A DNA stretch of 64,000 bases from Tieghemostelium lacteum. Lineage: Eukaryota > Evosea > Eumycetozoa > Dictyosteliales > Raperosteliaceae. The translations under genes and the position numbers were made by a program. Below are positions 1 through 64,000 of this stretch, in pieces. Positions within the stretch are counted from its first letter, which is position 1. Each line of letters opens with the position of its first letter. The stretch lies in NCBI GenBank assembly GCA_001606155.1, contig LODT01000001.1:806001-870000 (forward strand). The letters are read 5' to 3'. The notes under the pieces are model-generated. The model did not search any database and was not told the origin of the DNA. It saw only the letters and a list, made by a program, of their open reading frames with translations.

Positions 1-1770
1 TTTGTACTGAAAGTTTTTTGTTTTGTTGTTGTACTTGTTGATTTTGATTTTTTTGTTGCTTATTTTTCTGCTTACTATTTGGATTCACCCATTCACCATC
101 ATTTCCATTGGTGGATTTGTTAGTGTTAATATTTGGATTAGGAATCATACACATCTGGCACTCGACAGCCGATTCATCCTCATTAATGTAGGTACATCTT
201 AAACATCTCCACTGACCAGGTTTTAAAACAACTTCTTCATCAGCTCTACTTCCATTACCATTCATCTCATCATCGGAAAATGACATATTCTTCTTTTCAT
301 TATATTCTTCAAAGTAGGCATCCCACAGAGGTGCACCAAAATCCGATAAAAAGTTTCCTAATTTTTCTAGTTTTGGTAAAAGCTTATTCAGTTGTTCCAG
401 TAGTCTTGCTCTATTGGATTCTGATATTATTGGTTTTGAATCGTTTTGTGATACCTCAGGACCTACGGCAGATCCTTTGGTTGTAGATAGTTTTTCGGTT
501 TGTGTTATAAATGGCATGTCTTCTACATATTCAATAGTTTCGACAATTTGTAAATGAAATCTTATCACTGATTTTTGACCTTGTGTCAATTTTGTTGCAA
601 TCTTTTCATCCAAATGCGATGGATTTACTGTTACTGTATCTTCTCTATTATTTTTATTTGGTATTCTAATATCTTTAAACTCATTTATATCTGGATATTA
701 GAGAAGGTAAATTAATTTCTAGCCTCTATAAATCTAAAATATTGAATCATCAAAAGCAAATACTTACTTGCTTTTAATTTTGAAAGTCTTTCTTTTACAT
801 GTCTTAGTTTACAATGTTTTTCTAATAAAATAAAAACTTGTTCTTCAGAAAGTTCTTCGTCTTCTTTTGGCATTAAAGTTGTCCACTCTGTCCAAATACA
901 ATCGATAACTGATTCAATATCCATTTCTACCAATTTACCTCTTCTTTTAGCTTGACAAGATCTATTTTTCAAATTTCTATCACCCAAAACAATAAGACAA
1001 TCTGCTTTAGAACCTGTGATGATTTCAGCTAGATTCTCAGTTTTAATCGCTTGACCATTTTCCTCAGTCTTTAAAAATACATCGATACCTCTTTCCAGAA
1101 ACATATTTTGTACATCTTTTGAAAATCTAAGAACTCTTGGATCAGCCGCATACAAGACCACCAATTGCAGGAAAGGTCTTCTTCCTTGCATGCGACTTGG
1201 ATTTGATCTGCAATTATATGATATAAACTCCTCAGTGTCTTCCAAAGGTAAATTACCAAGACTAGAGGTTAAATTTAAACTATTCAAACTTGTGCTACTA
1301 TTGCCTCCATTCATAATAGAATTATAATTGTAATCAGTTACATTATTACTGTTACTACTATTATTTGTGTTGGAACTATTAGAGTTACCACCTGAATTGT
1401 TGTTACTTTGTACACCACTAGTGTTTCCATTGCCACTACTAATGTTATTGGTATTAAATGATTTTTTTGAATTAATCTTATCTGATTGGGTTGTTATAGA
1501 ACTGTTATTACTACCACTATTTGATGTGTTGTCTTTATAACCACCACTATTAGATGAGTTTACCTGTTTATCTGAATTTGATTGAGCTGTATTACTAGAA
1601 TTTGATGAGCTGGATGCTGCACTTGAACCACCACTATTAGGTGGATAGGTATGCGAAAATCTACAACTGTCACCTAATTTACATGTACCTGATTTAAAGT
1701 ATTTGCAAATTACATAGTACCTTGTCCCTGGCCAATCTTGTTTTGAACTATTATTGCTACTATTCATCAA
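1..1770 (-). CDS. CCCH and RanBP2-type zinc-finger protein with NCOA5-like middle domain (3' end off window)
   Basis: Two exons are inferred: 1770-768 and 690 down to the left edge, where the gene is cut. The 77-bp intron (691-767) has a GTAAGT donor and a CCAG acceptor and keeps frame. Residues about 22-40 hold a CCCH finger (C-x7-C-x5-C-x3-H, starting CKYFKSGTC). A Ser/Asn-rich linker follows. Residues about 195-330 form an alpha/beta segment with a run LIVLGDRNLKNRSCQAKRRG that resembles the anticodon-binding-like fold of NCOA5-type proteins; this match is weak. Exon 2 ends with a clear RanBP2-type finger (W-R-C-x2-C-T then C-x2-C, WRCLRCTYINEDESAVECQM) and a Gln/Asn/Lys tail that continues beyond base 1. 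Both finger types commonly bind RNA or ubiquitin, so an RNA-related role is an inference. Start is the first ATG, followed by Ser/Asn and then the CCCH finger. Confidence 0.8.
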
Positions 1771-1982
1771 TTATTATATAATTATTTTTATCGTGTTTGT
1801 GACTGTGTGTAAATATTTTTATAATTCTGTATATTTGGAATTTCAAAATATCTTTATTGTACAATAAGATGAGATTTATAAATATTTTAAATCTAGATAT
1901 ATAAATCATTACACATGTATATCTTACTTTTTCAAATTGTATCTAAGATCAAAAAATTGTGAATAATATGAAAAAATAATGA

Positions 1983-2015
<33 letters not shown>

Positions 2016-2083
2016 TTCATCTGTTTCGTATTGAATTGAATCGAGAATTGATTTTATTATTATTTATTATGTTTTTTGAATTA
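1771..2083. other. Intergenic, with long A-tract
   Basis: This 313-bp gap separates two minus-strand genes, so it holds the 3' flank of the giant gene's neighbour side and the promoter of the CCCH gene. A nearly pure A run of about 25 bases lies near 1990-2015, as is common in dictyostelid intergenic DNA. I see no gene in it. Confidence 0.6.
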
Positions 2084-5000
2084 TTAATTAAAGTCATTGA
2101 GATCCATGATACCATATTGTAAAAAGTCATTCTTTAAATTTTGGACTAATTTGATGAAAATATCTCTTTTGGCTTGTTGAGGTATGATAGTTTCCCATGA
2201 GTTGCAATTTAGGAGGAAAAAGAATTCAGTGAGGTCTTCTCTAGCGAGTATTGTTTTGAAATCATCTTTTGATTTGTAGTCCATCTTGGTGCTATCAATC
2301 CAAGCTAAAACACCATTATCAAAGAGTGTTTGAAGTGATTCTTTGGATTTAATAGTACTTGATCCTTGGATAGATGGTGGTGTGTTAAGCAATGGTGATG
2401 ATGTTGTGATTGTTTGAATTGGAGATGATGTAAGTGTTGGTGGTTGTTGTATTGGTTGGATTACTGGTGTCATTTCAATGTCATTGACAACTGTATTGAC
2501 TTGTACAGATTCAGAGACAAAGGAGTCGTTAAGTATATTTCCAATGAGTGTCTCTCTTCTCAAGATTACCAATGTGGAATTGGTCTCGAGGAATCTTTTA
2601 TCTTGTTCAGCCAATATAATATTACTATTTGAACAACGAACATGTTGATTGTCTTTCTTGATCTGAATAGAGTGTTCAGTACCTTCCAAACCTTCAATAC
2701 ACATGACGGAATGTACAACATAATTGTTCTTAATACCCTTAAGTTCAGTTGGTAGATTGATATTTTCGTTCAACTCAATGGCATTGTAGTTGATTTGACC
2801 TGCTTGATTGTGTCTGTATAATGGGATAAAGAGATACTGAGGAGCTTCTAAGATTTCAAATTGTACCGCATGTTCACATCTCTTTGGAAGAGTTTGTGAA
2901 AGATTTCTATAGAGAATATCTTGAATTGATTTTGGACCGCTGTGAGTTTGGTATCCGTACAATTGAATGACACAATTCATTTCATCGTGAGTGACTTTAC
3001 ATGTTTTACAAATGGATCTGACTGACCAGGTAAAGTAGTTACTAATCTTTGGATCAATACGTGAGAGAATGGAGAGGAATACCATAAGAGTAGTAGCTGG
3101 ATCAGAGTGTTGGAATGGAGGTGAATCCAATTCAAATTGTTGATCTAATTTCTCAATATCAATTGGAGTGGCAATGTTAATATTCTGAGCTCTAGTCTTG
3201 AATCTTGCAAATAAATATTGGAGACGGTCATGTACATGTAATTTCTTTTTAGAAATGAGATTAGTGAATTCTGGGATATAACGAATCCAATTGTAGATAC
3301 AGTGTCTAAAGTTATTTGGTTTTTCAATTGGTTTGATTGGTCTAAGACAGATACCAGATTCACCAATAGAACTGCTAATGTTAGTTTCATTGTTACCCAA
3401 TAACACCTCTTCTTGGTCTTCGTCATCTTCATAGTAACCAGATTCATTATTAAGATCATCTTCATTTTCTTTGAATACAAATACCTTATCTTCGTCATCT
3501 TCCAAATAGGTGTCTTTAACATCAATTTCGGAATCTACAACATTGTTATTGTTGTTGTTGTTGTTGTTGAGTTGACTTGTCAATTTAGAATCCAAAGACA
3601 ATGGTTCCATTGTGATATCATTTTGCTCGGAAATGTCTGGCATAACTTCATCTTTCTTATCAGCATTGGCAGAAGTTAGAGATGCAGAAGTTGGAGGTTG
3701 ATCAAATGCAGTAGAGAATGGTTCGACATATGGTTCAACTTTTTCGACATCTTCAAATTTCAAGAGCAGGGTAGAAAGCACCTCGTGAATAGTTCTCAAG
3801 AAGATTGGATAGGCATTGATAGACATCAATTTATCAGTCATTCTATCTGATTGTAACTCTGGATATGGTGATTTAATTCCACCAGAGACCTCTGGAAGTT
3901 TCTCAGAGAGCAAACAATTGGCATTGGATTTAATCATTTGAATGGTTTCATTAGAGAACAAGTGTTGTAAGAGAGCTTTAAGATAATCAATGATTGCTTT
4001 GATATTGTCTAGATTGGCAAAGGATATCAAACGAGATTTTACCTCTTTAAAGAATTCAATGTATTTCTGGTTATTAAGAGAGAATGAGAATTCAGGGAAC
4101 ATTGAGCTGTACAAGTAACCACAACCCAAGTATTCTTCAATAACTCTATCAATAACAACACAAATGGAACTAACAGAGAACTCTTTGAAACTGTTGAGGA
4201 TCTCCAATGGTAATGAGGTAGCACCTGTAAATTGAACTATAGTTTCTTTTGGATTAATTTCATCCTTTTCAGTTCTCAACAATTTCAAAATACTCTTAGA
4301 CAAGTATCTACAGAGATCATCAAGGTGTTGGTGATTCTTACAGTTGGAAATGAACTTGTTCATTTGAATAGGATCTACTCTCTGGCTGTATGCTTGTCTG
4401 TCAATAGATTCCAAAAGCGAACGAATTTCCTTGATGGATTGTGGAACCAATTTAGAAGTCAATGGATCATCCTTCTTCTTCTTTTGATGACCCTCCAAGA
4501 TGGTATTTCCAAGATTAAAGGACTTCTTGAATGGGAAAGTACCTTTGTAGGATTGCAATTGTGCACCAGATGATTTACCAGCAAGGAAAGATGAAATGAC
4601 TTTAGTCTGAATGTGTAACCAATCTGGATGGAATTGTTCTCTGTCAAAGGATTGGTAGTAAGAGATATTCTTGTAAATGTATTTTTGATAGAACTCTGGA
4701 GTGAAATCACTACCCAACAGCATGTAATTGTCACCATATTCAATAGGTACATCAGAGATATCATGTTCACGTAATTTACTCTGGAAACCTTCGATAATAG
4801 TTCTAAAGTATTCAGGCAATTCCAGATTTTCAACTAACAATACACATTGGTTTTGAGTGGATTCTAACCAAGAATCAATCAAATTGATAATCAGACCGTT
4901 ACCACCCATCTCTGCTGTATTTGGTAACAAATAAGATAGAGCAGTTTCATCATTGATTGGATAGACAACCTTTTCATTTTCAGCTCTGGCTCTGCAACCA

Positions 5001-8000
5001 CCTTCCATAGTCTGTAGATGTTTGCTAATCTTGTCCCAGGCAATGAGTAATCTCTCCCAAGCGTGTTTAAGAGTGGCACATGATTCAACAGATTCATATT
5101 CATTGTCAATGAGATACTTGACAGCTTCTTTAAAGTTGAAATCTACATTTTCATATGGCAAACGATCAGAGAAGTGTTTGTAGAAAACTCTGAGGAAGTT
5201 TAATAAATCAGGGAAGTATTTAGAGATACAAATCTTCTCAATTTTGTGAGAGAAGAAGTTAAGAATACCCAATTTATCACCTTGGTTCTTTGAGAGAAGA
5301 TCATTGATATATTCATAGTTGAAGATGGATGATGAATAAGATCTGGTACAATCTTCACGAATCTTGAGAATCTTTGCTAGATATGCAGATTGTTGTTCAA
5401 TGATTTCATTGAGTTTGGCCTTGAGTTTTGGATAATTGGTTTGTAGACCACCAATCAAAGGTACCAAATACTGTTTCTCATAGGCTACAACCTCTGGAAG
5501 GTTATCAAAGGTAGATCTCATGTGTGGACTATCAACTTGATAGGATTCTTTCCATAGAGCATAGACATACTCTGAGAGGAAATGACCTGGTTCAATGTGG
5601 AGATTGATATTCTCTTGATTGATTCTGACTTCATTGATGGCAGTAATACCTCTTTCATAGACATAGTCAATCAACTTGGTATGACGTTTGTCTTTAAGTT
5701 GAGTACAGAAATGCAAGTGACTACTAAACAAACTATTACAGAGATCTGGTGTGATACTGACAGTGTAGGCAAATATAGACCATGAAGTTGAATTTACTAT
5801 ATACTTCTTCAAAACATTAGAACCCATAGTGGAAGTCATATCACCAGCATTGGCATCATAATAGATCATACCACAATCTCTGAAACGGTTACCAACATCA
5901 CAAGCAATAAAGTGTTGGCCTGCTACATTCAATGGATTTCTAGTGAGATTGTACAAGTAACATTTGTTATTGCAACCAATAGAGGCAGCGACAAAGTTGA
6001 TAATCAACTGAGCAATAATCTTAGTTTCTGATAATTTGTTTTCAGATTTCTTCAAAATGTCATCAAACTGAACACCCTCGGTAAATTGTGAGAACAGAAT
6101 CTTTTCATAGAATTTGGCATATGGATTCAATTCAAAGTGATCACAAATCTGTTGAGATTTCATAATGAATTGGTAAGCTTCCAATGGTTGATTACCTATA
6201 TAATCTTGATAGAGACACAACATGAGTGACATTCTAAAGAGACCTCTTAATTCCATTGAGTTTTTACTCTCGTTCATGAATGGTGCAATATCTGGTTTAG
6301 GTGAACGTGTAATAGCCTCACGAATACGTCTAAAGAATACACCATGTGGATTATCATGTTGGAACATGAATGGCATCAAACAACTATCAGCAATAGTTAC
6401 ATTACTATCAACAAACAATTCAGTCAGACCAAATTCCTCAAGGAAGTGTTTGTCCTTTAAGATATCAAAGAGTGCCTTTTCACTGCTAATCTTATTCAAG
6501 AAAAGTACTTGATTCTTCTTGTTTTGGTATTCTACTTGTTTAGATTGTTGTTGATCTTTACCTGTTACAAGGATCTCCTTGAGCATTGTAATATAGTTCT
6601 TATTAGATCTGACACTGTCCAATGTCTTGTTGACATCAGATGAGATGTTTTCACAAAATTGTTGGATGAGATAGTTTTCCAAAGAGACAATAGTGATTCT
6701 AGAGTGAAGATTTGCTTGATGCTTGTAGGCTCTCAATTCATTGTTACGTAGATTGACAACATCATTAATCATCAATTTCTGGTTTCTATACAATTCAATG
6801 TTGACATAGAATAATGTGTTAGCCAATCGGGAGACTTTAATTTGAATCTGTACACCAATGAATTTCTCAACGATTTCAGAGGGTTTAATTTCAGTTGGAC
6901 TGTAGAATTCAGTGACTTTCTCTTGTTGGAATATTTCATTAGAGAATTCACGGAGTTTACCCTTAATAGTGTCATTACTGTTGAGATAGGTCAAGATGAT
7001 ATGAGAGAACCAACCAGTTGGAATCTGTGGAAGTTTTGGATAGGATCCATTACAGATTCTCAAGAAATCCCTAATGTTCTCATCAGTCTTGTAGGAAATG
7101 TGTTCGATAATCTCAAGCATGCAATCAAGAGACAATGCAAGTTGAGGTTTACCAAGATCTTTACTCAAGTACTGATTGATGGAGAGCAAATGTTCAAAGA
7201 CTGGGATGAGTTTGAAACTAGCCAAATGACTCATACTCTTGTTCTTAATCAATGATTGTACAATGAAATGGTAGTCTTGTTTCTGGAAACTAATAGAAGC
7301 ATTCAAGAAGATTTGGTATAGTGACAATACCAAAATGATTGTATCTTTCATCTCTGGAGCAGTTGACATTATAAAGTCAATTGGTGACCGATTGAGCATC
7401 TCTCTAAATGCAGTAGTCCAGTTAATCAGTTGATCAATGAGTTCATCATTCTCTGGGTTCAAATGAGAGTCTTTTCCAGTAATTTGATAGCTATCAAATA
7501 TTTTTTCAATCTGACTCTTGAGTAATTGGTATGAGAATGTAATGATATTTTGCTTCAATTTGGATATATCCAAATTTGATTTCTTTGGATCATCAATGAC
7601 ATTGGTAATACTTTGTTCAATTAGAGTAGTGAATTGACTGAGAATCTTGACCTTATCAATATTAGAGAGATTTAATATTGGATAGATAATAGAACGAATA
7701 AAGTAAATGGTATTAGCATGGTAGTAACTGGAGGTGTAGTATTGAAGAATGGTATTCTCTTTGATTGGTGACAATTTCTTTAACAAAACTGTAAAGAATC
7801 TAGAGAGTTCAGTTTCAACCTTGATTGTTCTAATTAGATAATCAATAGCAAAGGCATCTTCCAAAGATGGATTTTCATTAATGAAATCTACCAATTCATA
7901 AATTGGGTTACTCTTAATGTAGGATTGGAACATCTTGAATACATTCAATGGTGAACGATTCTTTACACTGTTTACTACATGGCTAAAGTAGTTACCCAAA

Positions 8001-11000
8001 GTGGTACTGATGGCATCGTACAGAGGGAAGGTAGATTTAGTCTTTGGATCCAATGGTTTAATCAAACTAATTGGTTCAAATCTCTGTTCAATTCTGTTGG
8101 AGATCTTTGGTAATTTAGTACTCTTGATAAAGAGTGTAACTAATAACTGTTCACGTGAATTTGGTTGAATCTTAAGTACATCACCATAGGATTGGTAATT
8201 TACCAAAAGTTTAAAGACCTGACTGATAACAGGGAAGAAATAACTAGTCAATGAATCTTTAATAGAGTCGATAAATGAACGAACTAATTTACCAGCATGA
8301 ATTAACTGAGAGATATTGTTAACGATACCAGAGAGAATATTCTTACTATTCCAGTTACGAACAAACTGATCAATAATCTGGTAGTACCATACTTCATTGT
8401 TCTTAAACAGTTGAGTCATACCTTCTTCTCTCTTCTTTTTGTCACGATAGAACTGTTGTTCTGCCATTGAGAGTTGTGGAGCACCTCTAACCATTGGAAT
8501 GATATATGGATTCATATCAAAACATATAGTATGTAAATGTTCTTTAAACATATCTTGGAATGTCTTGTAGATGGTTTCTTGTGGAATATGATTCTTTAAT
8601 CCAAAAGCTTGTGCAATCCAAGATCTGATATCAGAGTCAATAAGAGTGCTCTCTGATTTCTCAGTTAAAGTACTATCAGTATTCAAACCCAAAGAATCAA
8701 TGTACAAGAATTCAGTGTTATTCAAAAAGATGGAATTGATCTTGCTTTGGTTGTAAATTGAATACTCTGGTGGGAAATGACAAATCAAAACCAATAGTTT
8801 ACCTGGATGATTGTTAAACAACTCTAAGACATAACTAATCTGGTTCTGATTGCTAATAGTCATATCAGCAAAGATCAAACAGATGGTTTGTGTCTTTGAT
8901 TCTTTGAATTGTTCAATTTCAGCTCTACATTTAATAGAGGATTCAATGGCATGCAATTGAAGGAGTTTGAGATTCTCTTTAGTGAGTTTTGGATTGTTAT
9001 GTGACAATGTCTTGTAGAATGTTCCTACATTCTCAACATCCTTCAAACGATGGAAAGTCAGAGATGTTCTGGTATAGAGTACCCATTTGTTGGTAGTATT
9101 TTGTTGAGTGGTTGCTGATTCTGGTTTTTGTTGCAATTGAATAAATTCATTAAAGATGTGGTTCAAGAATCTCAAACAATTGAAATGCTCTTGACGAAGG
9201 ATATACTCTCTTGTATATTCTTTAGGTAAAGATTTACATTTAAAGATAGACTCTGGTCTGGCAATCTGAAGAATCTTCCAATTGAATAGACGATACTCAT
9301 TGGATTCAACAGTGTTTTGATCATCTGGGATATCAGAACTTATATGGTATGGTGATATCTGAGTACCAGTTTCCAAGTTCAATTTAGCCTTCTTTGCAAT
9401 TAAATATACCAATGATGATATAGTCTCTTTACTGTATCCAAAGAGTAAACTATTGTTGGTAACTTTTCCGTGGAATTCTTCAACAAAGTGTTTGGCACTG
9501 GTGAGTAGTGACTCAAAGAATGCAACCTTGTCATGTAGAACCTTGGATCTTAGACAGTAATCCAAAAGATGGTCGACAGACAAATAGTATTTCTCAAATC
9601 TATTGAGCCATGGTAAATGGGTAGTCTTCATTCTACTCAATGGTAAATGTACGATAATCTTGAAGTTTGGATGTACAGTACAAAATACAGAGTGAGTACC
9701 AAAACTGACATTGGCAATGAAATGTGCATTACCTTCAATATCATGAATCAATTGGAAGTATCTATTAAATACATCATAGAAACATGCATCAATAGCTTGG
9801 GTGTTAACAAGTACTACAGTACCACCAGTTGACATTTCATTCTTAATCTGACTGACGACAGCCACTAGAGATTCAGTGCTGTTATCTTTATCAAAACCAC
9901 CAACTCTGATGACTTTATGTTGAATACCAAGTTCTCTGAGAATCATCAATGAGGTTTCATTCTCAGTTGGATCAATTAACATCATGTAACGGAATGCACA
10001 GGTATTTGGATTCTGATCAACTTCAAGAGTCTCTTCAAGAGATTCACGAATTCTGTCAATGGTATTATCAATTCTTGGTGGCATTTGAAGATTCAAGTTC
10101 TTAAAGAACACAGCAACCAATTGATTAAAGTCATTATATGGAATACCATTGAAATGTCTCTCCAGTGAATTCAATAAACCTAAAGGTGAGATACAATTTT
10201 CCTTTTGATAAGATCTCTGTAAATGTCTTAAAAAGAATACAAAATCTCTTTGATGGAATAGATTGAGCTTAGTAGATCTTGAGAAGTGATTGACCATTTT
10301 GTAACTCTTTGATAATGCATCACAAATGGCATATTCATTGGAATTGAGTTGATGTTTGTAACCAAATAGACAACCAATAACCAAAGACTTTTCATCTTCG
10401 TCACTGATAGTTGGTGGATGAACCAGTACAAGCATACGATTGGTTTTGGCAGCATCTAATATCTTGTTGGATAAAATGATAATAGCGATATCTTCATGTG
10501 ATTGTGATTCACCAATCTTTTGTGAGAGTTTATCCAAGTAGTCATGCATGATTTTCATTGGAGAGTCTTTTTCATCGACGAGACCAGCCTCATCAAGATG
10601 AATGACACAACGAACTTTGTTGTCTTTAGTTGAACCCAAGACTTTTTGTCTTTCAATAGCACGATTCATAATAGATTGAATTTCAATATCAGTAGTGTGA
10701 CTGGTACATTGGTAACGATATGGGATGGCATTTGGCATCTCAGAATAGAAACTATTCTTATCGGTCTTGTTAGCATTAAGGTTCTCTAAGACAATAGAGA
10801 ATGAAAGAGTCTTACTGCAACCTGGTGGACCAATGATACATAATGGGATATTGCAATTAATTGAAATGACAGTAAAGAAGAGATTCAATTGTAGAGAATC
10901 AGTTCTGGCAATACCTTCTGGGAGTTTAGTCTTCTCTGCGACTGCACTGTAGATGAGTTTGAAAATCTCCATAAATGATTTACGATATAGTAGACGGTCA

Positions 11001-14000
11001 GCACCAACTTTACGAATGTAATTGTCAAAGTTAACAATCATTTCGTCTCTCTTTGGACCTTCAGAAAGTCTGTAGACATAGGTCATTGCACAGGTACAGA
11101 TAGTAGCTAACCAATGTATACTGACATAGTCATCGTTATCCAATTGGAAGAAAGCAGTTAAAAAGATCATTGTGGCAACTTTGGATTTAAAGAATTTATA
11201 TAAATCAATAGCTCTAGTGAGATCTCTAATGGATACATGAGTACGTGACTGATGTGCAGCTCTTAGTGATCTCTGTCCTATAAGAATCATCTGTAAGAGA
11301 TCCTCTTTACATTGTGCCAATGTCTTGCTATCGGTAATATCAGCAATGATACTCTTGAAATCAAAGAGAGTTCTCAAGAAGGAAACTTCAGATTCTTCAT
11401 TGAATTGACCATAGTCAAAGTAGAGAAGTTTCATTGAAGGTGGAGTCTGTCTGACTACAAATGAAAGATCGTTTGTAAAAGTCTGTTGCTCACCAGTGTA
11501 ATTGATGGTATCTTGAGAAACTTGTAGAGGGTTCATAGCACCAATCCAGAATATGTTACTTGGTAATGGGCCCTCACCATCAATGGTACCATCAATGAAA
11601 ATCTCATTGATCAAAGCCAATGTGTCATCTGGAGAGGTATTAAACTCATCAATAAACACAACCATCTTCAAACCTTTATCAATAGTCAACAATTCCTTAC
11701 TGTCTTGAATGACCTTATTGGTGAATGACTTGAACTCTTTGGAATTCAATTTCTTGTGCATAATGATACGGTGGAAGAGATTCTTGAATTTTACAGAACA
11801 AATCTCAGCAACCATCTTTTGTAATTGCTCGATAGTGTTAATTGACTTTTGTTCTTTACTAGTGAGAATAGTATTCAAATCAGATTCCTTACTAATGTAA
11901 ATCAATTTGTTATTTACAAGAATCTTTCTCATGCAATCCTCAAGTTCAGAGAGTAAATTGAATTTGTACTTTTGCAAGAATTCCAAATGTTCTGGAGACT
12001 TTTGAACTATACCACTGTTTTGGTTATTGTTGTTCTGAACTGGTGGATTGACAAGTGATTGACCTGGTTTTTGAGTCTCTGTGAAAGGTGGTTGATAACC
12101 ATACAATTGGAAGAGTGCTTCATTAATATGGTCAGCAGTACAATCACCTGGTAGACGGTCATAATGCTTATCACCAATCTTGATTGGCTTCAATTTGAAT
12201 CCAGTGTTTCTAGAGATGATTGAACTTACTTTTTCTTTGAGTTCATAAATGATATCAGGGATAGCATTATTCTGAGCATTGATGAGTAGGGAATAGAAAA
12301 TCAAGATAAATGTCTTACCAACACCAGTGTCACCAGTGAGAATAAGTGAACGTTGATTTTTAATCTTGTTATTCAAAATGATCAATCTCTGACTGAGTTC
12401 AGGTGTCAATACATAACCATACTGATTAGACAAATCACCAACAATATAAGTTCTAGTGGTGATACCAAATGAATTGGAAATTACCAAACGGAATTCATGT
12501 GGTTCCTTCAAAGCTTTATCAATAGTATACAAAGAGTCTCTCTTAGAAGCTGGAATGATTTGACCCTTGTTATTAGAGAAATCAATGAAATCCAAAATAG
12601 CCTTCTTGTTATCTTTATCAGCTAGAATACTTCTGGCAGTAACCAATGGTGGGTTCTTCCAAATCTCATTGGCAGAGCTAAAGTTTGGATCAGACAACTG
12701 AATAGATTCCAATAACAAAATGTAATAAAGTTCCTCCAGAGACAACAGTTTATCAACTGTTTTAGTATTGTTATGACGATCGTAGAACTTTACAACAATA
12801 CAGTATTCATGATAGTCATCGAGGAAAACTAAACGTTCGTGTAAGAGGGAGAAGAAGTTCTTTCTGGCAATACAGTTTTGTGGTTCAGAGAGGAATGCAA
12901 CTTTTTGTTTGGTGTATTGTGCAAGTTTGACCTCAATGATGTTTCTTACGTATTCAAGATAACGTTTCAATGTGATGTTACTACCTTGGTCCAGAGTTGG
13001 TGTATTATAGAAATTACAATCAATATAGGAGAAACATTTCTTTTCGATATTGGATATCTCCCATTCGAGTTTAGTATGATCGTGGTGTTCAGCTAAATGT
13101 ACAATCAATGGAATAGACTGTTCTACATATTTTGGATAGGTTAATCCTGGTACTTCTTCAAGAGGTGACCCAATTTCAACATAAACTGATAACTGAAGAT
13201 TCTCTGAAATATTCAAAATCTGACCTTTAGCACCAAAAATGAAACCAAAACCAATGAGTGGGTAAAAGAAGTGATTGAGAACTTCAAAATCACACAATGG
13301 AGAGAATATAAAATGAATACTAACTTCCTTGTCTTTTTCTTTTGAGAATTTGGAAATCTTTTCAATAAGACTGTTTAGATCAAATTCCAAACGAATGAGT
13401 ACATTTATACAGATCTTCTCTTTACAAAGACTCTTGATATAGTGAGTCTTACCAGAACCAGAAGGACCCTTGACAATAGCAAGTGACTTGATACCATTTT
13501 TGGTTTTATTGTGTACCCATTGATCTTTGAAATTCTTCCATTCGGTATTGAATTGTTGCTGATAAGTTGGCAAGAATGAGAAAATCTCAGAGTTGGATGT
13601 AGACTTTTCAGTACTGACAAAATAGACTTTAGCAAGATTCTTAATGGATCCGTTATTGTAATGGTCACTAACCCAAGAAAGAAGTTTTTCTTTTTCTCTT
13701 GGAATACCAACTAAAAAGAATGTATTGTCTGGGAACTTCTCAACAATTTGAGTGAAATAGTCAATGTCAACATGGAAACTATGGGCAAAGAACAATTGGT
13801 ATGGGTTAGGCAGACAAGAGTCATTTAACTGCATTAGAGTGTTAAAGAGATTAGACTTATTCTCCAATTGAAGATACATGAAAATGGGTTCAGTTTCAGA
13901 ACGAATAGGAGGTTGATCATCGTCATCAATCATTAGAGCCTCGAGAAGTTTTGGAATGAACATATTCAAAAACAGTGGTACTTCAACATTTCCTTGATTG

Positions 14001-17000
14001 GCAAAGAAATCTTGTTGATTCTCTGTGATTACCTGTGAGATGATTTCACTAGTTGATGTTGGAATACAGTATTTAAGGTATGGGAACATGATTCTCGTGA
14101 GTTCCACCAGAGATCCGGTATTAGCTTTAAAGAACTCTTTTAGAGAACTATGTAAACTTGAAATACCAGAAGCACGAAGTAACAGTAAATGTCTTGGAAG
14201 TGATATAACATTGCTATTCCACTCTTTAATCTCTTCTTTGAAACGAGTTTCCATATTATCGAGATTGGTCATTTCAATCTGACTGATATTCAGAATAATA
14301 GTACCATTGACATAGTCTGGATGATAGACTCTGTCCAATTCCAAATGAAGTGCATGTATTCTCTGCAAGAGTTTAAAGAGATAATCAAAGTTCTTAATCT
14401 GTTGAGCAATCTCTGGTGTAATTTCCTTGGCAGAGAAGATATTCAAACCTCTAACATAATCCTCTACCTTGTCCTGGTTGAGTTGTAATTTTGAATCCTT
14501 AATCTCAACTAACCAACCATCAGAACCAGATTCACATTTTGTAGAATTACTAATAAATTTGGAACTTGACAAAATCAAAGAAGCAATCTGCAAAGAGGAT
14601 TGACTGTTATAAGCACCACCACCAGTCTTATAAAGAGCTTTAATCTGTGATAAATTTGCATTTACAAAATGCAACATATTGAAAGCCTGGGTGGTATTCT
14701 GTTGATTGAGCAATGTGGAAATCTTGAAACAAAAGTCTTTAAATGTGAAAATTTTAGCACCTTGAACTCTCTTTTGTTCCAAATCCATCTTGATCTGAAT
14801 CAACTCCACCAAAAGATTTTTAGTGTAGATGGTGTTATCCAATAAAGATGAATTCTTTTGATCACCAATTAAATTCGATGTGATAATGTGACCTGTAGAA
14901 TCAAAACTCTTTAGATCTTTAAATGATGAAAAGAACTCCATCAAATCAAATGTTACATGTTGGAAAAAGGCAAAGTGATGGTGATTCAAGTTACCCAAAA
15001 TCTCAGCCAATTCATTAATAGTTACAGTGGCCTCTGCAATAGACTTGACACGAACACTATCGAGTCTCTGTTGGATAGCTTGTTTGGCTTTATCCAAATC
15101 AGAGATTTGAATGTAGTTTTGAACTCTACTAAAGAAATCATAAATCTGGGAGACATTAGTTCGGACACCAAACAAAAATGTAGCCTTGTCAATAAATGTC
15201 TTGATTGTTGTGACAGTATTGTTATCAAATGCCTTGTTAGGGTAGAAATAAGAGAAGATACTGTACAACTCCTTTTGATAACTGACTTCTTGAACTTCAT
15301 CAGCAATATTCTGGAAGATCTCATTCAATGGCATAGAGGTATCTCTATCAACCAACTGCTTCATAAACTTTTGAGCCTCTTCACATACTTTATCTAGAGT
15401 ATTATAGTCCTTCTGTGAGAAGAATTTGAAAATGGCCTCAAAGAAGGAAGATTTCTGATAAATGTGGAAAAAGATGAGGAAATTGAGATTCTGTTCGGAA
15501 CGAAGTGTCTGTCCATTAGGTCCTTTAGCAGTGAGAACTCTCTTTCTCTGAACTGCAATCTTTTCGATAATTTGTTGTTGATTTGGATGATTTTCATCAA
15601 TGGAGAATCCAAACTTCTCATTGAGCCACTCAGAGATCTTAATGAGATTGGTCAACTCTGATAACTCTTGGAAATACTTCTTCTCGAGTTCTTCAATAGT
15701 CTCGTGCTCAAATTTACCAAATGAAATGAGAATCTTTGATAGATTGACATATTCCTCTTTCTTTACTGGATCATAGTTGGATTTAATTTGAACACAACGT
15801 TGGTTGAGATCTACACTAAATACTGAAATGTGTTGATGATATTCATACAATTGTGGTGACCAATGTGGGTAATGGTTACCAGTGAGAGTTGACAAAACAC
15901 TTAATTTGGTGATGGCTTCATTGTAACCACGGTTACCAGCCAACACAAACTGTTGACGTGCTTGTAACATCTCCTTGAAAAACAAGATAAAAGGCAGACC
16001 AACCGGGATATTGTCATTATAGTTGTTTAGGAATCTCTGAAATTGTTCGAGTAACAATGTCTGGTTAAGTGCTTTACCTTCATTGTTGATGAACAACTTC
16101 ACAACATGACTGACAAAGTTAAAGTAGTTTTGGTAGTTTTTCTCAGAGAGTATAGTGTTCTTGGGACTATTGTTAAGGAAGTCAACCTCACCTTGAGCGA
16201 TATCCGAGAGACGAGATAGTGAATTAAATGTCTTGTCAATCATTGGAATGTTGATATTTGGTAAATACAAATACATGGAAGCTGCAACAGAAAGTGGGAT
16301 AAATTTCAAGAGTTTTCCTTGAACTTGTTGAATGTGTTCCTCTTTGGATTTGAAGAGTTCAATGAAGGCTTTGGTTGATGGGAATACTTCGTTCTCAGGA
16401 GAGAAGATATATTGAATCAGTGACTTGAAGAATTGGAACAAAATAGGACTGCTACAAATCAATACAAAAAAGTATTGATACTCATCTCGGTTAAATAGAT
16501 AGAAGTTGAAGACCAACTTGAGTTCCTGTAGCATTGCACCCTCAATATGTTGAGTGACAATCTCTTGTTCAAAAGTTCTCTTATCAGCCAACAGCAGACG
16601 AATAAAAGCATGATAGCAAATAATTCTACCTTGTTCATTCATTACAATCGATTGTAAAGCTCTAATGGCAATTTTAGAACGAATGAGGGCAATATCTACA
16701 TTCTCGACTTTGGCCATATCATTATTGATCTCAGTTACCAAATCATAGTAACACTCTCTGTTGATATCTACATCCTGAATGATCTTTACCATTAATTCCA
16801 AACCCTTGATAGCTTGTTTGTTCTTTGGAACTGGTAATCCCAACTGGTATCTATTAGCAAATAATTGCAAGAGAGCTCTCTTGTAACGAAGTTTCTCAGT
16901 TGCTGATTTGGCAATCTCTTCTATAGCCCTTATACCGTGACTAGGCAAATTCTGGAGATTATCAAACTCGTTCATGGCATCATCAAAAAACTTTTTATAT

Positions 17001-18762
17001 CTCTTATCAATTTGGTTTTCAAAATTGAGATAATCGATAAATGAGATACCAACAAACAATTTCATTTCAAACTTCATCTCTTTCCATCTATTACTTAAAA
17101 ATACAAATATTATTTGACACAATGATAGATCAATATGTTTAAATATGACCTGAAGCATTTTCAATACAGTTTCTGGATTCTTTTTAGATAATGCTGATTT
17201 ATGATCACTTTTTAATAGTAAAATAAAATAGAATAATTAGTACAAATGTATTTAATATTGGAAGAATTTGAGTATAAAACATACTTATCAAGTTTCATAA
17301 AAAGAAAAGTTTGAGGAATGACATAATTGTTATGGTAACTAACCATTCCAATTAGACTTTCAAATAATTCCAGATCTTCAACTGAAGACTTTCTCTCATG
17401 GTTGTGTCTGATCACATCCATGGCACTACTTGGAGAGATTTCTTGTTGGAATAGTTTGGTGATAAATTCTGAAAATAAACCACCACCAACACCAGATGTA
17501 GAGACTTTTGATGAACTGGTTCTAAGTTGTGGTCCACCGCTATTATTGTTGTTGTTGTTATCAACTTCAGGTCTATCACGGTCACTAGATGTTCTAATAC
17601 TGCCTTTACCTTCACTAGATGTTCTAATACTTCCTTTGGCTTCAGCAGATGTTCTAATACCACCACCAGATGTAGTAGTAGTAGTTGTTGTAGTGGTAGT
17701 AGTTGTATTATCATTATTACCACCATCATCTTTTTTATTCTTTTCAACATCACCTTGAATTTCGTCTAGGTTTTGTTGGAGTTGTTGATTATTGTTATTT
17801 ACAGTGAAATTTTGATTATTTTCTGTTGAGGAGGTTGTAGTGGTAGTAGTTGTTGTAGTTGGGGTGGCTGTTAGACCATCACCAGCAGTAACACGATTTC
17901 TACTATCAATATCGGGTTCTCCTTGTTCGTTAGCTTCAACAGATTCATTAGCCATTCTATTATTGTTGTTGTTGTTATTGATGGCCATTAAGATATCAGA
18001 ACTTGGAATATCTTGGTGAGCTTCTTTAAATTTTTTATGAATATGTTCATCACGATCATCTTCACCTAGAGCACCACCTGCACGAGCAGTTGAATCATCA
18101 GAGTGTGCTGACCGTTGTTGTTGTTGTTGTTGTTCACCCATAGCCATCATCATTGGTACAACAGAATGTGCGTGATCTCTTGGAATAAATCCACTATCAG
18201 CACCACCTTCAGCACCTGGTCCAAAGCCTTGTTGTGGGGGTTGTGGAGGTCCAACGACCACACCTTGTCCACCAACTTGGAAAGGTACAAACATATTTTG
18301 TTCTCCACGGTGATGTAAATGTGGCATGTGACCTAATATACCGACACGATGGTGATGACCAGTAGGTACAGGTGGTGAAATGGGACCTTCTGGAAGTGGT
18401 TCTTCTTGTGGATCTTGACTTGGTGGTGGTGGAATTCCTTGTCCATCCTCTCCTTCATCATGATGAGGTGACTGTCTTTGTTGTTGTGGTTGATGTTGTG
18501 CTGTTGGAGTAGTATTTGGCTCACCAGCTGTCATCAGTGTCTCATCACCGCCAGTAGGATTCAAAGTTCCCAATAACTTCATAAACTCTTGATATTGTTC
18601 CTGTGGAGATAAGTTACTGTGTTGCATTCTAAAATAGGTGAAAAATGGTTGGTGTTGCAATGGAATCTCTGGAAAACTATTGCCATCAGCTCCGACGGGA
18701 GGTGTATTCTGACCACCATTGTTATTATTGCTATTATTGTTATTATTATTGTTATTAAACAT
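2084..18762 (-). CDS. RNF213/mysterin-family giant AAA+ protein with C-terminal USP-like domain, no RING seen
   Basis: Two exons, 18762-17285 and 17207-2084, are joined by a 77-bp intron (GTATGT donor, AAG acceptor), giving about 5533 residues. The large exon has no credible ATG near its start (first codon of its open frame is TTG), so the disordered exon-1 product (poly-N, poly-T, poly-Q, His/Pro-rich) is its N-terminus. P-loops: GPSGSGKT near residue 1740 with no acidic Walker B, GDTGVGKT near 2118 with FIDEFN (D2346), and GPPGCSKT near 2619 with IHLDEAGL (D2698). The LDEAGL-type sequence, the AMNP motif, SIRDLTRAIDLYKFF, and LPWLNRFEKYYL are RNF213-family hallmarks. A C-x2-G-N...D-C-G cluster (C4262, C4271) may be a degenerate RZ finger. 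No C-x2-C...C-x-H-x2-C RING was found. Residues about 5110-5360 match the USP layout: HCIYN (C5129), CKTC (C5226, C5229), EAPQYLFIPLYRH, and a late His (H5338). In animals RNF213 is a ubiquitin ligase acting at lipid droplets and on intracellular bacteria; here activity is inferred only. Confidence 0.88.
17570..17670 (-). repeat. Tandem 10-residue repeat, IRTSxExKGS type, in exon 1 of the RNF213-like gene
   Basis: Three near-identical units of about 30 bp encode IRTSAEAKGS, IRTSSEGKGS and IRTSSDRDRP, with a looser LRTSSSKVS unit further on. Each unit presents an R-T-S-S site that basophilic kinases could use; that role is inference. The DNA identity between units points to recent slippage or duplication. 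Confidence 0.7.
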
Positions 18763-19095
18763 TTTCTAATCTGAATCTATATATACGATTTGACCAGATA
18801 GAATGAATAAATAAAACAAATAATAAAAAATCTTATAAGTTTGACAAATGAGAAAAAATTAAAAAAAAAAAAAAAAAAAGATTTTAAAAAAAAAAAAACT
18901 AATGATTTTAAGAATTGAAAATCTAAAAATAACAATTTTTGTAGAAATATCAAACTATTTTATTTTATATATATTTTAATTCTATTATTAATTTAAAAAT
19001 ATTTATTTAATTAAATTGAATAAAGTTTCTTTAAACTATTCAATATTTAATTTTTTTTAAATTTTTTTTTAATTGTTAAATTTTGATTTCCAATA
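18763..19095. promoter_or_regulatory. Divergent promoter region, RNF213-like (-) / THOC1 (+)
   Basis: A 333-bp gap lies between two divergently transcribed genes. It holds several A runs (about 18,857-18,878 and 18,885-18,898) and T runs just before the THOC1 ATG. No recognised operator or small gene is visible. Confidence 0.5.
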
Positions 19096-21016
19096 ATGTT
19101 GAATCAAAAGGCACTGATTTTTAATGAACTTATACAATTACCCGATTTTGATAAATTATTAGTACATGAAAAGCTTAAACAGCTTTTTCCAACTTTTGAT
19201 AATACAAAACTAAATGAAAATAATCAAGTTGAAATTAGAAATACCCTAGAGATTAGTTTTAGAACATTTTTCAATGACTATATAGTAGGTACTAAGAAAA
19301 GAGAGAATAAGAATGAAAGAGAAATTAACTTATTTAAATAAGAAAAAATTCAATAGTACTCAAGATGTAAACAAAGCAATTAGACTATCATCCATTGTTG
19401 TAGAGTTGGGTTATTTGGATGCTATTATTGAGTTTCAGATTTTTGAAGATTTGTTTGATGGTCAACCTATAAGTAGAGCAATAGAGTTATTTTCATTACT
19501 GGAAATGAGAAAGGATATATTGGCACAGGATGCAAGTTTGCATGAAAAAGGTAGAAAAAAGAACTTGTTTCTAAAGGTTTGTATAGAGTTGTTAAAGAGA
19601 CTGTCAAGAACCACAAATCCAGATTCGTGTGGTAGAATATTGATATTTTTGGCAAATGTATTCCCACTTTCAGATCCAAGTGGTTTGAATACTAAAGGTG
19701 AACATAACACACACAATGAGATTTTTGATTCCATTGATAAATCTCTTAAAGATGCTGGCGAATACTCTGACCAAGCTATAGATTTTAAATTCTACAGAGA
19801 CTTTTGGTCATTACAAAGAGTATTTCAGTCACCTCAATCACTTTTACAGTTTCCAGCTCAAGGTCAGAACCCAACCAATATTCCAACACTTATCAAGTCA
19901 AAATGGGACTCATTTATCGAGTCTTTAGATTTGGTATTAAACGCATTCTCAACATTAGTGAATTTAGATGAACTTGTAGTTCCAGATAAAATTCAAATTA
20001 ATAATAAGAAACTTAATAATGTAGATATAGAAATGACAGATAAAAGCAATAGTAGTAGTAATAGTAATAGTAATAATAATAATAAGCATTATTTTTGTAC
20101 CAAATATCTAACAAATCCAAATTTAATGGAATTGCAATTGAAAGATTCAACATTTAGAAGAAATATATTGACACAGGTATTGATAACATTTCAGTACTAT
20201 GAAGTCAGTTCTATGAAGTTTCCAAACCTCTTTACATCCGATCAAAAACAACTGCAACAGAATTTGATATCCAGAATCTACAAGATATTGCTGTCTACTC
20301 AACCAGACGGTGAATTCTTTTCTAATAGTATATCGAATATATTAAAGAGAGAAAAGAATTGGATATATTGGAAGAGAGATTTCAATTGTAAATCATTTGA
20401 AAAACCAGCTTTAGATACCTCAGCTCTATTACAACAGCAACAACAGAGTGGTAGACTGGATAAGAAAAGAAAATTTACACCAGTGATGGGTCATTCCGAT
20501 CTTGCAAAGATTTGGAAATCCTCTCAAGAAAAGGATCTAAAAACTACAAATACTGTGACTATAGAGTCTCTAATGGCACCTCTGATTAAGGAAAATGAAG
20601 AAATTGAAGCTCAGGAAAAGAAAGAACGTGAGAAACAACAGAGAAGAAAAACTAAAGAACTGGAAAAAAAGAAGAAACATGATGAACGTCTATCAAAATA
20701 TGAATTGGAAAAACAGTCTAACCCTAATTTACCACCTCTCGAAGACTCAGATGAAGATGTAGTCATTGATTCTGATGATCTTGAGGATTTAGATGATCCA
20801 AAACCACTGTTAAAAGAAGATAGTGTATATGTTTGGAAAACACTTCGATGTATAGGTAAAAAGAGATTAGAACTCTTTAGATGCTCTAATTTTGATGATA
20901 TCATTCAAAATGTTAACAAACCTTCCATAAGTAGTCCAGTTAATAAATCCAGAAGAGCTACAATCATTGATAATTCAACTCCAACAACTCCAACTCCTGT
21001 AGTCACTCAAGAATAA
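19096..21016 (+). CDS. thoc1: THO complex subunit 1 (Hpr1/THOC1 homologue)
   Basis: The likely structure is two exons, 19096-19284 and 19343-21016, with a 58-bp phase-0 intron (GTAGGT donor, ATAAG acceptor); about 620 residues, close to the family size. The boundary is my best reading, since alternative donors lie nearby. The family signature is clear around DFKFYRDFWSLQRVFQSP, preceded by helical segments typical of THOC1. The C-terminus carries a Lys/Glu-rich coiled coil, an acidic run DSDEDVVIDSDDLEDLDD, and a final helical block KPLLKEDSVYVWKTLRCIGK, matching the conserved end of THOC1. THO couples transcription to mRNA export through TREX in the nucleus. A SAC3-domain gene (TREX-2-like family) lies 4 kb away, but I read that as coincidence. 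Confidence 0.85.
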
Positions 21017-21115
21017 ATAAATACAATATATAAAAAAGATTAGTTTTTTATTATACAAAAATTTAAATATTTTATTTTAGTGGTGTGAATTAAATACAAT
21101 TTAAATCATGTTTAA

Positions 21116-21814
21116 TTATGAAGATGGAATACTTGTGTCATTGTTGTGATTCTGAGGAAAACTTGAGAAAAATGCAATGGAATTACTATTATTTTCTTTT
21201 AATAAATCAAACATGGAACCATAATTGAGAATATAACCATCATCTTCATCAACTCGAGAACAGGAACTAAAAGTTGGTGTATAAGTTTGTAATTCCATTA
21301 AGACTTGTGTGAAATTTCTTGGTGCTGATGGACATTCTGAAAAATTATAGTGTGAGATGTATGTTTCATCTTCTAAACATTGAGTATTACTATTATTTGG
21401 AGAACTTATACAAATAGTAGGTAAAGGTGTTGTACTACTACCTCTAATACTGTTTAAAGATTCGTTTTTAATTTCTGTGCAATTATTATTATTTTGGTTA
21501 TTTGAATCAAACATTGTGTTATCACTTGATTTATTCATTCGATAAAATGTGAGTGGTTTACTGTGTATTGGACTATGAGAAATTTTATTATAATTATTAT
21601 AACGATTGATTTGTTGAGTTTTTCTTCTTCTATGTGTTCTTTTTAAATTATAATTATCATTTAGTAAATGAACAATAATATTTAAATTTTTTATATTATT
21701 TTTAATCAAAGTTACCTTTCTTAGAGAGATATCTTGATTTTCTTTTCTACCTACTTCAGATAATTTTAAATTTTGTTGTATGTTTGTATTATTTATTTTT
21801 TCTATAATTGTCAT
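21116..21814 (-). CDS. Hypothetical Asn/Ser-rich protein
   Basis: A single open frame of 232 residues converges on THOC1 with a 99-bp gap. I do not recognise it. The first 90 residues are basic, with RRRK near residue 62; the rest is Asn/Ser/Thr-rich and ends in an acidic, serine-rich tail. A GTAACT sequence near 21715 could be a donor, but the visible acceptors do not restore frame, so I keep it as one exon. The true start may be the internal Met before KSSDNTMFDSNNQ. No signal peptide or membrane segment is visible. Composition and stable frame favour a real gene, but only moderately. Confidence 0.5.
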   Translation of the reverse strand: MTIIEKINNTNIQQNLKLSEVGRKENQDISLRKVTLIKNNIKNLNIIVHLLNDNYNLKRTHRRRKTQQINRYNNYNKISHSPIHSKPLTFYRMNKSSDNTMFDSNNQNNNNCTEIKNESLNSIRGSSTTPLPTICISSPNNSNTQCLEDETYISHYNFSECPSAPRNFTQVLMELQTYTPTFSSCSRVDEDDGYILNYGSMFDLLKENNSNSIAFFSSFPQNHNNDTSIPSS

Positions 21815-21964
21815 ATTGTGTGGTGGGGTAAGGGATAAAATGATAAATAAATTAATTAAATTTTTTTTATTGTTTTTTTGTGTGGGTGTCTTGATTGAAA
21901 TTTCAAAAGAGAGAAAGGAATTTGCAAAGATAATTCTGGAGTTTTTACTGGGATTTTCAATTTA

Positions 21965-22210
21965 TTTTAAAATTACTGATATAGTAGTCACAAAGGTATT
22001 AGTAATAAAATATGTTGGACCAATTATTTGTATACATTTCAGTTGTGGCAGATTAAATGCTTTACTAAGAGATTTAACAATCTATGATATAAATGTTAAA
22101 GCAATGACATGATAGAAATTCTTTGAAACCAATATCAAATTTCCATCGTACTTTTTTCAAAGCATATTCTTCTCTTGTAAATGAATTTCAATACAATATT
22201 AAATTTTTGA
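21965..22210 (-). pseudogene. Decayed partial copy of the adjacent F-box/LRR gene
   Basis: Read on the minus strand, 22190-22100 encodes FTREEYALKKVRWKF and, after a one-base frame change, VSKNFYHVI. These match FTRDDDTSEKVQWKF and VSRNFYHVI near the N-terminus of the gene at 22334-23962. Directly after a stop, 22060-21965 encodes LPQLKCIQIIGPTYFIT, matching LPKIKCMEIASTTDFIT near that gene's C-terminus. So the relic joins N- and C-terminal pieces with about 400 codons lost between them. It has at least one frameshift and two stops. Confidence 0.75.
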
Positions 22211-22333
22211 AATAACTTATGTACAAAAGTATCCAACATTTACTACTAAAAGATATAAATAAAAAATATCAAAAAAAAGTGTTTATATGTGAAGTCATGA
22301 TCTTAATTATATATATATTGTATTGTAGGATAT

Positions 22334-23962
22334 TTAATATCTTGAAATTAGTTTTAGAGCATGTTCAATTGGATCATACCAAATAAAAAAGGTACTGTTG
22401 TATTGGTGAATGATTGTTTCAACTTGGGCTTTGGTAATAAAATCAGTAGTACTTGCAATCTCCATACATTTGATTTTTGGTAACTTTGTAAGACCATTTT
22501 CAAAGAGTTCCATAATGTATTCTAGATTAAAGATAGTTGATTCTACTCTTAGTTTTAGATATTCTAAATTTTTACAATTTCTAATGATGTGGGAGATGGA
22601 GGGTTGGGATTTAACATTTCTGATTGGTCTTAATCCCATTCTTAATGTTTTTAAATGTGGTAGACTGTTCAGTACATTATAGATATCAGCAGGAAACTGA
22701 TGGAAGAACTTTATACTATTGATTTTGGACCCTTTTAAAGCGGTATTTAGTGCATCTATTACCTCTTCTGTTGGATCGTTGCTATAACATGATAAAGAAC
22801 ATGTTAGAGATTCTAAAGATTCGTTGGTAATCTTTGGTATGTGGGTTTTTGGTAAATAGACCTTAAGTTTCTTTAGTGATTGGTTTACCTGTAACAAGTA
22901 TTTTGCAAAGTGTTCATCCAAAGGCTTTCCACAATGGTATCCTAAATACTTTAAATTACTATTAAAACTAAGATATTCAATGAGATGTTTTTCAAGAGCC
23001 ATTAGGCTACCTTCAGATGAGTTTTCCAATGGCAAGAAAAACTGGAATGTATGCAAATGGAAGAGATCTGAAATGCCATTGCCATCCTTAAACATTGCAT
23101 TGCAAAGTTCCTCTGGTGAGAACATTAAATTTGCTAATTGATAGGAGTCACTACGAATAGTGAGAACCTCCAAATTAACTAGATTTTTAAATTCTTTCAA
23201 TAGAATTAACATATCTGGTGGATTTTGAATGGAGATAGCTCGAAATACCAAAGTTTTCAATTTAGTCAGTGAACAAATGGTTACTATAAAGTCAGGGTCA
23301 ATTCGGACACTAATGAATTTTAGAGTTGTAAGATGAGTAAAATGACTTTGCTTAGCATGTAATGGTTTAAGATAGTCATTGTACATAAAATAGGGTTTAA
23401 AAGTGATAGATTCCACAGTAGAACAAACACAATCATAGATATCATTAATCATTTTTTCATCTAACTCTATGAATACTGTTTGATTCAGTGATTGGTTGAT
23501 AGAGAGAGTCTTAAGGCTACCAAAAAATATTTGATTCAACTCTTCAGCAGTCCTATTTTGGTATCCTTTTTTAACCAATTCAACCAAATTCACCAATGAA
23601 TATCCTGCACAGTCTAAAGACTTTACTGTATTTAAAATGGAATTAGACTGAATCATCGATGTAAAATACTGGTAGATTGATTTGGCACTCAGTGTCATTG
23701 TAGGAGGTGCCTTAATATTATGTTCTAAATGTTCTGAAATTACATGATAGAAATTTCTAGATACCAATAATAGATTAAATTTCCATTGTACCTTTTCTGA
23801 TGTATCATCATCTCTTGTAAATTTATTTCCAAACCACAGATATTCTACAATCATTTTTAAAGGTATCAATGGTATCACACCATTGTTATTATTAAACTGT
23901 ATATCTAATTTTTGTTTTGGTGTAAAGTAACTCTTTACGCAATTCATTGATCTTTTTATCAA
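22334..23962 (-). CDS. F-box-like leucine-rich-repeat protein of amoebal family
   Basis: One exon, 542 residues. The N-terminal 70-80 residues (IPLIPLKMIVEYLWFG ... LLLVSRNFYHVISEHL) have the hydrophobic spacing of an F-box-like domain. The remainder is a series of irregular leucine-rich repeats (for example LTKLKTLVFRAISI, LVNLEVLTIRSD, LPHLKTLRMGLRPI). Proteins of this layout form expanded, fast-evolving families in dictyostelids and are thought to be substrate receptors of SCF ubiquitin ligases, but no substrate can be read from sequence. A truncated relic of the same gene lies just downstream, showing local tandem duplication and loss. Start is the first ATG, followed by KRSMNCVKSYF. Confidence 0.75.
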   Translation of the reverse strand: MIKRSMNCVKSYFTPKQKLDIQFNNNNGVIPLIPLKMIVEYLWFGNKFTRDDDTSEKVQWKFNLLLVSRNFYHVISEHLEHNIKAPPTMTLSAKSIYQYFTSMIQSNSILNTVKSLDCAGYSLVNLVELVKKGYQNRTAEELNQIFFGSLKTLSINQSLNQTVFIELDEKMINDIYDCVCSTVESITFKPYFMYNDYLKPLHAKQSHFTHLTTLKFISVRIDPDFIVTICSLTKLKTLVFRAISIQNPPDMLILLKEFKNLVNLEVLTIRSDSYQLANLMFSPEELCNAMFKDGNGISDLFHLHTFQFFLPLENSSEGSLMALEKHLIEYLSFNSNLKYLGYHCGKPLDEHFAKYLLQVNQSLKKLKVYLPKTHIPKITNESLESLTCSLSCYSNDPTEEVIDALNTALKGSKINSIKFFHQFPADIYNVLNSLPHLKTLRMGLRPIRNVKSQPSISHIIRNCKNLEYLKLRVESTIFNLEYIMELFENGLTKLPKIKCMEIASTTDFITKAQVETIIHQYNSTFFIWYDPIEHALKLISRY

Positions 23963-24142
23963 AAATAGTATATTTAAATAGTTTAATTAACTATTTTAAA
24001 AAATTCAAAAAAAATAAAATAAAAATAGAAGTATTCATTTAATTTAAAAGCAGAAACTAATCATTCTTTTTATTGAGGTTTAAATGAGGTAATTAAAGAA
24101 GTGGAGATTTAAAAAAACGAATCTTGAGAAGTTTGGAAAATA

Positions 24143-24255
24143 AGCTTTCAAATATCAACATATGGACCACACCATCACCGTAGATGGTCACGTGGTTTTA
24201 ATAACAAGATAGTAAACCAAATGATGTTGATGCTTCATTTTAATCCTTGAAAGCT
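24143..24255. ncRNA. Hairpin element copy 1 (possible structured RNA)
   Basis: Nested complementary arms: AGCTTTCAA (24143-24151) with TTGAAAGCT (24247-24255); ATCAACAT (24154-24161) with ATGTTGAT (24224-24231); ACCAC (24166-24170) with GTGGT (24192-24196); CCATC (24172-24176) with GATGG (24183-24187), around a six-base loop. The apical sequence is shared with copy 2, while the outer arms differ yet remain complementary. Strand of transcription is unknown, and calling it an RNA gene is inference. Confidence 0.45.
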
Positions 24256-24264
24256 GATCACTAA

Positions 24265-24367
24265 AAATCAAATAAATGTTTGATACTTGGTCCACACCAT
24301 CACAGTAGATGGTTATGTGGTTAAACCAAATGATATCAAAAAAATTTGAAATTTGGTGATTTGATTT
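24265..24367. ncRNA. Hairpin element copy 2 (possible structured RNA)
   Basis: Nested arms: AAATCAAAT (24265-24273) with ATTTGATTT (24359-24367); TTTGATA (24279-24285) with TATCAAA (24334-24340); TTGGT (24287-24291) with ACCAA (24325-24329); CCAC (24292-24295) with GTGG (24317-24320); CCATC (24297-24301) with GATGG (24308-24312). The apex from CCACACCATC to GTAGATGG is nearly identical to copy 1, which lies 10 bases upstream. Confidence 0.45.
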
Positions 24368-24608
24368 GAAATCTCTATATTCTGTTTAACCTGTCATCTA
24401 ATTTCTTTAATGATATTCTGTACATTTTCATTTAAACCAACTTTAATTTTAAATAAAATAATTGAATTTGTTGATGGATTCAATCCAAACAAACTAATTT
24501 AATCTATGTATTAATGTGCTAATGCTGAAGTAAACTAATTAAATCTAAATCATGTTGATTATAAAATTATTGATCTGTTGTTGTTAAGATACTATTAAGA
24601 TATCCTAA

Positions 24609-26381
24609 TTAAACTCTATTGATTTCATCCACTAAAACCAATGGAGCTTTACCTGTGAAAATAGATGTCTTGAAGAAGACCATCTCTGTTTTGGTTGTGA
24701 TAATTTCAATATCATCACTGGTTGAGGATTTACCTTCGTAGGTAACCCTCTTCAGACCACCATGTCTTGAAATGAAATCATTCATATCGGAGGACTCCAT
24801 GGCAAGAAGTGATGATAAATCCTTGAAATTATATTTAGCATTCTTGCCTTTGCTTTTATAAGCCTTTGAGATTGTTTCAATGGCTTGATTTCTGAGAGCT
24901 GTTGCGTTTTCATCCAAACAGCAGCATTGAAGGAAAGTTCCTGATCTTTCCAATTTGAACAATCTACAATAATTGTTAGATTGAATGTTGAGATATACAT
25001 CCAAAGCAAACTTAATTGATGGATGTCTGATAATTGATGGATGAAGACTACCAATAATAGTATTAACTTCATCATCGTTGTAGAGGTTCAATAATAATTG
25101 ATATCCTCTGTACTCTGGTTCATTTGGGTGAACCTCGTTTTGAGTTTGTTGATAAACTCTATAAAAATCCATTAGAGATACCAAACACTTGCTGAGCTGC
25201 TCTCTATTCAATACCGGATCAAAAAGAGCAGCATCTAGACCACGAGAACCAAGATAGAATTGGCTTGAAATGTGGAATCTGGTACATTGTTCTAAAACTT
25301 TAATACCAATAGTACCATTACATCTATGGATTGCCAAATCCTTTCTAATGGCTCTAGATCTATCAAAAATGAAGCTATAGGTTGATTCAATACCATTATT
25401 TCTAATAAGACCAACCAAATAGTCCATAGCTGAGGAAAGAATATCAGGTGTTCTGATATCTTCCTTATTGTTTGTTGAAATGGCATCAACTGATCTTTGG
25501 AACTTCTTTACCAAGAAGTATTTGCCATTTTCTTGTTTTTCGAGGTGATGAATATCACCATTGTCAATTCTGCATTTTGACTCTCTAACAGGACAAAATT
25601 CTGCAGAATAACCACCATCTAATACATCTGTAGTTTCTTCAACCATACTAGTAGTTTTAGAAACCTCAACTTCTTGGGCAATATTCTGTACATTGATCTC
25701 ACCCAGACCAATTTCACCAGCAGATTCATTTTCTTCTTGTTCAACCTTTACTTCATCTTCTTGTTCATCTTTTTTTCCCTCTACACATACATCCAATTGT
25801 TGATCAGCAACTACAACATTTACAATGTCCTCGGTTTGAGTAGTTGTGGATTCTACTGTGATTTCTTCTGTCTGAGTACTAACAGAATATACAACATTTT
25901 CCTCAGTTTGAGTGCATGTTGATTCTACTGTTATTTCCTCAGTTTGAGTACTTGTAGAATTTACAACATTTTCCTCTGATTGAGTACTTGTTGTTTCCAT
26001 GACAATTTCTTCAGTTTGAGTACTTATGGATACAGTTGTGGGTGTTGTAGTTGCGATATGGAGAGCCTCTCTAAGATCAAAACTCTCTTTGTCCATATCT
26101 AATACCAAATGAACATAATTTTCAATGAGGAACATTGAATATGCATTGATATGTTTTAAATGGTTATTTTGTTTTAACATTGATTTATATTGATCTGCCA
26201 ATTCGCAATATGCTTCATTAAATTCTGATTCTTCTTTAATCATACTTTTGGCTAATGTATAATTCTGTTTTTTACCATTTTTAACTTTTATCTTCAATGA
26301 TTCAATTTCCTCTTTTAAATTGAGTATCTCTTGATCTCTAGTTGAGCTATAAAAGATATTGAATAGATTGGATAGAGGCAT
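24609..26381 (-). CDS. SAC3/GANP-domain protein with coiled coil and TQT repeat array
   Basis: One exon, 590 residues. Residues 15-75 are predicted coiled coil. Residues 121-184 hold six 12-residue units with a TQT (one TQS) at exactly 121, 133, 145, 157, 169 and 181, each followed by two acidic residues. An acidic Glu-rich linker follows. Residues about 258-500 match the SAC3/GANP/Nin1 domain: FCPVRESKC, then RTPDILSSAMDYL, the hallmark FIFDRSRAIRKDLAIHRC, EQCTRFHI, and LNREQLSKCLVSLMDF. SAC3 proteins scaffold TREX-2 in mRNA export; a short metazoan member, SAC3D1, is centrosomal. TQT motifs are the core of dynein light chain LC8 binding sites, so a multivalent LC8 scaffold is plausible (inference). 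Confidence 0.85.
   Translation of the reverse strand: MPLSNLFNIFYSSTRDQEILNLKEEIESLKIKVKNGKKQNYTLAKSMIKEESEFNEAYCELADQYKSMLKQNNHLKHINAYSMFLIENYVHLVLDMDKESFDLREALHIATTTPTTVSISTQTEEIVMETTSTQSEENVVNSTSTQTEEITVESTCTQTEENVVYSVSTQTEEITVESTTTQTEDIVNVVVADQQLDVCVEGKKDEQEDEVKVEQEENESAGEIGLGEINVQNIAQEVEVSKTTSMVEETTDVLDGGYSAEFCPVRESKCRIDNGDIHHLEKQENGKYFLVKKFQRSVDAISTNNKEDIRTPDILSSAMDYLVGLIRNNGIESTYSFIFDRSRAIRKDLAIHRCNGTIGIKVLEQCTRFHISSQFYLGSRGLDAALFDPVLNREQLSKCLVSLMDFYRVYQQTQNEVHPNEPEYRGYQLLLNLYNDDEVNTIIGSLHPSIIRHPSIKFALDVYLNIQSNNYCRLFKLERSGTFLQCCCLDENATALRNQAIETISKAYKSKGKNAKYNFKDLSSLLAMESSDMNDFISRHGGLKRVTYEGKSSTSDDIEIITTKTEMVFFKTSIFTGKAPLVLVDEINRV
25830..26025 (-). repeat. 36-bp minisatellite coding the TQT array
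   Basis: Six coding units of 36 bp lie in the SAC3-domain gene. Units alternate between an I-T-V-E-S-T type and an N-V-V-x-S type spacer, giving a 72-bp higher-order period. The invariant part is TQTEE. Confidence 0.85.
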
Positions 26382-26844
26382 TGTGTAAGAGTGAACTTGA
26401 TATGTAATTAAAAAAAAAAAATATTTTTTTTTGGTAAATGAAATTTGAACAACTAACTATGATAATTTATTTTTTCATCGGAATTTCGTTTTTAACAAAA
26501 TAAAATTACAATAATCTAAACAACCAATTTTACATATTTTATGAATAGAAGATGAGATTCAGATAAATAAAATTCTTACCTAAAAATTCAATATAACTTT
26601 GGTGACTAATATCTATTTTGACACATAAATCATTACACACCACCTGATTATTAAATAAATTAATTTACTAAAATAAAATCAAAGGAATATCGAAAATTTG
26701 GGAAATGAGTCACTTATCTCGGAACCATATTCTGAAATTCTTAAATGGGATTCTGAGTGTTTGAATTTTCAAAATAAAAAACTATAAAATCCACACAAAT
26801 TAAATTTAATTTTCATTTTCATTTATCAAAATATAAAAGAACAA
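26382..26844. promoter_or_regulatory. Divergent upstream region, SAC3-domain gene (-) / O-methyltransferase (+)
   Basis: A 463-bp AT-rich gap with A and T runs near 26,408-26,432. No gene or clear operator is visible. The O-methyltransferase ATG is preceded by AAAGAACAA. Confidence 0.45.
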
Positions 26845-27590
26845 ATGTCTGAAGCATTCAAATATGAACATAAAAAATCTGATATCACAGAAGAACTCTA
26901 CCAGTATATGATAGATCATTGTGTTAGATGGGATAAAACACAACAAGAGCTAATTACATGTAAGTTTAATCTAGTTAACTTCAACATTTATTTAAAAGAT
27001 ATTAATATATTATTATTATATAAATAGTGACATTGAATCATGAATGGAGTATAATGGGTACAACACCAGATCAACATACATTCTTCCAATTTCTATTGAA
27101 AATCTTAAATGCCAAAAAATGTATTGATGTAGGTGTATTTACAGGTTTATCTTCATTGGCAATGGCATTGGCTCTACCAGAAGATGGTAAGGTTTATGCT
27201 TTGGATGTATCAACTCAATATACAGATCTTGCCAAACCCTTCTGGAAGAAAGCAGGTGTTGAGAATAAGATTGACCTCAGAATTGCACCAGCAGCAGAGA
27301 CTCTACAGAAACTAGTTGATACTGAACCTGGTACTATAGATTTCATTTTTATCGATGCTGATAAAACAGGTTATGATACCTACTATGAACTAGGTTTGAA
27401 ACTTATTAGAAAAGGTGGTGTCATTGCCTTTGATAATGTCTTCCAATCTGGCCGTGTCCTTAAAAAACCACTTCCAGATATATCAGCAGTTGCCATAGAC
27501 ACTCTAAACAAAAAACTATTAAATGACCCCAGAGTCTTTATCAGTTCCCTTCCAGTAGCTGATGGTATTACCTTAATCACCAAAATCTAA
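26845..27590 (+). CDS. SAM-dependent O-methyltransferase (CCoAOMT/COMT class I family)
   Basis: Two exons, 26845-26959 and 27028-27590, with a 68-bp phase-1 intron (GTAAGT donor, AATAG acceptor); 225 residues, the normal family length. The glycine motif CIDVGVFTGLSSLAMA binds S-adenosylmethionine. IDFIFIDADKTGYDTYYE supplies the metal-coordinating aspartates, and GGVIAFDNVFQSGRV matches the conserved later motif with the third metal ligand. The family transfers methyl groups to catechol-type hydroxyls using Mg2+ or Ca2+. Dictyostelids have several such genes, some linked to methylation of polyketide signals; the substrate here cannot be read from sequence. It is cytosolic, as no signal is seen. 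Confidence 0.88.
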
Positions 27591-27697
27591 ATTAAACTCT
27601 TAAATGTAATGTAAAAAGATCTAATTAATAAAACCACAATATTTTTTAATTTAAATTAAAAAGGTAGAACTACTATTTATTATAATTATCTTTTTGT

Positions 27698-28735
27698 TTA
27701 TTTTGCTTTCTTTATGGCTTCATTTAACTCTGGTACTGCTTTAAAGAGATCACTGACATAACCAACATCAGCAACTTGGAAAATGGGAGCCTCTGGATCT
27801 TTATTGATTGCAACTATAACTTTTGAATCTTTCATACCTGCAAGATGTTGAATTGCACCACTGATACCCACAGCAATATAGAGTTCAGGAGCAACAATTT
27901 TACCAGTTTGACCGACTTGTAAGTCATTTGAGACAAAACCAGAATCAACAGCAGCTCTAGAGGCACCAACTGCACCACCCAGAGTATCAGCCAATTCCTC
28001 TAACAATTTGAAATTCTCACCTGATTTCATACCTCTGCCACCAGAGATTACAACTCTAGCTGATGTGAGTTCAGGTCTCTCTGATTTCTTAACCTCTGAA
28101 CTATCCCATTTCACCTGAGTCTCTTGAAGAGATTTCTCAACTAATGGAACAGCCCAATCGTTACAATTGACAACTTGTGCTGATCCACCCTCAACAGGTG
28201 CCTTCTCAAAAGCTGTTGTACGTACAGTACCAACTTTACATTTATCACTTGATTTTACAGTTGCAATGGCATTACCTGCATAGATGGGTCTAGTGAATGT
28301 TTCTGAGTCTTTTACAGAGGTAATTTCAGAGATTGCTGAAACATCAAGAATACCTGCAACACGAGGTACGAAATTCTTACCAAAGTTACTGGCAGATGAT
28401 AATATATGTGATAGTGATTCCTTTTGTTGTAGTTGAACAATAATGGGTGTTATAGTCTCTGCTAGTGAATGTTCAAGTGTTGGATGATCAACTGTATAAA
28501 CTGATTTAACTCCTTTAACTTTACATAAACTCTCTACAATGCTATTACATTTACTACCTGCAACTAAAACTGAAATCTCACCACCAATCTTACTGGCAGC
28601 TGTAATGGTATTCAATGTACCACTAAGTAATTTTCCACCATCATGTTCTGCAATTACCAATGTCTTGCTGGAGTAATTTCTAATAAAATGTTGATTTAAT
28701 TTAATTGAATTCTTTATTACTTTATTCAAAATCAT
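27698..28735 (-). CDS. etfa: Electron transfer flavoprotein subunit alpha, mitochondrial
   Basis: One exon, 345 residues, the normal length for ETF-alpha. The first about 22 residues are basic and hydroxylated without acids ([20 protein letters not shown]), fitting a mitochondrial presequence. The N-terminal domain starts [13 protein letters not shown]. The C-terminal FAD domain shows [46 protein letters not shown] and GAIQHLAGM, all typical FAD-contact segments. The protein pairs with ETF-beta to carry electrons from acyl-CoA dehydrogenases to ETF-ubiquinone oxidoreductase in the matrix. It converges on the O-methyltransferase with a 107-bp gap. Confidence 0.97.
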
Positions 28736-29029
28736 CTCTTTCTATATAATTTTTTTTGATCTTCAACACTGTCACTATCTGAACTGAAAAAGAGTAAAAA
28801 ATTTTAAAAAATGAAAAAAAAGTATTTAAATATTATATTCATATACTTTATTAACTCTTTCATCTCAAAAGTTTATTATTATAATAATGATAAACTATTA
28901 TTATATTTTTAAATTTTTTAAAAACTTGAGTTATTTCAATCAATGAAAGTTCACAAAAGTGAAAATCACTAAAAAAAATTTTTTTTTTTTTTTATTTTAT
29001 TTTTTTCTTTTTATTTTGTAGTTGTAATT

Positions 29030-30066
29030 ATGTCATTTAATCAAGATTATATATCACATCCAGTTTTTGGTCAAGTTGATTACTTTAACAAAAAGAATCA
29101 TCAACAACCAAACCAACATACACCATATTATAGCGTACACAACCACCATCAAACAGATGCTGGTAAACAAAAAACATTGTAGGTTTTTAGGAAACATAAC
29201 ACAGATTGACTTTAGAAATTAAAGAAATAGATAGATAGATACTCTATTTATTTTTTTAGTTTTTGTAGAATTAAATTATTAATATAGTTTGGAATAAATA
29301 TTAGAGATCCAATTGTAACAGGTTCATCAGTTATTGCAATTAAATATAATGGTGGTATTGTCATGGGAACTGATATGTTATGTTCCTATGGTTCATTGGC
29401 TAGATTTAATTCTGTACAGAGACAAAAACAAGTTGGTACTCATACTGTTATTGGTGTTAGTGGTGAATTAAGTGATTTCCAATCCCTATCCAATACTCTG
29501 GATGATTTAACTACTGACGATTTTTGTATTGATGATGGTTCAAAACTTAGTAGCCAAGAGATTTGGAATTATATTGCACGTTTATTTTATAATAGTAGAA
29601 ACAAAGGTAATCCACTTTGGAATACTGTTGTTGTTGCTGGTAATCAAAATGGTAAAAGGTAATATATTTATATCATCAATTTTATTTAAAATGATATAGT
29701 ACAATAACTAATTTAATTTATAAAATATATATATATAGTTTTTTAGGAAAAGTCGATCTTGTTGGTACATGTTATCAAGATGATTTTATTGCAACAGGTT
29801 ATGGTGCACATATTGCATTACCACTTTTGAGAAAGGAATATGATGACAATCCAAATGGTTTATCACAAGATCAAGCTGTTAAATTGATTCAAGATTGTCT
29901 CAGAGTACTCTTTTACAGAGATGCAAGATCATCAAAGAGAATTCAAGTATCCGTTGTAGATTCAAATGGTGTTAAAATTTCTGACCCAATTGAATTGGAT
30001 ACTTATAATTGGCATAGTGGTGAGGCTGCTGTTCGTACTTTCCAACAAGTTGCTTTAGGAAAATAA
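29030..30066 (+). CDS. psmB4: 20S proteasome subunit beta type-4 (beta7)
   Basis: Three exons, 29030-29178, 29305-29658 and 29739-30066, give 276 residues. Intron 1 (126 bp) uses GTAGGT; an earlier GTAAAC donor is possible, but the chosen one gives KTLDPIVTGSSV, matching the family's RTLNPMVTGTSV. Intron 2 (80 bp) is GTAATA to ATAG. The mature fold starts around TGSSVIAIKYNGGIVMGTDM and continues with SYGSLARFNSVQRQ and FLGKVDLVGT, then ATGYGAHIALPLLRKE. The beta4 type has a propeptide that is cut, but no active-site threonine, so the subunit is structural. It belongs to the 20S core in cytosol and nucleus. A strong T-rich tract precedes the ATG. Confidence 0.93.
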
Positions 30067-30217
30067 AAGTATTCCTCATTAACATTATAATATTCTCCCT
30101 CCCCAACCAAACAACAGACAACAAACCATTATTATAAATACTTCCACCCACACTCTACCCCACAATCTAATAAAACTTCAAAAATAATTATAAATGTATG
30201 TTTAGAATATTCTTTCT

Positions 30218-30982
30218 TTATTTTATATCTTTGGTAGGTATCAATGACCTTATAGAAATATGTAAATATTCTTTTGGAAACCAGTGATAGAGATTCGATA
30301 TCTCTACAGGAAGACTTTGTCTGAATTGGTCAATCATCTCATTAATTATTGTACAGTTATTGGAATTGCTTGACAATTGATGAACTAATGTTGATTCAGG
30401 TTCACATTGGTCAATGTAATGTGATGACTTATTACTGTTTTTTGGATTATAATTAACTTTATCTCTCCAATATATATCTAAATCATTTGATAATTCACCA
30501 AGTATTTGATTTGATACAAAATTATGGTTATTGTGGTCAATTAAATTATCCAATTGGTCACTATTAAATGTGGGTATATCAATTTTATAGTTGAATGGTG
30601 GAATTAGAGCTCTATTGTTAAAATTAATTACAGATAATTGATCAATTCTTATATTCCTTTTAGATGAAGAATGATGGAATTTCAAAGTAAAATCAATAGT
30701 CAACTGATGTAATAATCTAAATTGTTCTAATGTTAAACTATGATTTTGGTTTAAACACGCAATAGTTATTTTTAACCATTTTGTACCAATATTCTCTTTA
30801 GAAAGTACATTTACATGTTGTTCCAATGTTGATTTTAATTGTAATAATTCTTTGGTATAACTTTTGAACGCAATGGTTAATACACCGTTATAGGCTATAA
30901 AAATTCTATCAATTTCTATTATACTTGTAAATTGAAAATGAGTTTTAATAATTTCAATAATCTGATTTTCATAATTTGTCAT
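30218..30982 (-). CDS. Hypothetical protein, possibly 2H-phosphoesterase-like
   Basis: One exon, 254 residues, divergent from the HEAT-like gene with an 87-bp gap. I do not recognise it firmly. Segments KWLKITIACLNQNHSL and the C-terminal YLHISIRSL resemble the two beta strands bearing H-x-T/S motifs of 2'-5' RNA ligase-like 2H phosphoesterases, but only the second has the histidine. A low-complexity Asn/Asp/His stretch occupies residues about 150-200. If the 2H resemblance is real, the protein would be catalytically reduced. Confidence 0.5.
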   Translation of the reverse strand: MTNYENQIIEIIKTHFQFTSIIEIDRIFIAYNGVLTIAFKSYTKELLQLKSTLEQHVNVLSKENIGTKWLKITIACLNQNHSLTLEQFRLLHQLTIDFTLKFHHSSSKRNIRIDQLSVINFNNRALIPPFNYKIDIPTFNSDQLDNLIDHNNHNFVSNQILGELSNDLDIYWRDKVNYNPKNSNKSSHYIDQCEPESTLVHQLSSNSNNCTIINEMIDQFRQSLPVEISNLYHWFPKEYLHISIRSLIPTKDIK

Positions 30983-31069
30983 CTTTCATTGGTTTGGGGT
31001 AAACATGAGTTTTTATAAAAATTTTTAGTCAGTTCTGCAGATGTTTACTACAGCGTGGTAGTTTGAAAA

Positions 31070-33723
31070 ATGAAAACATTAAATATAAAATTAATTGTTG
31101 AGTTTTTAGTAAATGCAAATAATTATAATGTAGATATTGAAGATGATGATACACTATTTCAAAAGATTTATGATAGATTAAATGACTTTTTTAAAGACTC
31201 TGAAAATGATCATTTTATATCAGAATTAAATATATTAGAGTTAATCTCAACATCAATTAATAATCATTTAGAGAAAATCACTAAAGAAGATGATGAAAGT
31301 AGAGGTCTAAGAGTATTTTCATTAAATATTAAAGTTCTGGGGATTATTTTGTCAAAAAGAGAGGTTTATAAAAGTGATATTGAATTATCCAAATCAACCA
31401 TTCAAAAACTATTAGAGATTGTAGATAATGAAAATGCAATTGTAAAAGAGAGTGCTTTGAAATCACTTTCCCTCATTGATAGTAAATTAAATATAATCAG
31501 TCAACTATTCGATTACATTATCCTTACCAATTTAATATTTGAATCTTTTCAATACCCATCTACATTTATTGCTAGATCTTCAGTTGATTTACTATCAACC
31601 ATCTATAATAACTCTTATATGTCACACCCTCAACAAAATATCACAACCATACAAAATATCATAATTAAATATATTAGTAATCAACAACAAGATCAACAAA
31701 ATGATGATATTCAGTTGTGTCTTTTAGATTTCATAATCAATCAAATTCATAGTAAATCTCAAAATGAAACTCAATTAAATTTCATGATTGTAATGGTATG
31801 TCAATTTACTTTAACAATTAAATAGTAGTGTAAACTAATAATGTTAATGTTTAGATTCAAAAAGTTATTGGATTACTACTTTGTGATAGTAGGAATATTA
31901 GAGATAGAGTTTTAGAGTTAATATCTATTTTATTAGATGAGATATCAAATAACCAACTGATGCTCCAAATGATTGTAAATAACTCTATGGCTGATTATTT
32001 TCAATCTATAGTTCATAAACTATTATTGATACCTGAACTGGTATCAACTGGTATAGAATTAATTGGAATTTTAGATATAACATCTTTATTTTCAGCACAA
32101 AATTCATTATTTAAAGATTTTGTAAATAATCAGTTTAATATTAAATCACATGATGCTTTAAGATCTATTAAGAGAACTGATGATTTCTATTATTCACTAT
32201 TTCAAACTACTAAACAAATAGTTGAAAAATGTAATAGTAAATCAATATCAGTAAATTTAATAGTAAATAGAGACTATTTAGAATGGTTAATTAGCCAATC
32301 TGTAGATACAACTTTAAAAATATCACATAAATCAATTAAATTACTCATTGAATCATTATCAATAATTAATCTAAAACATTGGGATTTAGATAACAATCAA
32401 CTAGTATCTAATCTTTTTATAAAATTAAAATCATATAGTAACTCTAGATTATTAGTAAAAGAACTTTTAAATGCAATATATCACCAAATTCTAAACAGTA
32501 CCACAACTAATAACTATCCAGACCTATATGATCAATTAAATTTACTATTAATGAATTTCAATGGTGATATTCGAGAATTATCATTATCATTCTTAATTCA
32601 AATTTTTAATAATAATAATAATAATAATGAGATTATAGAGTATCTTTTAAATAGAAGTATTGTAAAGATAATAATTAGTAAATTATCAGATAGTGATACT
32701 TATGTAAGATCATCTGCATTGGAGTTGATAAAAGTAATATCAATGAAGAAGAGTGGTTGGGATCACCTTGTTGAACAAACTGAATTACCATTTCATTCAT
32801 TGGATCAATTGCATATCAATAATCTTCAGAATACAAAATCACTGGATATCAATGACAATCTATTGAATAACAATAAAATCAATTTAACCAACTACACTAA
32901 ATTCTATTTGAATGAGATGGAAGGCGATTTCAATGGTCAAGTTCATAAAATACAACATTCCAAACTTTCCATTGTAGATTCAGAGACAATGGACGAAGAT
33001 CTACAGTCACTGGGTTCAAATGATAGTTGGGAATGGGAAGACAGTGAATTTAGAGATCTATTGTCTAGAACTACTGAAGAACCACTTACATTTATGAATG
33101 AAGATTCAAATCAACAAGATACACAAATGGGTTACAATGAGCTAAATACTCTATTGAAAGACTATCCATTCCCTTACTGTGTATTATTGTTTTTTAAAGA
33201 TCAAGATAGTTATCCTAGAATCTCATCAATTGAATTACTGACTCATTGGTTGGATTTAGAATATACCAATACATTCTTTCAAGATTTGGTAATGGATCAA
33301 CAAGTAAATAGAAAATACTCAATGAATGCTCAAATAGCTTCACTGATTACTGATAGTAATTGGGAGGTAAAATTAAAATTTTTGGATTTCATTATAAAAA
33401 TCCTACAGAGAAAAGGTATAGATTATATAGTGTCTCTAGATATAATATCACTATTACAAAACTCAATTAAAAATCAATTGGAGGATAAAATAATTAGAAA
33501 GAAGTCATTGGAACTTTTGGGGAATATTCAGCATGTTATTACTACAATTGATAATTACCAATATAAAGAGTATAAACTTCAGTTGGAACAATTTGATTGG
33601 GATGTCTATAGAGAAGAATGCTCTGATCACAATCAATTCACACAAGAAGAACAAGAAGATATTTCCATTTTATTGTTAAGTAGTGATAACAGAGACACTA
33701 TTAATAAAATTGATTGTTATTAG
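31070..33723 (+). CDS. HEAT/ARM-like helical repeat protein (BRAT1-like candidate)
   Basis: Two exons, 31070-31795 and 31855-33723, with a 59-bp phase-0 intron (GTATGT donor, TTTAG acceptor); 864 residues. The sequence is almost wholly amphipathic helices with HEAT-like pairs, for example ENAIVKESALKSLSLI, DSDTYVRSSALELIKVI, YPRISSIELLTHWLDL and NWEVKLKFLDFIIKIL. An acidic linker (SWEWEDSEFRDLL) lies around residue 645. Length and the D-x-W-E-V-K-L repeat near the C-terminus recall BRAT1, a HEAT protein tied to ATM and Integrator functions, but this is a weak identification; other HEAT proteins are possible. Confidence 0.7.
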
Positions 33724-33757
33724 ATTTTAATTAATTTAATTTATTAATGTTACAAGT

Positions 33758-35077
33758 TTAGAATGTTGGTCTTAAACCATTTTGATCAAATAGGTTACAA
33801 GTACCTGGTTTAATTCTCATGAAACCTGATTCACCCCACCATGTTCCCCATGAATTTTTAATGAGGAAACTATCCTCAGCACTATTGTATCCAATAACTG
33901 TAACTGCATGATTAGGTGTATTGGAAGATGAGCATTGATAGACACCAGTTTTATATCTTTGGAAACCATCGTCTACATAGAGACTTGCATAAAATGGACC
34001 ACTTTGAAGTGCTGTAATGAAATCATTTTTGGTGTTTTTAACTGTAAGTGAACCTGCCCATTTAAATGTAGATTTTGAACCTACTGAAGGACAACTTTGT
34101 GTAACTGCTTTATAAGGATAATCAGCCTCATACATTACACCACTAGATTTTAAAGCTGACAAAGCACTATTTCCATTACCTCCATTACAACCATTGCTTG
34201 CACAATCTACAAAATGTTGTTCTGCTAAATCCAATGTTGATAGTAAAGAATTTCCATTTTTGATTAGGTAATTACTCTCCAGTGCAGCAGCAGTTGTAAA
34301 ACTCCAACAACTACCACATTGACCTTGATTTCTAATTGGAGTTACATAACCTTTTTGTCTCCAATCTATATCTCCAGCTTGTGTTGGTTGGTTGGGAACT
34401 GGTGTTACAGGTGGTTGAATAGTTGGACTTGATGTCATTGGTTTAGATGTAGGAGTTGGTGTAGCTGGTGTAGGACTATCAGTTGGAGTTCTTGTAGGTC
34501 TTGGTGATCCAGTGGGACTAGGTGTTCTTGTAGTTATATTTATACGCCAATCAGAATCTATCTGTGCTTTGGTATATGGTGGAACACCTATTAAACCACC
34601 TTGTGGATTATAACCACATACAAAGAAATTAAAGTTTTCACACCAAGAAGTTGCACATCCAACTGATGTAGAGGCATTCCATATAATACTAGGATACATG
34701 AAACAACAAGTACCAGGTTTACAATTCAGAGTATTCCAATCAAATAATGGTGCTGCACTTTCAAAAGCACTTTGAACAACTGGACCAGGTTCAAATTTAT
34801 CATTATTTACTCTATACAATGCAAATCCATAGTTACTACCAACTGGAACACTAAATTTACATTTACTGACAAAATCTTGGACAAAGGATTCTATTTTATT
34901 ATCCCATTTCACCAAGTTTAATGGTGACACTGGTTTAGGACCATGAGTTACACCAGCTTGTTTTCTTGCTTCATTATGAGCATCTACAATACCCTGCTTT
35001 TGAGAATCGGTGAATCCACCTTGACAATAGTTTACAATTACTACTAAAATTACATATATTACTATATAGTTTTTCAT
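33758..35077 (-). CDS. Secreted CAP-domain / papain-family (C1A) cysteine protease fusion
   Basis: One exon, 439 residues. Residues 1-20 are a signal peptide. Residues about 22-170 are a CAP (SCP/PR-1) domain with VDAHNEARKQAG at the start and FFVCGYNPQGG at the end. The second active-site histidine region typical of CAP proteins is not obvious. A Pro/Thr/Ser-rich linker covers about 183-232. Residues 236-439 are a papain-like domain: QGQCGSCWSF (C257), NHAVTVIGYN (H390) and NSWGTWWGESG (N408), with an oxyanion Gln at 251. The usual I29 inhibitory propeptide is absent; the CAP domain and linker occupy its place. An I29-like protein is encoded by the divergent neighbour. The fold is expected to act outside the cell or in lysosomes. 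Confidence 0.92.
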   Translation of the reverse strand: MKNYIVIYVILVVIVNYCQGGFTDSQKQGIVDAHNEARKQAGVTHGPKPVSPLNLVKWDNKIESFVQDFVSKCKFSVPVGSNYGFALYRVNNDKFEPGPVVQSAFESAAPLFDWNTLNCKPGTCCFMYPSIIWNASTSVGCATSWCENFNFFVCGYNPQGGLIGVPPYTKAQIDSDWRINITTRTPSPTGSPRPTRTPTDSPTPATPTPTSKPMTSSPTIQPPVTPVPNQPTQAGDIDWRQKGYVTPIRNQGQCGSCWSFTTAAALESNYLIKNGNSLLSTLDLAEQHFVDCASNGCNGGNGNSALSALKSSGVMYEADYPYKAVTQSCPSVGSKSTFKWAGSLTVKNTKNDFITALQSGPFYASLYVDDGFQRYKTGVYQCSSSNTPNHAVTVIGYNSAEDSFLIKNSWGTWWGESGFMRIKPGTCNLFDQNGLRPTF

Positions 35078-35285
35078 TATTTAAATTATTAATTTGAATT
35101 TACTTTGTTGAATTATTAATAATTTTGAATTTGATTTGGGAAGTATTTATACTATTTTTAAATTTTAATTTCCAAGTTGATTGGCTCTAATTACAATAAT
35201 GGTTATTCATTGTCGGAGAATATAAAAGTTATTATTCAAATAAATTGGTATTTACCTTATTGTCAAAAATCACAATACCACATTT

Positions 35286-35296
35286 CACCCCACACC
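35286..35296 (-). promoter_or_regulatory. G-box-like site 1
   Basis: CACCCCACACC here reads GGTGTGGGGTG on the minus strand, close to the G-rich alternating element bound by GBF in D. discoideum, where it drives cysteine proteinase genes in aggregating cells. Identification rests on motif similarity only. Confidence 0.4.
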
Positions 35297-35360
35297 TTAA
35301 CTAGACGATTGTAAAAAATATTATAGGAGTAATTTGTTGAAAATGACATATCAAAATCAT

Positions 35361-35373
35361 CAACACACCCACA
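35361..35373 (-). promoter_or_regulatory. G-box-like site 2
   Basis: CAACACACCCACA reads TGTGGGTGTGTTG on the minus strand, a second G-box-like element about 70 bp from the first. Paired G-boxes are typical of GBF-controlled promoters; function here is inferred. Confidence 0.4.
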
Positions 35374-35727
35374 TTTTTTTTTTCTCCTCTATTTAAATTT
35401 CATCAGATGAGGTTTTCTAGAATAAAATTTCAATTGTGTTGTGATATATCTTGATGTCCATTTTTGACAAAGAGTTTGAAAAACATTGGTACAAAATTCA
35501 AATCTTGATACTTCTACCGAATATATTCTAATAAACTGGTTAAATTCAAATAAAATATGTTTTGATATATATTTTAATATTTACCAAGATTGTCAGAAAA
35601 AAGACAAACAAACCAAACCCAATTATTTCAATTAAAATTATGAAATTGAATAATTATAAATAGAAATAACTTTTGATTAGAATTGTAAATATATTTTAAA
35701 ATCATTAAAACCTGTATTTCTATAAAA

Positions 35728-36500
35728 ATGAAATCTATTATATTTGTATTTTTAATTGTATTATTAGTTTTGGTTAGTAATATCCAATCTATCAGTGATA
35801 AAGAGTATTGGGACTCTTTTGGAAATTGGAGATCATGTTATGGAAAGAACTATGATAGTTCTGAAATTCAAGAAAAGTTTAAAAATTACAAAGATAACTG
35901 TGAAAAGATTAATCAAAATAATGAAAAGTATTGTGATACTCCAAGTTTTGATGCAATCATTGATATCAGTGACTCTAGTTTGAATATTAAACTATTAAAC
36001 ACACTAGATATTGCAATGGAACAAGTAATTTCAGTTTCATTACCTACTTCAAGTGTTCCAATTCGTAAGTATTATTTCAAATAATCTAATTTAAATTATC
36101 TGAAAATTAGCATATTAATTGTAAATTTTGGAATATAGAATCATTAAATGAATTTAGTGATATGAGTTATTATGAATTTGTATCAACATATACTGGTGCT
36201 GAACCTGCTGAAAGTGCTGCTGTTGCTGTTGGTACTGCAGGTAGTGTACTTTCAAGTGCTGCTATTGTTGGTATATCTTTAGCAGGATGTGCTATTGTTG
36301 CTAGTGCTGTATCCACTGGTATTTATATCCACAAGAAAAACAAAAAGAAACAAGAAGAAGAGGAGAAGAAAAAGGAAGAAAAACAAGTTGAAGAAATGAA
36401 AAAATACCTTGAAAATATCTCTGCTGTAAATCTCTTTGATATGACCCCTGGTTCGCATAAATCCATCACAGGTAGAGGAGTTCCAATTCCACTCCAATAG
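35728..36500 (+). CDS. Membrane-anchored I29 (cathepsin propeptide)-like protein, no protease domain
   Basis: Two exons, 35728-36064 and 36139-36500, with a 74-bp phase-1 intron (GTAAGT donor, ATATAG acceptor); 232 residues. Residues 1-22 form a signal peptide. Residues 26-130 fit the I29 inhibitor fold: YWDSFGNWRSCYGKNY, then a full ERFNIN-type spacing E46-K50-Y54-N57-I61-N65, and after an insert of about 45 residues, LNEFSDMSYYEF, the GNFD-region equivalent. A small-residue membrane helix covers about 142-175, then a Lys/Glu-rich tail to the end. No papain domain follows, so this is not a protease. It may inhibit or chaperone a papain-like enzyme; the divergent neighbour lacks exactly this domain (inference). 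Confidence 0.8.
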
Positions 36501-36701
36501 AGGGTGTGTGTTGAGTGTGAATCGATGGAATTTTCAAATTACTTTTTTTTAATTTTCATAATAAATTGTCATCATAATATTGCCTCCACCAAAAAAAAAA
36601 AAAAATCTAGATTTCTTTTTTACAGTGTCTTATCAACCATCGGTAATATAGATAAATAGTTCACTATTATAATATAGCACTATTTGATAGATTCCTAAAA
36701 G

Positions 36702-39053
36702 ATGGGATCATCATTAAATAAACCACTTGGAGTGAAAAGTCAAGACTATGAGAATCAACAATCCATGTATTTTGATCCTTGGAAAATACAAGGTGTTGAA
36801 AGTACATTTCATTCAGCCAGATCAGTTACACACAGAAGAAGAAATCATAGATTATCACCTTTGGAGAAACTAAAAATGAAGAATATACAGTCTCTTAATT
36901 TTTCAGTTACAGATAATCTATTGTTACGTTCGGAAAATGAAAAGGTAACACGTGGAAGACATCTACAAAAGACATTTGGTAAATGGATTCTGTGTCTTAT
37001 ATTAGGTGTCGTTGTTGGATGCATAGCATATATAATCAAGACCATTGTAGGTCTATTACAAAATTTGAAATTTCATTTTGCAAATCAATATGTAATGGAA
37101 GGTTTGAAGACCAAGGCTTTTTTCACATACTTTGGACTGAATATAATGTATGTCCTATTGTCTTGTATAGTTGTTATTGTATCAGGGCCCATGTCAAGTA
37201 GCTCTGGTATACCAGAAGTGAAAGGTTACCTAAACGGAGTTAAGGTCCCAAAATCAATGACTTTTAAATCACTGTTTGGTAAGATTGTAAGTTTGACTCT
37301 ATCTTACAGCTCTGGTTTGTTTTTGGGTCCTGAAGGACCATTTATACATATAGGTTCAGCAGTTGGTGCTGGAATATCACAGATTAAATCATCAATGTTC
37401 AATTTGTACCCTAAACTCTTCTCTTCGTATAGAAATGATAGAGACAAGAGAGATTTTACAAGTATAGGTGCAGCAACTGGTATAGCTGCTGCATTTGGTG
37501 CACCAATTGGTGGTGTACTCTTTAGTATTGAGGAAGTTAGTTCATTTTGGTCAAGTCAATTGACATGGAGAACCTTTTTCTGTTGTATGATTGCAACCTT
37601 CACATCGAATTTCCTTCTACAAGGATCAGGTACCTCTCCAGTACTACACGATACTGGTTTATTGACTTTTGGTTTCTCAAGATCCTATCTCTATAGATAT
37701 TCAGAATTGGCAATGTTTTGTCTTCTAGGTGTTATTGGTGGTCTATTAGGTGCTCTATTTGTATTTCTAAATATTCATCTTAACAAATGGAGAAAAGATA
37801 GACTTTCAAATAATCCATGGTATAGATTAATTGAAGTATGTATTTCTTTTCTATGAATAATTAATTAACCCCCCCACTAACACTCTATAATAATTTCTAC
37901 AAATTAGGCATTAACTGTAATTATTATAACATCTATTGTATGTTTTTATGCATCATTTTTATTTGAATGTAAATATCTTTCCAATATTGTCGTGGAGCCT
38001 AGTGTGTGTGAAGACCAATCCAATACTGAAATGGTTACCTTTTTTTGTCCACCTGGAATGTATAATGAATTGGCGTCATTATTATTTGTAAATCCAGATT
38101 CAGCATTAAGAAGACTCTATTCTAGAACTATAAATATGTTTACACTACCACCTTTGATTGTGTTCACATTGATAAGCTTTTTGTTGTCAATTTGGACTAG
38201 TGGTCTATGGGTTGCCGGTGGTCTTTTCGTACCTATGATGATGATAGGTGCAGGTTTCGGTAGATTCACAGGTCAGGTCATTGGATTGTGGTTCTCTGGC
38301 ATTGACTCTAGTATCTATGCATTGGTAGGCTCAGCTGCAATGATGGCTGGTTACTGTAGAATGACAATTTCATTAGTTGTAATTATGGTAGAACTAACAG
38401 AGGGCACTCAGTATTTGGTGCCTTTGATATTGGCAGTAATGATCGCCAAGTGGGTTGGTGACTTTTTTGGACAATCTTTATATGAACATTTAATGGAACA
38501 GAAATATATACCATTCCTTCAGAGTTTACCTCCTCATGCTACATCGAATGTGCGTGTAACTACTATAATGACTAAACAAGTGGATGTTCTACCTGAAGTT
38601 GCATCAGTTTCCTTAATTCTTCAAATGTTAAAATCCAACAATCACAATGGATTCCCAATTATAAATACAGGTGAAGATGGTACTAAACGTCTGTACAGAG
38701 GTATGATGTTGAGACAACACATTTTGGTTTTGTTAGACAATAAAGTTTGGTATCACGGTGACAATGGAATCAATCAGGAAATCTATCTGGATGAGACATT
38801 TGACTATGAAAAATTCCAATATGAAGTACAAAAGAAACCTCCACCTGTTAATGACCTTCACTTTACACCAGCTGAAATGGAAAATCTCATTGATTTTAGA
38901 CCATACATGAACAGCTCTGGTATAACAATTCACAATACTTTTTCATTTGGCGAAGCTTATAAACTCTATCGAACCTGTGGAATTAGGCATCTACCAGTCA
39001 TTGATATAAATAATGAAGTAGTTGGTATCATTACAAGGAAAGATTTATTATAA
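36702..39053 (+). CDS. CLC-family chloride/proton antiporter
   Basis: Two exons, 36702-37835 and 37908-39053, with a 72-bp phase-0 intron (GTATGT donor, TTAG acceptor); 759 residues. CLC signatures appear in order: SSSSGIPEVKGYLNG (anion-site loop), GLFLGPEGPFIHIG with the gating glutamate E211, and GGVLFSIEEVSSFW with the proton glutamate E278. Having both glutamates predicts a Cl-/H+ exchanger rather than a channel. Later helices include GLWVAGGLFVPMMMIGAGFGR and MAGYCRMTISLVVIM. Two CBS domains follow, the second ending IRHLPVIDINNEVVGIITRK. Such proteins, ClC-6/7-like, sit in endosomal or contractile-vacuole membranes; location here is inferred. Confidence 0.95.
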
Positions 39054-39123
39054 AAATAAAAAGTTTAGTATATACTTGAGTTATCAATTTCATTTTTTTT
39101 AATATTTTATTGTTGTGTGGGTA

Positions 39124-40864
39124 TCATTCAGAAATATTAGATGTAAAGCATTCCATATCTATTGAATCTTTAGATAGTTTTTCATCCTCTATATCAACAT
39201 CATTTTCATTATTTTTGGTAGTAGATTTGTTAATTAAAGATGGGCTTATTAATATTTTAATACCAAGGTTGTATTTAATATATACATCAACTTTCTTTAA
39301 AAATGTGTAATAGAGCTTTGGTGGGACATTGATATTTGAATCATCCTGATTTGGAATGTCAGTTTGTATATCCAGGTATTTTAATAGTGGATATGTACCT
39401 ATTCCAAATAAACCAATAGTTACATATACCAATATAATAAGTGTACTTTGTAATTGGTTATAGAAGGGTGTGAACTTTAAAATATCTTCTAAAGATTCAG
39501 AGTATGTTAATGCACCTCTTAAACCACTAAACCATAATACAATTTGAATTGGTGTTGATATTTTTGTCCATTTTAATCTATTAGAGAGATAAAATGCAGG
39601 GAATATAGCAATTGCTCTTGTAATTACAAAAAATACCTTTAAAAATATGAAAAAAAGTTAGTGTATTGTGGAATGGAATATTTTATAAATTTACTTACTA
39701 TAGTCCAAAGTATTAATAGAGGTGATAGTACCCAATGTAATTGTGGAAGTGTTATACCAATATAAACAAATACAATAATTTCAGCAATGAATGAATAGAT
39801 TCTTAGAATTTTAACTATTATTTCTTTTGAATCTTCGGATAACAATATATAGGTATACTGAGCCATTACCATACCTCCAAAGAAACATGATAGAATACCA
39901 GAGAGATGAAGTGAATCTGCAATGGCATGTGATAGATAGGCACTAACTAATACATATATACACTCACATATTGGATGGTTATGTAAATGTACGTATTTTA
40001 GTGTAACTGCTAAAGTTAAGGATACAAATACTCCTATTAAAGTACTGCATACAAATGTAATTAAAAAGTATAGAATAGGCTTCCAAATCTGAGAGAGAGT
40101 GTATTCTAACACAGATTCAGAGAGTATCAGTGATATAGCATCATTTAGAATACTTTCACCTAATACCATTATATAAAGTAGTGGACTTACACCCAATACT
40201 TTAAATATAGATATAGTTGCAACTGGATCTGTTGCACATCCCATTGCACATAATATCAATACCTCTCTCCAAGGCAGTTTAGGTGATATTCCAATTTGTC
40301 CAAATGACCATAAAACAACTGATGTACCTGCAAATGATATTAAAGTACCTGGTATTGCCATATATAGTATTGACCCTACATTCTTGAAAAAGTCACTCTT
40401 TTATGTGAAAAAATATTAATATTCTGAAAAATAGATCGTGTGTGGTGTTTCTAAAGAATGCTACTAACTTTTGGTAAAGAAACACCTGTTTCAAATATGA
40501 TTATTGGTAATAGAAATTGGAAGAATAAATGTGGGTTGTAGTTTAATATAGGTTCAAGGTATTTTGTATCTCTAAAAGGTAGAGTTATTAAACCTATAAT
40601 CACACCATATACAATAACTACAACAGATTCTGGAATATAGTGTTTGTTGAGTTCAGAATGTATATTAGACAATATTATTGCTCCTATGATAATTCCAATG
40701 AAAATAATGATACTAGTGCTAGTTTTAGAGTTTTCATTTTCATTTTGATTTTCAGTGGATGGAGTTTGAAGGTCTGTAGTAGTTGAAGTAGCTACTGTGC
40801 TAATGGTTAAAAGTGTTATTATTATTATTATTAAAGTAAGTTTTTGTCTAGTTTTAAAACTCAT
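39124..40864 (-). CDS. Sodium/proton exchanger (NHE/CPA1 family)
   Basis: Three exons, 40864-40469, 40397-39699 and 39636-39124, with phase-0 introns of 71 and 62 bp (donors GTTAGT and GTAAGT); 535 residues. A signal-like N-terminus is followed by a Ser/Thr/Asn-rich stretch and about a dozen membrane helices. FFQFLLPIIIFETGVSLPK is the conserved NHE segment; ATDPVATISIF carries D189; and GESILNDA carries E213 and D218, the ion-binding core. WFSGLRGALTYSESL is the late conserved helix. A short acidic cytosolic tail ends the protein. It exchanges Na+ for H+ at the plasma membrane or in organelles. It converges on the CLC gene with a 70-bp gap. Confidence 0.93.
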
Positions 40865-41209
40865 TATTTGTTGTTAAATATGTTTATTTTTAACAACAAA
40901 TTACAAATGTTATTCCAATAGTTGAATAGTGATATCGAATCCAAAGAGAGTATTAATGTTCATGAAAATTAGTAAACACAAAATTTTGTGATGACTTTAT
41001 GAAGGTGTGGGTTGCTGCTTGATAAAAACAAACTTGAAATAAAAAAAAAAAAATTCTTTTCTGATATGTTCATATCTTTTAAACGACATTGTAAATCTTT
41101 TGCTGAAAAAAGATATAAACGTTTAATCATTCTTCATATTTTCACTATTTTAAAGCATTACTTTTTTTTTTTTTTTTTTTTAAATATTTTCCTAAGTTTA
41201 GAATTTGGG

Positions 41210-42898
41210 ATGGTCGTGATTACAAATGTTGTATTATTTAGGGAAATACTTAAATATGTGAAATATGATTACGATATATTTGCATTGATATCAACATGTA
41301 AACTATTGTATTCATTTAGAGATAAAATTCGATTCAATAAGTTTCCAGTCATTCATTTTATGAAAGTTCGTGAGCTTTCTCAACATAATCTACCTAAATT
41401 CTACAGAAAGATTAAACTTAATCATGAATCCCTCTTTTCCCTCTGGGCAAAACATATTAAGCCACATTTTAATATTCTCAAGTTAAATTGTATTGGAAAT
41501 TACACACCTAAACTAAATAATCAAATAATTGAAATCACCAATGAAATAACATCCATTCGCTTACCACCATTCACCAAAACACTAAAAAAGCAACCTCTAC
41601 CACCCAATTTAAAAACATTGTCTACTTCCAACAAATTTCAAGATGTCATCACTCAAGATCAATTACCAAAATCTTTGAAAAAATTGACTTTAAATCATGA
41701 GTTTAATGATAACAACCACCTACTACCAAATTCTCTTCCTGAGTCTCTTGAAGAGCTCAATTTAAACACTTCCTATTTGCACCCACTAAATACTGATATT
41801 CTACCAAAATCATTGAAAACACTTTCCGTTAAATACTTATTCAATCATCCTATTCAATTTGCATCTCTCCATAATCTAGAATACCTGGATTTAGGTAATG
41901 ATTTCAATCAGGAATTAACTGAGAATATGCTTCCACCAAATTTGAAAACTCTAATTTTAAGATGGTTATTCAACAATAACAATAAACCCATTCGACCTGG
42001 TGTGTTTCCAATGGGATTGACATATCTTCGTATGGGTTATCATTTTGAACAAGAAATTACAGAGTTTCCAACATCTCTAAAATTTTTGTATTTGGGAGGT
42101 ACTTTTAATTTCCCTCTCAAAAAAGGCTTACTAAAAGAAGGTTTATTAGAGCTAATACTATCATCATCCTATACTCAACCTATTGAACCTGGTGTTCTAC
42201 CCTCAACATTAACATACATAGAGCTTCCTCATAGATACAGAGAACCTCTTAAAAAAGGTGTTCTACCTCCCAATCTAAAGAGACTAAAGGGACCCATGCC
42301 ATGTTTATTAGACGAATCATTACCCCAGGGTGTATTAACGTATGTATTCAATATATATATTTATATATACCTTTCAATTTGTACTAATTTCATGAAACTT
42401 TATAAAAGGGTAACTTTATATAAGGGTAATCATAGTAGTTATCCAATGTTCCCAAATTCGATTAGAAAAATGAATATACATGACCTAAAAGGAGGTAAAT
42501 TACATCAACTTCCAAATCAATTGGAAAAACTATTTGTAGATCATGGTGTAATTCCAGTAGATATACTACCATTATCTCTTAAAAAACTGAGAACAGGTGT
42601 TGAATTCAATCACCCTCTTAAAAAAGGTGTTTTACCACAAAATCTGGAGAAATTGATACTGGGAAATAGTTTTAATTCTGAATTGGTTTTACCACAGTCA
42701 CTAAAGATTTTAGAATTGGGGAATAGATTTAATCAAAATTTAAATTTACCAGAAGGTCTTGAAAGCCTTTTACTTGGTAATGATTTTAAACAACCTATAA
42801 CATTCCCTTCTTCATTACAATATTTAACTTATTCAACTCGTTGTCATTTGGATCCAAATTCAATACCAAAGAATCTAAAACGGGTATATAAATTTTAA
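41210..42898 (+). CDS. FNIP-repeat protein
   Basis: Predicted exons 41210-42339 and 42409-42898, about 539 residues. The 69-bp segment between them has a GTATGT donor and an AAAAG acceptor and interrupts a repeat with non-repeat residues, so I treat it as an intron even though it stays open. The start is the Met before VVITNVVLFREILKY; the open frame extends upstream, but that part is poly-Phe coded by a T tract. Residues 1-45 resemble an F-box-like lead. Then come tandem FNIP repeats of about 22 residues of the type LPxxLKxLxLGxxFNxPIxxGxLP, for example LPQNLEKLILGNSFN. The repeats form an LRR-like solenoid, expanded in dictyostelids and some giant viruses. Partner unknown. Confidence 0.82.
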   Translation: MVVITNVVLFREILKYVKYDYDIFALISTCKLLYSFRDKIRFNKFPVIHFMKVRELSQHNLPKFYRKIKLNHESLFSLWAKHIKPHFNILKLNCIGNYTPKLNNQIIEITNEITSIRLPPFTKTLKKQPLPPNLKTLSTSNKFQDVITQDQLPKSLKKLTLNHEFNDNNHLLPNSLPESLEELNLNTSYLHPLNTDILPKSLKTLSVKYLFNHPIQFASLHNLEYLDLGNDFNQELTENMLPPNLKTLILRWLFNNNNKPIRPGVFPMGLTYLRMGYHFEQEITEFPTSLKFLYLGGTFNFPLKKGLLKEGLLELILSSSYTQPIEPGVLPSTLTYIELPHRYREPLKKGVLPPNLKRLKGPMPCLLDESLPQGVLTYVFNIYIYIYLSICTNFMKLYKRVTLYKGNHSSYPMFPNSIRKMNIHDLKGGKLHQLPNQLEKLFVDHGVIPVDILPLSLKKLRTGVEFNHPLKKGVLPQNLEKLILGNSFNSELVLPQSLKILELGNRFNQNLNLPEGLESLLLGNDFKQPITFPSSLQYLTYSTRCHLDPNSIPKNLKRVYKF

Positions 42899-43110
42899 AA
42901 TCAAGACCCAAAATAGTTTTATTGGTCTCTCATTAATGTAATATCTAGATATTAAATAAAATTAATATTTGGTGGGATTATAGTCGGCAGATCTGTTACA
43001 CTATTTTTATAAAATTTTTTTTAAAATTTGGCATATTCACAACTCACACAACGATATTTCCGATTAGTTTAAATAATACACCAACCAAAGTGGATTCGAA
43101 TATTTAAACT

Positions 43111-46100
43111 ATGAATAATCAGGAATCTACTTCTAGTATTCCCAATAATATTAGTAGTAATAATGTGGAGGGATTAGATGACCAAAGTAATTTTGGGTAC
43201 AGTAGGAATGGTTCTATGAGATCTAAACACATGTACAGAGATGATGTTAGTGTTGCTTTTCAAGATCACTATTCAAATATTCAAAAAATACATCAACATC
43301 CTGAAACTGGATTAACAACAAACCAAGCATCTGAGTATGATACTTTTCTATATATATACAAAATATGACATAGCTTAAAAGGTTTATTAATATATATAAT
43401 TTAATATACAACTAGAAAACTTATAGATTTAATTCAAAATATACTCAATGAAAAGGAAATGATTAATCCATTTCCAACATTTCAAATAATGAAAAAAGAA
43501 TTGTTTAAAGTAACATCACTTTTGTATATTTTAGGTGTGGTAATGTTGGTTGTTGCTTATGGATTAGAGGCTGAGAAGGGTATAAAATCAGCATATATAA
43601 TAGTGGAAGCAGTGTTATTGTTAGCATTTATATTATTGCATTTATTTATGCATATTAGAGAACAGAGGCTGGAACATAATGAAACTATTGCTAAAGCAAG
43701 AGGACATTTACAGAGATATATAAAGTATGGTGATGTACTACAAGATGGTGTTACAGTGACTTCGGAATCTATTTCATTGGTATCTGTATGTAGAGATGAA
43801 AGATGGAGAAAAATACCATTGAATATGTTAGTTGAAGGTGACTTGGTATCACTAAGAGAAGGTGAGAAAGCTCAAGTCGCACTTCAATGTATTGAACCTT
43901 CTTTTAGAGAAGTTCATTTTGCACCTAATGAAATCTATACTTCAGAGACACTAGGTCATAAACTACAATTACTTCAACCAGATATGCAAAAAGAAGAGGT
44001 TGCTCAGTTTGTAGAGAACCTTTTTAATTCTGGTAGATGTTGTTTTCAAGTTAAATACACACCCATGATAAAACAGATTGAAATGTCTATTGACGAACCA
44101 TCGGTAAAGAGACCTATAAATCCAGTAATCAACGCAATTAATTACATCTATGTTGTAATTGAAAGATTTTTATGGATTTCAGTTGGATTCTCTTTGTTGG
44201 CGAATATATTTAGATCTATATTCCAAAGTGAAAGAAATCTAGTGGATCTTCTTATTATCAGACAGGCAAATCTTATCATTGCCTTTAGTTTTGTAATGTT
44301 ACCTTGTGTACTGTTATTAATCACCTATTCGATTGGACATGCAAAGTTATTGGCACTATTTGATGTGCTTCAAGAAAGATCACTAAAAGGTGAGATCAGT
44401 GATAGTCATCCTGCTCTAAACTTTGATACAGACTATTCAGATGACAAAATACCTGATATTCCATTCAAGTTAATGATAAACTATTGGGAGGCTATTCTCA
44501 GTAGTAAACATGTTGCATTCTCACATTCATCTAATCTACTACACCATGTTGCTAGTACCACTGTCATTTGTTGTATTGATAAAGATGGTATTGTATCTGA
44601 ACCTGTTAACACTGTAAATGAAATTTGTTTTCTTGAAGATGAACCAGTGTGTTTGGAACTCTCTGCAGAGTATACCCATACACAATACTCCATTTCCTTT
44701 AATGACAGTTCATGGAAGGACCATATCAATGCTCTTAAACCTCTTGGATTAGATTGTCTACTAAACAGAACATGTAGAATTCATTCCATTTCACCTAATA
44801 ACAGTAGAAGTAATTCAATGTTACATCATCTACATCACAGTTCTCAAGTGTATTCAAGTGACCAAGCATCTAAAATTCAGTTAATTCGTGATAGAGAAGT
44901 CAGTTCAGATACCAATACTCAATGTCTGTGTCTATTGGCGAAGGAAATTGGGTTCAGTGAAGATGTCTCTAACCAATTCATTAAACTTAAAGAAATCCAT
45001 ACACTCACACAACATCATCAAAAAGATGCAACTAAACAATCGGATTCAACATCGAATCTAAAGATTCTAAATTCAGCAGATCCTTCACCATACATGATAT
45101 CTCAAGTTGCAAAGGATATAAGTTCAGAGACTTTACAACTTCTCAGTAAAGGCAGTACAGATTTGGTTATTGAACACTGTCAGTTATATTGGGATGGTGA
45201 AACCATCAGAGTCTTTGACGATGCAGCCAAAGAGAAAGTCAAACAAATCTATCATAAATGGGTTGTAAATGAAGGTCTATCTTCTATATCCTTTGCCTAC
45301 AAACCAATTGAAAACAAATTTAAAAAACTATTCACCTATGGTTCAATCAATAGTCCATTAGTAGATGTCAGATTCTCCAATAGTAATTTACTGAACTTAA
45401 AATCCCCTCAAAAAATTGAAATTCCATCCATTTCCCAAAATAGTAAAAATTTAAATTTACCAAACTCTTTAAATATTAATAATAATAATAGTAGTAATAA
45501 TATGAATAATAATAACAATAATAGTAGTAATAATAGTAGTAGTGCAAAATCATCAGATATACAACAAACAACACCTCCACCTACTATTGTAAACAAAAAG
45601 ATTAAAAATAATCTACTTTCACCAAAATCTGATATTATAATAGTTGTGGAATCACCACTTCACGGTAGTGGTTCAGCCGAACTCACTCCAAAACCTAGAA
45701 AGAAACCATTCCTCAGTGGTGATAGTTATCTGAAACCAAAATCATTAGTATCCAAATTGAAAAAGAAGAGTAAGAAATTAAAATCCGATCCCATTTCTTT
45801 ACCACCTGTAGAATTGGAATATGAAAGTGGTGATGATTTACAAAAATCTCAACCACCCTCACCTCTATTCTCAAAGAGAAAACCATCTATCAATGAGAAT
45901 AACAATATTCAGAAAGTATTTGCAAAAGATAAACCAACAATTACAATCACCAATAATGATGATGAAGAAGAAGAAGAAGATAATAATAATAATAATTCAA
46001 ATAGTAATGAGGATGTTACAAACTCACAAACTTCATCAAATGATGAATCAAATTCAGTTTCATCGGAATACTCTAATAATGATAGTGAAACTGAAAGTGA

Positions 46101-48063
46101 TGTTTTTAGTAAAAAAGATGACTCTTATTCTGTTAGTGAAACTTCAGAATCTGATGTTAATAATAATAATAATAATAATAATAAGAAAAATAGACATTTA
46201 TCACTACCAAAATCTAAAAAACCTGATAATAACATTAAGAAAAACAAATCAAACAAAAAAAAGAATATTATTAAAAACAAGAGCTACGATGAAGAAGAAG
46301 ATAACGAGATGGAAGAGAATCTAGATGATGCGGATAAAGAAGATAGTCAATTGGTAGTAACTGGCAATGATGAAGATGAGGAAATACAAGAAATTAAAAT
46401 AACCACCATGGAAGATGATACAAAGATAGTAAAAGTAGAATGCCAAGATGAAGAAGATGATGAAGATATTTTGGATGGCAGTAACCCAATTTTAAAAATT
46501 AATGATATTGATAACCAAGATGCACTCGAGCAGTTACAAATGAACCAGATTTTTATTGGTATGGTTGGAATGAAAGAACTTCCAAAATCACATGCCAATC
46601 ATTTTATAGAGGTTTTGAGAAACGCTGGTATTCGTTTTGTATATTTCTCTGATAAAGATAGAAGGTCCTCAAATGGGTTTGTAAACAAATTGGGATTGGA
46701 AACTGATTGGAATTGTTGTATATCTCTTCGTGATCCTGGTCCTGATGAAGTACAGATACCTGATGGTCCTTCAAAATTACCTAGAGGTATTTCATCAGTT
46801 CGTAAACATTTAGAAGAAGTTGATAATGTTCCATTACTAGTTCCAATGTTTTCAGATTGCACTCCTCAATCCAAAGAGGAAATGATTAAAATCCTTCAGG
46901 AAAATGGTGAAGTTGTATGTTGTATTGGTAGTGCTTTAAATTATGAAAATACCAATATATTCTGCCAGAGTGATTTAGCATTTTCATTAGAACCTGCTGT
47001 TACCAGATGTCTTGGTGTACCACTCTCCAAATCCGATCCAAAACCACTCTTGACCAGTAGAAACTTTTTTGAAACTAAAGAGATTACACATCATCTACCA
47101 ATGAATTCCAGTCATATTGACACCAAGAGAGTGCCTTCAGAGTACCCTTCTACACACTCACTATGCACAGATATCACATCTCTTCCATGTTCCTTGATTT
47201 TCCATCGTCGTACTGATTTTAATGAGATTCTAAAGTTCTTCCATGTTGGTAGACAACTACTTACCAACACCAGACAATGTCTACTATTTATTCTATCTGC
47301 CAGTATGTCATTGGTATTAATGACATTCCTTGGTGGTATTCTAGCACTTTCCATGACAGATGATCGTGTGATTGGTGAAGTCCCTCTAACAGGTCTACAA
47401 TTAATGTGGTTAGAGTTTATCATTATACCAATACTTGGGTTCTCCCTATTGGCGACTCCAGAAGATCCGAATCTAATGAAAACTCTATCTCCAAAGAACA
47501 ACTCTGAATTCAAACACATCCCTACATTTGCAAGATATATAGCCATTAGATTAGTACCTTCTATACTGTTAACTACCTTCTTTTTCCTATGGTCTTTACA
47601 TTCGTTAACTGGTGTTAGTTGGGCAAATATCTTTGGAGGTAACTTATCAGAGTGGTCAGATCACCGTAGCTCAATACCCTATTCTCATGCACTCTTGGTA
47701 TCACAGAATATTATGATGTTTGCCTTTGTCTACTACCTTTGTATTACAAGTATCAGTTTTATACATCATACTCAGTCCATTCGAACATTTAATCCATTGA
47801 ATAATCATATTTGGGTGCTATTAGTATTATTAAGTCTTGGTCTTCAAGTTGCATTCTCATTTGTGTCTCTAAAGGTCATAGATGGAATTCACCTTCTGAC
47901 CCACATTGGAATTGAACTTTATATCATACTATTCTGTTGGGCTATAATGGTTATACTACTAGATGAATTTGTAAAGAGACTCTACAAGAAATGGTTTGAT
48001 GATCTCCAATTGGAATTAAGATTAGAATTTGATACAAAACTAGGTATGCACAGTCCAATCTAA
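43111..48063 (+). CDS. tmem94: TMEM94-like P-type ATPase relative
   Basis: Two exons, 43111-43334 and 43416-48063, with an 81-bp phase-2 intron (GTATGA donor, ACTAG acceptor); 1623 residues. Strong family markers: LPRGISSVRKHLEEVDNVPL, LLVPMFSDCTPQSKEEMIKI, and the C-terminal FDTKLGMHSPI. The actuator-like domain lies near LLVEGDLVSLREGEKAQ. At the P-type catalytic site, CCIDKDGIVS keeps Asp463 but lacks the DKTGT pattern, as in other TMEM94 proteins. Membrane helices occur near residues 80-125, 245-330 and in a C-terminal cluster. Unlike animal members, it has an insert of about 350 residues rich in Asn, Ser and acidic residues (about 45,470-46,480) in the nucleotide-binding region. Animal TMEM94 is an ER protein linked to Mg2+ uptake. 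Confidence 0.93.
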
Positions 48064-48182
48064 ACAATAAACATCTTTGAAAGTTGTATTTTAAATTCTT
48101 TTTTTTTATTTATATAAAACTTTAATTTAATTTAAGGATAGGGAGGGAATACAGGGGTAGGGTATGGTGAAAACTGAGAACT

Positions 48183-48729
48183 CTATTGATTAGGAGAGCA
48201 ACATGCCAACAATGATTTTAGTTGTTGTTGAACAATTTCATTGGTTTGTTGTAATAGTGCATTTTTGTTAACTAGAATTTCTTTTGAACTCTTTAGTCTT
48301 GATGTATCCTCCATCAACTGTTGTACTGTATTAGTTGCTTTGATGCCAAGGTTCTCTAGTTCTTGAACTTCTTTTTTTAATTTTTTATTTTCACTTATAA
48401 GAATTTCCCTTTCCCTCTCCATTCTTTCAACTTTAGTTAGCAGTGATCTGAGACTAAATGAAATTGGGAAATTATTTTGTCCATTACTATTATTACTATT
48501 AGAACTAGTAGATTCACTTGACAAATCCAACTCTTTAGTTGGTGGTGTTTGATTTCCATTTTCAATAGTATTTAGCTTTCTCTTTCTATTTGAACCTACA
48601 CTATAATCTATACCATCTTGTTCATGTTGTTGGTAAACTGATTGTTGTTGATATGATTGTTGTTGTTGCTGCTGCTGTTGTTGCTGTTGTTGTTGGTATA
48701 TTTGGTAATGGTGTTGTTGTTGATATAAA

Positions 48730-48789
<60 letters not shown>

Positions 48790-49694
48790 GAATAAAGGTA
48801 TTTGTCATGACCATTTTTATAATTTCCACTAGCAGAGGAGGGATATTGTGATAAGGGTTGAATTGGTTTTTGAACATCAACAGGACCAGTTTTTTTTCTT
48901 CCAGACTTTGGTTGATTTGGTGGTAAATCCCTATTAAAATTGTTGTTGTTGTTATTGTTATTGTTGTTGCTCTGGGTTGGCAGTGTTCTTGGTTGTGGGA
49001 TTAATGGTTGTTGATATAGAATTTGTTGTTGAGTTTGTTGTGGTTTTTCTTCATCCAGAATCATTTCAGAATCATCAGATTTATTACTATTATTATTATT
49101 TTGATTTGGTGTGCTACCTATTAGAATATTAGTAGCCACCGGTGTTGTATTGTTTGAATTTGGTCCAGCAAATGTACTTGATGTTGAAGATGAAGTTGGT
49201 GCTTTTAAAACAACCAAATTACTTAATTTAATTTCATTACTACTATTACTATTGTTACTATTACTATTATTACTGCCACTACTACTATTGTTACTTTCAT
49301 TTGAAACCTCAGCTTTAATACTTAGAGAGCCACTAGTATCCATTGAATCACTATCATTGATACTATTTTTTTCAGATAAAGATTCAGCATTATTACTGGC
49401 AGAAGGTGAACTATTATTTTCAAAAATAAACTTTGGTAAACCTGAAGATAATGGCTCCTTACTAATAGTTTCAATTAGTGATTGTGATGATGGTGATGAT
49501 GATGTTGATGATGAAGTTGTAGTATTTGAATTTTTAGAAATGTTTTCATAATCAATTTTTTCAATTTCAACTAGATCACTATCAGTAGTCGATATTGAAT
49601 TGGATATAGCACTGTTATTAGCAGAACTATTACTACTAGTAGTAATTTTGTTTACACGATCAACTAATGATAAGCTATTATCACCTGTTTCCAT
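48183..49694 (-). CDS. Poly-Q/Ser-rich protein with C-terminal coiled coil
   Basis: One exon, 503 residues, not recognised. The N-terminal two-thirds are Ser/Asn-rich and hold two poly-Gln runs. The last 90 residues form a heptad-patterned coiled coil (VERMEREREILISENKKLKK ... LKSLLACC), ending CCSPNQ. A short basic patch (SGRKKTGPV) near residue 262 could be a nuclear signal. There is no basic region directly before the coil, so it is not an obvious bZIP. Converges on TMEM94 with a 119-bp gap. Confidence 0.7.
48730..48789 (-). repeat. CAA trinucleotide run coding poly-Gln
   Basis: About 20 consecutive CAA codons (TTG on the plus strand) lie in the poly-Q coiled-coil gene, with a second mixed CAA/CAG run at about 48,657-48,700. 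Purity suggests slippage-prone, likely length-variable DNA. Confidence 0.9.
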
Positions 49695-49929
49695 TTATTT
49701 TTAAATAAATTTGTTTAAATAATAATGGGTTTTAATCAATATTTTTATTTTATATAGTGAAAAAAACCACTAGCACCAACAAGAAAATTTCTTCCCTTTG
49801 TGGTGATTAGGGTTGAATAAAACATTACACACACACTTGTATTGGTTCTTTTTATAGAAATGAAAAAAAATATAAAAATTGAAAAAAGTGATAAAAAAAT
49901 TTTTCGTTCGTTTTTCATTTCATTAAACA

Positions 49930-50834
49930 ATGTCATCTACAGAGGAACCACAACAAAATCTAGAAAAAGAACTACCAACTGTTAGTTTTGTGTCCAAAAA
50001 TGATCGTAAAAAATATAGAGATAAAAAGAGAAAAGAAAGAAAAATTAAGAGAGAAAAGGGTGGAAAAGTAAAAAAAATAGAGAAACAAGAATATCACAGC
50101 GATTCTGAGAATGAAAATGATGAATATAGTAGTAATAGTGATGACGATAACGATTATAGTCAAGATAGTGAATCAGAAACAGAAGAAAAAGAAAAAATCA
50201 CCAATAAGAAACCAGTACATAAGAAATTAAAAACTAATAATAGTAATAAAACACCAGAGGAATATCAATCGGATTTCTCTAGTAAGTTACAATCCATTTT
50301 GAATACTCAAGGCGACAAATCATCAGGTAAAGCAGTACCCATTCTGAAAAAATATACAAAATCACAACAGGAAATTGATAAACTCAAAAAGGAGAAAAAA
50401 GATCTCAAAGATAAACAAAAAGAGAAACAACTGTTGGCTAGTAAAGATTATAAACCCATTGAAATATTACAAACTCCAGAAGAAAGAGAACTTTCAAAAA
50501 TTGCCAAAAGAGGTGTTATTAAATTATTTAATGCAGTTACTAAGCATCAACAAGGTGGTGATATTGTAACACCAAATGTCGATGAGAAATCAAAGAAAAG
50601 TATGTTATTTATATTTTCTATTTGTTATTGATTACATTGAATCTCCTCTCTTTCTTTAAAAATACTAACACTACCCCCCCTATAAACACAGTTTCTAAAA
50701 ATCAATTTTTGGATACTCTCAAAAATGCTAAAGTTAAATCACTAAAAGAAGAGGAAAATAGCGACGATGAACAAGTTAAAAATGAAATATTTGATGAAGA
50801 TTATATGTACAAAGCTGAAAATTATACTGAATAA
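49930..50834 (+). CDS. rrp15: RRP15-like ribosomal RNA processing protein
   Basis: Two exons, 49930-50599 and 50692-50834, with a 92-bp phase-1 intron (GTATGT donor, CACAG acceptor); 270 residues. The N-terminus is Lys/Arg-rich, then comes a long acidic Ser/Asp/Glu stretch, both typical of nucleolar proteins. The RRP15 domain shows FSSKLQSILNTQG, AVPILKK, and RELSKIAKRGVIKLFNAVTK, and continues in exon 2 with KNQFLDTLKNAKV. RRP15 acts in pre-60S rRNA processing in the nucleolus. It is divergent from the poly-Q gene with a 235-bp gap. Confidence 0.87.
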
Positions 50835-51328
50835 CAAATTTTAATTTATTCAATTATTGGTATATTAAATAATAAACTAATGATGAGTAAAATCTAAAAT
50901 AATCAATCAAATTTGTTGGATTGGATATATATTATCTAATCATGCCCTTTTTTAATACCTATCTATTGCAATCACACTCAAAACTACAAAAAAAAAAAAT
51001 CTTTATAAAATTTATAAAACTTTGATCAAATATGATAAATCGTTGTATGTCAATTGATAACAGGTATTCTTTTGGATTTGTTGTTTTTAATGTTTTGCAG
51101 TAGAGATGTTGAAACTGACATTTCAGTGTTTATATTTATACAATTGAGTAAAAACTGCAAACCCCTACAAAGCCTAAAAATCCAAACTGACTGAAAAAAA
51201 AAAAAAATTTTTTCCAATTCATTTTTTTTTCTCTTCAGGTCTATTTCTATCTTTTTTGTATATAATTGTTTATTTTTTTTAATTTTCTAGTTCAGAGGTA
51301 CCATACTACACAGATATATACAGGAAGA
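50835..51328. other. Intergenic and 5' leader of the E2 gene
   Basis: 494 bp of AT-rich DNA with A and T runs near 50,987-51,000 and 51,195-51,215. No gene is seen. A CTAG before the ATG could mark a 5'-UTR intron end. Confidence 0.45.
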
Positions 51329-51916
51329 ATGTCATCCAATGCAAGTTCATTACTGTTAAGAAAGCAATTAGCTGAATTGAATAAACATCCAGTCGAAGGA
51401 TTCTCAGCTGGTTTAGTTGATGATTCAAATATCTACGAGTGGCAGATAATGATTGTAGGACCACCAGATACTCAATATGAAGGAGGTTTATTTTATGCTA
51501 CATTGACATTTACCTCTGAATATCCAGTCAAACCACCCAAAATGAAGTTTACCACTGAAATGTGGCACCCAAACGTTTACAAGAATGGTGATGTTTGTAT
51601 TTCTATTTTACACGAAGGAGAAGATATTTATGGCTACGAAAAAGCCTCTGAAAGATGGTCACCAGTTCACACTGTTGAATCCATTTTGGTTTCTGTAATT
51701 TCAATGTTGTCAAGTCCAAACGATGAATCTCCTGCCAATATCGATGCTGCTGTATGTATCCATTTTATATAACTATTCAATCAACATACCCCCACCTCAA
51801 CTACTAACCCTTTTTTGGAATATATTTTTAAAAAACTACAGAGAGAATGGCGTACAGAAAAAGATGTATTTAATAAAAAAGTACAAAGAATTGTAAGAAA
51901 ATCTCAAGATGCCTAA
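51329..51916 (+). CDS. ube2g1: Ubiquitin-conjugating enzyme E2, UBE2G1/Ubc7 type
   Basis: Two exons, 51329-51751 and 51842-51916, with a 90-bp phase-0 intron (GTATGT donor, ACAG acceptor); 165 residues. The UBC fold is complete: HPN motif in MWHPNVYKNG, catalytic C90 in GDVCISILH, and the acidic-loop insertion EGEDIYGYEKASERWSP that marks the Ubc7/G1/G2/R1 branch. The ending SPANIDAAREWRTEKDVF and RIVRKSQ matches UBE2G1 rather than UBE2G2. These enzymes build Lys48 chains and serve degradation, including ER-associated degradation. The start is the Met of MSSNASSLLLRKQL; an upstream in-frame extension looks like leader. Confidence 0.95.
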
Positions 51917-52034
51917 AACAAAATAAAAAGCTTTTAGATAGATTTGGAATAATACAACAACTCCTGTACAAATTGTGATTTTTATTTTTATTTCATAGTC
52001 TACAATAATATATAATATATAGAAACCTAAAATA

Positions 52035-52452
52035 TTATAGTTCATCTTTGGGTTTGTGTTGTTTTGGAATAAATCCCCTACCACCATCTATTGGTTTTGT
52101 TTTAAATTCTATATTTATATCCTCAGTTTTTGTTATGGGTATTGGTATATCTTTTGGAATATAACTTCCTTTATCACTAGTTGATGACTGTGATTGTGGT
52201 ATAGGTTCAAATGATCCCAATACCCTATAATCTTGAATACCATTTAAATCTTTTTCTACATTCATAGTTAGTACACCCTCTCTTCTTTTAACCTGACCCC
52301 TTAACCTTACCATTTACATTCTGTTCTTGACTAGATTTTGGAATTATTGGATCTAAACCGCTATAAACTTTATTATTTCCATTATAACTAGAAACAAATG
52401 TAAAAACTATAATTAAAATTAAAAAATTAAATAAAAGAAATTGTTTAATCAT
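52035..52452 (-). CDS. Small ER-lumen protein: signal peptide plus C-terminal KDEL
   Basis: Two exons, 52452-52311 and 52255-52035, with a 55-bp phase-1 intron (GTAAGG donor, GTAG acceptor) containing a perfect TACTAAC branch sequence; 120 residues. Residues 1-22 (MIKQFLLFNFLILIIVFTFV) form a signal peptide. The mature part has no cysteine or membrane helix, is Pro/Ser/Lys-rich, and ends KPKDEL, the retrieval signal for ER residents. I do not recognise a family. The splice joins signal peptide and KDEL in one frame, which strongly supports the gene. It lies tail-to-tail with the E2 gene, 118 bp apart. Confidence 0.8.
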
Positions 52453-52574
52453 AACTAATGAATTGTAAAAATAAAATTAATTAAATTAAATTTTTTGTTA
52501 AATAAATAAAATTTTTGTTTGTATTTTTTTTTTTTTTTTTTGATCATCAAAGGCATTTTTTTTATACACACACA

Positions 52575-53653
52575 ATGATTTCCTCATTCAGCAAAAGTTT
52601 ATTAAGTAGTGGTGCTAAAAGATATTTTACCACTAGTACCAAACCATTTGTTTTAATTGATAAGAATACTAAAGTTATCTGTCAAGGTTTCACAGGTAAC
52701 CAAGGTACTTTTCACAGCAAACAAGCCATTGACTATGGCACTAAAATGGTTGGTGGTGTATCTCCAGGTAAAGGTGGTCAAAAACATTTAGATTTACCAG
52801 TATTTAACACTGTTAAAGAGGCTAAAGATGCCACTGGTGCTAATGCATCAGTTATCTACGTACCACCACCATTTGCTGCCAAAGCTATCGAAGAAGCTAT
52901 TAAAGCTGAAATTGAATTAGTAGTTTGTATCACTGAAGGTATCCCACAACAAGATATGGTTAAAGTAGGTAGATTCTAAATAGAATAGAGATGTTCAAGC
53001 TTATTAAAAAGAAATTGAGAGATTAACCCACATTCTAAACCTCATAAAAAAAATCAATTTTTTTTGTGTGTTTCAATGTATTATAGGTTAAATATTTACT
53101 TAATCAACAGAATAAAACTAGATTAATTGGACCAAATTGCCCAGGTATTATTAAACCAGGTGAATGTAAGATTGGTATTATGCCAGGACACATTCACAAG
53201 CCAGGTAAGATTGGTATTGTTTCAAGATCAGGTACATTGACATATGAAGCAGTTGCACAAACTACTGCAGTAGGTCTTGGTCAATCTACATGTGTTGGTA
53301 TTGGTGGTGACCCATTCAATGGTACCAATTTTGTTGATTGTTTGAAATTGTTCACTAAAGACCCACAAACTGAAGGTATCATTTTAATTGGTGAAATTGG
53401 TGGTGAAGCCGAAGAGGAAGCTGCTCAATGGTTGATTGACAATCCAACTGATAAACCAATTGTATCTTTTATTGCAGGTCTATCTGCTCCACCAGGTAGA
53501 AGAATGGGTCACGCAGGTGCTATCATTTCAGGTGGTAAAGGTGATGCCAACTCCAAAATCGATGCTCTCAAACGTGCTGGTGTAACCATTTCAACTTCTC
53601 CAGCCAAATTAGGTGAACACATGTTAAAGAGAATGAATGAATTGAAAAAATAA
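52575..53653 (+). CDS. scsA: Succinate-CoA ligase subunit alpha, mitochondrial
   Basis: Two exons, 52575-52964 and 53087-53653, with a 122-bp phase-0 intron (GTAGGT donor, TATAG acceptor); 318 residues. The first about 20 residues ([20 protein letters not shown]) are a mitochondrial presequence. CoA-binding motifs include [13 protein letters not shown] and [10 protein letters not shown], and [15 protein letters not shown] precedes the intron. The ligase half has [31 protein letters not shown], and GHAGAI with the phosphohistidine H272. It makes GTP or ATP from succinyl-CoA in the TCA cycle with a beta subunit not in this window. A long T tract precedes the ATG. Confidence 0.97.
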
Positions 53654-54885
53654 GATAATCAACTCTAAACTCTTAAAAAACAAATACTATAAAAGATCTT
53701 ATATTTTCAACACAATATTGTTTTAGTAATTTTTATAAAAAAAAATCACACACTACACTCCCCATTATTTAACATAAAAGTTCAAATTCTATCAACATCT
53801 ATATCAATCTATACTTTTTTATTTTTTGTTTTTGTCTTTCGTTCGGTGGTCTGCCGAAAGTTCGTAAAAACCAGTAAATGAAAAATGAAAATTTTTTTTT
53901 TCTTTCTCTCTCTTTTTTTTTTTCTTTAAGATAAAAAACAACTTTTGGTTTAGGAATCACACCTATTTGTTGGAGATTTAAATAAGAAGAAGAAAAGGTA
54001 AAATTCATACAATAATCAAGAAATCATTACCATTGATCAATGGTTTTACATTTTATGTGGACTTCAAAACAGGCATCAAAAAAAAAGTGGAGAGTGGAAA
54101 TTTCAGTTTAAAATATGATAATTTGGAAAATTCATATTTTAGATCAAATCAAATTAGATGTATATTCAAATTGAAACCCTCTCCTTTATCTACCCTCACT
54201 ATTCAACACTCGCAATGATATTAAACAGTCTGACTCCCAATTCTTTCGTCAACAACTTTTTTTTTTTTTTTTTTAATAAATCAAAAACATATCTTTGTTT
54301 TTATACACACACTCTTAGCACTATTCAATTTCATTAGCTTTCAGCTTGTTGGGGTAAAATATATTTTAAACAAACAAAACAATTGTTGTTGTTTTTTAAA
54401 AAGAAAAAAATTTTAATTTAGTTATTGGTTTTTATTAGATTATTTATTTGTTTTGTGTTAATTTTATGATAATTAATGACCAAGTAACCCCAAAAAAGCA
54501 ATTAGTACTTACTTTTTATTAAAAAATTTTTTTTTAATTTAGTTTTATAAAACTTTATATTGAAAACAGAGAAGAAATATCACATTTATATTTTAGTTCT
54601 CTCTATTGATATATATTTTCAAAATTTTTTTTAAACTCAAATCAGAACAGTTCTATCTCTCCTATTTATCTACCTCTCACCAGCTTAGTATTTATATTTT
54701 TTTATTCAGTAGTCTACTAGTAGAAAAATACAAGCAATCAACAGGTTTTACATACAAAGGCAAATTAAATAGATCACCATTCTTTTTTTAATAGATAGTT
54801 TGTTATAATACCCGCCACAGACCACCTTTACATATATACAGTCAGTCTCTCACTTTTAGTAATATAAAAAAAGATTAAGCAAAAA
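53654..54885. other. 1.2-kb intergenic region, probably long leader of the LARP4-like gene
   Basis: No convincing gene. It holds T runs (about 53,888-53,930, 54,255-54,275) and short open frames near 54,033-54,218 and 54,606-54,791 that lack family similarity and codon character. The last 300 bp have a more pyrimidine-rich mix and could be 5' leader. Confidence 0.5.
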
Positions 54886-56949
54886 ATGACAACAGTTGAA
54901 ACATCAAGTACCACTACAACTAGTAATGTTGAAACTAGTTCAACAGCTAGTACCACTACAACCACAACTACCACTACACCACCAGTTAAATTGGAAGGTA
55001 AAGCACTTGAAGAGGCAATTCAAAAACAAATTGAATACTATCTCTCCAGAGAGAACCTTGCCAACGATTTTTATTTAACCAGTAGAATGAACAATGAAAT
55101 GTTTGTACCCATTGATATCATTGCCAATTTTAAAAAAGTTAAACAATTGACTACCGATATGCAATTGATTGTTCAAGTGATGGCAAAGAGCAGTAACGTC
55201 GTAATTGATGATTCTAAAACAATGATGAAACCATCATTTAAACTACAGAGAAACGTTCTTATCCTCCGTGATATATCAGCAGAAACTCCAGTCGATGAGA
55301 TCAAAGCCATCTTTCAAGGTATGGACAAACCAATCACCTCTATCAAACCAGATATTGGAAAGAATTGGTTCATTACCTTTGAGAATGAAGATGATGCACT
55401 ATCAGTACACGAACAAGTCATCAAACTGTCCTTTAAAGATACCCCAATCAAAGCTAGAGTCAAATCAGAGACACTTTTGAAATCTAATGGTAACAGAAAT
55501 GGTACTACTGCAACTGCTGGTTCTACAACTGCCACTACCTCCCCTTCTTCTTCTTCTTCATCATCATCAAATACAACCACAACTCCTCCAACCACTTCAA
55601 CATATAATCAATCAAGTTTTTCAAGTCACAGACCACATTACATTAAACAATATAATAATAGCGGTAACAGAGGTGGTTATTCTGGTGCATATCAAAATGG
55701 TTCTTGGGATAACACCCAACAACAACAACAACAAGTTACTACCATCACCAATCCAGATGGTACAACTACAACTGTAACCAGACCACCATATCATGAACGT
55801 AAACCACGTAATTATAATAACAATACTAGTATAAATGGTAAAGATGGTGCTACTAGACCACCAAGACAACACAGAGATGGACATAGTTTTAATAATTTTC
55901 ATCATCAACAACAAACATCTCTGCCTCAACAAACTAATAATTTAAATAATACAACAACTACTACAGAAAACAATACAAATAATATAACAGATAAATCGAC
56001 TAGTGCAGACAATAAACCAACTACCACCACCACCACCAATAATACTCATAATAATACTCGTTTACAAAGAAAGAACCTAAATCAAAATGGATCTTCTAAA
56101 CCACATTCATCTGCACCAAAAGGTACAGAACAACAATCAACTCAAAATAATAGCAACGAATCAACTCATACACAAAGAAAAGGAAGTGCTTCCTCTTCAA
56201 ATTCACAAAGACCAAGAAAATCCTCATCATCCAATAACAGCAGTAACAAGAAATCTGGTGGTTACTTTGACGACAAAGAAAAATCCAAAGCATCTTCTTC
56301 TGCCAATAATAGCAACAATAATAATAGCAATACATCAAATAGCAGTTCAACTACTGGTCAGAACCCATCTTCTCAACAAACTGAGCAACCATTGACTCCA
56401 CCAGGTCCACAACATTTCCCACCTCTAACAAAAGGTTCCGATGATCAAGTTCCACCAGTCACTGAAAAGAAACTGGAATGGGGTCCAACCGATAAAACCT
56501 TTACCATAGAGGCCATTCCCGTTACTACTCCACTTGCCAGCACCAGTTCTTCTGCAACTACTGCTACCAATCAAAATGCATCTTCATCTAGTTCACAAGC
56601 ATCAACTGTAGCTGCTGCTACTGCCTCTAAATCTCAATCTTCGTCCTCTTCTTCGTCTTCCAACAACAAAAAGCAATCCTTTTCCTCAAAGAAATCTCCA
56701 TCCAAACCAGAAAGAAAAAATTCTCATGACAAGTCTGAGAAATCAAACAATAAAAAAGACTCTTCACCATCCACCTCTCCAAAGACTGAATCAACCAATG
56801 CCAATGAACAACCAACTGCCAATGGTAATTTGAATTCCTCATCATCTGAGAAAAAACAACCAACTTACGCTGATATCATTGCAATGGCTGCCGCAGCTCA
56901 AAATAAACAACCAATTTCAGTACCAACTCAAACTATTGAACAACAATAA
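54886..56949 (+). CDS. La-motif protein, LARP4-like
   Basis: One exon, 687 residues. A Thr/Ser-rich start precedes the La motif at about 40-115 (AIQKQIEYYLSRENLANDFY, and the NNEMFVPIDIIANFKKVKQL segment). An RRM-like domain follows at about 120-195 (NVLILRDISAETPVDEIKAI). This La + RRM order with a wing starting VPIDII is the LARP4/4B layout. The long remainder is low complexity (Thr, Asn, Gln, Ser), with QHFPPLTKG and a C-terminal TYADIIAMAAAAQ helix that could be a partner-binding site. LARP4 proteins bind poly(A) and PABP and stabilise mRNA in the cytosol. Confidence 0.87.
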   Translation: MTTVETSSTTTTSNVETSSTASTTTTTTTTTPPVKLEGKALEEAIQKQIEYYLSRENLANDFYLTSRMNNEMFVPIDIIANFKKVKQLTTDMQLIVQVMAKSSNVVIDDSKTMMKPSFKLQRNVLILRDISAETPVDEIKAIFQGMDKPITSIKPDIGKNWFITFENEDDALSVHEQVIKLSFKDTPIKARVKSETLLKSNGNRNGTTATAGSTTATTSPSSSSSSSSNTTTTPPTTSTYNQSSFSSHRPHYIKQYNNSGNRGGYSGAYQNGSWDNTQQQQQQVTTITNPDGTTTTVTRPPYHERKPRNYNNNTSINGKDGATRPPRQHRDGHSFNNFHHQQQTSLPQQTNNLNNTTTTTENNTNNITDKSTSADNKPTTTTTTNNTHNNTRLQRKNLNQNGSSKPHSSAPKGTEQQSTQNNSNESTHTQRKGSASSSNSQRPRKSSSSNNSSNKKSGGYFDDKEKSKASSSANNSNNNNSNTSNSSSTTGQNPSSQQTEQPLTPPGPQHFPPLTKGSDDQVPPVTEKKLEWGPTDKTFTIEAIPVTTPLASTSSSATTATNQNASSSSSQASTVAAATASKSQSSSSSSSSNNKKQSFSSKKSPSKPERKNSHDKSEKSNNKKDSSPSTSPKTESTNANEQPTANGNLNSSSSEKKQPTYADIIAMAAAAQNKQPISVPTQTIEQQ

Positions 56950-57877
56950 ATCACCCATCACCAACTACTCAACAAATATCAAATACAATACTCCCTCACA
57001 CCCCCTCCACACTATTCATAATCAAAAAAAAACAATATCAACAAAAATATAAAGTAAATAATATTCGCAACAATATCTAACAACCACAAACAACAAAACA
57101 CTTCAACAAAAAAAGTATTTATATCTTACTTGCCACATTCGCCCCCTTTAACTCTCAATTTTTTTTTTTTTTTTACACTTCCTCATTGGGATTAGAATTG
57201 ACATCTCCTCTCCAAACCATCAAAAAGTCAACATAGATATATTCCTCAATAAAACACACTAATTAACAATATAAATTAACCACTTATTACTTATTTTGTT
57301 TTCTTTTGAAAGAAGAGGACTCTGGAATATCATATAATGAAACCGATGCTAATAATAGACAACTGAATATTCGTTGTTGGGACAGGTTTGAAATCTTTAA
57401 TTCAAATTTATTGTTTGTTAAAATACTAATTTTAGAAAGACACACAACTGATCATGTAAAAATTCTTTTTTAAATTCACATAAAATTTTTTTTATTTTTT
57501 TTTGTTTTTATGTGTGTTTGTGTAATGTTATAATCGATAACACAAATAATAACAATGATTCTTTTTCACATCATCAAAAATTATATTGTTATCTATAAAT
57601 GGTGAAGACTGACCTCACAAGTGACTTCATATTATTCACAATGATGAGCTAAAGAATATAAAGTAGATTTAAACAGATCAGATACCACTGAATAACTGGA
57701 TCTGTTCTAAAAAAATAAAAATAGAAGGTAATTGTTTAATTGATGAACAGGATTCTATTGATAGACTTTACACCAGGATCACTTTTCTACGTATTTATCA
57801 GATCATATTAAACAAGCGGTGACTAAGATATATCTCATCTTTGTTTATTTTAAAGATCATTAGCAAATCTATTGAAC

Positions 57878-57918
57878 TAGTGCTAAAAATAATAGGGCCC
57901 ACCCTTTTTATAGCACTA
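57878..57918. other. Near-perfect hairpin, 41 bp
   Basis: TAGTGCTA (57878-57885) pairs with TAGCACTA (57911-57918), AAAA (57886-57889) with TTTT (57906-57909), and AGGG (57894-57897) with CCCT (57902-57905), leaving a small loop and one short bulge. It is too ordered for random AT-rich DNA. It could be part of an RNA gene or a terminator-like element; strand unknown. Confidence 0.55.
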
Positions 57919-59499
57919 CATACCAGATCTAATTCCGGAAGTAGAAGGTTTGTGTTTTTTTTTTTTTGCTTCTAAAAGATCTTTAAAAATTGATTGAAAC
58001 GAAATATCTTGAAAATTGTGCAGAATGATAAGGGAAAACCCCTATTTTTATTTTCACAAGTGATTTGATTTTTTTCAAGTTTATGTTCAATGGTTCTATG
58101 GGTGAAAAGATCTTTTTACAAATTTAGACAATGCAATATTTTTTCATATATAAATTAAAAAAATTTGTTATATTTTATTTTATAATTAAATAAGTTTAAA
58201 ACAAAAAGTTAAACTTAATTATTCAGATCTCTTAGAGACACAACGAAAGAATCCAACAACACACAATACCTCAAATCTTTATCTTATTAGATTAAATAAT
58301 TTTTTTATTTATTTTTTTTTTTTTTTTTTTTGAATTTTTAAATCTTTTAAATTTTTCAGGTGTCACCAAAAGACTACATATCCACATAGATATTTTGAAA
58401 AAATCAAGTAAATTAATTAAACACAGAGTAGAGCCTTCAGAAAAGAAAAATCAAAAAAAAAATTGAGTCTCTTCACTAACATTGCAGAACACAACAAACA
58501 AGAAATATAGTTAAAAATAGACTTTACAAAGAATAGTCTGCCTCTCAAACCTTTAATATATTCCTGCCGGATATAAAAAAGAGGAGATAAAGTCTTTTTA
58601 TTAAATACGCCAACATTAAATAGCAATAATAACAATAATTATATTATTTATATATATAAGAATTTGGGTAAGTTCATATTTAAACTCATTTATTAATCTG
58701 TCTATCTATAATGTTTCATATATAAATATTTTTATGTACACCCACACCCATCATTTATTAGTTTATTTAGTCTTGATACTTTTATTCTTAAAAGTACAAC
58801 ATTAACACACCCACATACACAAAACACACCCACCCCAATCTAAACTATAAATTTTAAATCTGTAGAAAACAACATGTTGATCAAAATAGAAAGAATTGAC
58901 ACCACACACAACAATAGTAACTTCCAAATGTTGCAACATAATCTATAGTCTCGCAACTAAAAGTACTACTGCATTAAGTTGTTGTATTTTTTTTTAAAAT
59001 TATAATATTGTGTGTAGGGGTTGTCTTTTCTCTAATGTACAAGACATATTAGGATTATTATATTATTTTTGACTGTTGTTGTTTGTTGTTTTTCAATTTA
59101 AAAAAAAATCACTTATACATCGGGTAGTAGAATCATAATTCTGATAGAATTGGAACTAGTAATGCATATTACACCACTGCATTATGGGAGCGGGGTGCTA
59201 GATGCTTCTAAAAATAATTTCAAAAAAATAATGTGTTGTGTGTTGTGTGTGGGGGTTCAAATGTATAATTACTCCTTTGCTTTATCAAAAGAAATTTTAA
59301 TGTTGTTTTTTTTATATATTTTTTTTCTATCTATCACAAAAGGGGTCTACAATGAATTATTAGATTGAAAAATCTCACTCTCACATAATACAAATATTAT
59401 ACAATACCTATCACTTTTTTTTTTATTTTATTTTTGACTCTTTAACAATATCACCACTATTAGTGAAAAAAATTTTAATTCTCCCATTTTATTTTTTTT

Positions 59500-59518
59500 T
59501 CTCTCTCTCTCTCTCTCA
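59500..59518. repeat. CT dinucleotide microsatellite
   Basis: A TCTCTCTCTC run sits within a pyrimidine-rich stretch about 440 bp before the Myb gene. Confidence 0.85.
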
Positions 59519-59944
59519 CATTCTTTTTTCTCTATCTCTCATCCTATTTAATATTATTACACCTTTTAAAATTCTATCAATTGATTTTTGATATCTCATC
59601 CTCTCTATCTCAAATATTTTTAATTCTTTTTTTTTTTTTAAAATATTTTTTTTTCCACAATTATAAACTAGTTTAGTTTTTTAGACTTTGTTTATGATAT
59701 AATTCCTTAGTGAGAGGAAAGAAAAAAAAAAATCAATATCAATTGCTAATCTCCAAATTCATAATAATAATAATTTTTCAAATCAAAAAATCACCTGCTG
59801 CCCCACACCAAACACAAAATTTTATATTTTTATATAATTTCTATAATTATAATAATTTTGCACATATTAATTAAAATAATTTAATTTTTTTTTTCCAACA
59901 AATTAAATATTATCAAAAACCTTTTTGCGGCTCTCCATTAAAAT

Positions 59945-62374
59945 ATGTTGCATTCTTATTGCCCCATTTCAGGTCAATATATAATGACTAGTCAAAACCC
60001 AAATAATATGAACTCCAGTCAGAATTCCAACCCCATGCAGGGTGGAAGGGAGTATGGTGAAAGTACCACTACAATATCTATAGTTCCACCAAGCGCTCTG
60101 ACACCAACCCTCAATTCACAACCAATCCAACAGATACAACAAATACAACAACAACAACAGGTTATTTCCTCTCCAATGATGGGAAGTGCCAAAAGAAAAT
60201 TTGAAGAATCAGACAGTCAAATATCGTACAGTGACTATTCTTCAATGCTAAAGAACCCTGTTTTGGTATCCTCTCCATTGTTGGTAACACCCAATACACA
60301 ATCACCTGGATTGCAGTCAGTTCAAATGGCTTTCCAAGCTGCATCTTTGTCTGCTCCTTCTACACCTTTAACCATGTCTCCTTCACTTCATCCAACATCT
60401 CCAATGTCCCCCTCCAAAAAGAGTAAAAATTCTAGAAATTCTGGAAAATCTAAATGGGGTCCAACAACTTTACATTTATCTCAATCCTCAATTCCAGAGG
60501 AACTCCAGATGCCTTCACCTAATAGTAGTACCAGTAGTTTGAAAGCCAACATTATCAAGGGTCCTTGGAAGGAAGAGGAAGATGCAAAGTTAGTAGAATT
60601 GGTTAATAAAAACGGTCCAAAAGAATGGTCTAGTATTGCTGCAAAGATTCCAGGACGTATTGGTAAACAGTGTCGTGAAAGATGGTTTAACCACTTGTCT
60701 CCAGATGTTAGAAAGACCAATTGGACTCCAGAGGAAGATAAAATTATAATTGATGCTCATGCAAATATGGGTAATAAATGGACTGCCATTTCAAAACTAC
60801 TAGATGGTAGACCTGCTAATGCCATTAAGAATCACTGGAATAGTACATTGTTGAAGAGAGTTGGTGGCGAATCAACTAGTTCACCAAGAACTAGAAAACA
60901 AAAATCTGATAAATCCGGCGATAAGGATAAGGTTTCTACAGAGGATGAAGAGGAAGACGAAGATGAGGACGAAAATACCTCTCCTGCTCTGTCCCCAATT
61001 TCATTGTATTCCTCTGACAATTCTGTTCAAATTCAAAATAATATAGTTCACACCCCAACTCAACATCCAAATATTTCATATAATAATATTCCACCTTTTG
61101 TATTATCATCAAATTCCACTACTCCCTATCCAATGTTGGATCAACAACAAATTCAACAACAATTACAACAACAACAACAGATACAATTACAACAACAACA
61201 ACAACAGCAACAACAACAACAACAACAACAACAGAAAAATACCGGCGCTAATGGTAATACTGTAATTGCACCAAAAATAGTGAGATTACAAACACCAAAT
61301 TCTTCACCATCTCTGGGATCACAACAACAAACCCAACAAACACAACAGCTATCTAAAAAAGAACAAAAGAAACAATTACAATTACAACAACAACAACAGC
61401 AACAACAACAACAACAGCAATTAGAACAATTACAACAACAACAACAAGAAAAGATGCATCAACCTCCAATACACCAACAAATTGAACAACATTTACAACA
61501 ACAAGTATCACAGTATCAAATACCAATTCAGAGTAATATTTATCAACAACAAGAATATATCATACAACAACAGCAATTACAATATTATCAACAACAACAG
61601 CAGCAACAACAACAGCAACAACAAGATTATATATATCACCAAAATTCACAACAGACACAAAATAATGGACAACAACATCAACATAATAGTCACGTTTTAC
61701 AGGGATCTACACAAGAGGTACCATACTTTGATCCCTATAATTTTATTCAACAACAACAGCAACAACAATTACAACAACAGTCTCTACAACATCATCTTAA
61801 TCAACAACAAGGACAAAATCAACAACAACCAACTCAACAAAATATAGACCCAAATTCACACACATATGCTCAAGATTACAATCATGATTTTTTACTTTTT
61901 GGTAAAGTATCACCTACCCCTTTTATTGGGTATCCTCCTATAGGAACCAATATAAATATATTTCCATACTCCTTTATAACTTCTTCATCGTCATCATCAT
62001 CATCTCCACCATTATTATCATCTTCTTCTTCTCCTACATATTATCCCAACTATACCCATATTAATTTATAATACAATATTCCATCCTAAAAACCCCACCA
62101 ATGCGTAAAATATATTAATTAACTTTAATTTTTATATTATCTTCTACTTCCACTCCTTACTCGATTGGATCATATAGATTCAGATCACCAAAACGTAAAT
62201 ATGCCAAACCAGCTACATCATATAAAACAAGATCAAACTAGCTATCACCAAATTTCACAACAACATCACCCCAATATATTACAATCACCTACTCAAACTC
62301 AACAAAACAACCAACAGGATCAAAAACATGTAAATTCTTATGATATCTCTGGATTATTTAATCTTGAAGTTTAA
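59945..62374 (+). CDS. R2R3 Myb transcription factor with poly-Q region
   Basis: Likely exons 59945-61901 and 62178-62374, with a 276-bp phase-1 intron (GTAAAG donor, CATATAG acceptor); about 717 residues. Read-through of the intron would instead give a Ser-rich tail of about 56 residues and a stop at 62071, so an alternative end is possible. Two Myb repeats lie at about 205-302: KGPWKEEEDAKLVELVNKNG to RERWFNHL, and NWTPEEDKIIIDAHANMG to IKNHWNSTL, each with its spaced tryptophans. An acidic block follows, then long CAA/CAG-coded poly-Gln. The start may instead be the Met at 59982, since a TTTCAG precedes it and could be an acceptor of a 5' intron. A nuclear DNA-binding regulator; targets unknown. 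Confidence 0.87.
61145..61830 (+). repeat. CAA/CAG-rich poly-Gln coding region
   Basis: Clusters of glutamine codons at about 61,145-61,235, 61,378-61,450 and 61,565-61,625 lie within the Myb gene. CAA predominates with occasional CAG. Confidence 0.85.
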
Positions 62375-63470
62375 AATAATATTAATATATAAATATTAAA
62401 TTCACTGGTCACCATCACCATCAACAGTTGTAATTAATTCACATGGTTTGAAAAGCGCAATCTCAATACCCATTAATACACCTACACACCATTAATAATA
62501 GTAATATAATTATAATTATAATATCGCGAAATCAATACATATAATGAATATGTATTTGTAAAAAATCAATCACTCCTTAAAGCTTTACTCTTTTTGTATA
62601 TTTAAACACCTCAATCTTTTTTTTAAAAAGGATAATATATTTGCCAATATTTTATAGCTAAAATAAATAATATATAGTTTCAAAAGATCTTTTTTAATCT
62701 TTACTTTCTTTCTTTTGTTTTTTGAAACTAATTTGTATAGACTTTGAAATCAATTTTTCATCAGTCAATTTTACCCATTGAAGTCTATAATCCCATCTAT
62801 ATAACAGGTGTATTTTATCAAAATATGTAAAATAAAATAAAAAAAGAATATATGTGTTTAGATTTAATATAATAGATATGTATTTACTAAATCCATATAT
62901 GTGGATAATATAAATTTGAGTGTTAATTTTATAAGAGAGTGGGTTATATAAATATATCCATTTATTTTTAGTTATATACAACTTTTTTGATTTTTCATTT
63001 TTTACATTCTTTAAAATCTTTAATCTTAAATAATTTTTAAATTAAAAAGATAAGCGGAGGATATGAAATTAATTAAAAAGTCATTAATTCTAATTATAAT
63101 TTAAAAGTGTTTTTAATTTTGGTATAGATAGGAGATAAGATTCTGACAAGACAAACTTTTTATAATTTCGAAAGGTAATAGTTTAGAAGTCTCATAAAAA
63201 CAACTAAAATTATATTTAAACATTAATTGATTTAAACAAAATAGAAAAATCTAAAGAAATTATTTAAAAAAGGTAATAGAACAGTTCTATTATTCTATAT
63301 GATTTTTTTTTTATTTTTAAGTTTATTTTTCATATAGATTTTAAAATTTTAGTATTTTAAAATTTAGTTCATCAAAAAAGAAATTAGATATCCACCTAAT
63401 TTTCAAACCAGTAAAATCAAAATTGTGTTTTTTTTTTATTTGCATATTTTTCGTTTTTCTAGATTAGAGA
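62375..63470. other. 1.1-kb intergenic region
   Basis: AT-rich DNA between the Myb gene and the gene at the right edge. It contains short open frames without family similarity. No RNA gene or regulatory site could be supported. Confidence 0.5.
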
Positions 63471-64000
63471 ATGTTTTTAAGTAATCAAATTGTTAGTAAT
63501 GCTAGTGGCATTATCTCACAGGTGGTTCCAAAGGTTGTATGTCCATACATGCTTTATGGCATGAAATCGTATTGTACAAGTAGTGCATTACAATCTAATA
63601 GTGACAATATACACCCATCAACATTGACACCCGAGAATGCCAAGGATTTCTTTGAGAGATGCCCTTTTGCTGAAGTTGTTGAAACTGAAATTAAAACTAA
63701 TGTAGGTGATAATTATCATAATTTGAATTGATTGAAACCTTAAATAGCCTGAATTAATTTTAACAAAAAAAAAACCCTCCTGCCCCTCATATTCTAAATA
63801 TGAATAATTATACAGCAAGAAAGAGGTCTTGAAGTTCTATCGACTTTAATGAAACCAAAAGAAGAGATATCACAGGTTTTAAATGATATGATTGAGATTA
63901 ATGAAAAGACTAGCCAAAATAGTTTAAGTTCAATGATCAATAACAAGGAAAAGATGAATTACCAATCCTCTTTTGAGGGTGTTATCACCAATCTCAAAGA
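63471..64000 (+). CDS. Probable 5-aminolevulinate synthase, N-terminal part (cut by window edge)
   Basis: Exon 1 is 63471-63701 and exon 2 starts at 63816 and runs off the window; the 114-bp phase-0 intron has a GTAGGT donor and an ACAG acceptor. The N-terminus is presequence-like and carries two Cys-Pro motifs (VCPYML and RCPFAEV), resembling the heme-regulatory motifs of mitochondrial ALAS. The end of the visible part, NYQSSFEGVITNLK, resembles the F-x-Y-x-x-F-x-x-K-I-x-x-L lead into the ALAS catalytic core. The core itself lies outside the window, so the call is tentative. Confidence 0.5.

Follow-up and report, generated by a model that had tools for sequence, protein, structure and literature searches.

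A giant RNF213-related AAA protein of Tieghemostelium lacteum with a C-terminal domain that is most likely a pseudo-USP

The window that we analysed, a stretch of 64,000 nucleotides from contig LODT01000001.1 of Tieghemostelium lacteum, holds on its minus strand a gene for a giant RNF213-related protein, here called gene A, whose features are collected in Table 1 together with its paralogs. An earlier note, made from the letters of this DNA alone, had described a USP-like deubiquitinase domain at the C-terminus of the protein. Its residue numbers equal the exon-2 numbers used here plus 483, and the merged numbering obtained through the predicted intron reproduces the positions that it gave (C5129, C5226 and H5338).

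Table 1. Positions of gene A and its features in the window, and of the paralogs on contig C23.
Feature	Position	Strand	Residues	Remarks
Main ORF, gene A (RNF213-related)	2084..17236	minus	5050 aa	
Gene A exon 2	start ~17207	minus		start by predicted exon model
Inferred upstream exon, gene A	17285..18762	minus	~493 aa	low complexity; sequence inspection and splice prediction
Predicted intron, gene A				77-base, GT-AG; connects upstream exon with main ORF; merged protein 5533 aa
Walker A GDTGVGKT	12311..12334	minus	1635-1642	same in all five AAA-core genes
RNF213-type AAA core	9392..11671	minus	1856-2615	phmmer against RNF213 chains in the PDB
Walker A GPPGCSKT	10808..10831	minus	2136-2143	same in all five AAA-core genes
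Stretch like first half of RZ finger, HFIACDVGNRFRDCGM	5867..5914	minus	3775-3790	CxxC half absent
Acidic linker, gene A	3362..3604	minus	4545-4625	poorly conserved (17% A-B, 22% A-C identity)
USP-like domain, gene A	2552..3361	minus	4626-4895	Pfam UCH, hhalign with controls, Foldseek
Asn4642 (merged 5125)	3311..3313	minus		catalytic Cys column; N/N/N/G/G in A-E
Cys4646 (merged 5129)	3299..3301	minus		proposed catalytic Cys of the earlier note, a helical turn too late; D and E have Ser
First zinc knuckle CxxC	2999..3010	minus	C4743, C4746	5/5 domain copies
Second zinc knuckle C-x-H	2870..2878	minus	C4787, H4789	5/5 domain copies
Glu4854 (merged 5337)	2675..2677	minus		catalytic His column; E/L/L/V/V in A-E
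His4855 (merged 5338)	2672..2674	minus		proposed catalytic His of the earlier note; Tyr column of GHY; H/F/F/Y/Y in A-E
C-terminal unit, gene A	2102..2341	minus	~80 aa	no Pfam match
Paralog B	C23:1728238-1743375 (open frame)			AAA core and USP-like domain
Paralog C	C23:800156-816551 (open frame)			AAA core and USP-like domain
Paralog D	C23:824907-832851			fragment without AAA core; USP-like domain present
Paralog E	C23:836740-853341 (open frame)			AAA core and USP-like domain
Paralog F	C23:855269-869430 (open frame)			AAA core and C-terminal repeats; no USP-like domain

A search of the assembly to which the window belongs (23.3 Mb in 43 contigs) recovered at least six related genes, A to F. 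Because only the best candidates were scored, these paralog counts are lower bounds. The AAA core is present in at least five of the genes (A, B, C, E and F) and the USP-like domain in five (A to E), and paralog F can serve as a natural deletion control for the domain. C, D, E and F are clustered in ~70 kb. The reading frame of the USP-like domain is open in all five copies, with the domain of C, D and E split by a predicted intron. Between D and E, the first exon part differs by 9 nonsynonymous changes (553 sites) and 5 synonymous ones (146 sites), too few to decide whether the domain is a relic. No close relatives were found among prokaryote and viral contigs, as would be expected of a gene from a eukaryote.

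The AAA core of gene A matched RNF213 chains in the PDB (9jwg, 9jw1, 8s24 and 9g08) with E values of 4.4e-40 to 5.2e-40 in phmmer searches, and the mysterin/RNF213-type AAA motor proposed in the earlier note is thus borne out, at about 4e-40 against solved RNF213 chains. Walker A sites are located at residues 1257, 1635 and 2136 and Walker B sites at 1859 and 2211, and both kinds of motif are present in all five AAA-core genes. As judged by these matches, the product of gene A is a giant RNF213-related AAA protein, sharing with mammalian RNF213 the AAA core (by sequence), the Walker A and B motifs, the giant size and a long post-AAA module.

Mammalian RNF213 is described as having a RING and an RZ finger (excerpts of PMC7311170 and PMC11549300), and in the human RZ finger the metal ligands are C4505, H4509, C4525 and C4528 and the nucleophile is C4516 (excerpt of PMC11549300). 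Gene A appears to differ from mammalian RNF213 in both respects. With an E threshold of 0.1, Pfam scans that covered the exon-2 frame of A and the C-terminal 2254 and 1542 residues of B and C, respectively, found no RING, and the paralog alignment contained no conserved RING-like Cys/His cluster. When that alignment was matched by eye to the RZ residues given in the excerpt of PMC11549300, a stretch resembling the first half of the finger could be seen (ACDVGHMFRDCGM in C, ACDVGNRFRDCGM in A), and the second half was missing from the aligned genes; the finger looks broken. The Pfam RZ family (PF20173) had two matches in the genome, both in other genes and none in the RZ-like stretch of gene A. 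One of the two genes has a helicase end and zinc fingers, and we take it to be ZNFX1-like. By these motif and profile comparisons, neither mammalian RNF213 ligase centre is recognisable in working form in gene A. A profile of the post-AAA module, built from five copies, found no sequence in the PDB, and a stretch there scored -1.2 bits against RNF213. Since the sequence search gave no homology between the post-AAA module and the RNF213 E3 module, we infer, rather than observe, that a ligase was lost.

The C-terminal region of gene A contains all of the USP-order motifs that the earlier note had quoted, in the order that it gave, on the minus strand within 2537-3397. Scanned in isolation, the domain of gene A had Pfam UCH as its sole match at E <= 10 (E 2.5e-4; 21.2 bits, compared with a curated cut-off of 23.9), and UCH also matched paralog C exon 1 (E 6.5e-4, 19.8 bits) and paralog B (E 0.14, 12.2 bits), each below the same cut-off. 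The isolated-domain scan comprised five pieces, from A, B, C (exons 1 and 2) and E. UCH exceeded its cut-off in none of the scanned copies; paralog E had zero Pfam matches at E <= 10, and the exon 2 piece of C matched only IL1 (E 0.048), which we regarded as chance. When longer domain-bearing pieces of A, B and C were scanned, UCH was absent at E <= 0.1, and PDB sequence searches using the domain as query returned no match.

Profile-profile comparison with USPs of the same genome gave an end-to-end alignment. The five copies scored 36.6 (local) and 33.3 (global) against ten same-genome USPs in hhalign, with modest probabilities of 41% and 75%, respectively, and in either mode the domain score was matched by none of 30 slices taken from elsewhere in these proteins and by none of 100 column shuffles. 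With a smaller set, three copies in four rows aligned to eight same-genome USPs, the E value was 1.4e-6 and the probability 90.5% over 141 columns. An ordinary HMM built from the ten USPs (hmmsearch) was non-discriminating, with 5 of 168 slices beating the gene A domain slice (6.1 bits). We regard the best of these, at 14.2 bits, as a chance match, since the roughly corresponding regions of A and B reach 2.7 and 1.9. Top-scoring control slices from the HMM and hhalign tests also pointed to a hidden second USP-like domain at residues ~3190-3470, a candidate that we rejected, as it had no Pfam match in A and its alignment, besides being partial, was strong in just one paralog. The best single hhalign template among the ten USPs was U33 (L033, C23:16846-17907), with a local score of 23.7 compared with 19.1 for the next, single-template scores being within or near the control range. 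U33 is itself without the catalytic Cys and His, and presumably is the USP39/Sad1 ortholog.

We ran the AlphaFold and Foldseek check against USP structures that had been suggested for this domain. Two AlphaFold models, each of modest confidence, were built from input alignments that contained no canonical USP: model 1 from 4 alignment rows (pLDDT 54.1, pTM 0.59) and model 2 from 8 (pLDDT 63.8, pTM 0.71). The order of helices and strands was that of USPs in both. USP entries, identified by title, made up 50 of the best 50 of 225 Foldseek matches to the PDB for model 1 (best E 1.7e-6) and 48 of the best 50 of 468 for model 2 (best E 2.8e-9); the remaining two matches listed for model 2 are spliceosome chains, which we take to be USP39. 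TM-scores by query length among the listed PDB matches were 0.31-0.51 for model 1 and 0.49-0.61 for model 2. Against viral proteins the best Foldseek E value was 1.2e-9, and named ubiquitin hydrolases topped the list. A USP-like fold for residues 4626-4895 is well supported by the sub-cut-off Pfam UCH matches, the hhalign controls and these predicted structures together, and in this respect the earlier proposal stands.

The catalytic residues are a different matter. The earlier note had placed the catalytic Cys in FRHCIYN (C5129, here Cys4646) and a late catalytic His at H5338 (His4855), and had read the domain as a deubiquitinase with both residues kept, joined to an AAA motor. In hhalign, Cys4646 instead aligns with the Ser column of CYMNS, and the CFMNSVLQ motif of a same-genome USP aligns on NFRHCIYN in both modes, which puts the catalytic column on Asn4642, four residues earlier. 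Among 120 resampled profile alignments, the Cys column fell on Asn4642 in 82 and never on Cys4646; it met other residues in 18 and had no partner in 20. The His column fell on Glu4854 in 103 and on His4855 in 9, with no partner in 8. MAFFT agreed with the shifted His register in all three modes and with the shifted Cys register in one, the other two opening long gaps there. USP helix 1 begins at the catalytic Cys; in both AlphaFold models the first helix begins one residue after Asn4642.

A gap-free profile score from which the catalytic column was omitted favoured the shifted registers over those of the earlier note in all five copies, by 12-30 bits for the Cys box and 3-13 bits for the His box. 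When every offset was allowed in the gap-free scan, whose scores were mostly negative, the shifted register of the Cys box came out top in two of five copies (A and B), with rank 2 in D and E and rank 4 in C. That of the His box was top in none of five: its rank was 2 in B, 3 in C and 4 in D, and in A and E it fell beyond the best four. Overall, the shifted register of the catalytic columns appears well favoured, though not unanimously so. C5129 and H5338 as a catalytic pair are rejected by hhalign, by the resampled alignments and by the gap-free scores, and the paralogs have Ser at the first position in two cases and Phe or Tyr at the second in four. By these computations, the canonical catalytic Cys and His are missing from all five domain copies, where the corresponding columns hold N or G and E, L or V. 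The C-terminal domain of gene A is, most likely, a pseudo-USP, as far as alignments and models can indicate.

The zinc site has fared differently from the catalytic site. The first knuckle, which the earlier note had recognised in WSVRSICKTC (C5226), is a CxxC in all five copies. A USP zinc ribbon usually has CxxC twice, and the second knuckle had been noted as having only one Cys. That single Cys is confirmed, and its partner is a His: C4787 is paired with H4789 two residues on in all five copies, which gives a complete zinc site. Within the USP-like domain, identity is 34% between A and B and 42% between A and C, compared with 17% and 22% in the preceding acidic linker, and this higher identity suggests that the domain is maintained. 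It seems, from these comparisons, that the fold is kept up while the catalytic chemistry is not.

These data are best explained, with a probability that we put at roughly 0.78, by an RNF213-type AAA protein in which no working ligase centre is recognisable and the C-terminal USP is catalytically dead and probably acts as a ubiquitin reader or docking module. The ATPase core would still assemble or remodel on a target, and the pseudo-USP, located behind an acidic arm, would bind but not cleave its ligand, whether ubiquitin, a ubiquitin-like protein or a partner. ATP-driven assembly or remodelling as in RNF213 is likely because the ATPase core is intact by motif, and because the cutting residues are apparently missing, the domain is likelier to hold ubiquitin than to remove it. 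We infer a working ATPase, ubiquitin as the ligand, a ligase ancestor and involvement in defence or protein handling.

Alternatively, the domain could be a decaying, functionless USP relic in an expanding gene family, as the loss of the catalytic residues, the absence of the domain from copy F and the reduction of copy D to a fragment without an AAA core might suggest. We consider this unlikely, since the domain frame is open in five copies, the four zinc ligands are kept in every one of them and the domain is more conserved than the linker that precedes it. Less probable still is an active deubiquitinase joined to an RNF213 motor, acting through C5129 and H5338 or, as with USP52, through other residues. 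Gene A does have a Cys and a His close to the expected places, the His was aligned in 9 of the 120 resampled alignments, USP52 is reported to be active without the standard triad, and activity is reported for some USPs believed dead (excerpt of PMC10919355). Against this, the Cys was aligned in 0 of 120, the gap-free score went against the earlier registers in 5/5 copies, and the Cys is absent from D and E and the His from B to E. That an unrelated alpha-beta domain was misread as a USP pattern is very improbable: Pfam never exceeded its cut-off, PDB sequence searches gave no match and the HMM of the genome's own USPs was non-discriminating, yet USPs filled 50/50 and 48/50 of the listed Foldseek matches and the profile-profile score lay above 130/130 controls in each of two modes.

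A catalytically dead USP on an RNF213-type ATPase would have partial precedents. In USP39/Sad1 and USP52/PAN2, too, a USP fold that lacks the standard Cys and His forms part of a larger machine (excerpt of PMC10919355); in gene A, in contrast, this fold is linked to an RNF213-type ATPase and has a CCCH zinc site. Canonical USPs (peptidase family C19) share with the gene A domain the motif order, the zinc ribbon and the predicted fold, and differ from it in the residues of the catalytic Cys and His columns. The acidic linker, USP-like domain and C-terminal repeats are not described for mouse RNF213 in the excerpt of PMC7311170, and no RNF213-USP fusion was found among the listed titles and abstract openings of openly licensed PubMed Central literature on RNF213/mysterin and pseudo-deubiquitinases. 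Both halves, the RNF213-type ATPase and the USP fold, are already known, and their union is apparently unreported within those titles and abstract openings.

More tentatively, and with somewhat less than an even chance of being right in full, these genes may form an entire RNF213-type ATPase subfamily of a single amoebal lineage, in which the two ligase centres were lost and a pseudo-USP was acquired. A protein that attaches ubiquitin would thereby have become an ATP-driven one that reads it, or that reads a ubiquitin-like protein, and the subfamily would have expanded partly in tandem, as defence genes do. RNF213, a disease gene in humans, encodes an antimicrobial ligase, and the role of its ATPase is still being clarified. 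In a natural relative that has kept the motor, apparently lacks the ligase centres and has acquired a ubiquitin-protease fold, motor function would be separated from ubiquitin transfer. The domain is also a warning against assigning catalytic residues by the order of motifs alone: an error of one helical turn was enough to give a likely pseudoenzyme the look of an enzyme.

Several smaller features of the family were also apparent. A USP gene is located at C23:793370-796639, ~3.5 kb upstream of paralog C and the RNF213-like tandem cluster; it was considered as a candidate donor of the USP-like domain and was not the top-scoring template. The C-terminal unit, ~80-90 residues in length, is single in A and present in up to three copies in paralogs; it had no match beyond these genes in the genome search and none in Pfam. 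Paralog E apparently contains two tandem post-AAA modules, and its extra ~1000 residues repeat family motifs.
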